64,000 nt of DNA from NCBI GenBank assembly GCA_946699065.1, contig CAMPDV010001084.1, positions 1-64,000 of the forward strand, read 5' to 3'. This DNA is from Loxodes magnus. Lineage: Eukaryota > Ciliophora > Karyorelictea > Loxodida > Loxodidae. Both the position numbers and the translations under genes were made by a program. The notes under the pieces were generated by a model. It worked only from the letters and a program-made list of their open reading frames with translations. It had not been told where the DNA came from and searched no databases. Shown in pieces: positions 1 to 64,000 of this stretch; the stretch's first letter is position 1; each line of letters starts with the position of its first letter.

Positions 1-2066
1 TTCACCTTTTTATTCTATTGCTCTTAATCAGTTATCTTAATTAAATAATCCAAAAGTTAGTATTTTAGGACAATATTAATCATCTAACAGAATATTAAGA
101 GATTTTATTTCTTTATGAATTAAATTTCTAGCGTGAATAGCCTATAAGCCTTCTGCTATTTGACTAAGTAAGTTAAGTTTCTTATAGTATCGAGAGAGGC
201 TATTTTTGAATAACTACTTCGTTTAAATAATTTAGAATAAACTTCCTTTATTCTAAAAATCAGTTAAAAGAGCGAGTTCTTAAGTATCGATAGCAAATCC
301 TATAAGTTTTTAAACACTTAAGTTCTTTATTAAAATTAGTTCTTTGCATTCAAATCAGAACTAATCTATTAGTTTTTCGTTCTACTAGTTAAATACTTTA
401 AAGCAAAACATGCTTCCTTAGATACTAGCCAGATAAGTCGTTCCGAACTCATCACAAGCCAATTTCTACAATTCCCCAAGAAATTAATTGTTAGGAACTA
501 AATCTCTATATTTCCATATTCTTACTTCACAATTACTATCAAATTATTATAGGAACTTTCTTATTCTTCTTCTGTTATTCTATTCTTCACTTAGCTTATA
601 TCACTTGTGACTCTTATTTATGGAATTTCTAAGTTTGGATCTAGTTATTTTGCTTTACTGAAGCATTAAAGTGCTTCTTGATTCTTATTTAAAGCTTGAA
701 GACAAAGACCTTTATCATAGTGAGCTTATGCATAACTAGAATTAAGCGATATAGCTGCATCGAAACATAAGATGGCTTCGAGATAATTTTCTAATTTATA
801 AAGAGAAATTCCTTTATTTTGGAAGCATATTGGTTAAGTAGGATTGAGTTTGATGGCTTAATTAAAACTTTAGATTGCTTCGTTATATTTCCCTAACAAA
901 TGTAGTGTAAGTCCTTTATTGTAATGAGCAGCTACTAAATTAGAATCGAGTTTTAGAGCAATATTTAAGTTTTAGATTGCTTCATCGTATTTACCCTATT
1001 TTTTCAGTGCCATTCCTTTATTACCATAAACAGCTGCATTATTAGGATCTAGTTTTAGAGCTTTATCTAAGCTTTAAATTGCTTCGTTGCATTTTTCTTA
1101 TTCTATAAGCGCAAATGCTTTATTATAATGAGCTTCAATTAAATTGGAATCAAGTTTTAGAGCTACATTAAAGCTCTAAATTGCTTCAAAGTTTCTACCT
1201 AATTCTTTCAGTGCTATTCCTTTAGTTTAATGAGCTATTGCATTATTAGGATCTAGTTTTAAAGCGATATCTAAGCTTTAAATTGCTTCAATGTTTCTTC
1301 CTAATCGTATCAATGCAATTCCTTTATTGCTATGAGCAGCTACATTATTATGATCTAGTTTTAAAGCGACATCGTAGCTCTAGATTGCTTCAATGTATTT
1401 ACCTAATAGACTCAATGCAATTCCTTTATTATTATGAGAAACTTAATCATTAGGATTTAGTTATAGAGCAATATCAAAGCTTTAAATTGCTTCGATGTTT
1501 CTCCCTAATTATTTCAGCGCTATTCCTTTACTAACATGAGTTGCTGCATTTTTAGAATCTAGTTTGAGAGCGATATCAAAGCTCTAAATTGCTTCGTTGT
1601 ATTTTCCTAATTCTTTCAATGCTATTCCTTTATTTCCATGAGCAACTGCTAAGTTAGGATCTAGTTTTATAGCTTTATCTAAACTTTAAATTGCTACAAT
1701 GTTTCTACCTAATTGCCTCAATGCATTTCCTTTATTAGCATGAGCAAATGCAAAATTAGGATTTAATTTGAGAGCTTTATCATAGCTCTAGATTGCTTCA
1801 TTGAATTTACCTAATTCTTTTAGTACAATTCCTTTATTACAATGAGCAGCTACATAATTAGGATTTATTTTTAGAGCTAAATCGTAGCTCTAAATTGCTT
1901 CATTGTATTTGCCTAATTTACTTAATGCAAGTCCTTTATTACCATGAGCAGCTACAGCATTAGGATCTTTTATAATTGCTATATTTAGGTACTTGATAGC
2001 TTCCTGATAATTTCCTTGGATGAAAAACTAAATTGCTTATTTGATATATTACTAAGCTTGAGACAT
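1..2066 (-). CDS. TPR-repeat pseudokinase, copy 1 (3' end outside window)
   Basis: With TAA/TAG as Gln the protein starts MSQAQQYIKQAIQ and runs through about 13 tetratricopeptide repeats (34 residues, 102-bp period exact from 709 to 1933, motifs like AAHGNKGLAL..LGKYNEAIQSYD). A polar linker and a protein-kinase-like domain follow. The window cuts the gene just before the MAPE segment. Where the catalytic loop should read HRD it reads HKE, and DFG reads TFG, so I infer a pseudokinase scaffold, with the TPRs probably binding partners. The start is chosen because the ATG and about 75 upstream bases match copies 2, 4 and 5. One base is missing from an AAA run in the linker near 569-572 relative to copies 2 and 6, which breaks the frame between TPR and kinase parts. 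This is either a sequencing error or a mutation. Confidence 0.75.
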
Positions 2067-2379
2067 TTTATAAATGTTAATAATAATTTAGTAATAATTA
2101 AAGCTTTTTATAGTTATTAATATACTTATATACTTTAGCTTTTAATGCTTTTAGTTTATAACTTTTATTTATTTTTGTTTCTTAATTGAAAGTTATTTAA
2201 TTACTCTTTTCTTTTCGGTTTTTCATAAACATTAAAACTCATATTATTCAGTTATCTTGCTACTTTAAATGTAAACTTAAATCTACTAAATAGAAAGTTT
2301 AGTAGGTTATAGTTTATCAGTTCTAAGTATTGATAATTGCTCTTTTTATTTTAAAATATGCTTATTTATATTTAAAATT

Positions 2380-2810
2380 TTAAACTAAAAGAATTTTTTG
2401 ACATCTATAACTATAAGAATACTTTCTTCAATTATAGGCGTTAGTAAATGTTTTTAATGCTTATTAATATAATCTTAATCTCATTAATTTTTAATTACTC
2501 TTGCTATAATCTTATCTTTTATTTCTTCTTTTTTGCTTTTTCTATTTCTAATAATTCTAATTTTCTTAATATAAGTTTCTTATAAATCTTCTATTTATGA
2601 ATCTAAATATCCCAACTAAGTCTTTAGAAAGTAAGTTTATAGTCCTTAATCAATAATATGAGATATCTTAAGTTTTAATTCCAATCTTTTATGATATTCA
2701 ATCCCTTATATTAGAATAATATGTACATTTAAAAATTTTCTCAAAAGCTTCATACTCTCCACAGATACAATAGGATTATAACGATTTTAAAATTTTTTAA
2801 TTTAAAAGAG
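2380..2810 (-). mobile_element. LINE 3' end relic
   Basis: The stretch aligns by eye with 62490-62950, the C-terminal coding end and 3' flank of a LINE, for example the shared block around 2390-2460 ('acatctataa..ttcaattatag.cgttagtaaatg') and the shared 'tcatactctccaca.atacaa'. It is more diverged than the 62-kb copy and no continuous frame survives. It ends where a decayed TPR segment begins. Confidence 0.55.
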
Positions 2811-2869
2811 GAAAGCTTCTGTAATCGCAAAAATTTGGGAAAGTAGAATTGTGCTTAATGGCATAGTTT

Positions 2870-3600
2870 AAACAATAACTTCTTTATATTTGCTTTATTT
2901 GTTAGACTCAAATCCTTTATCATTATAAAAAATTTCTCTATTAGGATTAAACTTGATAGTAATATTATAGTTCTCTACAGCTCCAATTTATCTTAAATAT
3001 AAATTCAAGTACTTTACTATGAATGAATGTCACAATATTAAAATTTAATCTAAGAGCTTATCAAAGCTTAATATAGAAACATTGTAATCTTGTAATAAAC
3101 TCATCTTAATCTCTTTACTTTGATAAAAAAATTGTATTGCTAGGGTCTAATATTATTGCTATATCATTACTCTCTTAAGATTTTTTTTCATTTTCCTAAG
3201 TTATTAAATGTAAATCCTTTAATAAAAGACTCAATTTCATTATTCGGATTTAGAAAAATAGCTTTAATGAAAATTATTAAAACTTAGATATATTTTTCTT
3301 AGTTTTCAAATGTAATTTCTAAATTAATAGTGTAAGTTGTATTACAAAGATATAGTATAAGAGCCTATATTCACTTGAGCTTCTTTGCATCTATCTAAAT
3401 TTTCAAATGTAAATCATTTAATTTTATGACAAGATACAAATCAGATTCTTGTTGTAAAGCTATATCATAACTCTCTTATATCTACAGACATAAGTAACTA
3501 AGTTTAAGTCTTTTATTTTTTTGAAAAGTAGCAATGATAGGTTTACTTCTTATAGCTTCATTATATTCTTTATAGATTCTTTGCATTCATCTAAATTAAA
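2870..3600 (-). pseudogene. decayed TPR-gene fragment
   Basis: Pieces such as 'aatcctttatcattat', 'ttaggattaaacttgatag' and 'gtaaatcctttaataaaag' are recognisable as the antisense of the NKG..DPNN TPR unit of the neighbouring genes, spaced about 300 bp apart (three 102-bp units). Frames are broken and only the skeleton remains. Probably an old copy of the same gene family lying behind copy 1. Confidence 0.45.
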
Positions 3601-3639
3601 TTAAATTATGAAATGATCTCTCGTTTTGTGCTAATGAGC

Positions 3640-4370
3640 TGAGAGGAATATGTCTAAAAATTTATGAAAGACTTGGTTCCTCTTGTAAATGTCAGTGTTC
3701 TTGTTAAATTTTTTCTATAGAAATTTTCTCCTTAGTAGAATGTCGCTTTTCTTCAAATTTCTTCTACTTTTTGTTTTTTTTCTCTTTATAATTCGTCTAA
3801 CTTTCTTTGTTAGAATTGTTTATATTTCTTGCATTTCCGCAGAAGCTTATCAAGTTAATTCGCAATAGTAACATTTTATTCTCTTGTATCTTGGTCTTGG
3901 TTCATATTATTTTCGTTTTTTCTCACAGCAAGAACAAATTTTTTGGACTGTGGGCTCTATAATCATTTTCACATCATGTATCAAGATTTAATTTCAGCTG
4001 AAACTCCAGGAAATTCTACCTATGATCCTTTCACTTTCGATATTTCTTATCTTAAGTAGTATATTGATGCCTGTATATTTTAGAAGTCCACCAGTTCCTT
4101 CGTTATTTGTTTTAACTTTTCTCGTATTAAGGCATTTTCATATCTTAATACTCCTACGATTTCGGCACGTCTCATTCTGCAAAATCTTCTTGGTTATATT
4201 CTACTTCATGTACCTATAAAGGTCTAACTTTTGAAGTAGATTAGGTTTTATTAGTTTTTTGCTTTTTCAGGGCCATGGGTTAGGTTTGCCCTGATTCATG
4301 TTCGTGCTTTTGTGGCTTATGAGGAGGAGTAATTTCATGAGTCGCTCCGATTCTTTATATTTTTCTTTTT
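3640..4370 (-). pseudogene. degenerate zinc-knuckle ORF1-like relic
   Basis: The minus strand holds a coiled-coil-like stretch (RYENALIREKLKQITKEL) followed in another frame by KCYYCELTWQ. This matches the CX2CX4H start of the zinc knuckles found in sister ORFs at 5.6, 10.9 and 22 kb, but with Gln (TAA) in place of His. Frames are interrupted, so this is a dead member of the stand-alone ORF1-like family. Confidence 0.4.
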
Positions 4371-4735
4371 TCTCCTCCTTTTCCCAAAAACCCTTGCATA
4401 GATATTCAACCATTATTATATATAAGTCCTTAATTATTATAATTAATTGATTACTATCATTAAATTATGTAGCTATTGCAGCTTTTATTGGTTCTATAAA
4501 GCAGATCCAATCATAAGCAATTAAAGTCTACAATATTTATATGAATCATCCTTCTTATTTATTACACTATTTTTCATTTCTATCTTAATTGATTAAGAGC
4601 ATTTTATATTCTAAAGCTTTATTTAGACTTTACACTTGTTTCTCTATTATTTTACCATTCTTATAACTCAATTGCTTATCCTTTATTTCAAGAAGCTAAA
4701 TTTTTTGTGATTGTAACGTTCTATTTAAATTTGTG

Positions 4736-5239
4736 ATGGAGGGTGATTAGTTGAAGCTTATTTTATTATTATGCATGCAAAGATGCTTTTTTTAGCTTGA
4801 AGAAAAAAGTAATCTAAGCTTTAGGATTGATTTAGTAAATCCTCTTGTGAAGACTGGCTTTATTGTATTACGCTAGTTGAGAATATTTGAAGAAAAAGGA
4901 TATTCAGCATTGGATTCTTATACTTATATTGGTTCATTCCAGGATTATTTTGTTCACATTTAAGCATTAGTTAAACAATTAAAACTTATCATCTATAATT
5001 AATGGATTGACTTTGAAGTAAGAAGTAGCGAGATAAGAAAAGAGAAATATCTTCAAAAAGCTTTCAAGTTTAAGAAGCTTAATCAATTCATTTAACCAAT
5101 TTTTGACTTTAATCATAGTTTAAGGGTTTGCTAAAGTAGCGTGATTTGTCTCAATAACTGTGGTATAAAAATCGAAGAATCAATCCTAACTCATAATATA
5201 GAATAATAAAATTTTTAGTATTTTATAATTAAACCTTGA
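4736..5239 (+). CDS. hypothetical protein, 167 aa
   Basis: ATG at 4736 opens a frame of 167 codons without any internal TGA, ending in TGA at 5237, where chance in this composition would give one TGA per roughly 50-60 codons. The product (MEGDQLKLILLLCMQRC...) is rich in Leu, Lys and aromatic residues and has a Cys-containing C-terminal part (VCQSSVICLNNCGIKIEES). I do not recognise it. The last 100 bp and the following 260 bp recur, diverged and inverted, at 46990-47300, and 'gatttgtctcaa' also recurs near 28.93 kb, so it may be part of a repeated element. Confidence 0.4.
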
Positions 5240-5500
5240 AGATTTCTATTAAAGAGAATTCCTTTAAATTTTAGGTTAAATATATAAAAAGCCTATAAGA
5301 AGTCAAATTACATTACAAGAAATATTGGACTGAAAGCCAGTTATTTTTACCTTGTTTCTCCATAATTACTTCATAGTTCTAAACCTCAGCAGATTTGCCA
5401 TTTACAATTTAAATCTTTTAAATCAGTAAAATAAAAATACTTAATAACATAATAAGCTAATAAAGACACTATTAGGTTTATAAAGAGAAATAAAGAATTG
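5140..5500 (+). repeat. dispersed repeat, inverted partner at 46990-47300
   Basis: This block resembles the reverse complement of 46990-47300 over about 300 bp ('gaagaatcaatc.taactcataat', 'aagaagtcaaatta', 'ctgaaag.cagttatt', 'ataataggctaataaagac'). The 47-kb copy lies just beyond the 3' end of the big LINE. It may be the tail of another element or a recurrent insertion site. Confidence 0.5.
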
Positions 5501-5627
5501 GCTTGATATTAGTCTTTTTACTTAAGATATTTAATTAATTAATTTTAACTATAAGAGTTAGGGTCATCTTTAATTAGAGGAAATGCTCCTCAAATTAAAG
5601 ACAATAAAATTTTTTTATATTAAATAC

Positions 5628-6272
5628 TCAACTGTACATGTCTTCATCTGAATCAATTTCAAATTGAGATAATTCTTCTTTCTCTTCAATAAGCTAATAG
5701 AATTGTTCTTCCATCTTCTTGTAATTTTTCTCCAGCTTCTCTAAACAAATTCTAAGGTCATTATTGTCCTTTTAAAGCTATTTATTCTGTTACTATTAAT
5801 TACCAAGATCCTGTTTGATTAGTGTCACACTTGAATCATCTAATATCAGCTTCTTTCTGTAAATACCTCCAAAGTAGTTACAATATAGCCTCCTCGATGT
5901 TCCAAATTATTCACGGTGCTGTTCAAGCACTCTTCTTCACTTCGGACATTACCTCCAAAAATGTCCAGCCTTTTGACAACAATAGCAACGTTTTATTAAG
6001 GGCTTGAATTAAAATTTTTATTATGTTTACATTTTTTCAATTTCCATCTTTTCCGATTGAAGTTAGTTTTTTTTTATTGGTAATCGAATTTTTTCTTTAA
6101 TTTTCTATTGATTTGCTTCTAGGTTTTTTTCTAATAGTTCAAATTAGGAAGTTAAGGCTTCAATTTAAAACTAAACTTTACTTACCAAGTCTTGATCTTC
6201 CTTTTTTCTATCTTACAAAAGAAGCCGAAGATTCAAGTTTTCCACCTTCAGGATCTATATTTCGGTATTCAT
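5628..6272 (-). CDS. stand-alone coiled-coil/CCHC zinc-knuckle protein, 214 aa
   Basis: The frame is intact from ATG 6272 to TGA 5628 under the ciliate code. The N-terminal about 95 residues look like coiled coil (MNTEIQILKVENLNLRLLLQ...). Then comes a retroviral-type zinc knuckle CYCCQKAGHFWRQC (CX2CX4HX4C), with one Gln from TAA, followed by a basic segment. A second Lys/Glu coil ends in an acidic tail (EIDSDEDMYS, stop). This is the layout of a LINE or gag ORF1 nucleic-acid-binding protein, but no reverse transcriptase frame follows. The true start could lie further upstream, because the frame stays open. A 15-base GTAAGT..TTTAG segment at 6171-6185 could be a tiny intron; reading through it also keeps frame. 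Confidence 0.6.
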
Positions 6273-6559
6273 TTTCTCTATTAATGAATAAAGCTAAATA
6301 ATATCTTGCTCGTTGGGTTTCTCAAGCTTTTTCAGTTTGCTAGGAAATTCCGTATTTCCCAATCCTTAACAGGAGTAGATTCATCTTTTTTGAATTCTTG
6401 GTTCTTGTTAGTTAACTGAGACTTAAGATTGATCTTTAAGGTTAGAATTCAAGGTTTAGATTCCCGGGTTTTTTTCAATTTTAAGATTTTTAAGATATTT
6501 AATTTAAAAAAATAAATTAATTACAATTAAAAAGTTATTTTTCATGCATTCTATTTATT

Positions 6560-7980
6560 ATATTTACTATTATAATCCTAGTATTTACATCTAGCAGGAA
6601 ATTTTATTCCCTTTTTTCTTCTTACTATTTTTAGAAACAACAATAAGTACAGTCTGTTATATCTTTTCACTCTCAGATCTCTCTCCTTCTTCTTTTTATT
6701 TCCTGTCTGAAGAGATCAGAATAGAGTAAAAATATTATCAGGCTGATATCTTTAATTTTCATCTTTTTCATCAGATATAATAACTTAAAATCCTTTCTAG
6801 GAACTTATAAATGGTGTCTGAAGCTTCTAAAATCAAATTTTATCTTTTGTTTTAAGTAACTAAGTTTGTCTTTCTCTTTATTACTTCCTTTTATATACCT
6901 CAAGTGAGTCTTCAAGTTGTACATTATGTTAACAGAGTGATTATTACCGAAGATAGATTGAGAGTGACACTAAAAAGATATTAGCAAGCTTGATATAAGG
7001 ATAAAACCTAATTTATTGCTTAGAAAAACTATTTCTAAAGAAATTACTCCAACAAATTTCAATTTATAAAGAAACTAGCTCATGATAGTTAAAACTACAA
7101 AAGGATATCATCAACAAAATTGAAATTAGAAAAATAAAAAGTAGCTATAGTTATTTTATCATGCACACTTATATAAAAAAGCACAAAGATGATAGAATTT
7201 TCTCACATACTAGATACAAAGATAATAGTGTCTTGCTCTATGGGGTTTTCTACTGACACATTCAAAATAAAATTATTCAGTGCTATAAAATTTGAGTAGT
7301 TTCATAAATTTAAAGTCAGGCTTTGGATAGGTATTTATTGGATTAGTATATTAGTTTTAAATTAAGGATATTATAAGTTAGAAAAAATTATCGATGCCAC
7401 CTATTCAAGAGAAAAGCAAGATTAATTCCACAGACATATCTATTATTCAAATGATTGAATGCTTCAACATAGCATTTCATCATTTTTATTTCTTAGTTAT
7501 TTATTCCAAATCAAGGATTTTTCCATACATGCATTTGTTAAAAGTTTTAATTTGAATAGATTTACATGCAAAGTCATTTATATACTTAAAGTCTTCCTTT
7601 TATTTTTAAGCTTAAAGTTCTATAAACTGCTAGCAAGATAGGTATAGTTAGATGATGATTGCAATAAATATTTTCTTGATAATGTAAAGATCTTTGTTTC
7701 ATCAAAACTATACCCATAATTTAATTTTAGAAAAATGGTTCATAAGTAAGCTCTTAAATGAGTTTGCAAAGTAACTAGAATAAAAATAACTTTAGCAGTA
7801 TTTAAGTATGAGATATCATAATTACTTACTGATTATGATGAGAAAGCATTCAATTTTATCGATCTAGTCTAAATGTTTGTTTTTGCTTTATTATTGATTG
7901 ATATATATTTGATGGAAGACTGGAATAAATAAAATTTTATTTAATAATTAATAATTAAATTTTAAGTTATATAGTTTAAG
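6560..7980 (+). repeat. degenerate element of unknown type, partner at 44679-46870
   Basis: The plus strand matches the minus strand of 44.7-46.9 kb at protein level in one common frame. Shared blocks include IYCLE, a Lys-rich stretch, and VSCSM.F...TFKI.L followed by QFH..K.RL. Around 6560-6760 the two also match at DNA level. In this copy the frame continues for some 250 codons toward 7.93 kb (LLTDYDEKAFNFIDLVQ). I do not recognise the protein. Internal TGA occurs at about the random rate, so coding is not proven, and only the paired similarity supports it. Confidence 0.35.
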
Positions 7981-10741
7981 TCAAAAACTATTCTTCTCTT
8001 ATAATAATGATTTACTCTATTTTTTGTTATCAGCTTCTTCTATAGGTTACTGACTTATATCTTCATATGGTCTTCACTTCTATTTTATTTGCTATAACTA
8101 ACTTATAAAAGTATCTATGTCTGGTCTTATGTTCTCGTCGAAAGCTAAACATCTGTAAAATAGATCAACTAATAAAGTTTCTTGTTATATTTCGCTCGTA
8201 AACATAGGAATCATTTTATCAATATAAACTATTTACTTTAACTAAGAATCTTAAACTGGATAAAGAAATCCTTCGTTGAATATTTCTACTCCTATACAAC
8301 CTAAAGATCAGATATCGCTTTTTTTACTCACTCTCTTTTCAAATTATTCAGGAGCCATTCATTGATGTTCACCTTTTTATTCTATTGCTCTTAATCAGTT
8401 ATCTTAATTAAATAATCCAAAAGTTAGTATTTTAGGACAATCTTAATCATCTAGCAGAATATTAAGAGATTTTATTTCTTTATGAATTAAGTTTCTATTG
8501 TGAATAGCCTTCAAACCTTCTGCTATTTAGCTAAGCAAGTTAAGTTTCTTATGGAATCTATAATGGCAGTTTTTGAATAACTACTTAGTCTGAATAATTT
8601 AGAATAAACTTCCTTTATTCTAAAAATCAGTTAAAAGAGCTATTTCTTAAGTATCGATAGCAAATCCTATAAGTTTTTAAACACTTTAGCTATTTATTAA
8701 AATTAGTTCTTTACATTCAAATCAGAACTAATCTATTATTTTATCGTTCTACTAGTTAAATACTTTAAATCCATACATGCTTCCTTAGATACTAGCCAGA
8801 TAAGTAGTTCCGAACTCATCACAAGCCAATTTCTATAATTCCCCTAGAAATTAATTGTTAGGAACTAAATATTTATAGTTCCATATTCTTATCTCAAAAT
8901 TATTATCTGTTTGTTATGAGAATTTCCTTATTTCTTCTTCTGTTATTTTATTCTTTACTTAGCTTACTTCACTTAAAACTCTTAGTTAAGGAATTTCTAA
9001 ATTTGGATCTAGTTATTTTGCTTTAAGGAAACATTCGAGAGCTTCTTGATTCCTATTTAATTTTTGAAGGCAACTACCTTTTTTATAAAAAGCTTATGCG
9101 TAGTTAGGATTAAGTTAGGTTGCTAAGTCGAAGCATTACATGGCCTCAAGATAATTTTCTAATTTATAAAGAGAAATTCCTTTATTTTGGAAGACAACTG
9201 GTGAATTAGGTTTGAGTTTGATGACTTAATTAAAACTTTCGATTGCTTCATTATATTTCTCTAGCTCAATAAATGCCACTCCTTTATTTTAATGAGCAGC
9301 TACATTATTAGGATTTAGTTAGAGAGCTAAATCGTAGCTTTAAATTGCTTCGCTATTTTTTCCTAACTATTATAATGCAAGTCCTTTATTTTAATGAGCA
9401 GTTGAATTATTGGGATTTAATTTGAGAGAGATATCTAAGCTTTAACATGCTTCGTTATATTTTCCTTATTCTATAAGCGCAAATCCTTTATTGTAATGAA
9501 AATCTGCATTATTAGGATTTAGTTAGAGAGCTATATCATAACTTTAAATTGCTTCAATGTTTCTCCCTAATCGATTCAATGCAATTCCTTTATTTTAATG
9601 AGCAGTTTCTAAATTATTATCTAGTTTTAGAGCAATATTGTAGCTCTAAATTGCTTCTTTGTATTTCTCTAATTCTTTCAGTGCATTTCCCTTATTACCA
9701 TGAGCAGCTGTTAATCTAGGATCCAGTTTTAGAGCTTTATTGTAGCTCTTAATGGCTTCGACGTGTTTACCTTATTTTTTCAGGGCTATTCCTTAATTAT
9801 TATGAATTGCTGCATTATTAGGATCTAGTTTTAGAGCAGTATCTAAGCTTTAAATTGCTTCGATGTTTCTACCTAATTCTTTCAGTATTATTCCTTTATT
9901 TACTATGAGCAGCTGCATCATTAGGATTTAATTATAGAGCTATATCTAAGCTTTAAATTGCTTCGATGTTTCTCCCTAATCGATTCAGTGCAATTCCTTT
10001 ATTTCCATGAATAGCCGCATTATTAGGATCTAGTTTCATTGCGACATTGTAGCTCTAGATTGCTTCATTGCATTTACCTAATTCTTTCAGCGCATTTCCT
10101 TTATAATAATGAGCAGTTGCATTATTAGGATTTAGTTTGAGAACTATATCTAAGCTATAAATTGCTTCGATATTTCTCCCTAATCGATTCAGAGCTATTC
10201 CTTTATTACCATGAATATTTGCATCATTAGGATCTATTTTTAGAGCGATATCTAAACTTTAAATTGCTTCACTATATTTTCCTTATTCTATCAGTACAAA
10301 TCCTTTAGAACTATGAGCAGCTGCTAAATTAGGATTTAATTTCAGAGCTGTATTGTAGCTCTAAATTGCTTCGACATTTCTACCTAATCGACTTAATGCA
10401 TTTCCTTTGTTTTAATGAGCAGCTTCTAGATTAGGATTTAGTTATAGAGCTATATCTAAGCTTTAAATTGCTTCAGTGTATTTTCCTAATCTTTAAAGTG
10501 CACTTCCTTTATTTCCATGAGCAGCTACATAATTAGGATCTAGTTTCAGAGCTATATCGTAGCTCTAGATTGCTTCTTTATATTTTCCTAATTCATTCAA
10601 TGCAATTCCTTTATTTTAATAAGCAGCTGCAGCATTAGGATCTAATATAATAGCTATGTCTAAGTACTCAATAGCTTTCTGATAATTTCCTTGGATGAAA
10701 AACTAAATTGCTTATTTGATATATTACTAAGCTTCAGACAT
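7981..10741 (-). CDS. TPR-repeat pseudokinase, copy 2 (one-base insertion)
   Basis: About 16 TPR units (102-bp period from 9077 to 10608), the EEEIRKF linker, a kinase-like fold and the stop ..KNSF-TGA at 7981. The kinase part keeps the ATP-site Lys context, WMAPE and SDIWSLG (both Trp are TGA) but has HKE and TFG-type replacements of the two catalytic Asp. The spacing between repeat marks at 9893 and 9996 is 103 instead of 102, because one extra A stands in 'agtaaataaagg' (coding strand) near 9899-9903. This shifts the frame and leaves the gene 2761 nt long. Without that base it would be 919 codons plus stop. No tRNA lies downstream, unlike copies 3-7. Confidence 0.8.
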
Positions 10742-10825
10742 TTTATAAATGTTAATAATAATTTAGTAATTATTAAAGCTTTTTATAGTTATTAATATAC
10801 TTATATTTTTTAGCTTTTAATGCTT
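10742..10825 (-). promoter_or_regulatory. conserved 5' module of the TPR-pseudokinase genes
   Basis: The 75-85 bases before the ATG are nearly identical in copies 1 (2067-2150), 2 (here), 4 (23948-24031) and 5 (31690-31773). On the coding strand they read ACTATAAAAAGCTTTTATTA, then ACTAAATTATTATTAACATT, then TATAAA directly before ATG. Copies 3 and 6 lack most of it. It probably carries the core promoter and short 5' UTR. TATAAA abutting the ATG may be leader rather than a TATA box. Confidence 0.5.
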
Positions 10826-10874
10826 TTTATAATAATAATAATCGATACAATTGTTTAGAGGTCTTCTTGGATTT

Positions 10875-11609
10875 TCACCAATTTCCCTCTTTCCAGCCAG
10901 AATAGTCTGGTGGATAAAAAGAAAAGTTTATTGTTTCATTTCTATTTTTTCTTATTTTAAATCTTGTATTTCTCTTCTCTCTCCATCTTTCATCCAACTA
11001 CCTTGCTAGTATTCTTTTGGCGCTTGTCTCTTTAATTAGATAAATAGATCTTCTCTCAGTAATATAAATTCTTTCTGTCAGTCTCTTAACTCTCTAACTA
11101 AATTCATTCTTGAATACATAGAAATTTCTACACTATTTATATTAGTGTCCTTTTTTCTTGCAGTAATAGCACTTTCTACTCTTCATTGTATTCTGATAAA
11201 TTTTTTGTCTTTTTTCAATTTCCATTTGACAACCTTGCTAATTGTTTTAAAACTATTCTTAAATTTGATTTTGCCCCAATATCGTTATTGGTTCTGGCTA
11301 TTATGCACGTTCTGTTTATTTAATTAATTATGATTATGAGTCTAATATCATTTACTATATTTGCTAAGAGCAGTCAGTTTGAATATTTCAATAGGCATCT
11401 ATTTCTCTTTCTTATTTAATTAATCTGTCTTCTACGTTTCCACGATTCTCTATCAATATTTGATTTTACTCCTTAAGCTTTTTAACCTCGTTAAGCAAAA
11501 TTTTTACTAATTCTGTAAGTTATTCAATGCTATTTTGATACTCACTAATATTAATTTCTGAAAGATCTTAGTCAATTGGAGTTTCTTATTACTTTGGAGA
11601 CATGGACAT
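10875..11609 (-). CDS. stand-alone coiled-coil/CCHC zinc-knuckle protein, 244 aa
   Basis: Intact frame from ATG 11609 (MSMSPKQQETPIDQDLSE) to TGA 10875 (735 nt). Residues about 15-80 form a Leu/Glu/Lys coiled coil, then a Gln-rich spacer, then the zinc knuckle CYYCKKKGHQYKQC (CX2CX4HX4C) near residue 155, then a basic tail ending PPDYSGWKEGNW. This is an ORF1/gag-like nucleic-acid-binding protein with no linked reverse transcriptase. It lies 130 bp upstream of copy 2 of the TPR gene on the same strand. The A-rich coding strand and the clean knuckle support translation. Confidence 0.62.
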
Positions 11610-11759
11610 TCTCTTCCTCGGTTTTGATTGTTTCTACTTTTTCTCTTCAGATTCTTATTAATTTTTACGTTTCTAATTTAATTTGGTAAAAAGCCTGGCT
11701 TGATTTTAGTTAATTTTAATGGTTTTAATTTAAAAGTTTTTTTGTTTATTAATTAAGTT

Positions 11760-12060
11760 TATTTAATTACTTTTTTATTTTCTATCTTTCGTTTTATAAT
11801 TAAGCTAATTCTAATAATACTTAGTTAAATATTCATTATATATTAGTTTTTATTTTTAGTAGTAGTAATAAAGAACGCTAATTTAATAATAAATATTATT
11901 GATGTAGTTACATCAATATTGAGCACTATGAATTATCAACATTTTATATTTAATTAATAAAAAAGTCTGTAAAAAGGAAATAATTGTCTATTATTGTTAA
12001 AAATAAAAGATCATATTATTCTATTAATCTTCCTACTTTAAATGTAAACTTAAATTTACT
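11760..12060. other. distal upstream region shared by TPR-gene units
   Basis: No gene seen. Around 11895-12000 the sequence matches the reverse complement of 31390-31530 ('gatgtagttacatcaatattgag', 'atgaattatcaacattt', 'gtctattattgttaaaaata'). 'cctactttaaatgtaaactt' near 12030 recurs at 2260. So the duplicated unit once included more 5' flank than the short module next to the ATG. Confidence 0.4.
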
Positions 12061-12246
12061 AAATTTACATTTTTATTGGTTAAAGAATGTAGATTTATAA
12101 CAACCATTGCAAACTAATTCAAATATTAATTAATATGAAGTTGCTTATTCAAGATTTATGCCATCAGACCAATTTATATTTCTTTTTAATTTTGTATATA
12201 AAATAACTTATAAACTTAGATACTTTTGTTATATTTTAAGTCCTTT

Positions 12247-13047
12247 TCACGTCCATATCCACATCGGATTACTTTTTTTTAACAGCTTTTCCTCTGTTAC
12301 TATTAGTAGGATATTTCTGTATGCTGCTGAAACTTCATTTTTTAAACAGTATCCATCCCATTTCTTGCTCTAAAAAGTTATTTTTACCTTTTTATTATAA
12401 TCCAAGTTCTACCCATAAATTCTCCTAGAAGAGTCGTGAAAGAGGAGTTAACTTCAGTATAATTTATAATTTTGTTTTTCCTTTACTATCTTAGCGATAT
12501 ATCTTCTGTGCCTCTAATTACCTCCAATAATCTCTTTATTGAGAGAGAAATCTCTTACAGTTTGGTAAAGATACCATCCACTTCCACAATTGAAGTATTG
12601 CTTTTTCGACACCTTACTTTGCTTGCAGGTTGGTTTAGCTAATAGGGATGATACTCTTATTTCAATCTCTAGCGGATACGTTAGAGTAAGTAGGGAGATA
12701 CCTTAAAATCTTTTTTTGTACCACAAGGAAGCCAATCCCTTGCTCCAGAATGCTTCTCTAATATTATGATTCTTCTTGGTCAAGTTGAGCTCAACCAATA
12801 ATCTCTAGACTTCCCTCTTCAGATCAATCTTAACAAATTTAAGTTCCTAATTTAAATCGGCAAACCTACTCTGTCCTTAGAAATTTCTAGACTTGAGTAA
12901 ATAAATTTCTTGTTGCAGCTCATCTAAGCTAAAGAATAAGCTACTCCTTATATCTGGAGCTGGATAAGAAGAACTCTCTGCTATCAGAGCAGATATTTAT
13001 TGCTTCTTGAATGACTGCTCTTATTCTTATGGAACTCTAGAAGACAT
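12247..13047 (-). CDS. ORF1-like protein with decayed zinc knuckle, 266 aa
   Basis: Open from ATG 13047 (MSSRVPQEQEQSFKKQ) to TGA 12247, 801 nt, with one further TGA read as Trp (KLYWSQL). It has a Ser-rich start, then a coiled coil (LDELQQEIYLLKSRN.. LKREVQRLLVELNLTKK). YFNCGSGWYLYQT stands where the family zinc knuckle belongs, keeping one Cys and with Tyr replacing a Cys and the His. It ends NPMWIWT. Same length as the intact member at 22 kb. Probably an ageing copy of the stand-alone family that has lost zinc binding but not yet the frame. Confidence 0.5.
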
Positions 13048-13339
13048 AGTCGTATTCTTCTAGGACTAGAGGAGGAAAATTACTTTTTTCTTTGAGATTC
13101 ACACCTTCTTCTCTTTTCTTTGCCGATTTGGTAGTTAAAAATAATTTGAATAGACTTAAGATTTTTTAAATAGAATTATGCAATAAAGCTAAAATAGCTA
13201 ATCTATCACCTTGCTCATAGCAAATAGTTAAAAATAAATAAAGCAGCAAAGAATTAGCAATAACTGTAAAACTAGATTGTATCAAAAGATTAAATAGATT
13301 ATTTATTATTATACTACAATATTATAAAAATATTCAGAA

Positions 13340-13620
13340 TTTAAATAGGGTGGAAAGCCCTTTCCTTCGGATGCTGCTTGGAGACCCAGCAAGGCATCTA
13401 AAAAATGAGCGCAGACGGAGGATAAATCGGAGGAAGACAAACCAATGATAAGAGAAAGAAGATGTGACTAGCTGGAGAACTCTGAATGCCAGGAGGAAAC
13501 TTTCTTCATCATAGGTAGGGGCAATGTACCTGTAATCGCATATTGCATCCTATGCTTTGGAAGGAAAAATTACAGGGATGTACTGCAGGAAGAGAAAACA
13601 AGGATAGAGAGACATAAATT
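13340..13620. other. GC-richer island, no gene recognised
   Basis: In a window that is mostly A and T, this 280-bp stretch is clearly richer in G and C (for example 'ctttccttcggatgctgctt' and 'cccagcaaggcatc'). It contains an imperfect inverted repeat gatgc..gcatc around 13378-13408. It ends in a T9 run beside the hairpin at 13652, in the position of the 5' flank of an ORF1-type element on the minus strand. I see no coding frame. Confidence 0.35.
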
Positions 13621-13651
13621 TTTTTTTCGACCTTAAATAAAATTAATTTAA

Positions 13652-13719
13652 AGAGCTGCACACCAATTTATTTATTTATTATATTGAATTATTTATTAAA
13701 CGAGAGTGCTACGCGCTCT
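13652..13719 (+). repeat. terminal hairpin motif, copy 1 (interrupted)
   Basis: AGAGCTGCACACCAA is followed by about 30 AT bases and then CGAGAGTGCTACGCGCTCT. These are the two arms of the hairpin found intact at 21688, 47390 and 52784, here split by an AT insertion in the loop. The left neighbour 'aaataaaattaatttaaag' is identical to that of the 52.8-kb copy. Confidence 0.7.
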
Positions 13720-14479
13720 TTATAATCCAATTTATTTTATTTTTATTCTGGAAATTTATTTTTGTCAGAGGAAATAAAAATGTCGTCCTCTCTATGCAAA
13801 ATAAAGCAGAGAGAATTAATACCATTTTTGAACAATCTCATAGAACATTCTTGTCATCTATACAAAATAGCGCTCTATAATTCAATTTATTTATTTTTCA
13901 AGCTTCTTACCATTTTTATTCTGATAAAAATTATTGATAATATTAAAAAAAGGAAGAAATAGTAAAAATTAAAAAGAAATATAGCTGTAGGAATGAAAAG
14001 AGAATAAAGATAAACTATAATGCAATATATTATTATAAATTTAAGGATAGAAATTTTACAATCCTTACAAAGAAAGTACTAATGACCAACCAATAAATGA
14101 AAGTAGCAATCACAAACGAGAAAAATTTTTATTAGAACACAGAAAACTTTTGAAGTTAGGTGAAATGAAGTTGAAATATTTACAAAAAGACAAAAATTTA
14201 ATTTATCTTTATTATTATAAAGAGTTCTATCTTATAATTCCCAGTCTTTTACTTTTTCTTACAGTTAGAACTAAAAGCTTAAATATAATAAGCGAAAAAT
14301 TAAATTTTAAGTCTAATATCTTAGTGATAATTTAGTTAATTTTAAAAAACATAAAAATTTGCTAAAAATAAGTATTTATAATTATAGATATGAAATAAAA
14401 TCGATATTAAATAAAGAAATATAAATTTATTATTGGTTCCTTAGAGAGATTTAATATATAACAAGATGTTAATATTGAT

Positions 14480-16560
14480 CTTAGTATAATTATTTAAATT
14501 TAGAAATCTTATTTAATTAATTTCAACTGAGTGATGAAAAATATAGATTAACTCAAATAAATAAGAATTCTTCCAATTTACAAAAAAAAGATAAAAGAAT
14601 GATTGGAAGAATTGAAGACCAATTTCACTCATGAGCGTAATTTTAAAAATACATGATAAAATATTAACTTAAAGGCTCTATGATTATATTTATAGCGTAA
14701 AATTATACATCCCTTTTAATAGGATATTAAAGATTAGAAATTATGCATTATGTTTGAACTTTTTAGTCAATTTTTGATTTACATACATATTATTCTAGCG
14801 ATGTAGAAAAGATGCTTGACACTATTAATAGAAGTCTATTGCTTAATCACTTAAGTAGAATGAAACTACCTCTTGTCCTAATAAACTACTTTAAATAATT
14901 TTATCATAGTCTAGATATTAAGATTATCTAGACGGTATACTTTCAATAAATTTATTATATAGATATGAAGTATTGTAAGGAAGCTTACATTGTCCTGTTC
15001 TAGCTATTATCTTCTTATTGCTGTCAGATAATTAGCAACTTATTAAAAACTATTTATCTTTAAAATCTGTAGACATGTATATGCTAATAAAGCTTGGACA
15101 GATGATTTGGTATTAATTTCTAATGAAGATTATATAGTTTATTGATTAAAGCAACATGTAAAGTATTTGGATGAGCAAAGTTGAACATTAGTGTTAGTAT
15201 GAGTATATCTGTTTTAGAACTATAAATTAAAAGCAAGAAAACTTTTATGTTACATAAGTTCGAACAATTAGCAAATATAAATATCTAAGAAGTTAATTTA
15301 CTTGGAATATACTTTTCATGAAAATTAATATTTTAAAGTTTATTACTAAGAAATATTGTCAAAATATAAGAAATATGCTAATGGATTAATATTAAAGTAG
15401 TCAGATATTAGAATATCACTCTTTAATAGAATATGGTTCAGAAAATATTCTATGAGCACTTCTACGGGGAATTGGAAAAATAAAGAAAGATATGCATAAT
15501 AGTTAAAACATAGTAAGATGTGCATTATAAAGTCCAAACTAAACATTTAACGAATCATGCTTCATAGACTTAAATTGACTATCTTGATACTACATAACTA
15601 TGAGATATTAAAAGCTTTATTAAAATTATGATAAGCAATGTAAATAAATCCTGACTTTTATATTACTTTGATATTTAACAAAGCAAAGTTTGCTAGTCTG
15701 AGATATTTTAAAAACTTGGAGTAATTAACTTAATATTTTGAAATAGATGTATAGAATATTGAAGACCTTAAAAACTCTTGTAAACAATTTAGGATAAAAT
15801 AAGGGAAAATTTATTTTAGATTCTGCATAAGATCAATCTAACCACACATTTTAACTTTAAAAATATGATTATTAAACAAGATAATTTCCAGATTATACAC
15901 TAAATAAATTGATGATTAGAGAAATAGTTTCTATATACAAATTTAGAGTATATTGCTATTATTTCTAATATGCCTTATAATAAAGACACTTCAAAATTAC
16001 TGAGATTTGCTTCTGTGGAGACTTAGATAGCTTTGTGCATATTTAATCATAAACTCTGCAAGATTTTATTTAGGAATTACAAGACTTAAAAAATTATGAT
16101 TTACTAAAGATGTTAACATACAATCAAATCTATCTTAGTCTTAAAATTTCCTACTTAAAAGCAGTTGAAAGAAATCTATTTTAGAATTAAAAGCTATCAT
16201 TAAAAGTTCCTTAGAAGAAGAGTTTAAATTATCGAGTGAAATGATGAACTATTACAATAATAGAATTATCTGGACAAAATTGAAGCAGTAGAAGAAAAAT
16301 AAGAATATTAAGTAAAGTAGTACTGATGATCAAAATGTAAATAAATTGTGTTATTATCTATTTGAAAATATATTAAAAGCATATTAATTGATATTATTAT
16401 AAGAATTATTTTAGTTATTCTATATCTTTTCTTAAAAGTCAAACTTTCCAATTTATGAGTCATCTTCCTTTTTGCTATTTCATATATTAAGATATTTATG
16501 GATTTTCGCTTCAATTTTAGTGAGCTTCAAGAAATTTTTTCAATCCTTCTAATATCTTTT
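14480..16560 (+). mobile_element. 5'-truncated, decayed LINE (RT fragment)
   Basis: Reverse-transcriptase blocks are readable in changing frames: NDWKNWRPISLMS near 14590, SDVEKMLDTINRSLLLNHLSRMKLP near 14800-14870 and AWTDDLVLIS near 15090, where the usual F/YADD is TDD. The TDD is shared with the LINE at 62.6-64 kb (GWTDDLILLS), so it looks like a family trait. The 3' end approaches 'ataacgaaaaataaagc' at about 16590. Many indels make it inactive. It is repeated almost exactly at 53520-55620 as part of the segmental duplication. Confidence 0.75.
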
Positions 16561-16810
16561 TGTTACAAATATATAACGAAAAATAAAGCTTAAAACACTA
16601 TATTAATATATTATCTTTTTTAAAGTAACTTTCTTAGATACAAATAATCCTATATTTCTAATTATAACTATTAAAGCTTAAAACATCCTCAAAGTCTCTA
16701 TTTAGTAAGTATGATAAATTAATAATCTTAATTATGTAGATTATAGTGCTTTAATACCATGCTATTATATTAATATTACTATTACTATTTATTTCCTTTA
16801 TAATCAAAAG

Positions 16811-16882
16811 TGCGCTATCCGGGACTCGAACCCGGGTCAACTGCTTGGAAGGCAGTTATCCTAACCACTAGACTAATAGCGC
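16811..16882 (-). tRNA. tRNA-Gly(TCC)
   Basis: Cloverleaf with 7-bp acceptor GCGCTAT/ATAGCGC, anticodon stem ACTGC/GCAGT enclosing CTTCCAA (anticodon TCC), T arm CCGGG-TTCGAGT-CCCGG, discriminator A and no encoded CCA. Internal A box (TAGTCTAGTGGTTAGG) and B box (GGTTCGAGTCC) are canonical, and TTTT follows immediately as polymerase III terminator. It lies about 460 bp downstream of pseudokinase copy 3 on the same strand. Confidence 0.97.
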
Positions 16883-17341
16883 CTTAATAAGCAATAAATC
16901 AAAAGCTTTTAAACCAAATTTAAAGAAAATTAATAAGAAAATTTAAAGTATAGTTAATTATAATTTTATAATGAATATGCTTATATGTATAATGAAAATT
17001 GAAAATAGTAATTAATAAATCATTTAGTCAAATATAAATTTTCAGAGATTCCTACAAAATCTATTTTTAAATACGAAATTGAATAATTTTGCTTATAAAG
17101 TATTATTTAAAACTTAAACTAATCCTTTAATTATATAATCTTAATTTATTTCTTAGTTTCTAGCAAATTAACTGATTTGTAAATTTATAATACTAAAAGT
17201 GTTTTTTATATTTTAGTAGTCTTCTACTGGCTTATATCAATAATATCTTGTGAGTAATAAAGTTTATTTTAAAGGTTATAATAATATAATACTTAATATA
17301 GAAGATTAAGTTCAAATAGTTTTAGTTTTAACTCTTCTTCT

Positions 17342-19362
17342 TCACTTCTCTTATAATAATGATGTAGGTTAGTGAATTATATCAGCCTATGGTTTTCACT
17401 TCTATTTTATTTTATCTAACTAAATTATAAAAATATCTATATCTGGTCTTATTTTCTCGTCGAAAACTAAACATCTGTAAAATAGATCAACTAATAAAGC
17501 TTCTTGTTATATTTTGCTCGAAAACATAGGAATCATTTTATCGATATAAACTATTTACTTTAACTAAGAATCTTAAACTGGATAAAGAAATCCTTCGTTG
17601 AATATTTCTACTCCTATACAACCTAAAGATCAGATATCACTTTTTTTACTCACCCTCTTTTCAAATTATTCAGGAGCCATTCATTGATGTTCCCCTTTTT
17701 ATTCTATTGCTCTTAATCAGCTATCTTAATTAAATAATCCAAAAGTTAGTATTTTAGGACAATCTTAATCATCTAACAGAATATTAAGAGATTTTATTTC
17801 TTTATGAATTAAGTTTCTAGCGTGAATAGCCTATAAGCCTTCTGCTATTTAACTAAGTAAGTTAAGTTTCTTATAGTATCTTAATTTATAGTGACAGTTT
17901 TTGAATAACTGCTTTGTCTAAATAATTTAGAATAAACTTCCTTTATTCTAAAAATCAGTTAAAAGAGCTATTTCTTAAGTATCGACTGCAAATCCTATAA
18001 GTTTTTAAACACTTTAGCTATTTATTAAAATTAGTTCTTTGCATTCAAATCAGAACTAATCTATTATTTTATCGTTCTACTAGTTAAATACTTTAAACCC
18101 ATACATGCTTCCTTAGATACTAGCCAGATAAGTAGTTCCGAATTCATCACAAGCCAATTTCTATAATTCCTCTAGAAATTAATTGCTAGGAACTAAATCA
18201 CTATATTTCCATATTCTTACCTCACAATTACTATCTATTTACTATAGGAACTTCTTTATTTCTTCTTCTGTTATTCTATTAATTACTTAGTTTACTTAGA
18301 TTATTTCATTTGTAACTGTTAGTTTGGGAATTTAAAATTCAGGATTAAGATGTTTTGCTTTATGGAAACATTCGAGAGCTTCTTGATTCCTATTTATCTT
18401 TTGAAGACAAAAACCTTTATCATAATAAGCATCTGAGAAATTAGGATTTAGCTAGATAGCTGTGTTGAAACATTAGACAGCCTCAAGATAATTTCCTATT
18501 GTACAAAGAGATAAACCTTTATTTCTGAAATGATTTGGTTCAGTAGGGTCTAGTTTGATGGCTACATTGATACTTTCAATGGCTGCATAATGTTTTCCTA
18601 ACTTTTAAAGCGTAATTCCTTTATTACCATGAGCACCTGCATCATTTGGATCCAGTTTAAGAACTTTATTATAACACTATATAGCTTCATTGTATTTACC
18701 TAATTATTCAAGTGCAATTGATTTATTAAAATGAGCAGTAATCACATTTGGGTTTAATTTGAGAGCTATGTCAAAGCTTTGGATTGCTTCGCTGTATTAT
18801 CCTTGTGAAAAGAAATTTACTCCTTTATTACAATGAGTATCTGAGTTATTAGGATCTAGTTTGAGGGCTTAATCGTAGCTCTACATAGCTTCTTTGTATT
18901 TTAATAATTTTTTAAATATATTTCCTTTATTTAAATGTGGCTAAACCATATTAGGATCAAGTTTGAGAGCTATATTGTAGCTCTGGATTGCTTCTATGTA
19001 TTTTCCTAACTTTTCCAGTATAAGTCCTTATTGCAATGAGTAGCTGCTTTATTAGGATCTAGTTTAAGAGCGATATCGTAACTATTTAGTGCTTCGATGT
19101 TTTTACCTAACTCTTCCAGTGTTACTCCTTTATTGTAATGAGCAACTTCATAATTTGGATTGAGTTTGATAGCTGTATCGTAACTCTAGATTGCTTCATC
19201 GCGTTTTCCTAATTTACTTAAAGTAACTCCTTTAAAGCAATGAGCAACAACATCATTAGGATTGAGTATAAGCGCTATATTGAAATACTCTATAGCTTCA
19301 ATATAATTTGCTTGGTTTGCTAACTTAATCCCTTATCTATTATATTAATCAGATTGAGACAT
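17342..19362 (-). CDS. TPR-repeat pseudokinase, copy 3 (one-base deletion)
   Basis: The shortest full member, with about 9 TPR units, the linker and the kinase-like domain (HKE, TFG-type loop, WMAPE and SDIWSLG with TGA as Trp), stopping ..SLLQEK-TGA at 17342. At 19026 the repeat mark reads 'ccttattg' instead of 'cctttattg'. The spacing drops to 101 and the length to 2021 nt, a frameshift in the second TPR from the start. The upstream region differs from the conserved 5' module of copies 1, 2, 4 and 5. It forms a head-to-head inverted pair with copy 4. Confidence 0.78.
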
Positions 19363-19559
19363 TTTATATTTTGGTAACTAATAATGAATGATAGAAGGTT
19401 TAATAGTTATTATGTAATTTAATTATTTAATTCTAAGTATTTAATCATTAATATACTCTATTTATTTTAAACCCTTTATTTTGCTTTTTATGTGCTTCAC
19501 TATATTATTATTATTATTATAAACTAAAAGTAATAAAAAAGTTCTGCCTCCCCTGGGAT

Positions 19560-20312
19560 CTCAACCAGGTACGTGCTGCCATTTGGTTTCGTGGATGGAT
19601 ACCACGACCATTTTTTCCTTGTGGATGGTGTCCACATTTCGTGCTCTGGTTTTGCAAAAATTCTTCTTTTAAAAACTCCTTACTAGTTTATATAAAGTCA
19701 GTTGATTTCCTTTCATCTTTTATTTTCTTCTTTTTTTATGAGGATTTTTCATTCCCTACAATATTTTAGTAAATGTCACTTCGATTTGCAATAAAAGCAA
19801 CTTTTAACTTAGTTTTACTCTTTTCTTTTTGGAAGAATTTTTTTCTCTAGGACTCCAATTCGTTTTAATATTTCTTAGTTTGAACCTTCTTCATAGTTCA
19901 TGCGATTTTGTTAAACTTTAGGTGATTGATCTTCGATTATCATTCTATTTGATGTCTTAAAACTTTTTTACGATTATAAATACAATTCTTGCTCACTTAT
20001 TACTTTTTTTTCTATTAGTTAATTTTTTTAATATTACTATTTCGTTATTTAAATCTTCAATTTCATTCATAAAATTGCGAATTCTCTCTCCTTAATTGAA
20101 TATAATTTCGTCAAAGTCAGATATTCTTTTATTTAGTTCCTAATATTGCTCCATTGTTATTAATACTGTTTTAGTTTAGTTCTCTTCCTTCTCTAGAATA
20201 CCCACTATGATCTTACCTTGGGAGGAAGAGCTCGATTCGTTCAATTTTTCTTATTGTCTAATAGCCTTAGCTGCTTTCTTTCTAATCTTTCTGGCTTAGT
20301 TCTTAGACATTC
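19560..20312 (-). pseudogene. zinc-knuckle ORF1-like gene with frameshift
   Basis: It starts MSKNQARKIRKKAAKAIRQQ at 20312 and carries a coiled coil FNQGERIRNFMNEIEDLNNE that aligns with FNQGEIIRELMNYIEDQNNE of the 39-kb copy. The zinc knuckle CFYCKSKWHLLKYC (CX2CX4HX4C, Trp encoded by TGA) is in the +1 frame relative to the start, so one indel separates them. The 3' end ('caaccaggta', near 19567) is shared with the 38.77-kb copy, marking a common element end. Confidence 0.55.
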
Positions 20313-20339
20313 TTATTGACTACTCCATTTTTTTTATTA

Positions 20340-21240
20340 ATTTAGCTTTAAATTACTTAAATATAATAAGCTTTTCATCTTCTTAATAGTCTTAATTAAG
20401 CATGAAACATATTATATAAATAAAAAGGAACCTAAGAAACTATTCACCTAAAGCCAATCTCCTAACTACCAATAAGATACATTTATTTAAATTTATTTGT
20501 TATAGGCTGACAATAAAAACTATAGGTACCAGTAACAACAATTAGTTCAGTAGATAAACAGTCTAGATTTATAAATTAACTAACTCTAAATTATAATTAA
20601 ATATTCTATTCAGATTTTAGCTTAAAAGCTTCTACACATCTAGTTAACTAAAAATTTAAAACAACAGAAGAAAAAAAATATCAGAAATTCAAAATCTCCA
20701 TTAAATAAACTACAACCAAGTTATGACTAAAGCTATATACAATCCAAACGATATTGAGTAATCATATTAAAATATTAATCAACCATAAAAATTAGATAGT
20801 TAATCAACTAATAAAAAGAAGATCTATTATGCACTGATTCTGTAGAAAACTAGGACACATAAAAAATTCCTTTTGAGATTTTAAAAAGTGTAAAAAGGAG
20901 AAAATTAAAATTTATGATACGCCTAACCAGATTTACTGTATATTTAAAGGTGAGTTGTATAGAAGAAAAATGATTGCTGAAGAAAATTACTAGAGTAAAT
21001 AGTAGATACTTAAAGAAGAAGAATCAAGCAAATGTTTGAAAGGACTAATATTAGAGTAAAATACCTATGATAAAGAAAGGTTAAACTAACAGCAAAAGAT
21101 ACGCCATTCAGGAATTTGAACCTGGAAAAGAAATGGATTCTTGGGACTTTTATAAACTAATAAGAAACAAGCCAAATAAAGACGACGTCATATTAATAAA
21201 TTACCATAAATAGTCAATTTTATTATATATTTTTTAAAAC
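20340..21240. other. AT-rich spacer, possible ORF1-like traces
   Basis: No complete gene. On the plus strand near 20835 HWFCRKLGHIKNSF resembles a zinc knuckle that has lost its two outer Cys, followed by a Lys/Glu-rich frame. Too decayed to call. Confidence 0.25.
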
Positions 21241-21274
21241 CGCCATAGTTGTTCGAAGGTGAACAACAAGGTCA

Positions 21275-21492
21275 TCTTCATCAGAGGTTGGGGAAGTTAA
21301 GTACCCATAATTGACTTTATGTCTTCCTCTGCTTTGGTTTAACCTCGAGACATAAGATTCTTAGACCTTCGACACTGGCTTGGCTTCGTTTATTTTTAAT
21401 TCTGGAACTAAAAAGAAATAATATTGCGAGCTTCATCAGAGGTGGGGAATTTAAGTACCCATAATTGACACATGTCGTCCTCTGCTTTGGTG
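21275..21492. repeat. two direct copies of a 65-bp sequence
   Basis: The block beginning 'cttcatcagaggttgggg', running through 'aagtacccataattgac' and ending 'cctctgctttgg', occurs at about 21277-21341 and 21428-21492. The GC content is higher than the surroundings. No frame or RNA family is recognised. Confidence 0.7.
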
Positions 21493-21555
21493 ATGCAATG
21501 AGACACAATCCTGCCATGTCCTTGAACCTCCAATAAGTATTAAAGATTACGAGTA

Positions 21556-21685
21556 TTCTAAAATTATATCAGTATTGAACATTTTTATCAGTACTGAATA
21601 ATTATACCAGTATTGAACAAGGTTTATCAGTATCTGATAATTTTATCAGTAACAAACATTCTTGTCAGTATGGAACATTTTTTTT
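21556..21685. repeat. minisatellite of about 20-bp units
   Basis: Six imperfect units built on ATCAGTATTGAACATTTTT: variants read ATCAGTACTGAATAATTAT, ACCAGTATTGAACAAGGTTT, ATCAGTATCTGATAATTTT, ATCAGTAACAAACATTCTT and GTCAGTATGGAACATTTTT. The array abuts the hairpin motif at 21688. Confidence 0.8.
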
Positions 21686-21687
21686 AA

Positions 21688-21721
21688 AGAGCTGCGCACC
21701 AACGAGAGTGCTACGCGCTCT
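21688..21721 (+). repeat. terminal hairpin motif, copy 2 (intact)
   Basis: AGAGCTGCGCACC, an AACGAGA loop and GTGCTACGCGCTCT can fold into a stem: AGAGC pairs with GCTCT and GCAC with GTGC, with a small internal bulge. It follows a T-rich run and TTTAA exactly as in the other copies. Confidence 0.75.
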
Positions 21722-21953
21722 ATAATAAAATTAATTAATTAATTTATTAATTTATTATAAACTAATATAATACTAAAGTTATAAATAATTAATGAAATCA
21801 CCTATAAAATAAGTTAGAAGGTTCTTAAATTAAGCAAATAAATAATAACAGCTATATAATAATTATTATTAACTACTTAAAATAATTTATCCTTATAAAA
21901 AAAGTTAAAAAGCTTTGTTAAAGCCTTAGTAGTCAGCCATCTGACCTATTCTA

Positions 21954-22754
21954 TCAGCTTGTCTCTATTAGTTTGTCTTGAATTCCTACTAGGCTTAGTT
22001 AGGCGGTGTAGCACTTCATTAGTGCACCATCCTTTAATATTCTGAATAGTTTTGATTTTGTAAGTAGCGTTCCTAATTATTTATCCAAGGATTAAGATTT
22101 GAATTAAAGAATTTTTTTTCTATAAATGTTTCCGCTTTATGTTGGATATATCCTAAATAGTTTTCTAAAAATATCTTATTTATTCTTTCTTTAAATTTCG
22201 CTTAGTTAGTAGCAGTATTTTCATTGGTGTTATTTATTGCACACGTAGCATTTTATTCTTCTTTTAAACTATTATTCCTGTAACACTTATTTAATTTAAA
22301 TTTACTACTTATTTTAAATAAACGTTTACTGTTTATTTTAATTTGAGGCTTCATTTTCTATTTCCATAGGATCTGATTAATTCTGTTAAATCGAAAATGG
22401 CGTAACCTGAATTTATTATTAAATTTAAAGAATTCTTTGTTCCAGTTTGTTTTCTATTTCTTATGATTATTAATATTGTTTCTCAAGTAAAGACGTTATT
22501 AGTTTTTCTAATTTTTCTACTTTATCAGTGAGGTATCTATTTTTAAACATAAACTCTTTTAATGACTTAGATAATATTTCTATTTGAGTTTGTGTCGGAA
22601 GTTTTTTTAATTCTGGATTTCCAAGTGGTTAATGTTCGTCATATCAATCATATTTCTCACTTTCACTCATTGTAATTATTTCGCTTTTTTATTTTTTAGA
22701 GAATTTTCCTGTTTAAATGTTTTGTTCAAAGTTCTGTTATTTCTTAGAAGCCAT
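21954..22754 (-). CDS. stand-alone coiled-coil/zinc-knuckle protein, 266 aa
   Basis: Intact 801-nt frame from ATG 22754 (MASKKQQNFEQN) to TGA 21954. It has a Ser/Glu-rich start and a coiled coil (FMFKNRYLTDKVEKLEKLITSL). A Gln-rich spacer follows, encoded largely by TAA/TAG. Then comes CYVCNKQHQWKYC, a zinc knuckle of the variant spacing CX2CX3HX4C, and a basic C-terminus ending IQDKLIETS. Trp is TGA in both cases seen (YDWYDE, HQWKYC). ORF1/gag-like with no linked reverse transcriptase, yet open throughout, so either recently mobile or kept for a host role. Confidence 0.65.
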
Positions 22755-22759
22755 TTTAT

Positions 22760-23947
22760 ATATATAATAATAAGGAGGCACTTTATAGTATATAAGTTAA
22801 TATAAGGAAGTGGTATAGTAATGAAAGGAATTGAGTTATATAAATAAAGAATAATGAAAATTAATAATTATAAGGTTATAGTTGTTTAACTTAATAATAA
22901 CTAAGTATTTTATCTATAAAATTAAGTAAGACAGCTTTTTAAAACAACCTAATGGTTATAAATTAGGACTTCAAACTTAGTAGGTATTTATTTAGTAATA
23001 TTAGTAATATTAGGGATATTAAGAGGAATGGATATACATATAAAGGATTATTAAATGAAAGTATAATATATGAAAGAGATAAAGCTTAATATAGATTAAT
23101 ATAGATATTAGTTAAAATATAGGATAATAAGGTGTAATAAGTATAATAGGTGATAGAATATGTTTTATAAGTATGAAATAGGATAATTTTAATATTATAG
23201 TTGAATAATAGTAAGGGTTTATTTTAACTGGCTAATTAATTATTTACAACAATAAGTCTTAACTTAATTAAGCTACTAATTAAGTTATATTATTTTAATT
23301 AAGTAGCTATTTGGAACCACTAATTACTCTTTGTCAAGCTTAGAAATAAAGACTAGTTTATCTACTATGTTTTTAATAAAAAGGCTTATAATAAAGCATT
23401 TAGTAGATAGGAAGATTAAATATCTAGTAATTTTAGTTAAACTTTCACATTTAGTATCTATATTCAATCATCCATCAAACACTTAACTCACATTACTAAT
23501 AACTAACCTATTAATTCTAAACTAATACCTACATTTATTATTAGTAAGTTAGCTTAACTTTCACCTAAATAAATCATTAGCTAAAGCAACTAGTTTAATA
23601 AAGCAATACTGAAGTATAAGAGTAAACAAGTAGAAAATAAAGAAGCAAATAGTTTAGTAAATACTAAATAATACTTAATAGTTATAATCAATAAATCAGA
23701 TAATTTAACTTTAAATTAAAATCAATACTTAGAATATTAAACATTAATCTATTCAACTAATTAGTACATTCAAACTACCACATTCTAAATTACTACTATT
23801 AAAAGTATTCATTAGTATATCAAATTACCAACAAGAAACATTTAATCCTATAAATATTATTAAACCAACCATAATCAAAACAAATATTTAAAACTTAAAA
23901 AGCTAATTAATTTCAATTAAGAAACTAAATTAAATAAAACTTTTAAA
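22760..23947. other. intergenic, AT-rich
   Basis: No gene found. From about 23770 to 24031 the sequence resembles 31525-31773 ('cattctaaattactactatt', 'catttaatcctataaatatt'), i.e. shared 5' flank of pseudokinase copies 4 and 5. Confidence 0.5.
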
Positions 23948-24031
23948 CTAAAACCATTAAAAGCTAAAATAATTAAATTAATAACTATAAAAAGCTTTTA
24001 TTATTACTAAATTATTATTAACATTTATAAA

Positions 24032-26193
24032 ATGTCTCAAGCTTATCAATATACCAAATAAGCAATTTAACTTATCAACAAAGGAAATTATCAGGAAGCT
24101 ATCCAGTATTTAAATCTAGCGATTATATTAAATCCTAATGCTGCAGTTGTTCATTGTAATAAAGGTTGTGCACTATAAGAATTAGGGAAATTCAACGAAG
24201 CAATCTAGAGCTTTGATAACGCTCTAAATCTTGATCCTAATTTAGTAGTTGCTCATTATAATAAAGGAAATTCATTGATTCGATCAGGAAGAAAAATTGA
24301 AGCAATTTAAAGTTACGATATGGCTCTAAAACTAGATCGTAATTTTGTAGCTGCTCATACTAATAAAGGAATAGCATTGAAAGAATTAGGAAAAAACATC
24401 GAAGCAATCTAAAGTTTTGATTTAACTCTAAAATTAGATCCTAATAATACAGCTATTCATATTAAAAAAGGAATGGCACTAAAAGAATTAGGTAAATACA
24501 ACGAAGCAATCCAGAGTTATGATATAGTTCTTAAACTAAATCCTAATTAAGCGGTTGCTCATTAAAATAAAGGAAATGCACTAATAGAATAAGGAAAATA
24601 TAGTGAAGCGATTTAGAGCTACGATGCCTCTCTAAAACTAGATCCTAATAATGAATCTACTTATTGCAATAAAGGAATAGCACTGAAAGAATTAGAGAAA
24701 TACAGTGAAGCAATCTAAAGTTACGATATCGCTCTCAAATTAAATCCTAATTTAATAGCTGCTCATATTAATAAAGGAATTGCATTGGTTTGATTAGGTA
24801 AATACATTGAATCAATTTAGAGCTTTGATATCGCTATAAAACTAGGTTCTAATTTAGTAACTGCTCATTACAATAAAGGACTTACTCTACATTTGTTAGA
24901 GAAATACAAAGAAGCAATTCATAGCTTTAATTAAGCCATCAAACTCGATCCTACTTCTCCAGTTTACTTCCGAAATAAAGGATTATCTCTTTATAAATTA
25001 GGAAATTATCTCGAAGCCATCCAATGTTTCGACACAGCTATTTAACTTGATCCTAATTATGCATAAGTTCATTATGATAAAGATCTTTGTCTTCAAACTT
25101 TAAAAAAGAATCAAGAAGCACTTGAATGCCTCAGTAAAGCAAAACAACTTAATCCAAATTTAGAAATTCCCTAACAAAAATTACAAATGAAATAATCTAA
25201 GTAAACTAAGTAAAGAATAGAATAACAGAAGAATAAATAAGGAAATTCTTATAGTAAATAGATAGTAATTGTGAGGTAAGAATATGGAAATATAGTGATT
25301 TAGTTCCTAACAATTAATTTCTATAGGAATTATAGAAATTGGCTTGTGATGAGTTCGGAACGACTTATCTGGCTAGTATCTAAGGAAGCATGCTTTGCTT
25401 TAAAGTATTTAACTAGTAGAACGAAAAAATAATAGATTAGTTCTGATTTGAATGTAAAGAACTAATTTTAATAAATAGCTTAAGTGTTTAAAAACTTATA
25501 GGATTTGCAGTCGATACTTAAGAAATAGCTCTTTTAACTGATTTTTAGAATAAAGGAAGTTTATTCTAAATTATTTAAACAAAGTAGTTATTCAAAAACT
25601 GTCCCTCTACATTAAGATACTATAAGAAACTTAACTTACTTAGTTAAATAGCAGAAGGTTTATAGGCTATTCACAATAGAAACTTAATTCATAAAGAAAT
25701 AAAATCTCTTAATATTCTGTTAGATAATTAATATTGTCCTAAAATACTAACTTTTGGATTATTTAATTAAGATAACTGATTAATAGCAATAGAATAGAAA
25801 GGTGAACATCAATGAATGGCTCCTGAATAATTTGAAAAGAGAGTGAGTAAAAAAAGTGATATCTGATCTTTAGGTTGTATAGGAGTAGAAATATTCAATG
25901 AAGGATTTCTTTATCCAGTTTAAGATTCTTAGTTAAAGTAAATAGTTTATATCGATAAAATGATTCCTATGTTTTCGAGCGAAATATAACAAGAACCCTT
26001 ATTAACTGATTTATTCTACAGATGTTTAGCTTTCGATGAGAAAATAAGACCAGACATAGCTACTTTTATAAGTTAGTTAGAGCAAATAAAATAGAAATGA
26101 AATCCTAGTTATGCAGATATAAGTCATAGATCAATGACAGAAGTTGATAACATAAAATAGAGTGCATCAGAGTTATAAAAGAAGAAGAGTTGA
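24032..26193 (+). CDS. TPR-repeat pseudokinase, copy 4 (one-base deletion in linker)
   Basis: MSQAYQYTKQAIQLINKGNY starts about 10 TPR units (exact 102-bp period, 24161-25079), followed by the linker and the kinase-like domain FGTTYLASIQGSMLCFKVF.. LIHKEIKSLNILL.. ILTFGL.. GEHQWMAPE.. SDIWSLGCI. It ends KKKS-TGA at 26191. Six or more Trp are TGA. The catalytic Asp of HRD is Glu and that of DFG is Thr. The frame slips by one base near 25174-25177 compared with copies 2 and 6, giving 2162 nt. Conserved 5' module upstream; tRNA-Gly 640 bp downstream. It mirrors copy 3 head to head. Confidence 0.82.
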
Positions 26194-26832
26194 AGACTAA
26201 AAATATTTTAACTTTAATTCCTATTATTAAATTTTATATTATTATTACCTTTATAATAAGCTTCATTCATTCATAAGAGATATAAGCATCAAACAATCTA
26301 AATTAATATTAAAATCTTGTATTAGGGTCAGATTAAAATGATAATCAAGTTCATCTTAGTTTACAGATATGTGAGATGACTTCTATTTCAATATTAAAAT
26401 ATTATTTAAATTTTTAGCTACTTTATGAAGCATATTTAGGAGCTTTTTAAATAACTATTTTATTAAATTTTGGGCTGTTGAATAATTAGATCTAACTGAA
26501 GTTTGCTAAAACATCGAAAACACTTTAATTGTTAAAATCAGTTAATTTACTAGAAACTAAGAAATAAATTTTGATTATATAGTTAAAGGATTAGTTTAAG
26601 TCTTAAATAAGACTCTATAAGTAAAATTATTCAATTTTGTAATTTAAAAATAGATTTTGCGAAGAATCTCTGAAAGTTTAACTTTGATTAAATGATTTAT
26701 TAATTACTATTTTTTGCTATTATTATGTATATAAGCATATTCATTATAAAATGGTAATTAACTATACTTTAAATTTCCTTATTAATTATCCCTTAATTTG
26801 GTTTAAAAGCTTTTGATTTATTGCTTATTAGG

Positions 26833-26904
26833 GCGCTATTAGTCTAGTGGTTAGGATAACTGCCTTCCAAGCAGTTGACCCGGGTTCGAGTCCCGGATAG
26901 CGCA
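26833..26904 (+). tRNA. tRNA-Gly(TCC)
   Basis: Same 72-nt cloverleaf as at 16811: acceptor GCGCTAT/ATAGCGC, anticodon loop CTTCCAA, consensus A and B boxes, TTTT terminator at 26906-26909. Downstream of copy 4 on the same strand. The flanks match those of the other units for several hundred bases. Confidence 0.97.
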
Positions 26905-27376
26905 CTTTTGTTTATAAAGGAATAAATAAAAATAGTAATATTAATATAATAGTATGGTATTAAAGCACTATAATCTACATAATTAAGATTATTAATTTAT
27001 CATACTTACTAAATAGATACTTTGAGGATGTTTTAAGCTTTAATAGTTATAATTAGATTTTAAGGATTATTTGCTTCTAAGAAAGTTAATTTTGAAGATA
27101 ATAAAGTAATATAGTTATTTAAGCTTTATTAATTAATTACTAATTATTAATCATATTTTTATTTATCTTATATCTATATTAAATAAACGCTACAAGCTAT
27201 AAAATTCTAAGCTAATTAAAATAAAAGCGAAAATCCTAAAAATTTTAGTTTATTGAATAGTCAAATAGGGAAATTTCTAAATAATTGGATATTCCTACTT
27301 TTAAGAAAAACCCTAGAAGTAAATAAAATCAATCTTATTAAGAGTTTTTAAATTCTTAACGACTAAATAATTTAAT

Positions 27377-27700
27377 ATGGAATAGCTTATTGAGATAGTG
27401 CTTAACTTGCAGGAAGAGATAAAACACTTAAAAAAATTAATAGGAAATTTAGTAAATAAGAAGAAATTATCAAGAAATTTCTTGCAGAATGAGAATAAAA
27501 GCTATTTGAAATACATACCAAGCTTTAAAGAACCAATCTATCAACTAAATTCAATAACATAAAGAATAAAAAATTTATATTTAATGTAAAGAAAAAAAAG
27601 AGATCCAATGCTAAATAGTCTAATATACTTAAAAGTTTTAAAGAATGTGTATAGAAGAAACATAAACTGAAAGATTTATATCTTTAAAATAAAATTTTAA
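27377..27700 (+). pseudogene. ORF1-like N-terminal fragment
   Basis: MEQLIEIVLNLQEEIKHLKK is nearly the same as MEQLLKVVLNLQEEVRKLKK at the start of the ORF at 58.4-59.2 kb, so it is another member of the stand-alone coiled-coil family. The frame stays open to a TGA near 27670 without a zinc knuckle. The 3' part is lost or unrecognisable. About 470 bp beyond the tRNA. Confidence 0.5.
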
Positions 27701-28839
27701 TTTTATTATTCTGGTTACTTAACAATAAAAAAAATTCTATATTGAAGCCCATTATATGCTTTTATTAAAGTTCTATCAAGCATTTCATAAATATGAAAAA
27801 AGAAAATAAATTAACAGATTAGAAATAAAACATAAATCAACAGAAGAAAAGAAACTACTTTATAAGAGTAAGAAGGATTAAAGAAAAATTTGGAGACAAT
27901 AACTAAGGATATATTTATAAACTTAAAGGATAATTTAAGTAATAAAGAGAACCTGTTGAAAAGAGACCATGCTAAGTAATGAAAAAGAGACATTACAGCA
28001 ATCAATTTTATATAATTTCTATGTAACATTAGAATTAAGTAGGAAGGAGTTAAATATCTCAAAGTAAAATTCAGTAAGCTAAAGTTATAAAAAGTCATGC
28101 CATTAAGATATATAATTAAAAAATATCTCTTCATTTACTTTTAAAGATAAAAATATAAAAAGAAGTCAAAATGTTAATTAGCATACATTATAAGCAAATT
28201 TTAGTTATTTTAAGACAATGATGAGATATCCAACTTACTTAAAGACAAGATTTTAGGATAATGGCTTAAATTGCTCCAATAAAAGATAATTTGCAAAAAT
28301 GGAAAAGCTTTAAAATTTACCAAGGTTATAATAACATAAGCCTTAAAAAAAATATTGTGATGATATTTGATTCTGTAATAACCAATCTATTTTAAATCAT
28401 CATGCAGACTTTTAAGATTTGCTAATCTTTAAATTCATTTAAGGTTTTCCAATTTAGTTTAGTATCAAGAATATTATTAATATTTAACTGAAGTTTAATT
28501 CAAACTTATTTTAAGCTTAAGAAAGGTTTAATATCAAAGGCTTTGCCAAGTAAATCAGAGTAATAATATTTAAATACAAACACTTAGAGTGTCTTCTTGT
28601 GCATTTTTTCTAACAAGGGAAAATATTATAGTTCAGATGTACTCAAAAAACTCCTCTTAACTAATTTTATTTTTATCCGCTAAAGAAGCATTTTCATTTC
28701 CATTTTTCCATTCTACCTACACATAACCGATTATCCTATCTCTATTTTATTTTTTCTTTTAAGTAAATCAAATTGAAACTAACCTAAGCTAGTAAATAGT
28801 ATCTATCTTATGTATTAAATTTGCTGTCACTATTATCTT

Positions 28840-30240
28840 AAAATGGGAATAAAACTACTAATGATTGTAATGTTAACTTAATTTTGGTTCCAAATTTAAA
28901 TTACCTATATCCTTTAACTACAAGGATATGATTTGTCTCAACTACTCGATTGAGTGATTCAAATATAGTGCTAAAGTGGTTATATTTGTAGTGAAGTTAC
29001 TAAAGTAGAGTCTATGATGTTAAAGACTATATTTTACCAACTCTCTGAGAGAGAAGATTGAACAGCAGACAATTGCTAACTAGATTGAATGTCTCGTATA
29101 TAAAGAATACTATAAATTGCTATACTTCTAAGAAGACTAAGAGTAAATATGCATAGTATACGCTTATTACTTATAAAAGCATAGAGAAAATACTATAAGA
29201 GATATCTATGATGCTTTTAATTAAATATAAGAAAGCAAAATGAAGGATAAACAGAGGTAGATATAGAAGTGGAAATTGTTGATTAATATGAAGGTTAAAG
29301 AAATTAGATAAATGAGCAAAGACTGAAGAATTATAAAATCTTTCCTATATATACGTCGATGGAGGAATTAACTGAATCATTATTTTCATTTAAAACTGGA
29401 AAGAAAAAATAGTTTGATATCTAATTCTATGAGTAGGAAGTGGCAAATCAGAATTAATTTTTAATTATATGAACAATGAAATGGAAAAGTTAATTTAGTT
29501 GGATTTAAAATAGCTCTTATAGAGTCTAAATTACATTTAATGAAGGGAAAATAACTATAATATCAATGTAATGGACAAATATGAAGTGAAAATTTTTAAA
29601 GTAGAATATTTAATAGATAAAAAATCATTTGAAGAACGCAATTGATGCAAGATAGTATAGGAATAGGAAAAGACATTAAGTTAGCTTTTCTTAGAAATCT
29701 TATTTAACTTCTAGTATTTGATACAATTACTAAACTGATCTTCACACTCTTTTTCTGATCTTCAAGCATTATACAATCAAGCATTACTCTAATTTAGTAA
29801 TAAATTTCAACTCAGAGACAAAAGCTTTCTCAAAGCTTATTGAAATTTCTAAAGCTTAATCGAACTACATCTAATTTGAATAGATGAAAAATATCTTAGT
29901 TATTTCAGGTGGAGGAGTGAATGAAAGAAGATTTATACTTTTTCTGAAGATAGCATTCAGTAAATGTAACAGAAGAATTAAACGGTTATCGTTGAGCAAT
30001 CCTCGATTTTAGCATCGGACTTTCATTATCTCAGGACAGGGATATAATGAAAGTTAGAAGTCTATTAAAGAGTGTTAAGTATTAAATACCCTAAAAGGTA
30101 CTTTAAGGTTATTTAGAATATATAAATAAATTTATTCTACTTTACAACTCTTAAGAGACACTAGCATTTGAGTTATTCAGAAACACATAAGTATGTGAAT
30201 TCTTGTTAAATGTTAAATCCAGTAGAAAAATCATACGTCA
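28840..30240 (+). pseudogene. relic of a RING/B-box/coiled-coil (TRIM-like) gene
   Basis: Around 29090 the frame reads ECLVYKEYYKLLYF followed by QEDQEQICIVYAYYLQKHRE. This has the spacing of a B-box zinc finger, but several Cys and His positions are Tyr. A Lys/Gln coiled coil follows (DAFNQIQESKMKDKQRQIQK). Upstream, ICLNYS may be the remains of a RING. Downstream, IYTSMEELTESLFSFK and a VISGGGVNERR piece hint at a kelch-like C-terminus. Frames change several times. I infer a dead gene. Its intact analogue in this window would be a RING-coiled-coil protein such as the one at 62 kb, not a close relative. Confidence 0.4.
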
Positions 30241-30655
30241 GTTACATAATAAATTATCATTACCATCTCTAATCACTTCAGCTTACTTCTAGTAAGCTAA
30301 CAACTATTGTTTTGAAATAACGAATCACAAATAGAACATGTCTATATATTCGATTCAGATAAATCTACCAACATGGAGAAAAATGAAGTTAAAAAGGTGT
30401 TGTGTACACTAAACCTACTATACAATAACGAGTAGGAATTTAGTAAGCGGTTATTATAGTATGACTATAATAGTAAATTAAGCAAGTATCGGTTGAGTTA
30501 GACCATTTGGGAATAGGGGCATAATAATTATAGCACGTAAATTTTTAATTATAAGTAAAATCTATCCACTCTTTCTACATTTCACTTATTACATCTTATC
30601 TTTATATTAGGTTTAAAAATATATTTAGTTTGTAATAGCAGTATATCATGTATTA

Positions 30656-31050
30656 GGATAAATTGAAAGGATGGCAAGCTAACGAAGTTAGTTATAATGA
30701 ATAATCAGAATTTAGTTTCCACTTAAATTGATAGATAGAAAGAGGATTGAGGATTAGACATCAAGAAGATTAAGATCTGAATTATTAGAACTGTTCAAGC
30801 ATTGATTGATCCTTTAAATTTTTGAATATTGATAAGTATCTTTACTAGCATTTGTAGGCGTAATATCGAGCTTAGCAACTGTACTTAAGAATTTTATCGC
30901 TTCTTCATAATCCTTAAATATATAAGAAATCCCTTTATAGAAGTAAATTTCTGGAATATAAGATTTAATCTAACTCAATGTTTAGATTATCAAAGTTTCT
31001 TCTTAAATACTTAAGCTATTTATATAATTTCATTTTGCTGTAGTATGCTG
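30656..31050 (-). CDS. TPR protein C-terminal fragment (different family)
   Basis: The minus strand reads EETLIIQTLSQIKSYIPEIY then FYKGISYIFKDYEEAIKFLS and TVAKLDITPTNASKDTYQY, a good TPR hairpin unlike the NKG-type units of the main family. It runs on through Gln codons TAA/TAG to TGA at 30656. The beginning is not defined; upstream frames are unclear beyond about 31050. Possibly the last exon of a broken gene. Confidence 0.4.
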
Positions 31051-31689
31051 TAGTATGCTATATTATTGCTAGTTCCATTTTAATAAAAATGCTCCTTGTT
31101 ATTCCTTCTTATGAATATATGAATTGGATACTATTAATAATAATTAACTTAAAACTAGAAAATTATTGGATTACCAGCAATTTCAACTAGTTCCTGCGAA
31201 TATTTTTTTAACGTGAGTATGTTCCACTACTTTATTTATAAATGTTGGTAGTTAGAAACCAATAAATAAGGATATTTAAATAAAAAATAACAACTATAAA
31301 TACTTAAAATAGATAAGGATGAGTCTATTAAAGTTTCTATTTATTAGACTTAATTTTATATTTAGAGTAGCAAGATTAATGGAATAATATTAGTTTTTAT
31401 GTCTATTTTTAACAATAATAGACAACTTACTTTTTACAATCGTTTTGATTTATTAAATATAAATATAAAAATGTTGATAATTCATAATGCTTAATATTGA
31501 TGTAATTAATCAATGATATTTATTGTTAAACACACATTCTAAATTACTACTATTAAAACTATTTATTAGTATATAAAATAAGGAATATTTAATCCTATAA
31601 ATATTATTAAAACTAGCTTAGTAATAAAACGAAAGAAAAGTAATTAAATAACTTTAAATTAAGAAGCAAAAATAAATAAAAGTTATAAA

Positions 31690-31773
31690 CTAAAAGCATT
31701 AAAAGCTAAAATAAGTGTATTAATAACTATAAAAAGCTTTTATTATTACTAAACTATTATTAACATTTATAAA
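31690..31773 (+). promoter_or_regulatory. conserved 5' module, copy 5
   Basis: Same module as at 10742-10825, directly before the ATG of the only fully intact long family member. The sequence 'aactataaaaagctttta' is followed by an AT-rich leader ending 'acatttataaa'. Confidence 0.5.
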
Positions 31774-34503
31774 ATGTCTCAACCTTAGTAATATATCAAA
31801 TAAGCAATTTAACTTATCAACAAAGCAAATTATCAGAAAGCTATCGAGTATTTAGATATGGCAATAATATTAGATTCTAATAATTTAGCTGCTCATAGTA
31901 ATAAAGGAATGGCATTGAGTCGATTAGGTAGAAACTTCGAAGCAATTTAAAGTATAGAAATCGCTTTAAAATTGGATCCTAATGATGCAGAATTTCATAG
32001 TAATAAAGGAATTATTCTGAAAGAATTAGGTAAATACAACGAAGCAATCTAGAGCTACGATAAATCCCTAAAATTAAATCCTAATTTAGCAGATGTTCAC
32101 GCTAATAAGGGAAATGCACTGAAAGAATTAGGTAAATACAACGAAGCAATCTAGAGCTACGATAAAGCTCTAATATTAAATCCTAATTTAGAAGTTGCTC
32201 ATAGTAATAAAGGAATAACCATGAAATAATTAGGTAAATACAACGAAGCAATTTAAAGCTTAGATAAAGCTCTAAAACTAAACCCTAATAATGTAGCCGT
32301 TCATGGTAATAAAGGAATTGCATTGATACGATTAGGAAGAAACATTGAAGCGATTTAAAGTTTAGATGTCGCTTTAAATTTAGATCCTAAAAATGCAGCT
32401 ACTCATAGTAATAAAGGAATTGCATTGAATAGATTAGGTAAATACAACGAAGCAATTTAAAGCTTAGATAAAGCTCTAAAACTAAACCCTAATGATACAG
32501 CAACTCATGGTAATAAAGGAATTGCATTGAATAGATTAGGTAGAAACATCGAAGCAATTAAAAGTTTTGATATCGCTCTATAACTAAATCCTAATGAAGC
32601 AGCAACTCATGGTAATAAAGGAATAGCACTGAAAGAATTAGGTAAATACAACGAAGCAATTTAAAGCTTAGATGTCGCTCTAAAACTAAATCCCAATTTA
32701 GCAGCTGTACATGCTAATAAAGGATTTACGCTGGTAGAATAAGGAAAATACAATGAAGCAATTTAAAGTTTTGATATAGCTCTAAATATAGACCCTAATA
32801 ATGCAGCTGTTTATGCTAATAAAGGAATTGCATTGATACGATTAGGAAGAAACATTGAAGCAATTTAAAGCTTAGATATCGCTTTAAAACTAGATCCTAA
32901 TAATGCAATAGCTCATTAAACTAAAGGAATAGCACTGAAAGAATTAGGTAGAAACTTTGAAGCAATTTAGAGCTTTAATGTAGCTCTAAAACTTGATTCT
33001 AATTTAATTGAAGCTCATTATAATAAAGCATTTGCGCTTATAGAATAAGGAAAATGCAACGAAGCAATTTAAAGCTTAGATAAAGCTCTAAACCTAGATC
33101 CTAACAATGCAGTTGTTTATGGTAATAAAGGAATGGCACTGAAAAAATTAGGTAAATACGATGAAGCAATCCAAAACTTAAATATTGCTCTAAAACTCGA
33201 TTCTAATTTAGTAGCTGCTCATTACAATAAAGGACTTACTCTACATTTGTTAGGGAAATATAACGAAGCAATCTAAAGTTTTAATTAAGCCATCAAACTT
33301 GATCCTTCTTCACCAGTTTGCTTCCAAAATAAAGGAATTTCTCTTTATAAATTAGAAAATTATCTTGAGGCCATGTAATGCTTCGACGCCGCAATCTTAC
33401 TTAATCCTAACTACGCATAAGCTTTTTATAAAAAAGGTTATTGTCTTTAAGCTTTAAATAGATTTCAAGAAGCACTTTAATGCTTCAGTAAAGCAAAATA
33501 ACTTAATCCAAAATTAGAAATTCCTTAACTAAGTGCTTTAAGTTAAGTAAACTAAGTGAAGAATATAATAAAAGAAGAAGAGATAAATAATTTCTTATAG
33601 TAAGTAGATAGTAATTGTGAGGTAAGAATATGGAAATATAGAGATTTAGTTCCTAACAATTAATTTCTTGGGGAATTGTAGAAATTGGCTTGTGATGATT
33701 TCGGAACGACTTATCTGGTTAATATCTAAGGATTCATGTATGGATTTAAAGTATTTAACTAGTAGAACGATAAAATAATAGATTAGTTCTGATTTGAATG
33801 TAAAGAACTAATGTTAATAAAAAGCTTAAGTGTTTAAAAACTTATAGGATTTGCTATCGATACTTAAGAACTAGCTCTTTTAACTGATTTTTAGAATAAA
33901 GGAAGTTTATTCTAAATTATTTAGACTAAGTAGTTATTCAAAAACTGTTACTCTACTATAAAATTCTATAAGAAACTTAATTTTCTTAGTTAAATAGCAG
34001 AAGGCTTATAGGCTATTCACAATAGAAACTTAATTCATAAAGAAATAAAATCTCTTAATATTCTGTTAGATGATTAATATTTTCCTAAAATACTAACTTT
34101 AGGATTATTTAATTAAGATAACTGATTAAGAACAATAGAACAAAAAGGTGAACATCAATGAATGGCTCCTGAATAATTTGAAAAGAGAGTGAGTAAAAAA
34201 AGTGATATCTGATCTTTAGGTTGTATAGGAGTAGAAATATTAAATGAAGGATTTCTATATCCAGTTTAAGATTCTTAGTTAAAGTAAATAGTTTATATTG
34301 ATAAGATGATTCCTATGTTTTCAAGCGAAATATAACAAGAATCCTTATTAACTGATTTATTCTACAGATGTTTAGCTTTCGACGAGAAAATAAGACCAGA
34401 CATAGATATTTTTATAATTTAGTTAGAGCAAATAAAATAGAAGTGAAATCCTTATTATACAGATATAAGCCACTAACCTACATCAATTTTATAAGAGAAG
34501 TGA
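31774..34503 (+). CDS. TPR-repeat pseudokinase, copy 5 (intact, 909 aa)
   Basis: One uninterrupted frame of 2730 nt from ATG 31774 to TGA 34501. Residues 1 to about 580 hold 16 TPR units in exact 102-bp register (31903 to 33433). A polar linker follows, then a kinase-like domain from about residue 625 to 895. Seen: putative ATP-site Lys659 (YGFKVF), catalytic loop HKE at 755-757 instead of HRD, TLG at 775-777 instead of DFG, WMAPE with Trp796 from TGA, SDIWSLGC with Trp813 from TGA, no clear glycine-rich loop. Loss of both catalytic Asp implies a pseudokinase; the TPR array suggests a scaffold. The tRNA-Gly lies 236 bp downstream. It faces copy 6 tail to tail. Confidence 0.88.
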
Positions 34504-34739
34504 AGAAGAAGAGTTAAAGACTAAAACATTTTAGCTTAAAATTTTATTATTAAACCTATAAGCAAAATTATTCAATTTTGTATTTAAAAATATTAGATTA
34601 AATGATTTATTAATTACTATTTTAAAGTAGCATTATATAAGCATATTCATTATAAAATGGTAATTAACTATACTTTAAATTTCCTTATTAATTTTTCCCT
34701 AAATTTGGTTTAAAAGCTTTTGATTTATTATTTATTAAG

Positions 34740-34811
34740 GCGCTATTAGTCTAGTGGTTAGGATAACTGCCTTCCAAGCAGTTGACCCGGGTTCGAGTCC
34801 CGGATAGCGCA
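34740..34811 (+). tRNA. tRNA-Gly(TCC)
   Basis: Identical cloverleaf to the other four copies, with TTTT terminator at 34813-34816. The flank shared with the other units ends at about 34882, where LINE sequence starts. Confidence 0.97.
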
Positions 34812-34929
34812 CTTTTGATTGTAAAGGAATAAAAATAGTAATATTAATATAATAGTATGGTATTAAAGCACTATAATCTACATCATAAAGAACGCATTCT
34901 AAGTAATAATTAGTACCTATTATAATACA

Positions 34930-37900
34930 TGGATTTCGGACCTACTATAGAAATGCTAACGGGTGAGGAGGTGTCTGTATCCTGGTTAAAGAGTAACTAA
35001 ACACAACTTAAATAGTTTAAGAGGCAGATGGAGTCCTACCTCAGATTCTGCACAATAAAACTTGACAATATACTCTTTACTTCATGCTACATGCCAAGCA
35101 ACAACAAGACAACAGATATGAAAGATGAAGCCTATGACATTCTCAATGAAATATCTAATGCATTTCCCCATAATGCTCACATCTTCCTGGTGACTTTAAT
35201 GCACTACTAGAAGACTTTGGTAGTAATCCTCTTAACAACTACGATAATACATCCCGATTAAAATAATTTATTCAACAGAATGATTTGTAGATTATCAATG
35301 ATCCTATAGCAAATACATTCATTCATAGAGCTAATCAATAATATTATTGTAATTATTACATTTTGGAACCCAACACTTGAATATTGATTAATTCAACAAT
35401 TTCTAGGTTCACTATGACAAACAAATCACTTATCATATTCCTATATCTGTGACTTTTGCTTACAACGTAACCACAAATGTTCTATAAGATTGATAAGCTA
35501 CTTGATCCAATTGACAGATAAAATTAATAAAATTAATTTTAAGGTAGTTTTTCTTGTTTTTTGACTGTATATTCAGACAACTTAGACTCATAATATAATT
35601 TCATCACGAACTTACTTTAGAATAGTGAAATGAACACAATAGAAGTAGTTAAACAAAATACTAATTACAACAAACTACCTCAGGATATCCCTTTGAAATA
35701 TATAGCTGCTAAAAGAGCAAATTAAGAGTATAAGAAATTGATGTTTATACAAGGAAGAATTAACTAAACAGTAACTGAAGCTAATTCTGTAGCCAGAAAA
35801 TTAAAAAATATATATATGCGTTCTTATTGAAAATGGAAAAAGCTTCAGGCTAAAGGTAAATTTCTCAAAATAGATGGAAATCAACGAACGATGTTCTGTC
35901 AGGCGAAAAAGATAATAAGCCCTAAAATAAGGAATTAAATGAATTTTAATGAAGAACTTAGTAACTCCTTTATTGATAACTGAGAAACCTTTGTGTTAAA
36001 TAAACATTAAAATGTAGCATAGGAACAACTTAATTTTAGTAAACGGTAAATAGATCTCATTTATAGAAATCCTTAACTTATCAATTACCCATCTTCTCCC
36101 TTGTAAAATTTTAAATTTTTCAAATTTGAATAAATTCAAGAAATTATTCAACATATTCCAAATGGCAAGGCAGCTGGACCAGATGGAATAAAGGGTGAAC
36201 TCATCAAGTATGCTGGAGAAGAGTTACAATAAATAATTCACTGTTTTATCAATAATATGATGAGACTTTAATAAATTCCATAAAAACTGAATACCTCCAT
36301 TATCATTCCTATTTTCAAGAAAGGTAGTAAGAGTGATTGGAAAAACTGAAGATCAATTTCCCTTATGAATCTATATTGAAGATCTACGACAAGGCTTTAA
36401 CAGAAAGGACTTACAAATCCTTTAAGAATGAAACCTCATACATCCTGCATAAATGGGATTTCTCAAGAAGAGACAAACAGCCCACTAAATATGATAATTG
36501 TATCAGATAATTGACCTCTATTAGAGTGAAGGGAAAGGCTAAACAAGGATGCTTGCTACTCTTATTGATGTTGAGAAGATGTTTGATAATATTGAGAGAA
36601 GAACACTTTTTTAACATATTAGGATAATAAAACTACCTCTGGGATAGATACTGGCACTAGAGTCTTTCTACAGTAACCTGAATTCCTCTTTTCTAATCGA
36701 TGGGTAAACAAGTCAACGACTTCATTACAACAATGGAGTTATGCAAGGAAGTTCACATTGTCCTGTACTCTCCCTCCTATATTATGATATAGTAATCAGA
36801 CATCTATAGGAAGAAATACACATCTAGGTATCAATCTGCACAATATAAACTTTGTATGCAGAGCGTAGGCAGATGATTTTATACTCCTTTCTTGCTCTGC
36901 TTAAAGGATGTAATAACTTATAGATTAATGCAACAGAGTTTTTCAGTGAATTTTTCTGTAAATAAACACTAGCAAATGTGAAGCAATACAATTTGTTAAA
37001 AAAAAGAGCTAACAAAAATCGAATTAAACTTGAAACTGGAAGGTCAACATATCAAATAGAAGAATCAAGTGACATACCTTGGAATCATAATACAAGAAAA
37101 TGGTCTTTTGATCAATCACTGTAAATAGAGAATTTAAACATATTTAGAATCGGTAAAGAAATGCATTTATTCTCTCAGTCGATACAATAATATTACTCTC
37201 TGACACTTTAAAATGCTTTGTCGCATGTTTACGTTGCCTAAGGCTGAATACTGTGGAGAATTGGCTCCTTGAACTATAATGAGAGGCTCATAGTCTATGA
37301 AAGAGAAGATAAACAAAAGTATGCGTATAATTGCGAGAAAGGCTTTACAGTCGCCTATCTCTGTCTTTAATGAGTCCTGCTACATAGACTTTAACTGACT
37401 CCTTTTTGAGCATATTATGGGTAGTCGCTTTTTCCGTTTCTACTTTAAAATACGGAAAGAAGGTAGGAATTATCCGGAATCCGATATAGGAAGATTCTTT
37501 GAATGCAATTGAAACTAAAAATCTTTGTACTTTTAGTAAGTTAAAAGGATGTTTTAATATTACGAAATTAACAATGACAACTAAACCATGATTTCTAGTT
37601 AACTTTCTTTTGAGAATCTTATTGAAGAAAAAATAAGAAACAAATTCTATTAAGAAGCAAATTTACGATATAGAGACAAGCTTACTGCACAGATATTTAG
37701 AGAGCAACTTGGAGGACTTTTGAAATTTCCTGAAATAAATTACACTAAACTAAACAAGGAATATAAAAAAGAAATAATCTCAATCTTTAAATTACAAACT
37801 AATTCTTACAGTTTTCAATATGACTTACATATGCGTCATTATACTGTAAAATATTACCTCTGTAAATGTGATGGAAAAGACACGTTTAGACATATCTTCG

Positions 37901-38262
37901 AATGTGTCTACTATTAGGACATAGTTAGAAATATCTCTGATAAATTTCCTGGGAAAAAATTGAAAAAACTAGTGACTTACGATTAACTCTACGTAATCTA
38001 GCAGTTCACTTCTCATAAGTAAATGGATGCAGATCTTTAGATACAAAATTTTCATAAGAATTTACGAAAAAAAGAATTGAAATTGTAGAAAAAAGCACAG
38101 ATAATTGATTGGAGCCTAAGAAAAACAATAAGAAAGCATAAGAAGCAACGAGGAAAAGTTGGAAGATGGAAAGAACGATGCTTGAATTTTTTGAACATAA
38201 TTAAAATGAAGTATCTGATTTATATCAGTAACTTCATTTCATTAACATTTTTATTAAAATGA
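34930..38262 (+). mobile_element. LINE with APE endonuclease and reverse transcriptase, frameshifted
   Basis: Endonuclease: FTSCYMPSNNKTTDMKDEAY and HIFL then GDFNALLEDFG one frame later, showing a lost base near 35190. Reverse transcriptase: IPNGKAAGPDGIKGELIKY, FKKGSKSDWKNWRSISLMN, LIDVEKMFDNIERR and an RAQADDFILL active-site block. The C-terminus is a zinc motif CKCDGKDTFRHIFEC, then a basic tail ending before TGA 38260. At least three frame changes make it inactive, but it is young enough that long blocks are clean. The GC content is higher than its surroundings. It starts about 80 bp after one tRNA-Gly and ends about 290 bp before the next. Confidence 0.88.
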
Positions 38263-38549
38263 TTTTTTCTTCTCCTTTTAATCAACCTAAATATGTACTA
38301 ATTCTTTTCTGATTTCAAGGTAATAATTTCTTCAACAAATTCATTTTAAGTTGACTTCTGTAAGTTGTAAAGACTCCAAATCTCTTTTTGGAGGTTTTTA
38401 TGCACCTAACAGTTCTAAATCTTTGAATTTGCAGCTTCTTTATAATTATTTAAAAGAATCACTATTTATAACTAGTGAAATATATAGCATCTATTTTCTT
38501 TTAATTATATAAATAATCTAATTTCTATTTATTCCTTTATAATCAAAAG

Positions 38550-38621
38550 TGCGCTATCCGGGACTCGAACCCGGGTCAACTGCTTGGAAGGCAGTTATCC
38601 TAACCACTAGACTAATAGCGC
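38550..38621 (-). tRNA. tRNA-Gly(TCC)
   Basis: Same 72-nt tRNA; TTTT terminator on the minus strand just after the discriminator. Downstream of copy 6 on the same strand, but here an ORF1-like relic (38780-39540) has been placed between gene and tRNA, stretching the gap to about 1.5 kb. Confidence 0.97.
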
Positions 38622-38779
38622 CTTAATAAACAATAAATCAAAAGCTTTTAAACCAAATTTAAGGAAAATCAATAAGGAAATTTAAAGTATAGTTAATTAC
38701 CATTTTATAATGAATATCCATTTAATATAATAATAATATTTAACTAATATAAAAAAATATTTGAGTACCCTAGGCTTTC

Positions 38780-39540
38780 AACCAGGTACCAGCGTACAAA
38801 TTTTTTTTCGTGGTTGTATTCCAAGAAATTTCTTATAAATGGGTGGTTACTGCAAAGGATTACCTTAGTTTCTTATGATTAATTTTTATTTATAAACGCC
38901 TCATTCAGTTATTCATAGTTTATTTAAATTTCTTCAGGTTCTTTGCTCTTCATTGTGCTAGAGTAACTTTCGTTCTTTGCAATGACTTAGTAAGTGATAA
39001 TTAAATTAACAGTATCGACAATTTTTATACTGCTTCTCTACTTTCTTTTTTGGATAAATCTTTCTTTCAATATCTCAATTCTTTAGCTTAAGTTTGAATT
39101 AATTCGTTCAAGTCTTAGCTTTTCTTAGTGCTGCTGTTAATGTAGATCTTCTTCTATAATCATTCTCTGTGATTATTTGAAATTGGATTAAGACATTTCA
39201 TAAAGTTAATTTTCTGTTACTAAACCGTTTTTATCGGTTAACTTTTAAGAATTAACAATTCATTATTTTGATCTTCTATGTAGTTCATTAGCTCCCGGAT
39301 TATTTCTCCTTGATTAAAGAAAGTTTGTTAATACTTTGCAATTTATGCTTTCATTAGTTCAATTTAATTTTAGAGTAATATGTAATTTTGAGTTCTGGAT
39401 TAACTTATTCAGTCAGACAAAACATTACTTTTCCCTCTAAAGATGAACAAGACTTTCGTTTCTGTCTACTTTTTTAGCTCCTCATTAATCACTTGCTTTC
39501 CTTCTTTTCTTTTCTTATTCTTAGAGAGATGGATCTTCTA
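38780..39540 (-). pseudogene. zinc-knuckle ORF1-like element between gene and tRNA
   Basis: The coil FFNQGEIIRELMNYIEDQNN aligns with the 20-kb copy, and the knuckle NCRYCQFNYHLLSHC (CX2CX4HX4C) is complete but reached in a different frame. The 3' end 'tcaaccaggta' near 38776 equals that of the 19.57-kb copy. It interrupts the flank shared by tRNA units (which resumes near 39545), so it is an insertion into the unit and dates after the duplication. Confidence 0.6.
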
Positions 39541-40078
39541 TTGCATTTTCTATTAAATATCCATTTATGTATAATGTTACTATAAAATAGTAATTAATAA
39601 ATCATTTAATCAAAATTAATAATTTTGCTTATGGAGTCTTATTTAAGACTCAAATTAATCCTTTAATCATATAATCAAAAACTATTTCTTAGTTTCTAGC
39701 AAATTAGGTAATTTTAACAACTTAAAGTGTTTTTTTGATACTATAGCAATTTTCATTTAAATCTAATTTATTCAAAATAACGAAATTTTAGTAAATTGGT
39801 TACAAAAAAAACTCCTAAATAAGTTTCATAAAGTAGCTAGAAATTTAAATCATTCTTTAATATTGAAATAGAAGGCGACATGCATATCTGTAGATTAAGT
39901 GAGCTTGATAATAAATTTAATCTAATCATAATATTAGGTTTTAATATTAATTTTGATTGATTGATGGCTATATCAACAATATCTTGTTAATAAATAAAGT
40001 TAATTATAAAATTAATAGTAATATAAGAATAATAAAAAATTTTTTAGATAAATAGTTTTAGTCTTTAACTCTTCTTCT

Positions 40079-42217
40079 TCATTTCTCATAAAATTCTGAT
40101 ATATTATGTTTGCTTTTTTCAGCTTCTCTTATAGATTAGTAACTAATATCTGCATATAGATTTCACTTCTATTTTATTTGCTATAACTAACTTATAAAAG
40201 TATCTATGTCTGGTCTTATGCTCTCATCGAAAGCTAAACATCTGTAAAATAGATCAACTATTAAAGGTTCTTATTGTATTTCGTTTTAAAATCTAGGAAT
40301 CATTTTATCGATATAAATTATTTATTTTAACTAAGAATCTTAAACTGGATAAAGAAATCCTTCGTTAAATATCTCAATGCCTATACAACCTAAAGATCAG
40401 ATATCACTTTTTTTACTCACTCTCTTTTCAAATTATTCAGGAGCCATTCATTGATGTTCACCTTTCTATTCTATTATTCTTAATCAGTTATCTTAATTAA
40501 ATAATCCTAAAGTTAGTATTTTAGGAAAATATTAATCATCTAACAGAATATTAAGAGATTTTATTTCTTTATGAATTAAGTTTCTATTGTGAATAGCCTT
40601 CAAACCTTCTGCTATTTAACTAAGTAAGTTGAGTTTCTTATAGTATCTAGAATGGCAGTTTTTGAATAACTACTTTGTCTAAATAATTTAGAATAAACTT
40701 CCTTTATTCTAAAAATCAGTTAAAAGAGCTATTTCTTAAGTATCGATAGCAAATCCTATAAGTTTTTAAACACTTTAGCTATTTATTAATACAAGTTCTT
40801 TACATTCAAATCAGAACTAATTTATTATTTTATCGTTCTACTATTTAAATAGTTTAAACCCATACATGCTTCCTTAGATACTAGCCAGATAAGTAGTTCC
40901 GAACTCATCACAAGCCAATTTCTATAATTCCCCAAGAAATTAATTGTTAGGAACTAAATCTCTATATTTCCATATTCTTACCTCACAATTACTATCTATT
41001 TACTATAAGAATTTCCTTATTTCTTCTTCTGTTATTATATTCTTTAATTAATTTACTTCTTTTGTAACTTTTGTTTAGGGAATTTCTAAATTTGGTTTAA
41101 GTTGTTTTGCTTTACTGAGGCATTCAAGTGCTTCTTGATTCTTTTTTAAAGCTTGAAGGCAAAGAACTTTATTATAATTAGCTTATTCATAATTAGGATT
41201 AAGCGATATAGCTGCATCGAAACATAAGATGGCATCGAGATAATTTCCTATTGAATAAAGTGATAATCCTTTATTTCGGAAGTAAACTGGAGAGGTAGGA
41301 TCGAGTTTGATGGCTTAATTAAAGCTAAAGATAGCTTCGACATGTTTGCCTAAATCGCTCAAAGCAATTCCTTTATTGTAATGAGTAGCTGCATCATTAG
41401 GATCAAGTTTCAGAGCTAAATCGTAGCTCTAGATTGCTTCGACGAGTTTACCTAAATTTTTAAGTGCAATTCCTTTATTGCAATGAGTAGCTGCATCATT
41501 AGGATCAAGTTTCAGAGCTAAATCGTAGCTCTAGATTGCTTCGCAATGTTTACCTAAATCGCTCAAAGCAATTCCTTTATTGTAATGAGTATCTGCATTA
41601 TTAGGATCAAGTTTCAGAGCTAAATCGTAGCTCTAGATTGCTTCGACGAGTTTACCTAAATTTTTAAGTGCAATTCCTTTATTACAATGAGTAATTGCAT
41701 TATTAGGATTTAGTTTCAGAGCTAAATCGTAGCTCTAGATTGCTTCGCAATGTTTACCTAAATCGCTCAAAGCAATTCCTTTATTGTAATGAGTAGCTGC
41801 ATCATTAGGATCAAGTTTCAGAGCTAAATCGTAGCTCTAGATTGCTTCGACGAGTTTACCTAAATTTTTAAGTGCAATTCCTTTATTGCAATGAGTAGCT
41901 GCATCATTAGGATCAAGTTTCAGAGCTAAATCGTAGCTCTAGATTGCTTCGACGAGTTTACCTAAATTTTTAAGTGCAATTCCTTTATTACAATGAGTAA
42001 TTGCATTATTAGGATTTAGTTTCAGAGCTAAATCGTGGCTCTAGATTGCTTCGACGAGTTTGCCTAATTTGATCAATGCAATTCCTTTATTGCAATGAGT
42101 AATTGCTTGATTAGGATCTAATATAATTGCAATGTTGAAATATTCGATAGCTTCTGTGTAATTTTCTTCTTCTAAAAATTAATTTCCATATCTGAAATAT
42201 TATTAGGCTTCAGACAT
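40079..42217 (-). CDS. TPR-repeat pseudokinase, copy 6 (intact, 712 aa)
   Basis: Uninterrupted 2139-nt frame, stop ..EFYEK-TGA at 40079. About 10 TPR units; those between 41370 and 42084 are almost identical at DNA level and alternate in two types (..cgctcaaagc.. and ..tttttaagtgc..), i.e. a 204-bp dimer recently amplified or homogenised. Kinase-like part as in copy 5: HKE, TLG, WMAPE and SDIWSLG with TGA as Trp. The upstream module of copies 1, 2, 4 and 5 is absent apart from the immediate start context, so regulation may differ. tRNA-Gly downstream on the same strand. Confidence 0.85.
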
Positions 42218-42229
42218 TTTATAAATGAT

Positions 42230-42985
42230 AATATTAATTATTTTGAATTTTATTTTTTTTATTTATATAGGCTTATTTTAACTTATGATGTAATTTTAAT
42301 TTATTTAATTAAATTTTTTTAAAATCTCAATTATTTTCTTTATCATATTCTTTTTACTTTTAAAAGATGAAGTATTTTTTTATTTGATATAGAAATTTTA
42401 TCTGATTATTTTATTTTATTTCCTTAATATTTAATCTTTTTATCTTACTAAGTTACATTTTTATTTCAAAACCTATTAAATATAAAACTTATAACTAAAT
42501 TTATTTTATCTTCTAACTTGGAAAGATAAAATTAGATAGTGTTTCTTAATACCTAATAACTTAATTACAATTACTATGCTTAATATATGTTAGATATGTT
42601 AATTTCTACTATATTAAGCTTTTATAGCTAGTAATATAAATAAAACGTAAATAAAGCATTATTATTATATGCTTGAATAATATATTTCTTTCCTTAAAAA
42701 AGATATTCCTTTAATTATTTAGGTAATTATAAATGCTAATACTAGTTGCTATACTTTATATTTTATTATTAGTATAACCATTAAACTTTATCTCTTTAAT
42801 TGTCTAATCATACAATAATCTATGGATTTTAAAACGGATTTATACAATTATCTTTTATATTTATAAGAAAATAATTTAAATAGTATAATCAGTTTAGCTT
42901 AATGTCTACATTTAGTAACTATAAGTATTTAATACCATTTAATATATCTAGTTAATAGAAATTTAAATCCTTAATTTTAAGAAAA
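42230..42985. other. AT-rich intergenic stretch
   Basis: Nothing recognised on either strand; no shared flank with the other pseudokinase genes. Confidence 0.4.
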
Positions 42986-42989
42986 AATT

Positions 42990-43640
42990 AATTTCTGTTT
43001 TTGAGCAAAAAAACAAGGTGAGGAGCAATAGATTTTAAAAATAATCATAGCTTTATCCTAAGTATCAATAGGAAAGCTCTCTTAGAATATTGTAATTAAA
43101 CTGATAAAGGAAGAGACTATCTGTGAAATGATGGAAATTTAAGAGACTATATCTACAAGTGAAACTGCAAAGTCTAAGTACTCCTCAACTATGCCCTTTA
43201 TAATTGCGTTAAATGACTCGAGGAGGAAATTTGTACTTTAAGGCGACAAAATGTGTCGATTATCATATTTATTTGGGATACATCCGAGAATTGTGATAGT
43301 CGATATAATTCTACTGAAAAGGAACTGACTGACTTCTGAAATTAGATTTAAGATCTGAATCTTCTATATTGCAACAGCGAGCAGAAATTTGGACTTGCGA
43401 CACTTTAGCAGATAAATGTAACTCCTGCAATTAAAATGGAAATAGAGGAAACTCCTCTAATTTCACTTCCATGCTTCTCCCTAAAATAATAGATTTTAAA
43501 GATAAAAAAGAAATATTATTCTTTTATGGAGTTACAAGCATTTATTTCGATAATATTCAATATTTAAATAAAGTCAAAAAGCTTACAGGAAAGAATTATA
43601 TACTTAAATAAAGGACCAAAAAAACAATAACTCTGAGCAA
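42990..43640 (+). CDS. possible hypothetical protein
   Basis: One frame reads SINRKALLEYCNQTDKGRD, then YLWNDGNLRDYIYKWNCK, then WDTSENCDSRYNSTEKELTD and IEETPLISLPCFSLK, with several Cys and with TGA as Trp. It is open for about 190 codons and of more mixed codon use than the flanks. A second frame is also open for a good part, so the choice is uncertain. Not recognised. A start near 43020 cannot be fixed. Confidence 0.3.
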
Positions 43641-44678
43641 TAAAGTAGGCATAGTAATTCAATAAATGTTCTGTGATCGCAGAATTAAATTATCAAGAGG
43701 AAATTTTTTAACTAAAAAATTAGAAAATGAGAGAGCTGGATTATTTAGGAGGATAAAACGTCTGCCCTTGTATTGTTGCAAATCCAAGAAATAGGCAAAC
43801 TTTAATTTAAACATTTTAACATATCAAATATCTTTTTACTAAGACTATATGCAAAAAATTGATTGGCAAGCACTGACTATCCTAAAGGTATGCGTTATTA
43901 TTATTACTTCAGTATTTTTGATATTTTTATATATTCCTGGTCCATTTTTAGAAGCTTGCTTAAGAATTCTTTCAGAAATATTAATATGCTGAATAGTAGA
44001 CCAAACCTAAAGTCATTTAAAACATCAAGAACATATTTAGTAATAAACAACAATAAATGACATCCAGATTAATGTAAGCTAAGAGAAAGAATTATGAGTA
44101 AAATAATCAAATTAATTTTGAAATTCAGAGAATGACTTTATAAGTGAAACTAGTCAAACTAAAATATTTCTCTAAGATAGAAAATCTAAGAAATCCTTGA
44201 GTAAGCATATTAAATTATGAAAACACAGTCTATAAAAAATAATTTGTAGTCACTTGAGTATAATCAAGATAACCTTACCAAGACTCTATGAGTTTGAGCT
44301 ATTGTTTCCATTTTTATGTTAAAGCTTAAATACCAAAAAGTCCAAAAGCTATTAAAAATGAAAATATATAAAGAAAAGCTAATAGTAAATATGGAAAATT
44401 AAGGTTTGGCGTTGCTATTTGTTAGAGGTAAAACTTGAATCAAAAAGTTTTTTCGATATCCTAGATAGTTGAGCTGAGAACTATAGCAAATCTAGACTAG
44501 CTATATCCTTCTAAAAATAAAGTAGTTGCTCTAGCTCTAATTAAGCGAAGACCTGAAAGCTGTTTAAAAGCTACAATAAATATGCTAAATTAAATCTGAT
44601 CAACTTAGACTATGTAGATATATCAAAGAAGATTAAATCCCTAGCTGAAACAAAATGAAGTATGTAACCTTTAAAACT

Positions 44679-46487
44679 TCACTCAAAATAGTAACTAATT
44701 CTTAATAGAGTCAGCTGCATGAACCGATAGTTTATATTTCTAAATTCTAGTATCTTTTTCCTTAGAAACTTGACATTCTGGAAGAGCACTTACAGACTCA
44801 AATTTTCCATTATAAAGACTAAAAAGTAAGTTAAAATAAAGTATTTAATAGATCAGAAGTTAAGAAAGTAAGTCTATAGACCTAAAGATATTAATAACTT
44901 ATTTCTTAAGTTAAGGATTTCCAGAAAATTCATTATAGACGAGAAATCAGCAAATCTAATATCATTAAAATAAAATTCCTACTTACTAGATTAATATGGT
45001 TACTCCTAATATAATTCCAAGGTATAGATGATAAAAAAGCATCGTAAACAGTTGATAATAGATAAATATGAGACTATATAGCCTAAACGATTAATAAAAA
45101 TAATAAAAGAATAAGGGATATAACGTTAAGAATATACTAGTTAAGTCTTTTAATCAGTAGAGTAGAGTTATAGAGAAATAAAATGTATACTGTTCTAAAA
45201 CTATAGCAAGCAAACATTTTAAGGTATTATGAAGAGCTTTTTATTGAGTCAAAACTATATGATAGTTAATTTTTAGTCAGAATTTTAGCTTGTAATGATT
45301 AATAAAACTATAACTAGAAATGAATCAACTTTTTGATGATATCAGCCATATATGCTATATAAAGATCGAGGCTTACATTTCTACACTAGACCTGTAAGAA
45401 AAAAAGCAAGAAATAAAGTCTTCTAATCAGATTGATTGTTTAATTAATATTCTCAACGCAGCGTTAGTCCTATTAATATCCTTGAGAGCATTTTCTCTAA
45501 TAGTAAAATAACAGAATGTGAAAATTTAAAGCTTAATTTTATTATTTATTCTTTTCTCAGTAGTTTCATTAAACATAGATTCTAAACCTAACTTACTTTA
45601 GTTTCATTTATCTAATTCTAGCGAGCTTAATCAAACTCCATACCTGAGCTATGAAGGGCTATCTTAGATTGTTTTGTTGCAACAGATTCTTTCTTAGACT
45701 GCCTTTTTCAGTAGTTATAGCGAACTCCTATATAAAAAGAGAATAGGTAAGCCTCTAGATTATATCAGCTAATCAGTAAATAAGATCTAAATAGTTTTTT
45801 ACTCTAAGAGTAGAAAAATGGAAGTCTCAGATGCTATTATGATAATTTCCTATTACTATCTCTAAGTACGCTAAATATAAAATTATCATAGCTATAAGTC
45901 AAAGGAAGAAAGAATCTCTAATTCGAAGTTATAGCCTAGTTAGTAATCAGATAATTAGAAAAAAGCATCATTAAAAAGATATACTCAAGAATATGAGAAT
46001 ACTAGTTAAGCAGATAGTCCAATAAGATATTTTTAAGATAATCTTAAGCTAATATACTAATTAAAAGCCTGATTTTACACTAATGAAACTGCACAAGATT
46101 CTTAGCATAGGATAATTCTATCTTGAATGTGCCATTATCAAACCTCATAGAACAAGACACTTTAATATTTCGATATTGGTGTGTGAAAAATTAGATCATA
46201 ATTGTATTTTCCATATAACCGTGCTGAGTAAGCTAATTATAGCTAATTAGTTATTTTTTCTTTTTAATTCCCGTTGATGGTATCTTATCTGTGGCTTTAG
46301 CTATCCTGAGTAAATTATTTTATCAATAAGATCTTCTAGAGTAATTTCTTCAGATTTAGTTTTCCAAGCAATAAATTGGGCCCATTTCGCATTCTACTAA
46401 ACATTTCTAACCTTTTTAATGTCACTCTCAGTCTTTTCTTCGATAATAATTCCCTCTAGAAACAAAATGCACAATTTGATGACTCAT
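44679..46487 (-). repeat. unknown element/ORF, partner of 6560-7980
   Basis: A 603-codon frame can be read from ATG 46487 (MSHQIVHFVSRGNYYRR) to TGA 44679, and it shares several blocks in frame with the plus-strand copy at 6.9-7.9 kb (IYCLENQ, VSCSMRFDNGTFKIELSYAK, QFHQCKIRL). However, about ten internal TGA, the chance expectation, must be read as Trp, and nothing matches a family I know. DNA similarity with the 6.6-kb region extends to 46870. Treated as a dispersed repeat. Confidence 0.35.
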
Positions 46488-46989
46488 GAGAGTAATAGTA
46501 AGAATTAAAAGAAAGTGCTCAAAAAAAAACAAAATCAACTACTAAAACAAAAGTTCGAACTTTAATTTGGAAGTTTCAATCACCACTTTTATGTTTCTAG
46601 AAGGAACTTTAAGATTAATATCTAACGGAAGAAGAAAGCATTTAAAGATATAAACCTGATAAATATTTTTACTCTATTCTGCTCGCTTCAGACAAGAAAT
46701 AAAAAGAAGGGGAGAGTTCTAAGATAAGTAAGTGTGAAAAGGGCATAGTAGATTATACTTGTATTGTTACTAAAAATAATAAGAAGAAAAAAGGGAATAA
46801 AGTACCTTGCTAGATGTAAATACTAGCATTGCTATATTAAAGATAATAAACAGATTGTATGATAAAATAATTTTTCAATGGTAATAAATTTATTGTTTAA
46901 ACTAAATATCTTAAATAAAAAGGCTAATAATAAACCTATTTTTAATTTCTCTTTATAAGCCTAGAATTTGTCTTTATTAGCCTATTATG

Positions 46990-47300
46990 CTATTGAGTAT
47001 TTTTATTTATATGATTTAAAAAATTTAAATTGAAAATAGCAAACCTATAGAGGTTTTAGAACTATGTAGTAGTTATGGAGAAATAAGGCTTAAATAACTG
47101 ACTTTCAGTCCTATATTTTTTGTAGTATAATTTGACTTCTTAAAGGGTTCTCAATGTTTAATCTAACATTAGAAAGAATTCTGTTTAATAGAAATCTTAA
47201 AGGTTTAATTTTATAATAACAAAGATTTTATTATTCTAGATTATGAGTTATGATTGATTCTTCTATTTTTAAGCACCAGTTTTAGAGATAAATGATTGAG
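46990..47300 (-). repeat. dispersed repeat, partner of 5140-5500
   Basis: Inverted, diverged copy of the plus-strand block at 5140-5500, lying just outside the hairpin that ends the large LINE. No gene. Confidence 0.5.
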
Positions 47301-47389
47301 TTCTGAAAATAATAAAAGAAGATTAAAAAGAAATAATAATTTATTACTATTATTTCAAAAGATATAAATAAATAAATAAATTTGATTAT

Positions 47390-47422
47390 AGAGCGCGTAG
47401 CACCTCGTTGGTGCGCAGCTCT
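47390..47422 (-). repeat. terminal hairpin motif, copy 3 (3' end of LINE)
   Basis: AGAGCGCGTAGCACC-TCGTTG-GTGCGCAGCTCT followed by TTTAA, inverted relative to the copy at 52784. It lies 13 bp beyond the TGA of LINE ORF2. Confidence 0.8.
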
Positions 47423-47434
47423 TTAATAAATGTT

Positions 47435-50400
47435 TCAAAACACGTCTATTTCTTCAAGTAAGCCTTCAGGTAATAAAAATTCTTCTCTTATTAGTTCCAT
47501 ATCTTCATCATTTTCTTCTTCAATATCTCTTGTTCTTCTGTCTTCTATTTATCTATGTTTTATTGATTCTTTGTTACAAGCGTCCATTATTTTTTTTTAC
47601 ATAATTTGCTAATTTTCGTTTCTAATTCTTTTCTTCTTAATCAAGCTTTTATAAACTCATAAAAATTATCCTTTTCCTGCTCTATAATCTTTTCCAATTT
47701 CTTTTTTCATTCAATTTTCTTTTCTAATATCCTTTTTTTCTTTTTTCTAATATGTTTTTGATATAATCTTTTATTATCAAGTCAGTTTTAGCTCTTTTTT
47801 ACTCTTCTTAGGTTCTAATGAATTTTTCGAATTTTGCCGTACCTCATATTATATCAAATAGTTCCATTCCTTATCTTTCTACTCCTATTGTTCTTAACTT
47901 TCTAATACATATTTATCTACTTTCTTTGTATTCTGAGCATTTTTCTATGATATGCCTTTCGTTTTCTCTTGTATCATTACAGAAAGGGCATTTGCTTGTC
48001 GCAACTAGGTGTCTTTCTTTTAAACAATCCTGGCTCCCATTACATCTCTTTCTTATTCTAAATATGTAGCATATTTTTTCTTTTCTATTTTTATTGTATC
48101 TCAGGTAGTTGGGTGGTCCTACTACATATTCATCAAATCATGTTTTTCTATACTGTAGAGTTGTTATCATTTACTCCATTCTTTCTATATCTTCTATGTA
48201 TACTCTATGTTCTCAAATTGCACGATTAATGTTTTTCTTCCCTTTTTGATTATTATTACCATCATCTATAAATATATTTTTGTCTTCAATTTTTAATTCT
48301 AATTTTATTGTCGTGCAGTATTGTTCAAAAATAAAGTTCTCTTCTTTACTTAGGTCGAACATTAATCCATCTACTGTTTTTCCTTAGTTACCTATTAGTC
48401 TGCCTCTTAATCTCAGCGTTTTCTGCCATAGGTAATGTTTAAATTTCATAAACTGTAACTCGTATTCTAGCATCTCATTTTACACTTAGAAAGGGGCATC
48501 TATGATTGCTCGTAAAGATCTTCTCTATATTATTTCTAATTGTTCCATCACTTATTTTCCTACAAATTATTCACAATATGGGATAATTTCTGTCCCATAG
48601 CTGAATACTGAGCTTACGAACGTTTTTATTATTATTCCTGCGTTATATGATGTTAATCCCTTATTCATTGTTATTTTACCCAGTATTCATGTTTACATCT
48701 TTTATGCTGCTTCTAGTCTGTTCTCCATGTGTTTTTCAAAGCTGATGGTCTCTTCTATTATATGCCCTAGGTACTAGAAGGACGTTACTCTTTCGATTCT
48801 TAAATTTCCCACCTTAATAGTATTGCCTATATTTTCTCAGTTTCTATTTTCTGCTGCTTTTCATATCATTCATTTTGTTTTATCTGCAATTTCCAGTTTG
48901 TATTTTTCTGCCCGTGAGGTTAAATTTTTGATTACTTTCTCTAATTATTCTCATTCACTTATTAAGGCTAGGTCATCTGCATATGCAAAACATCCTGCAT
49001 ATATTTCTTGTCTTCATCCCTCTTAGTTTTTAAAGTCTATCGTAATTCCTAGCTTTTAATCTTCCAAGCTATGGAGGAGTCTTGCTATTATTAAGTTAAA
49101 TAGTCTTGGCGACGTTATGCTTCCCTGTTTTAGTCCTTTATTTGTCGAGAATGATTTTGCTATTTATTCATTGATTTTAAGTTTAATTTCTTCTTCACAG
49201 TAGAAGTTTGCTAGGAGTTTAATTATCTATTCCGGTACTTTTAGATCGTTTAGGATTTATCATATATCTTTTCTTTGCACCGAGTCGTACGCTTTTTTAA
49301 TGTCAACAAATATTACGAAAACATCTTTTTTGTTCCGTATTGATCATTCCTATACTGTTCTTAGGTTGAAAATTTATAGTGAGCATGATTTTCCTTTTTT
49401 AAAGCCATATTAATATTCGCTTTCATCATTATGCAGATATCCTTATAGTTGCTAGAAAATTCATGCATCTACTATTTTTAAAGCATGATTCAGTAAAGAG
49501 ATTGGTCTATAATTCATCGGGTTCATCTGTCCTCCTTTTTTGTATATTAATATTATGTATTATTATTTCATCTCTTAAGGTATTACTCCCTCTTAAATCA
49601 TCTTAACTATCATTTTACATGTTACTTCTGTTAGTTTTTTCCCGCCTGCTAATATTGTGCCTACTTGTATTTCATCAGGTCCTGCTGCTTTTCATTTCGC
49701 CAATTAGTTGATGATTTCTCAAATTTCATATTCGTTTACCACTATTTATCTCTTGCTTAAGAATTTAGTTGGTAACGTATTATCGCCATCTTCATACAGT
49801 TTCTACCATTCATCCCTGAAAGTATTAACATCTTCTTTTAATAAGGGTCCTCAATAATTATTTTTTCTATTAAGTAAATTTTTTAGTTTCTTCCACATAT
49901 CTGTTAGACTTGCTTTATTTACATTGTCCATAAATAGGTTTAGTTAGTTTCTTTTATCTTTTTTTCTTGATTAAATGTATTCTTATCTTACTCTTTGGTA
50001 TTCTCTTTGATTCTCAATTTATTGATTTTCATTTATTTGTTCTCTGTTCTTTACCCTTTATTTTAATTGTTTGCTGCATTTTCTAAAGATTTTATTACAC
50101 TATTTTGTTGTTTCTGAATATTTATATATCTTAGAGTTTTATGTTTTGAATTTTCCTCATACTATTTAAACTCCTTCTTATATCTTTTTCTTTCATCATT
50201 TATAAGTCTATGTGCCGTTTAGGTTATCAATTTCTTCTTCTTAGAGATTTTCTTGTATAAATCTTTCAAATTTTTCTTATATATCTTTTTTCTTTAATAG
50301 TAGGTAGTTTATTTTTGCTATCTTTTATGGCTTTCTTACTTCTTTACCCATCTTTACCTATATAATACCAGGCCTATGGTCACCTATTACGTATGAGTAA

Positions 50401-51398
50401 TAAAAATCACTCTTTAGCACCTTTTCTCTCATTCTCTCTTCGATTAAAAAGTAATATATTTTATACTAATTGTTTTAGTGAATAAAGGTACCTATTTCAG
50501 TTGGGTCTAGGCATATTAAATTATTCTGTGCCATTCTCTTCCCTGCTGAGTTTGTTTTCTTTGGCAGTCATTTTTCTATGTGCGCATTTCAGTCTCCTAT
50601 TATCATTATATTAAGTCCTTTTTCTATTGCTTATAGTTTAAATTCATTCACTAAATTATAGAAAGGCTCATACTGTTCGTTGTTATTTGCAACAGGAGCG
50701 TAAACATTTATTACTGCTAATTATTTCATTATTTCTATTGCCATTACTCTCGCTCCTCCAAAGAGCGTCATTTGGTTTACTTCATTCTATATCTCTCTGA
50801 TCTCCTTACATATGTCGTTTCTAATATAGAATGCTACTCCTTTTCCTTTTTATGATCCCACATTTATTAAGTTTTTATATCCTGCTATATTACACATATC
50901 TTTTTAGTCTTCAATCTAAATTTCTTATATTGCCATTATGTGGATAATTTTTTGAGTCATGAATTTGGCTAATGCCTCTTTTGCACTTCTTACTCCCCTA
51001 ACATTTGCTGTCCCTATTTTTATGACTTATTCTTAATCTTTTTTTACACTCCTTCCCTCTACTTCCTCTTCACCTTATTCTTCTTTTTATTCATCTTCCT
51101 TCTCCACCTTTTCTTCTTCTTATCTATTCTAATCTTCTTCTTTTTCCTTTTCCTATTAGTTGAAGTCGGATAATTGTTCATTTTTTTTATCGGTTTCTTA
51201 GCATAGTACATTCTCATTGAAGTTTGCTTCAATTTACTTCTTTCTTCTCACTTTTATCTTGCATCTTATTCTTTTTCTTTTTGAGTTTGTTCTATTTCTT
51301 TTTGCTTTTTTCCTTTATTTACGTTTTTCTTGACATACTCCATTATACTATTTTGTTTATTTCTTATTTCTTTTGTTAGGGTTTAGCGTTTTTACCAT
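47435..51398 (-). CDS. LINE ORF2: APE endonuclease and reverse transcriptase
   Basis: Starts MVKTLNPNKRNK at 51398. After a basic and then Glu/Gln-rich leader comes an apurinic-type endonuclease (IGTANVRGVRSAKEALAKF, IGDWNAHMEKW, VIGDHRPGI). Then reverse transcriptase: KAAGPDEIQVG, NYRPISLLNHALKIVDA, VDIKKAYDSVQR, and FAYADDLA at residues about 804-811 with both catalytic Asp. The C-terminal zinc motif CPFCNDTRENERHIIEKC starts near residue 1137. The frame holds to an A9 run at about 47590-47598, after which the plausible acidic tail (EEENDEDMELIREEF, ending EIDVF-TGA) is in another frame. That is either a homopolymer error or a real frameshift. Encoded enzymes would nick target DNA and copy the RNA. 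The least damaged LINE here. Confidence 0.9.
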
Positions 51399-52645
51399 CA
51401 CCTATCCTATCCTTTTCTCTAATTTGTTTTATGGTATATCTTATATTTAGTTGATTGTTTTCTATTTTATTTAATTATTTGAACATTTCTCTATCCCTCT
51501 GTCTTACATATGTCCAATTCATTTTGATGAAAAATAATTTTTATTTATTCTTTTAGCGTAAAAAACTTTTTATTATTTAATTGTTTAGTTGTTTTAATTA
51601 TTTTTCTATTCTCCTCATTTTATTTCCTTCTCTTCTTCCCTTGATTCCTCTATAATCATTTATTCTTTCCAATTATCCTATTATTTGCTTGATTTGCTTC
51701 AAAATCTGGTTTGTTTATTGTTAAAATAACTTCTCCTTCAAGCATCTCTAATTCTCTTGTATGTAGCTTTTTCCTTTTTGCTGCTTCTACCCTTCTGCAT
51801 TGCTGGTCTGTGTGCCCTTTCATTTTACATAGGCAGCAGATAAAATTTACTGGGTGTTATATTCTTATTTTGTTTCCATTCAAATCTATTACTTCTGGTA
51901 TCCTCTTTGCTTCGTCTACATCCTTTAAATCTAGGTAGACTACACTGCTCCCTGTTAGCATTATTGTGTTTGGATATGCATGTTATATCTCTCCTCTTGA
52001 TTTTCCATATTATCTTATTATTTCCATTACTTCCTTCATATTTAAGTATTCGTTAATTATGAAGTAAATTGGGTAGTTATGAATGTCAAAATATTCCAAT
52101 TAGTTTCTAGCTTAGATAGGAATTCTAACTCCTTTGAACGTTCATTCCCTGAATTAAGTGAAATGTTAGTATCTTTCTTCATTGTTAAATACCACGTATA
52201 CAATTCCGTTTTATTTCACTATGAACTTCGCCACTGCTTGTCCGTAATCCTTCCATATTTGATTTCTAAACACTTGTATAACTTCTTAGTCTTTGGCCTT
52301 TTTCTCTACTAAATCAGTGTTTTCCAAGTAATGGTTAAAGTAAATTGCGGCCACCATTTCTGATAAATCATCATAGGCATTTATTAGACCCTTTACATTT
52401 ATTCTTCAGGGACGTTGGCTGAAATGAGTTGTTCATTATTTTGTTAAATTATTACTTAGGTTGTTTGCTTTTTTTGCCACATTCCTTTCTTATTTTGTGC
52501 TCCTTCTTTTAGTACAGTTCGACCAATCATGGGTATATTGCTATTTTTTTTCTATTATACGTTCTATTATTTCGTGTTCGTTCGGTCAGTTAGTTTGGTC
52601 CTGCGTAGTCTGAGGTCTTGCATTATTAGTCTGGTTTCCATGCAT
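51398..52645 (-). CDS. LINE ORF1: nucleic-acid-binding protein, 415 aa
   Basis: Intact 1248-nt frame from ATG 52645 (MHGNQTNNARPQTTQ). Middle part: QWTTHFSQRPWRINVKGLIN and YVVFNNEERYQHFTQFREW, with Trp from TGA, reminiscent of the RNA-binding part of LINE ORF1 proteins. Then a CCHC knuckle FICCLCKMKGHTDQQC (CX2CX4HX4C) and a Lys/Arg-rich tail. The stop TGA shares its A with the ATG of ORF2 (TGATG), the arrangement expected for termination-reinitiation. About 140 bp of leader separate it from the terminal hairpin. Confidence 0.88.
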
Positions 52646-52783
52646 AATAAAGAAGGTTGGAATAATTAAAGCAAAGATGTGGTAAAAGAAAGTGCTTCAG
52701 GTTTTCTCTCCTACTCTGAGGAGGTGGTATAAAAACCCTTCTTGAAGCTAACCATTTTTTTTCATTAAATAAAATTAATTTAA

Positions 52784-52817
52784 AGAGCTGTGCACCAACA
52801 AGAGTGCTACGCGCTCT
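52784..52817 (+). repeat. terminal hairpin motif, copy 4 (5' end of LINE)
   Basis: AGAGCTGTGCACC-AACAAGA-GTGCTACGCGCTCT. It is the reverse complement arrangement of copy 3, so the LINE is bracketed by inverted hairpins, and it also marks the left edge of segmental duplication arm B. Confidence 0.8.
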
Positions 52818-53519
52818 ATAATACAGTTTATTTATTTATTTTATTTATTATTAGAGCAAATAAAAATCTAAAAATAAAGCAGAGAAAAATAATACCATTT
52901 TTATCTCATAGAAGCATCTATAAAAATAGGTAAAGCTTCTTATTTCTGATAAAATTATTGAAAAAAAGGAAGAAATAGTAAAAATTAAAAAGAAATATCA
53001 TTATAGAAATGAAAAGAGAATAAAGATAAGTTATAATGCAATATATTATTATAAATTTAAGGATAGAAAGTTTACAATCCTTACAAAGAAAGTACTAATG
53101 ACCAACCAATAAATGAAAGTAACAATCAAAAACGATAAAACTTTTTATTAGAACTCAGAAAACTTATGAAGTTAGGTGAAATGAAGTTTAAATATTTACA
53201 AAAAGACAAAAATTTAATTTATCTTTGATATTATAAAGAGTTCTATCTTATAATTCCCAGTCTTTTACTTTTTCTTACAGTTAGAACTAAAAGCTTAAAT
53301 CTAATAAGCGAAAAATTAAAGTTTAAGCCTAATATCTTAGTGATAATTTAGTTAAATTTAAAAAACATAAAAATTTGCTAAAAATAAGTATTTATAATTA
53401 TAGATATGAAATAAAATCGATATTAAATAAAGAAATATAAATTTATTATTGGTTCCTTAGAGAGATTTAATATATAACAAGATGTTAATATTGATCTTAG
53501 TATAATTATTTAAATTTAG

Positions 53520-55620
53520 TAATCTTATTTAATTAATTTCAACTGAGTGATGAAAAATATAGATTAACTCAAATAAATAAGAATTCTTCCAATTTACAAA
53601 AAAAAGATAAAAGAATTATTAGAAGATCTGAAGACCAATTTCACTCATGAGCTTAATTTTAAAAATACATGATAAAATATTAACTTACAAACTCTATGAT
53701 TATATTTATTAGTGTAAATTTGTACACCTATTTTAATAGGATATTAAAGATTAGAAATTATGCATTATGTTTGAACTTTTTAGTCAATTATTGATTTACA
53801 TACATATTATCCTTAGCGATGTAGAAAAGATGTTTGACACTATTAATAAAAGTCTATTGCTTAATCATTTAAGTAGAATGAAACTACCTCTTGTCCTAAT
53901 AAACTACTTTAAATAATTTTATCATAGACTAGATATTAAGTTTATTTAGACAGTATACTTTCAATAAATTTATTATATAGATATGAAGTATTGTAAGGAA
54001 CCTTATATTATCCTGTTCTAGCTATTATCTTCTTATTGCTGTCAGATAATTAGCAACTTATTAAAAACTATTTAGCTTTAAAATCTGTAGACATATATAT
54101 GCTAATAAAGCTTGGACAGATGATTTGGTATTAATTTCTAATGAAGATTATATAGTTTATTGATTAAAGCAACATGTAAAGTATTTGGATGAGTAAAGTT
54201 GAACATTAGTGTTAGTATGAGTATATATGTTTTAGAACTATAAATTAAAATCAAGAAAACTTTTATGTTACATAAGTTCGAACAATTAGCAAATATAAAT
54301 ATCTAAGAAGTTAATTTACTTGGAATATACTTTTCATGAAAACTAATATTATAAAGTTTATTGCTAAGAAATATTGTCAAAATATAAGAAATATGCTAAT
54401 GGATTAATATTAAAGTAGTCAAATATTAGAATATCACTCTTTAAAACTTTAAATTCATTTTTCAAGTTTTTCTACTCCTTAAAGTAGAATATGGTTCGGA
54501 AAATATTCTATGAGCACTTCTACGGGGAATTGGAAAAATAAAGAAAGATATGCATACTAGTTAAAACATAGTAAGATGTGCAATCTAAAGTCCAAACTAA
54601 ACATTTAAAGAATCATGCTTCATAGACTTAAATTGACTATCTTGAATACTACATAACTATGAGATATTTAAAGTTTTATTAAAATTATGGTAAGCAACAT
54701 AAATAAATCCTGACTTTGATATTACTTTTATATTTAACAAAGCAAAGTTTGCTAGTCTGAGATATTTTAAAAACTTGGAGTAATTAACTTAATATTTTGA
54801 AATAGATGTATAAAATATTGAAGACCTTAAAAACTCTTGTAAACAATTTAGGATAAAATAAGGGAAAATTTATTTTAGATTCTGCATAAGATCAATCTAA
54901 CCACACATTTTAACTTTAAAAATATGATTATTAAACAAGATAATTTCCAGATTATACACTAAATAAATTGATGATTAGAGAAATAGTTTCTATATACAAA
55001 TTTAGAGTATATTGCTATTATTTCTAATATGCCTTATAATAAAGACACTTCAAAATTACTGAAATTTGCTTCTGTGGAGACTTAGATAGCTTTGTACATA
55101 TTTAATCATAAACTCTGCAAGATTTTATTTAGGAATTACAAGACTTAAAAAATTATGATTTACTAAAGATGTTAACATACAATCAAATCTATCTTAGTCT
55201 TAAAATTTCCTACTTAAAAGCAGTTGAAAGAAATCTATTTTAGAATTAAAAGCTATCATTAAAAGTTCTTTAGAAGAAGAGTTTAAATTATCGAGTGAAA
55301 TGATGAACTATTACAATAATAGAATTATCTGGATAAAATTGAAGCAGTAGAAGAAAATAAGAATATTAAGTAAAGTAGTACTGATGATCAAAATGTAAAT
55401 AAATTGTGTTATTATCTATTTGAAAATATATTAAAAGCATATTAATTGATATTATTATAAGAATTATTTTAGTTATTCTATATCTTTTCTTAAAAGTCAA
55501 ACTTTCCAATTTATGAGTCATCTTCCTTTTTGCTATTTCATATATTAAGATATTTATGGATTTTCGCTTCAATTTTAGTGAGCTTCAAGAAATTTTTTCA
55601 ATCCTTCTAATATCTTTTTG
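53520..55620 (+). mobile_element. decayed LINE RT fragment (duplicate of 14480-16560)
   Basis: The same blocks as the 14.5-kb relic (RPISLMS, SDVEKMFDTINKSLLLNHLS, AWTDDLVLIS) with a handful of substitutions; here MFDTINK is nearer to a functional sequence than MLDTINR in arm A. Not functional. Confidence 0.75.
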
Positions 55621-55861
55621 TTACAAATATATAACGAAAAATAAAGCTTAAAAAACTATATTAATATATTATCTTCAAAATTAACTTTCTTAGAATCAAA
55701 TAATCCTATATTTCTAATTATAACTATTAAAGCTTAAAGCATCCTCAAAGTCTCTATTTAGTAAGTATGATAAATTAATAATCTTAATTATGTAGATTAT
55801 AGTGCTTTAATACCATACTATTATATTAATATTACTATTTTTATTCCTTTTAAATCAAAAA

Positions 55862-55933
55862 TGCGCTATCCGGGACTCGAACCCGGGTCAACTGCTTGGA
55901 AGGCAGTTATCCTAACCACTAGACTAATAGCGC
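55862..55933 (-). tRNA. tRNA-Gly(TCC)
   Basis: Identical 72-nt cloverleaf. Only the base just after the discriminator side differs ('aatgcgc' rather than 'agtgcgc' on the plus strand). The TTTT terminator is kept (minus strand AtTTTTG). About 455 bp downstream of the truncated copy 7. Confidence 0.96.
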
Positions 55934-56388
55934 CTTAATAAATAATAAATCAAAAGCTTTTAAACCAAATTTAGGGATAATAATAAGGAAATTTAAAGTA
56001 TAGTTAATTACCAGTTTATAAAGAAAATCATTATATATAATATTAGTAGAAAATAGTAATTAATAAATCATTTAATCAAATCTAAATATTCAGAGATTCT
56101 TACAAAGTTAATTTTAAATACAAAATTAAATAATTTTGCTTATAGAGTCTTATTTAAGACTTAAACTAATCCTTTAATTATAAAATCTTAATTTATTTCT
56201 TAGTTTCTAGCAAATTAACTGATTTGTAAATTTATAATACTAAAAGTGTTTTTTATATTTTAGTAGTTTTCTACTGGCTTATATCAATAATATCTTGTGA
56301 GTAATAAAGTTTATTTTAAAGGATATAATAATATAATACTTAATATAGAAGATTAAGTTCAAATAGTTTTAGTTTTAACTCTTCTTCT

Positions 56389-57243
56389 TCACTTCTCTTA
56401 TAATAATGATGTAGGTTAGTGAATTATATCAGCCTATGGTTTTCACTTCTATTTTATTTTCTCTAACTAAATTATAAAAATATCTATATCTGGTCTTATT
56501 TTCTCGTCGAAAACTAAACATCTGTAAAATAGATCAACTAATAAAGCTTCTTGTTATATTTTGCTCGAAAACATAGGAATCATTTTATCGATATAAATTA
56601 TTTACTTTAACTAAGAATCTTAAACTGGATAAAGAAATCCTTCGTTTAATATTTCTACTCCTATACAACCTAAAGATCAGATATCACTTTTTTTACTCAC
56701 TTTCTTTTCAAATTATTCAGGAGCCATTCATTGATGTTCCCCTTTCTATTCTATTGCTCTTAATCAGTTATCTTAATTAAATAATCCTAAAGTTAGTATT
56801 TTAGGACAATATTAATCATCTAACAGAATATTAAGAGATTTTATTTCTTTATGAATTAAGTTTCTATCGTGAATAGCCTATAAGCCTTCTGCTATTTAAC
56901 TAAGTAAGTTAAGTTTCTTATAGTATCGAGAGAGGCTATTTTTGAATAACTACTTAGTCTGAATAATTTAGAATAAACTTCCTTTATTCTAAAAATCAGT
57001 TAAAAGAGCTATTTCTTAAGTATCGATAGCAAATCCTATAAGTTTTTAAACTCTTTAGCTATTTATTAAAATTAGTTCTTTACATTCAAATCAGAACTAA
57101 TCTATTATTTTATCGTTCTACTAGTTAAATACTTTAAATTCATACACGAATCCTTAGATATTAACTAGATAAGTTGTTCCAAAATAATCGCAAGCCAATT
57201 TCTATAATTAATCTAGAAATTAATTGTTAGGAACTAAATATTT
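56389..57243 (-). pseudogene. TPR-pseudokinase copy 7, kinase part only
   Basis: The stop ..SLLQEK-TGA at 56389, SDIWSLG, WMAPE, the TLG loop and HKE are all present, but the sequence leaves the family abruptly at about 57240, within the start of the kinase-like domain (..LVPNNQF). All TPRs, the start and the promoter are missing. The adjoining sequence is the C-terminus of a LINE on the opposite strand, so the truncation was probably caused by insertion or by recombination between LINEs. Confidence 0.8.
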
Positions 57244-57259
57244 AGAAAATACGACAATT

Positions 57260-57583
57260 AGAAAATTAATAACCTATGGCCAAAATTATATCAATTAATT
57301 ACCAAAAAGCAAATTAGAATATATTGATCTGCAAATTAAAATTTTCCATAGGATGTTGCTTAAAAGGAGATTAGAACTGTTCGAATTAGAAAAAGACTTA
57401 TAATAAGAAAATTCTGAGACTAAGCTAAAGAGCGAAAGGGCAAGATAAAGATGAAGAGAATGATCAAAATGAGGATGGAAAAGAAGAACAAGAAGAAAAG
57501 ATGAGCAAGTGGGAGATTAGAATGAATAAACTGATGACGAAGATGATATAACTGAAGAAGAATATGAGGTGGAAAGTGTTTGA
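57260..57583 (+). mobile_element. LINE ORF2 C-terminal fragment
   Basis: The frame PKSKLEYIDLQIKIFHRMLL then KRRLELFELEKDLQQENSE aligns with RSKLEYLDLQIKIFHKKLMT then RRLEILEMEK near 62720 (the LINE at the right edge), and ends in an acidic tail TDDEDDITEEEYEVESV-TGA at 57581. It fixes what the true C-terminus of these LINEs looks like. 5' part absent. Confidence 0.65.
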
Positions 57584-58375
57584 GTTGAAAAATGTTTAAA
57601 AAACATTATAACATCTTAACTGAAGAAAGTAATTTCAACAATGAAAAGATGTCTCAAGACTCTTTTAGTTAAATTTAAATTTAATTTATAAAATGCTAGT
57701 GAAGGATTAAAGCCAGATTCGTAATATTTTATTTTTAAGAAAGATTTTGAGAAGGTAAAAATAATGAAAAAGCAGCTAATTATTTGGCAAGTTTGGTATT
57801 GGAGCTACTAAGTATTAGATAATTCCTAATTTTGTTTAAAATAAACATTTCAAATATATTTTAACTATTTTTCGATCCAGTAATTTAAAGAAGACTTACT
57901 CTGCTAAAGATCAGCCCTTTTGAAAGGAAGAAGTAAATGTTGAGAAGATATAAAATAATGATAGCTTTATAGAACAATTATCTGAATCAGCTTTGCTAGA
58001 ATCCGATAGATTTAAAAAAAGAGATTTGTTTTAATTTTTAAAGATAAAGTATAAAATCTTTAAAAGAAGTTTGAAGAAGTGCTCATAAAACAAATTTTAA
58101 CAAAAAAACTTAATGTTTGTCATTTCAGGAGCTCATTAGCATAGTAAGATGAAATGAGATCATATAGTGGAGTGTGAGATTTACGATATAAAAAAATAAG
58201 AGTTAGTAGAATATAATCTATTAGTCTAGGAGTTAATTTATTTGGAAGTTATTAATATGATAAATATTTATATGCATTTGGAGGATATAATAAGAGAAAT
58301 TCCTTTCAAAACATAATTTAACAATATAACAGCATTTAAAATAAATGATCAGATTAAGAATAAACTTTAACTTAG

Positions 58376-59167
58376 TCAGGCAAAAATTAAGCAATCTTTA
58401 TACTTTAAAATCAGCGCCTTCTTATATATGGAAACTATTATAATAATTATAATATATAAATTTAAGTTTTCCATTTTGAGGTATTTCAACCTCGTCTTCA
58501 GAAGAAGGCAGTTCATGCTCCCTGCTGTAAAATAAAAATGTTTGACAGAGCAAATTTTAGTGAGATTGGGGACTCGGGATTTTCCAGTTTATCTTCCACT
58601 CCTCTCCTCTCCTCTCCTTTCCTGTTCTTATCTTATCGCAACTTTATTAATTTTATAAATTTCTCCACTTGGACTGCAATACATTCGATTTAATCTCGCT
58701 CCTTCTTGATTCTTTCTTCTTTTTTCTTTGATCCAATAGTTCATTTTTTCTGCTAGAATTTCTTACATTTCCAATATAAATTTCACAAGCTTCCACATAA
58801 AATGCCTTTTTTTATCTTTATTTACCTCTATTTTCTTTAAGACTTTCTCATAATTTCTTCTTCAATCAACATTGGATCATATTTATGCTCTCTTATCTCT
58901 ATTTGAAGTTGTATTTTTGCTAGCGTTCTTCTATTTTCTCTATTCTTTTTCCATTTTCTGTCTGCTTCTATTGCTAGCTTTAAGATTGTTGTTTTGATCT
59001 TATGAAATGCTTAAGGAAACATTTAAATCTCTTTCCTAAGAAATGAGTTTTGATTCAATTTTCTCTTGTTTTTTCAGGTTTTCCATTAGCTTGTATTTTT
59101 CCTTTTTCAGCTTCCTAACCTCTTCCTGGAGGTTTAGCACCACTTTGAGGAGTTATTCCATACTCAT
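58376..59167 (-). CDS. ORF1-like coiled-coil protein with decayed knuckle, 263 aa
   Basis: Open 792-nt frame from ATG 59167 (MSMEQLLKVVLNLQEEVRKL) to TGA 58376. It has a long charged coiled coil, then NRMYCSPSGEIYKIN where the CCHC knuckle should be, with one Cys left, then a basic tail. The N-terminus matches the fragment at 27377. The 5' flank beyond 59167 ('atgg.ggcttcaa..ggtttct', 59355-59425) resembles the LINE 5' leader near 52700-52755, tying this stand-alone family to the LINE. A ctcct microsatellite lies at about 58603-58620. Confidence 0.45.
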
Positions 59168-59429
59168 CTAGCTAGAAGGATTTAACTCAGAGACCTTCTA
59201 GTGAAGAGCAGACTTTATCTGCTTCCATGGCTTCTCTTATAAGATTGAAGAATTACGGATGACTTTCTTTGATTGCTTCTGTTCTTCATGGCCCTATATT
59301 CCGGATTATAAAGAAAAAGGTTAGGGTTAAGTAAAAGAAGACTGACTGAGAGTGGCTTCTGGTTTCCTCTCTTTCTTGGAGGTGTTACAGAAACCTGATT
59401 TGAAGCCTTCCATTTTTTTTATATATTAT

Positions 59430-60579
59430 GAAAACTTTTATAATTTAGAAACTTAAATTTTTGATTTAAAATCTATAAGAAAATAAGGAGAAAAATATCT
59501 ATGAATTTTTCAAGCATTAATTTTATTATGTCAGTATTAGGATAAAATTTAGTGTTCAGTTTACTTATCAAAATAGACTACTTAGTTACGATTTGAGGAG
59601 TTATAAATGGAACGAGATCTAGAATTCTTGAGGGATTTTAAAAAGTTCTATAAGCTTTTATTTCTATTATAATATTTGCTGATAAAATCAAAAATGAAGC
59701 AAAATTATTCTTGCATATCTTTTATTTTAATGCAATTGCTCTTAAAATTTATTAACCAATTTAATATTTAATTCAAAGCCTTTAAGTAATTCTTGCTTTT
59801 ATTATTTTTATCTAATAACTAAAAAGTATTTATTAATAGAATAAAAGTGAGTATAAATTTATATAGTTACTTTATTAGAGTAATCAAGTAATTAATTGGA
59901 TAATTGATGCTAAGATTCAAGTTAGTAGAGTTTATTTCGCTGCCTATCTACTTGTTTTGTACTTCATTCAACAATCTTGATAAAATATATTTTCCTTTTT
60001 CTTCCATAAGTTTTAAACTAGTTTTATTATTACATTATTATACTGATACAAATTATAATTTGAATTTACTCTTACTTAGATTAAATACACGAAGATTACA
60101 TTAAAACAATATTTAAAATAAACTTTAGAAAGCATTATTTCGTTTTAACACTTACCCTTCCAAATAATAATATATCGCTTATTATTAAATAGATTACTTA
60201 CAAAAATCTAAAATAATTTTAATATCACTTTTCTAAAAACTACTAATAAATATAAACAGCATTATTATCATTATTACTCATAATAAATCCTAACTATATT
60301 AAAGCTCAATATATAATACAAACAAACACCATAATTATGAAATAAATATATTTTTAATAACAAACTAGAAGAAAATAATAAAATTATAAAATATATAAAG
60401 ACTTGAAAGATAAATATAAATAAATTAAGTTATAATCTTATTATACTTTTATATAATTTACACAAAATACAATTGATAATTAATACTTTTAAAACCTTTT
60501 GAATAGATACAGAATTACTAAGTATAATTTTTTTATTTTTTAAATTAAGCAGAGTCTTAAATAAAGTATTTAAAGGCAA
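59430..60579. other. AT-rich intergenic stretch
   Basis: Nothing recognised on either strand; downstream region of the RING/ubiquitin-like gene. Confidence 0.4.
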
Positions 60580-62482
60580 TCATTCTTTCCAAACTACCAC
60601 AATGTATAATTGATTCTCACATCCTATATCCTTATTACCTGTACTTACCCCCTTTTAAATACTTTTACAAATACAGATACATTCTATAAAATAATAATTA
60701 TAAATATAAAACTTACTTTCTAATTAAGATAATATTAAAAATAGTGTTACGATCTAAAAATTAAAGAGAACTTTAGCTACCTCTTACATACTATTGATAA
60801 AATAAATCATTACGTGCTAAATGGAAGCTTAAAATAAAATTTACTATCTATAGTTTTAAGAATATTAAATGCTTACTTTCTATATTTTTAAGAATACTTA
60901 ATGTTTAACTTACTCCCTATAGTTTTAAGAATATTAAATGTCAAACTTACAAACTATAGTTTTAAGAATATTAAATGTCAAACTTACCATCTATAGTTTT
61001 ATTAATATTAAATGCAAAACTTACTATCTATAATTTTAAGAATATTAAATTTTTACTTACCAGCTATAGTTTTAAGAATATTAAATGTCAAACTTACGCA
61101 CTATAGTTTTAAGGATATTAAAATGTTTAACTTACCTAAAATAAAATTTTTAAAACATGTCGTACCTCCTAAATTATTTATAAAATAACTTACCTTCTTC
61201 TTTAATAAAACGTTTCATTTTTAAGCTTACTTCTCTTCATTTGAAGCATTTCCCCATTTACAATTTATAAACTTGATACAGTTTAATTGTCATTCAGCCT
61301 TTTCTTGTCCTTCAAGATGTCGAGATAGCATTATTATAACTAAATTTATTGCTAGATTTATTCTTTTATCTACTAAATAGTAGTCTCTTATTTGACCTAG
61401 AGCTCTAGTGTTTTATTGTTTGGCGATATTATAGTTATCTAAATATTCTAAAGATTTGCCTATTAAGGAATATTTTAAGGTTATTAAATTTGCTAAGATT
61501 ATACTACTGGTGCCTTTTATTACTTCTGTTAGAATGATTAGCCTTATAGCGAAGATAACTGCCATTACAGATTTTAGATTTATTTCTAATATGATCCTAA
61601 TTATTTCTCTCGCTCTTATTAATACTCTTGATTTTACTATATAAGTTAGTCTATTGTCTCTTATAAATCTCAAATTTATTTCTAATCGGATAAAATTTAA
61701 TTATCTTTCTCTTGTTAGTACTATTGATTTTACTATTTAAGTTAGTCTCTTTCCAATATGGCTTTATTTTAAGACTTCAACAACTAAATCTATAAACCTT
61801 GTATCTATCTCGCTTACTCTTTTATAAACTCTTAATGTTTCTCTATTTATCTTTTACACTTTCATATCTTAGATTTATATTCGATGTTTTATTAGAAAAT
61901 ATTTAAGTTGTAACTAGCTAACTTGCTGTACTCTTACTAAGCTTTTTATAAGATACTTTTACCATTCTCAATCATCTTAATTTATTCTTATCTTGCAAGA
62001 TCACCTTATAAACTTAAGGATTTTAATTAACCTTATATCTCCATCAGAGCAGTTATCTTCTTCTTGGTCAAGACCAGATTACTCTACAAATCCTTTTATA
62101 CATCAGAGCTGTTTGCTAGCAAATATCTTTCAAGATCTTATAAGAATTTATTTACAATCTATAATTTTACTTTAGTTATCTTTTAGACTTCTTAACTAAG
62201 TTCCTTCTCTAAATTTTTTAGAGTATTTAAATCACTTTATAAAGTTGATTATTTGATACTTTATAATAAATCTTCATCGAATTTTAATTTTGCTGGAAAT
62301 ATTTGAGTAATCTCCTTACAACCACCTTTTACACATTAGATTTTGCTAGCATTTAAAAATTTATTATGAATACATTCATAACACATTTAATGTCCGCATA
62401 CAAGGATCATTGGAACCTTCTTCTCATCGTCAAAATTTCCGTTGCAAGCTTCACACTTGATATTTACGGATATTTCAGACAT
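60580..62482 (-). CDS. RING finger-coiled coil-ubiquitin-like protein with micro-exon tail, about 438 aa
   Basis: Exon 1 (62482 to 61231) encodes MSEISVNIKCEACNGNFDD and a C3HC4 RING (Cys10, 13, 29, His31, Cys34, 37, 50, 55). A Gln/Glu-rich coiled coil follows to about residue 345 with an internal repeat (LQETIDQLIQQNQEYQQERE). Residues about 349-417 form a ubiquitin-like fold (ITIISPNNKTLELQV..TIQQIKEQI..RLNDNQTVSSLQI). RING proteins are normally E3 ubiquitin ligases, and the coil would give dimerisation. I infer ligase or adaptor function. The exon ends in phase 1 at GTAAGC, just after the ubiquitin-like domain. The rest is about 17 three-nucleotide exons and a final 14-nt exon with stop TGA 60580-60582, adding 21 residues (ending NTLYQKWGFWKE). 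The alternative is that translation stops early in the array if splicing fails. Confidence 0.8.
60594..61230 (-). other. train of GT-AG mini-introns separated by 3-nt exons
   Basis: Read on the minus strand, every joint is AG-NNN-GT. Introns (plus-strand spans): 61197-61230, 61169-61193, 61101-61165 (two introns of 30 and 35 nt back to back), 61064-61097, 61028-61060, 60991-61024, 60954-60987, 60917-60950, 60880-60913, 60848-60876, 60817-60844, 60791-60813, 60754-60787, 60720-60750, 60684-60716, 60652-60680, 60624-60648, 60594-60620. Exons between them: AAG, GAG, TGC, CTG, ATA, ATG, TTT, GGA, AAA, ATA, CAC, TAT, ATC, AAA, AAT, GGG, GAT. Seven or eight introns are near-identical 33-35-mers (GTAAGT..CTATAG). 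The rest differ in length and sequence but keep the 3-nt spacing. Confidence 0.8.
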
Positions 62483-62604
62483 TATTAAATTTAAATTTAA
62501 ACTAAAAGAGTTTTTTGACGTCTTTAATTGCAAGAATTGCTTCTTTCAATTATAGACGTTAGTAAATGTTTTAAATAGTTTTTTAATATTGTTTACATTT
62601 CATC

Positions 62605-64000
62605 ATTTTTCTTTAATTAGTTCTTCTTTCTATTCATCTATAGCTTCTTCCTTTTTTGCTTTCTCCATTTCTAGAATCTCAAGTCTCCTTGTCATTAGCT
62701 TCTTATGAAATATTTTGATCTATAAGTCTAAATACTCCAATTTAGACCTTGAAAATGAGTTTAGATATTCTTGATCGTATAGTATAAGGCGCCTTAAGTC
62801 ATAATTTCCGATCTTTTCCGATAATCAATTCATTATATTAGAATAGTACACACATTTAAAGATATGCTCGAAAGTTTCATACTCTCCACACATACAAAAT
62901 GGATTATCAATGGGGTAATGACGATCTTAAAGATCCTTACGGAAATTATAAGTTTAGGTTCTAAGTTTATATACTGATAATTTCTCGTATATACTATTTG
63001 TTTAATTTAGTATAAGTAATTTGTGGAAATTGTTAAAGATTACCAAATTATTCAGTATATACTTTAGCTGTTTTCATTCTCATAAATTTTTTAGTAGCTA
63101 CTTTGTATAAATATTGTTGTATTTTTTCTCTTATATGTTTAGTAAAAGTTTTAAGATTGGTATTATTCTATTAATTCTGCAGATCGATATTATAAAGGTC
63201 TGATAATTGCTACACTTAATCGTAGTATTGAAATCCTTTTTTCCATATATTAATGAAAAGAGAGCCTATTGTTGATCTTGGAAAATCAGTACTTTCTTAT
63301 TTAATTTTATGGTAGAATCTGAAGAATTTTATAGCCATAATGTGCTTAAAGGGTAATCAATTCAGGTCTATATAACATGATTCATTAAATGTTAAAATTG
63401 CTACTTAAAAAGCTTTTCTTGAAATTAATCTCATGCTTGATTCTATTCTGTTCAAAATTCCAGTTACTCCTTTTTGAATACTTCATGGTACTAAGTCTCC
63501 TCCATATTCTGCTTTAGGTAATGTAAAAAGTCTACATAAAGTTTTAAAATGTCAAGGAGTTACATTCTTATATCTCATCAGTTAAAAAACAGCTTTATTC
63601 ATTGCAGCTATATATTTAAATGCAACTTCTTTGCAATGGGGATTTAAGTTCTTCTTCTAATGTAGAATAACTCCTAAATATGTTACTTGTTCTTTTTAAG
63701 CAATTGGTTAATTTCCTAATTATAAATTTAAAATTTATTATTTCTGATTCTTCTTTAGAAATTAGATGCATTCGGATTTGGTAACATTGATCTTTAAATG
63801 TGTTCATGCAAAAATTTTATTTGCTTCATTTATTAAATTCTACATCTACTTTGCAGATTTGGAAAGAAGAATAAGATCATCTGTCCATCCTCTACAAGCG
63901 AAGATAATACTTGAATCCTGGCATTTAAATCCCAATTAGTTACTTTTACTTTCCAGATATCTAATTACTATGTCATAATATAATATTGCTAAAACTGGTC
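62605..64000 (-). mobile_element. LINE, reverse transcriptase and C-terminus (5' part outside window)
   Basis: Near the right edge RGWTDDLILLSKS is the RT active-site block with TDD, as in the relics at 15 and 54 kb. After it come QVTYLGVILHQKKNLNP, LCRLFTLPKAEYGGDLVPW and MRLISRKAF, typical of LINE RT thumb regions. The C-terminus has a zinc motif PFCMCGEYETFEHIFKC and a basic coil ending before TGA 62605. Long stretches are in one frame, so it is one of the younger copies. Its 3' end lies only about 120 bp from the start codon of the divergent-side RING gene (same strand, upstream), possibly within that gene's promoter. Confidence 0.8.

Follow-up and report, generated by a model that had tools for sequence, protein, structure and literature searches.

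A probable array of single-codon exons at the 3' end of a RING-like gene in a ciliate whose genetic code resembles that of karyorelicts

Can the end of a protein-coding gene be put together from exons of one codon each, and where would the introns between such exons have come from? The question is raised by positions 61230 to 60594 on the minus strand of the window (the whole 64-kb stretch of DNA that was analysed), where 19 intron-like units of 23-35 nt are separated by 17 putative exons of exactly 3 nt and by one joint of zero length. The units would form the 3' end of a protein-coding gene on the same strand, which combines RING-like, coiled-coil and ubiquitin-like parts. Judging from the sequence, they are probably a real array of spliceosomal introns and microexons in a ciliate that uses a karyorelict-like code, with intron definition as the mode of splicing. 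All 19 units start with GT and end with AG, 18 of them start with GTA and 17 end with TAG; their mean length is 30.8 nt, and in 15 of the 19 the length is not a multiple of three.

In the direction of the gene the array opens with three front introns (34, 25 and 30 nt; 61230-61136), which were placed by eye and enclose the exons AAG (61196-61194) and GAG (61168-61166). These introns show no excess likeness (identity 0.624, compared with 0.640, sd 0.024, for copies with shuffled interiors), and the first of them could instead end at an AG three bases earlier, giving an intron of 31 nt and an exon AAGAAG with the frame unchanged. The zero-length joint TTTTAG/GTAAGT follows at 61136/61135; it has the AG/GT form of a recursive splice site, as far as sequence form goes, and could be a site of that type or the inner joint of a single intron of 65 nt. 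The young half (61135-60845) then has eight similar introns (35, 34, 33, 34, 34, 34, 34 and 29 nt), each followed by a triplet, in the order TGC, CTG, ATA, ATG, TTT, GGA, AAA and ATA; mean pairwise identity of these introns is 86%, three of them are identical, and Tandem Repeats Finder reports a repeat at 60837-61135 with a period of 37, 8.2 copies and 80% matches. The old half (60844-60594) has eight introns of 28, 23, 34, 31, 33, 29, 25 and 27 nt, separated by CAC, TAT, ATC, AAA, AAT, GGG and GAT, and they too show no excess likeness (identity 0.617, compared with 0.622, sd 0.009, for shuffled copies); the 3-nt rule appears to have outlived the likeness of the introns there. The layout bears out the original prediction in its description of consecutive single-codon exons set in AG-NNN-GT joints, of a 37-bp tandem repeat in part of the array, and of a zero-length joint of the recursive type.

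The translation of exon 1 (62482-61231, minus strand), together with Pfam, gives a product whose N-terminus is RING-like, followed by a Gln-rich coiled coil and by a ubiquitin-like domain ending ...EMLQMKR. The ubiquitin-like region passes the cut-offs of two Pfam families (Rad60-SLD 2e-07, ubiquitin 2.7e-06); for the N-terminus the top RING families, at 7.4e-04, remain under their own cut-offs. The frame of exon 1 comprises 417 codons and is open only if TAA and TAG encode Gln and both of its in-frame TGA are sense codons (Trp). With the phase in which exon 1 ends (phase 1), the spliced tail would read ...EMLQMKR-KGVPDNVWKNTLYQKWGFWKE-UGA, passing through the last exon TTTGGAAAGAATGA (60593-60580) to the stop TGA at 60582-60580, and the spliced frame from ATG to UGA would have 439 codons including the stop, with two TGA read as Trp. 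The earlier claim that the tail, in the phase set by exon 1, is free of TGA up to a final TGA is correct if exon 1 ends at 61231, before the donor GTAAGC at 61230, and the phase depends on this end. An exon 1 extended up to the GTAAGT at 61193 would end in phase 2, and a few codons further on the frame would run into a TGA, which might be decoded as Trp under a karyorelict-like code. The last 21 codons of the spliced frame contain no TAA, TAG or TGA, compared with 18% in the body of the frame (P 0.016). This was counted for the spliced reading, as it matches the pattern upstream of Loxodes stops, where UGA and UAA, but not UAG, are described as depleted over about 20 codons (PMC11441545). Homologue searches gave no match for the whole RING protein and no relative for the ubiquitin-like part together with the tail, the latter result counting against the spliced array.

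The code assumed here is that described for Loxodes magnus, in which UAA and UAG are Gln and UGA is both Trp and stop (PMC11441545); it is NCBI table 27, with UGA as Trp within genes and as stop at their end. The GC content of the window is 26% by base counts, the TPR and RING frames need TAA and TAG as sense, and the two TPR genes translated whole end in TGA. A LINE-like retrotransposon with endonuclease/exonuclease/phosphatase and reverse transcriptase domains occupies 47440-52645 on the minus strand, its extent being taken from a rough gene finder. In its open reading frame (RVT_1 1.2e-33) there are 20 TGA and 3 TGG in 1111 codons, and Trp is therefore the most likely meaning of UGA there, although just 4 of the 20 TGA columns have Trp as one of the six most frequent residues in 16 homologues. 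LINEs are reported from both nuclear genomes of L. magnus (PMC11441545). Among organisms described in the literature, Loxodes comes nearest in code, retrotransposons and tiny introns, but the length of the array introns argues against L. magnus itself. The window further holds a family of TPR-repeat genes with 102-bp repeats in six copies (at about 0.5-2.0, 8.7-11.0, 18.1-19.3, 24.0-25.2, 31.5-33.8 and 40.8-42.2 kb). The frame of two copies is shifted by a single base, at about 9.90 and 19.03 kb, and one copy contains an in-frame TGA at about 24.8 kb. Five tRNA-Gly (UCC) genes of equal covariance score are found at 16810, 26833, 34740, 38549 and 55862, four of them no further than about 1-2.3 kb from a TPR copy, an arrangement suggestive of joint duplication.

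How readily could such a chain arise by chance? When AG-N(k)-GTR joints with k from 0 to 15 were sought on both strands of the 64-kb window, the longest chain had 15 joints with k = 3 and lay at the array; the front three introns precede the zero-length joint and fall outside this chain. Constant joints of 0-2 and 4-15 nt formed no chain longer than 3 on either strand, and no comparable 3-nt chain was found elsewhere in the window. Among 60 Markov sequences, each 64 kb long and scanned on a single strand, the longest chain had 2 joints in 41 sequences, 3 in 18 and 4 in one; with k fixed at 3 and any GT allowed, the longest chains in 300 such sequences had 2 (152), 3 (140), 4 (7) and 6 (1) joints. 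The joints of the young half do not count as independent evidence, since they belong to a tandem repeat. Those of the old half, with its dissimilar introns, do count: seven successive 3-nt joints follow the donor at 60844, and 200,000 simulated continuations from that donor gave 0 (193,214), 1 (6,552), 2 (223) or 3 (11). Splice sites and spacing are thus kept in the dissimilar half, as had been claimed, over seven joints where the simulations reach three at most. In the viral contigs searched, a set from which near records may be absent, there was no exact copy of the array and no confirmed TPR relative.

Chain finding relied on GTR and AG alone, and the remaining letters of the splice sites thus provide a separate test. 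Among the eight donors of the old half, four have AG at +4 and +5 (background 6.6%, P 0.001) and seven have A at +4 (41%, P 0.011), and T precedes AG in six of its seven acceptors (34%, P 0.008). Inclusion of the front three introns, whose placement was by eye, brings the same three signals to 6/11, 9/11 and 9/11, with lower P values. The array introns carry the features of U2-type introns, that is GT...AG ends, the GTAAG donor consensus and T or C before AG. The exon triplets also differ from the introns in composition, with 33% GC (17/51), whereas intron interiors have 14% (58/415; P 0.001); taken by itself, the old half shows no significant excess (7/21 compared with 27/158, P 0.07), which weighs against the array. 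The published mean GC of L. magnus coding sequences is 33.5% (PMC11441545). In summary of this evidence, the DNA contains GT-AG units, exact spacing, a splice-site consensus in otherwise dissimilar introns, an open frame and a contrast between intron and exon.

Further observations count against the array. A home-made gene finder, which is rough and unreliable, recovered only one of its introns (25 nt at 61193). The array introns, of which only three of 19 are 25 nt or shorter, exceed the typical introns of L. magnus, for which a mean of 19.3 nt, a mode of 17 nt and 93% at or below 25 nt are given (PMC11441545); for heterotrichs the same source gives 15-16 nt. Also on the negative side, short GTAAG...TAG introns are not in excess outside the array (73 pairs of 15-45 nt, compared with 71 in the reversed sequence), the repeated 20-nt matches mapping either to TPR coding sequence or to a stretch that recurs outside the TPR genes, and no introns were seen in the TPR genes of the window, where two frame breaks are read as single-base shifts. 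In favour of the array, tiny introns are normal in such ciliates, and the scarcity of multiples of three among its intron lengths agrees with a depletion of such lengths in L. magnus (PMC11441545). The gene finder also placed a 20-nt intron in exon 1, which was rejected as implausible because it breaks the frame of the Pfam ubiquitin-like domain. In the neighbouring coiled-coil gene it gave a possible 17-nt intron, GTAAGAAATTCTAGCAG (58766-58750, minus strand), a weak candidate from this program only; 17 nt is the modal intron length of Loxodes magnus.

A different explanation is that the gene ends earlier and that a single intron gave rise to a minisatellite, untranslated or intergenic, whose GT-AG units are not individually spliced; we consider this unlikely. 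On the one hand, half of the array is a 37-bp tandem repeat, the unspliced frame of exon 1 meets a TGA within the array, and where UGA and UAR are sense open frames are weak evidence. On the other hand, the old half holds GT, AG, the exact 3-nt spacing and the splice-site letters without repeat similarity, and all bases of the unit, which in an ordinary minisatellite diverge alike, do not do so here. Mean identity is 86% among the young introns and 30% among their 3-nt exons, a gap of 0.56, and adjacent young triplets share 7 of 21 bases (P 5e-8 under the 86% identity of the introns). For comparison, a generic array pattern was used to fetch 39 loci (5 viral, 34 from genomes); chains of four joints or more were present in 21 of them, all bacterial, which served as controls, and the 18 with shorter chains were dropped. 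Triplet identity in the controls ranges from 0.44 to 1.0 and is below repeat identity in 10 of the 21, so that some bacterial repeats, too, have joints that are less conserved than the remainder of the unit. The most extreme control (L039, 0.44 compared with 0.82) has a gap of 0.38, and the gap of the array exceeds those of all 21, whose repeat identity is raised by the fetching pattern, since this fixes some repeat bases. The contrast in the array is the strongest of the set, yet it is one of degree rather than kind.

It is highly improbable that 61230-60594 is one long intron removed at once, which would give the tail ...KR-IWKE and leave the inner sites as decoys or as sites that are partly used. 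Skipping of any extent would stay in frame, and skipping of all the exons would lead to IWKE and the same stop, as such a reading would have it; the intron would, however, measure 637 nt, far beyond the range of a ciliate with tiny introns (the mode being 17 nt in L. magnus, PMC11441545), and unused inner sites are not expected to keep a 3-nt spacing. Very little likelihood likewise attaches to a pseudogene or an assembly artefact, that is to an array once real or to a collapsed or mis-joined repeat. The frameshifts in two of the six TPR copies do point to some decay or sequencing error, and the two TGA in exon 1 are stops unless UGA is sense, but errors would break the 17 exact spacings in mixed sequence, and exon 1 retains its 417-codon frame with domains that Pfam detects. 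That the units are TA-bounded internal eliminated sequences of the germline nucleus, removed from DNA and not spliced, is hardly credible, for although the organism is ciliate-like and TA stands at both ends (GTA...TAG) in 16 of the 19 units, GT and AG fit all 19, and excision from TA to TA would leave 7-nt steps and break the frame.

We return to the reading that we prefer, in which the units are 19 very short spliceosomal introns and the exons between them are single codons; splicing, its order and the making of the tail peptide are what we infer from the features described. Each intron would have to be recognised across itself as a unit, because 3-nt exons are too short for exon definition. 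Intron definition, which the original prediction had proposed, would be the only workable route with such exons and is supported by the sequence. In the simplest order the introns would be removed from 5' to 3', every step lengthening exon 1 by one codon and bringing it next to the following donor. Such a process would amount to recursive splicing with a remainder of 3 nt, or of 0 nt at 61136/61135, and would end in the mRNA with the UGA-terminated tail given above. Since all internal exons are 3 nt long and all joints are in phase 1, any of the exons can be skipped without loss of the frame or of the last codons. The final frame is common to all 131,072 subsets of the 17 exons, and 112,576 of these are free of internal TGA. 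In-frame skipping would make mis-splicing cheap and the array tolerable, and this may explain why only frame-neutral arrays persist.

The origin of the array is the point at which the original prediction is doubtful as it was stated. It held that the protein grew by one residue per duplicated intron, and the codons next to the similar introns have not been copied along with them; at 30% identity for the young triplets and 86% for the introns, the copies do not include the codon. The three identical introns of 34 nt (61097-61064, 60987-60954 and 60950-60917) are preceded by TGC, ATG and TTT and followed by CTG, TTT and GGA, and no target-site duplication or duplicated triplet was seen around them. 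Duplication of the whole unit followed by neutral drift was ruled out, as identical introns are flanked by different triplets on both sides. On the other hand, exact 3-nt spacing is what frame selection on duplicated units of intron and codon would be expected to give, whereas inserted introns could sit anywhere. Either the introns alone were copied, in the manner of introners or by reverse splicing, or the introns were homogenised while the codons were under selection, or the codons diversified very fast. With homogenisation, the array would be older than its introns suggest, these having been evened out by short exchanges while selection held the codons. As for copying, it is possible, though we hold this with little confidence, that introns were copied with their borders at the splice sites into successive codons of a pre-existing tail, each 3 nt from the last junction, as if by reverse splicing one codon off register and reverse transcription. 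A LINE is present in the window, and the array occupies a 3' end, where cDNA-based events are expected. If it were true, splicing would act as a ratchet moving one codon per step, with up to 131,072 in-frame exon combinations per gene.

The elements of the array would be ordinary introns and microexons, and it is their arrangement that seems new. Recursive splice sites are known from very long animal introns; the array shares their AG/GT form at 61136/61135, but its introns are only about 30 nt long, and its 3-nt joints would act in a similar way with a remainder of one codon. In schistosome micro-exon genes, as would be the case for the array, a protein is built from many small symmetric exons, but those exons are mostly of 6-36 nt and the introns are long. 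Tiny ciliate introns have GT-AG ends and are recognised by intron definition. Like the array introns they measure tens of bases and are mostly not multiples of three, as far as the published account describes them (PMC11441545), whereas those of the array are longer, with the mean given above, and are stacked 3 nt apart. Plant microexons of 1-15 nt are on record, with 1-nt cases in APC11 and VPS55 and, in rice, two adjacent microexons of 5 and 12 nt (PMC8831610). By length and flanks (at most about 30 nt, between two introns) the 3-nt exons are candidate microexons, their inclusion being predicted, and like some plant and animal microexons they are no longer than a codon, lie between ordinary GT-AG introns and are easily missed by annotation. 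The microexons in the account cited stand singly or with few neighbours, in contrast to the unbroken run of 17 in the array, each 3 nt long and set among introns of 23-35 nt. Introners, which are transposon-derived families of introns, resemble the array in that near-identical introns lie in coding sequence and the copied unit is approximately the intron itself (PMC9860276). They differ in being spread over many genes, often with target-site duplications or inverted ends, where the array has eight copies in one tail with a fixed 3-nt spacing and no target-site duplication. In the open-licence PubMed Central literature, covered mostly by titles and the beginnings of abstracts, no array of single-codon exons or of consecutive microexons was recognised, ciliates included.

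To our knowledge no other gene is so finely divided, and we know of this arrangement of introns and microexons nowhere else. If the gene is spliced as read here, its 17 consecutive one-codon exons would be the finest exon division known to us, and the array would be a natural test of a spliceosome that works by intron definition alone. The birth of introns, a long-standing question, would also become open to direct test, since a series of similar introns flanked by different codons distinguishes the duplication of intron and codon together from the insertion of an intron.
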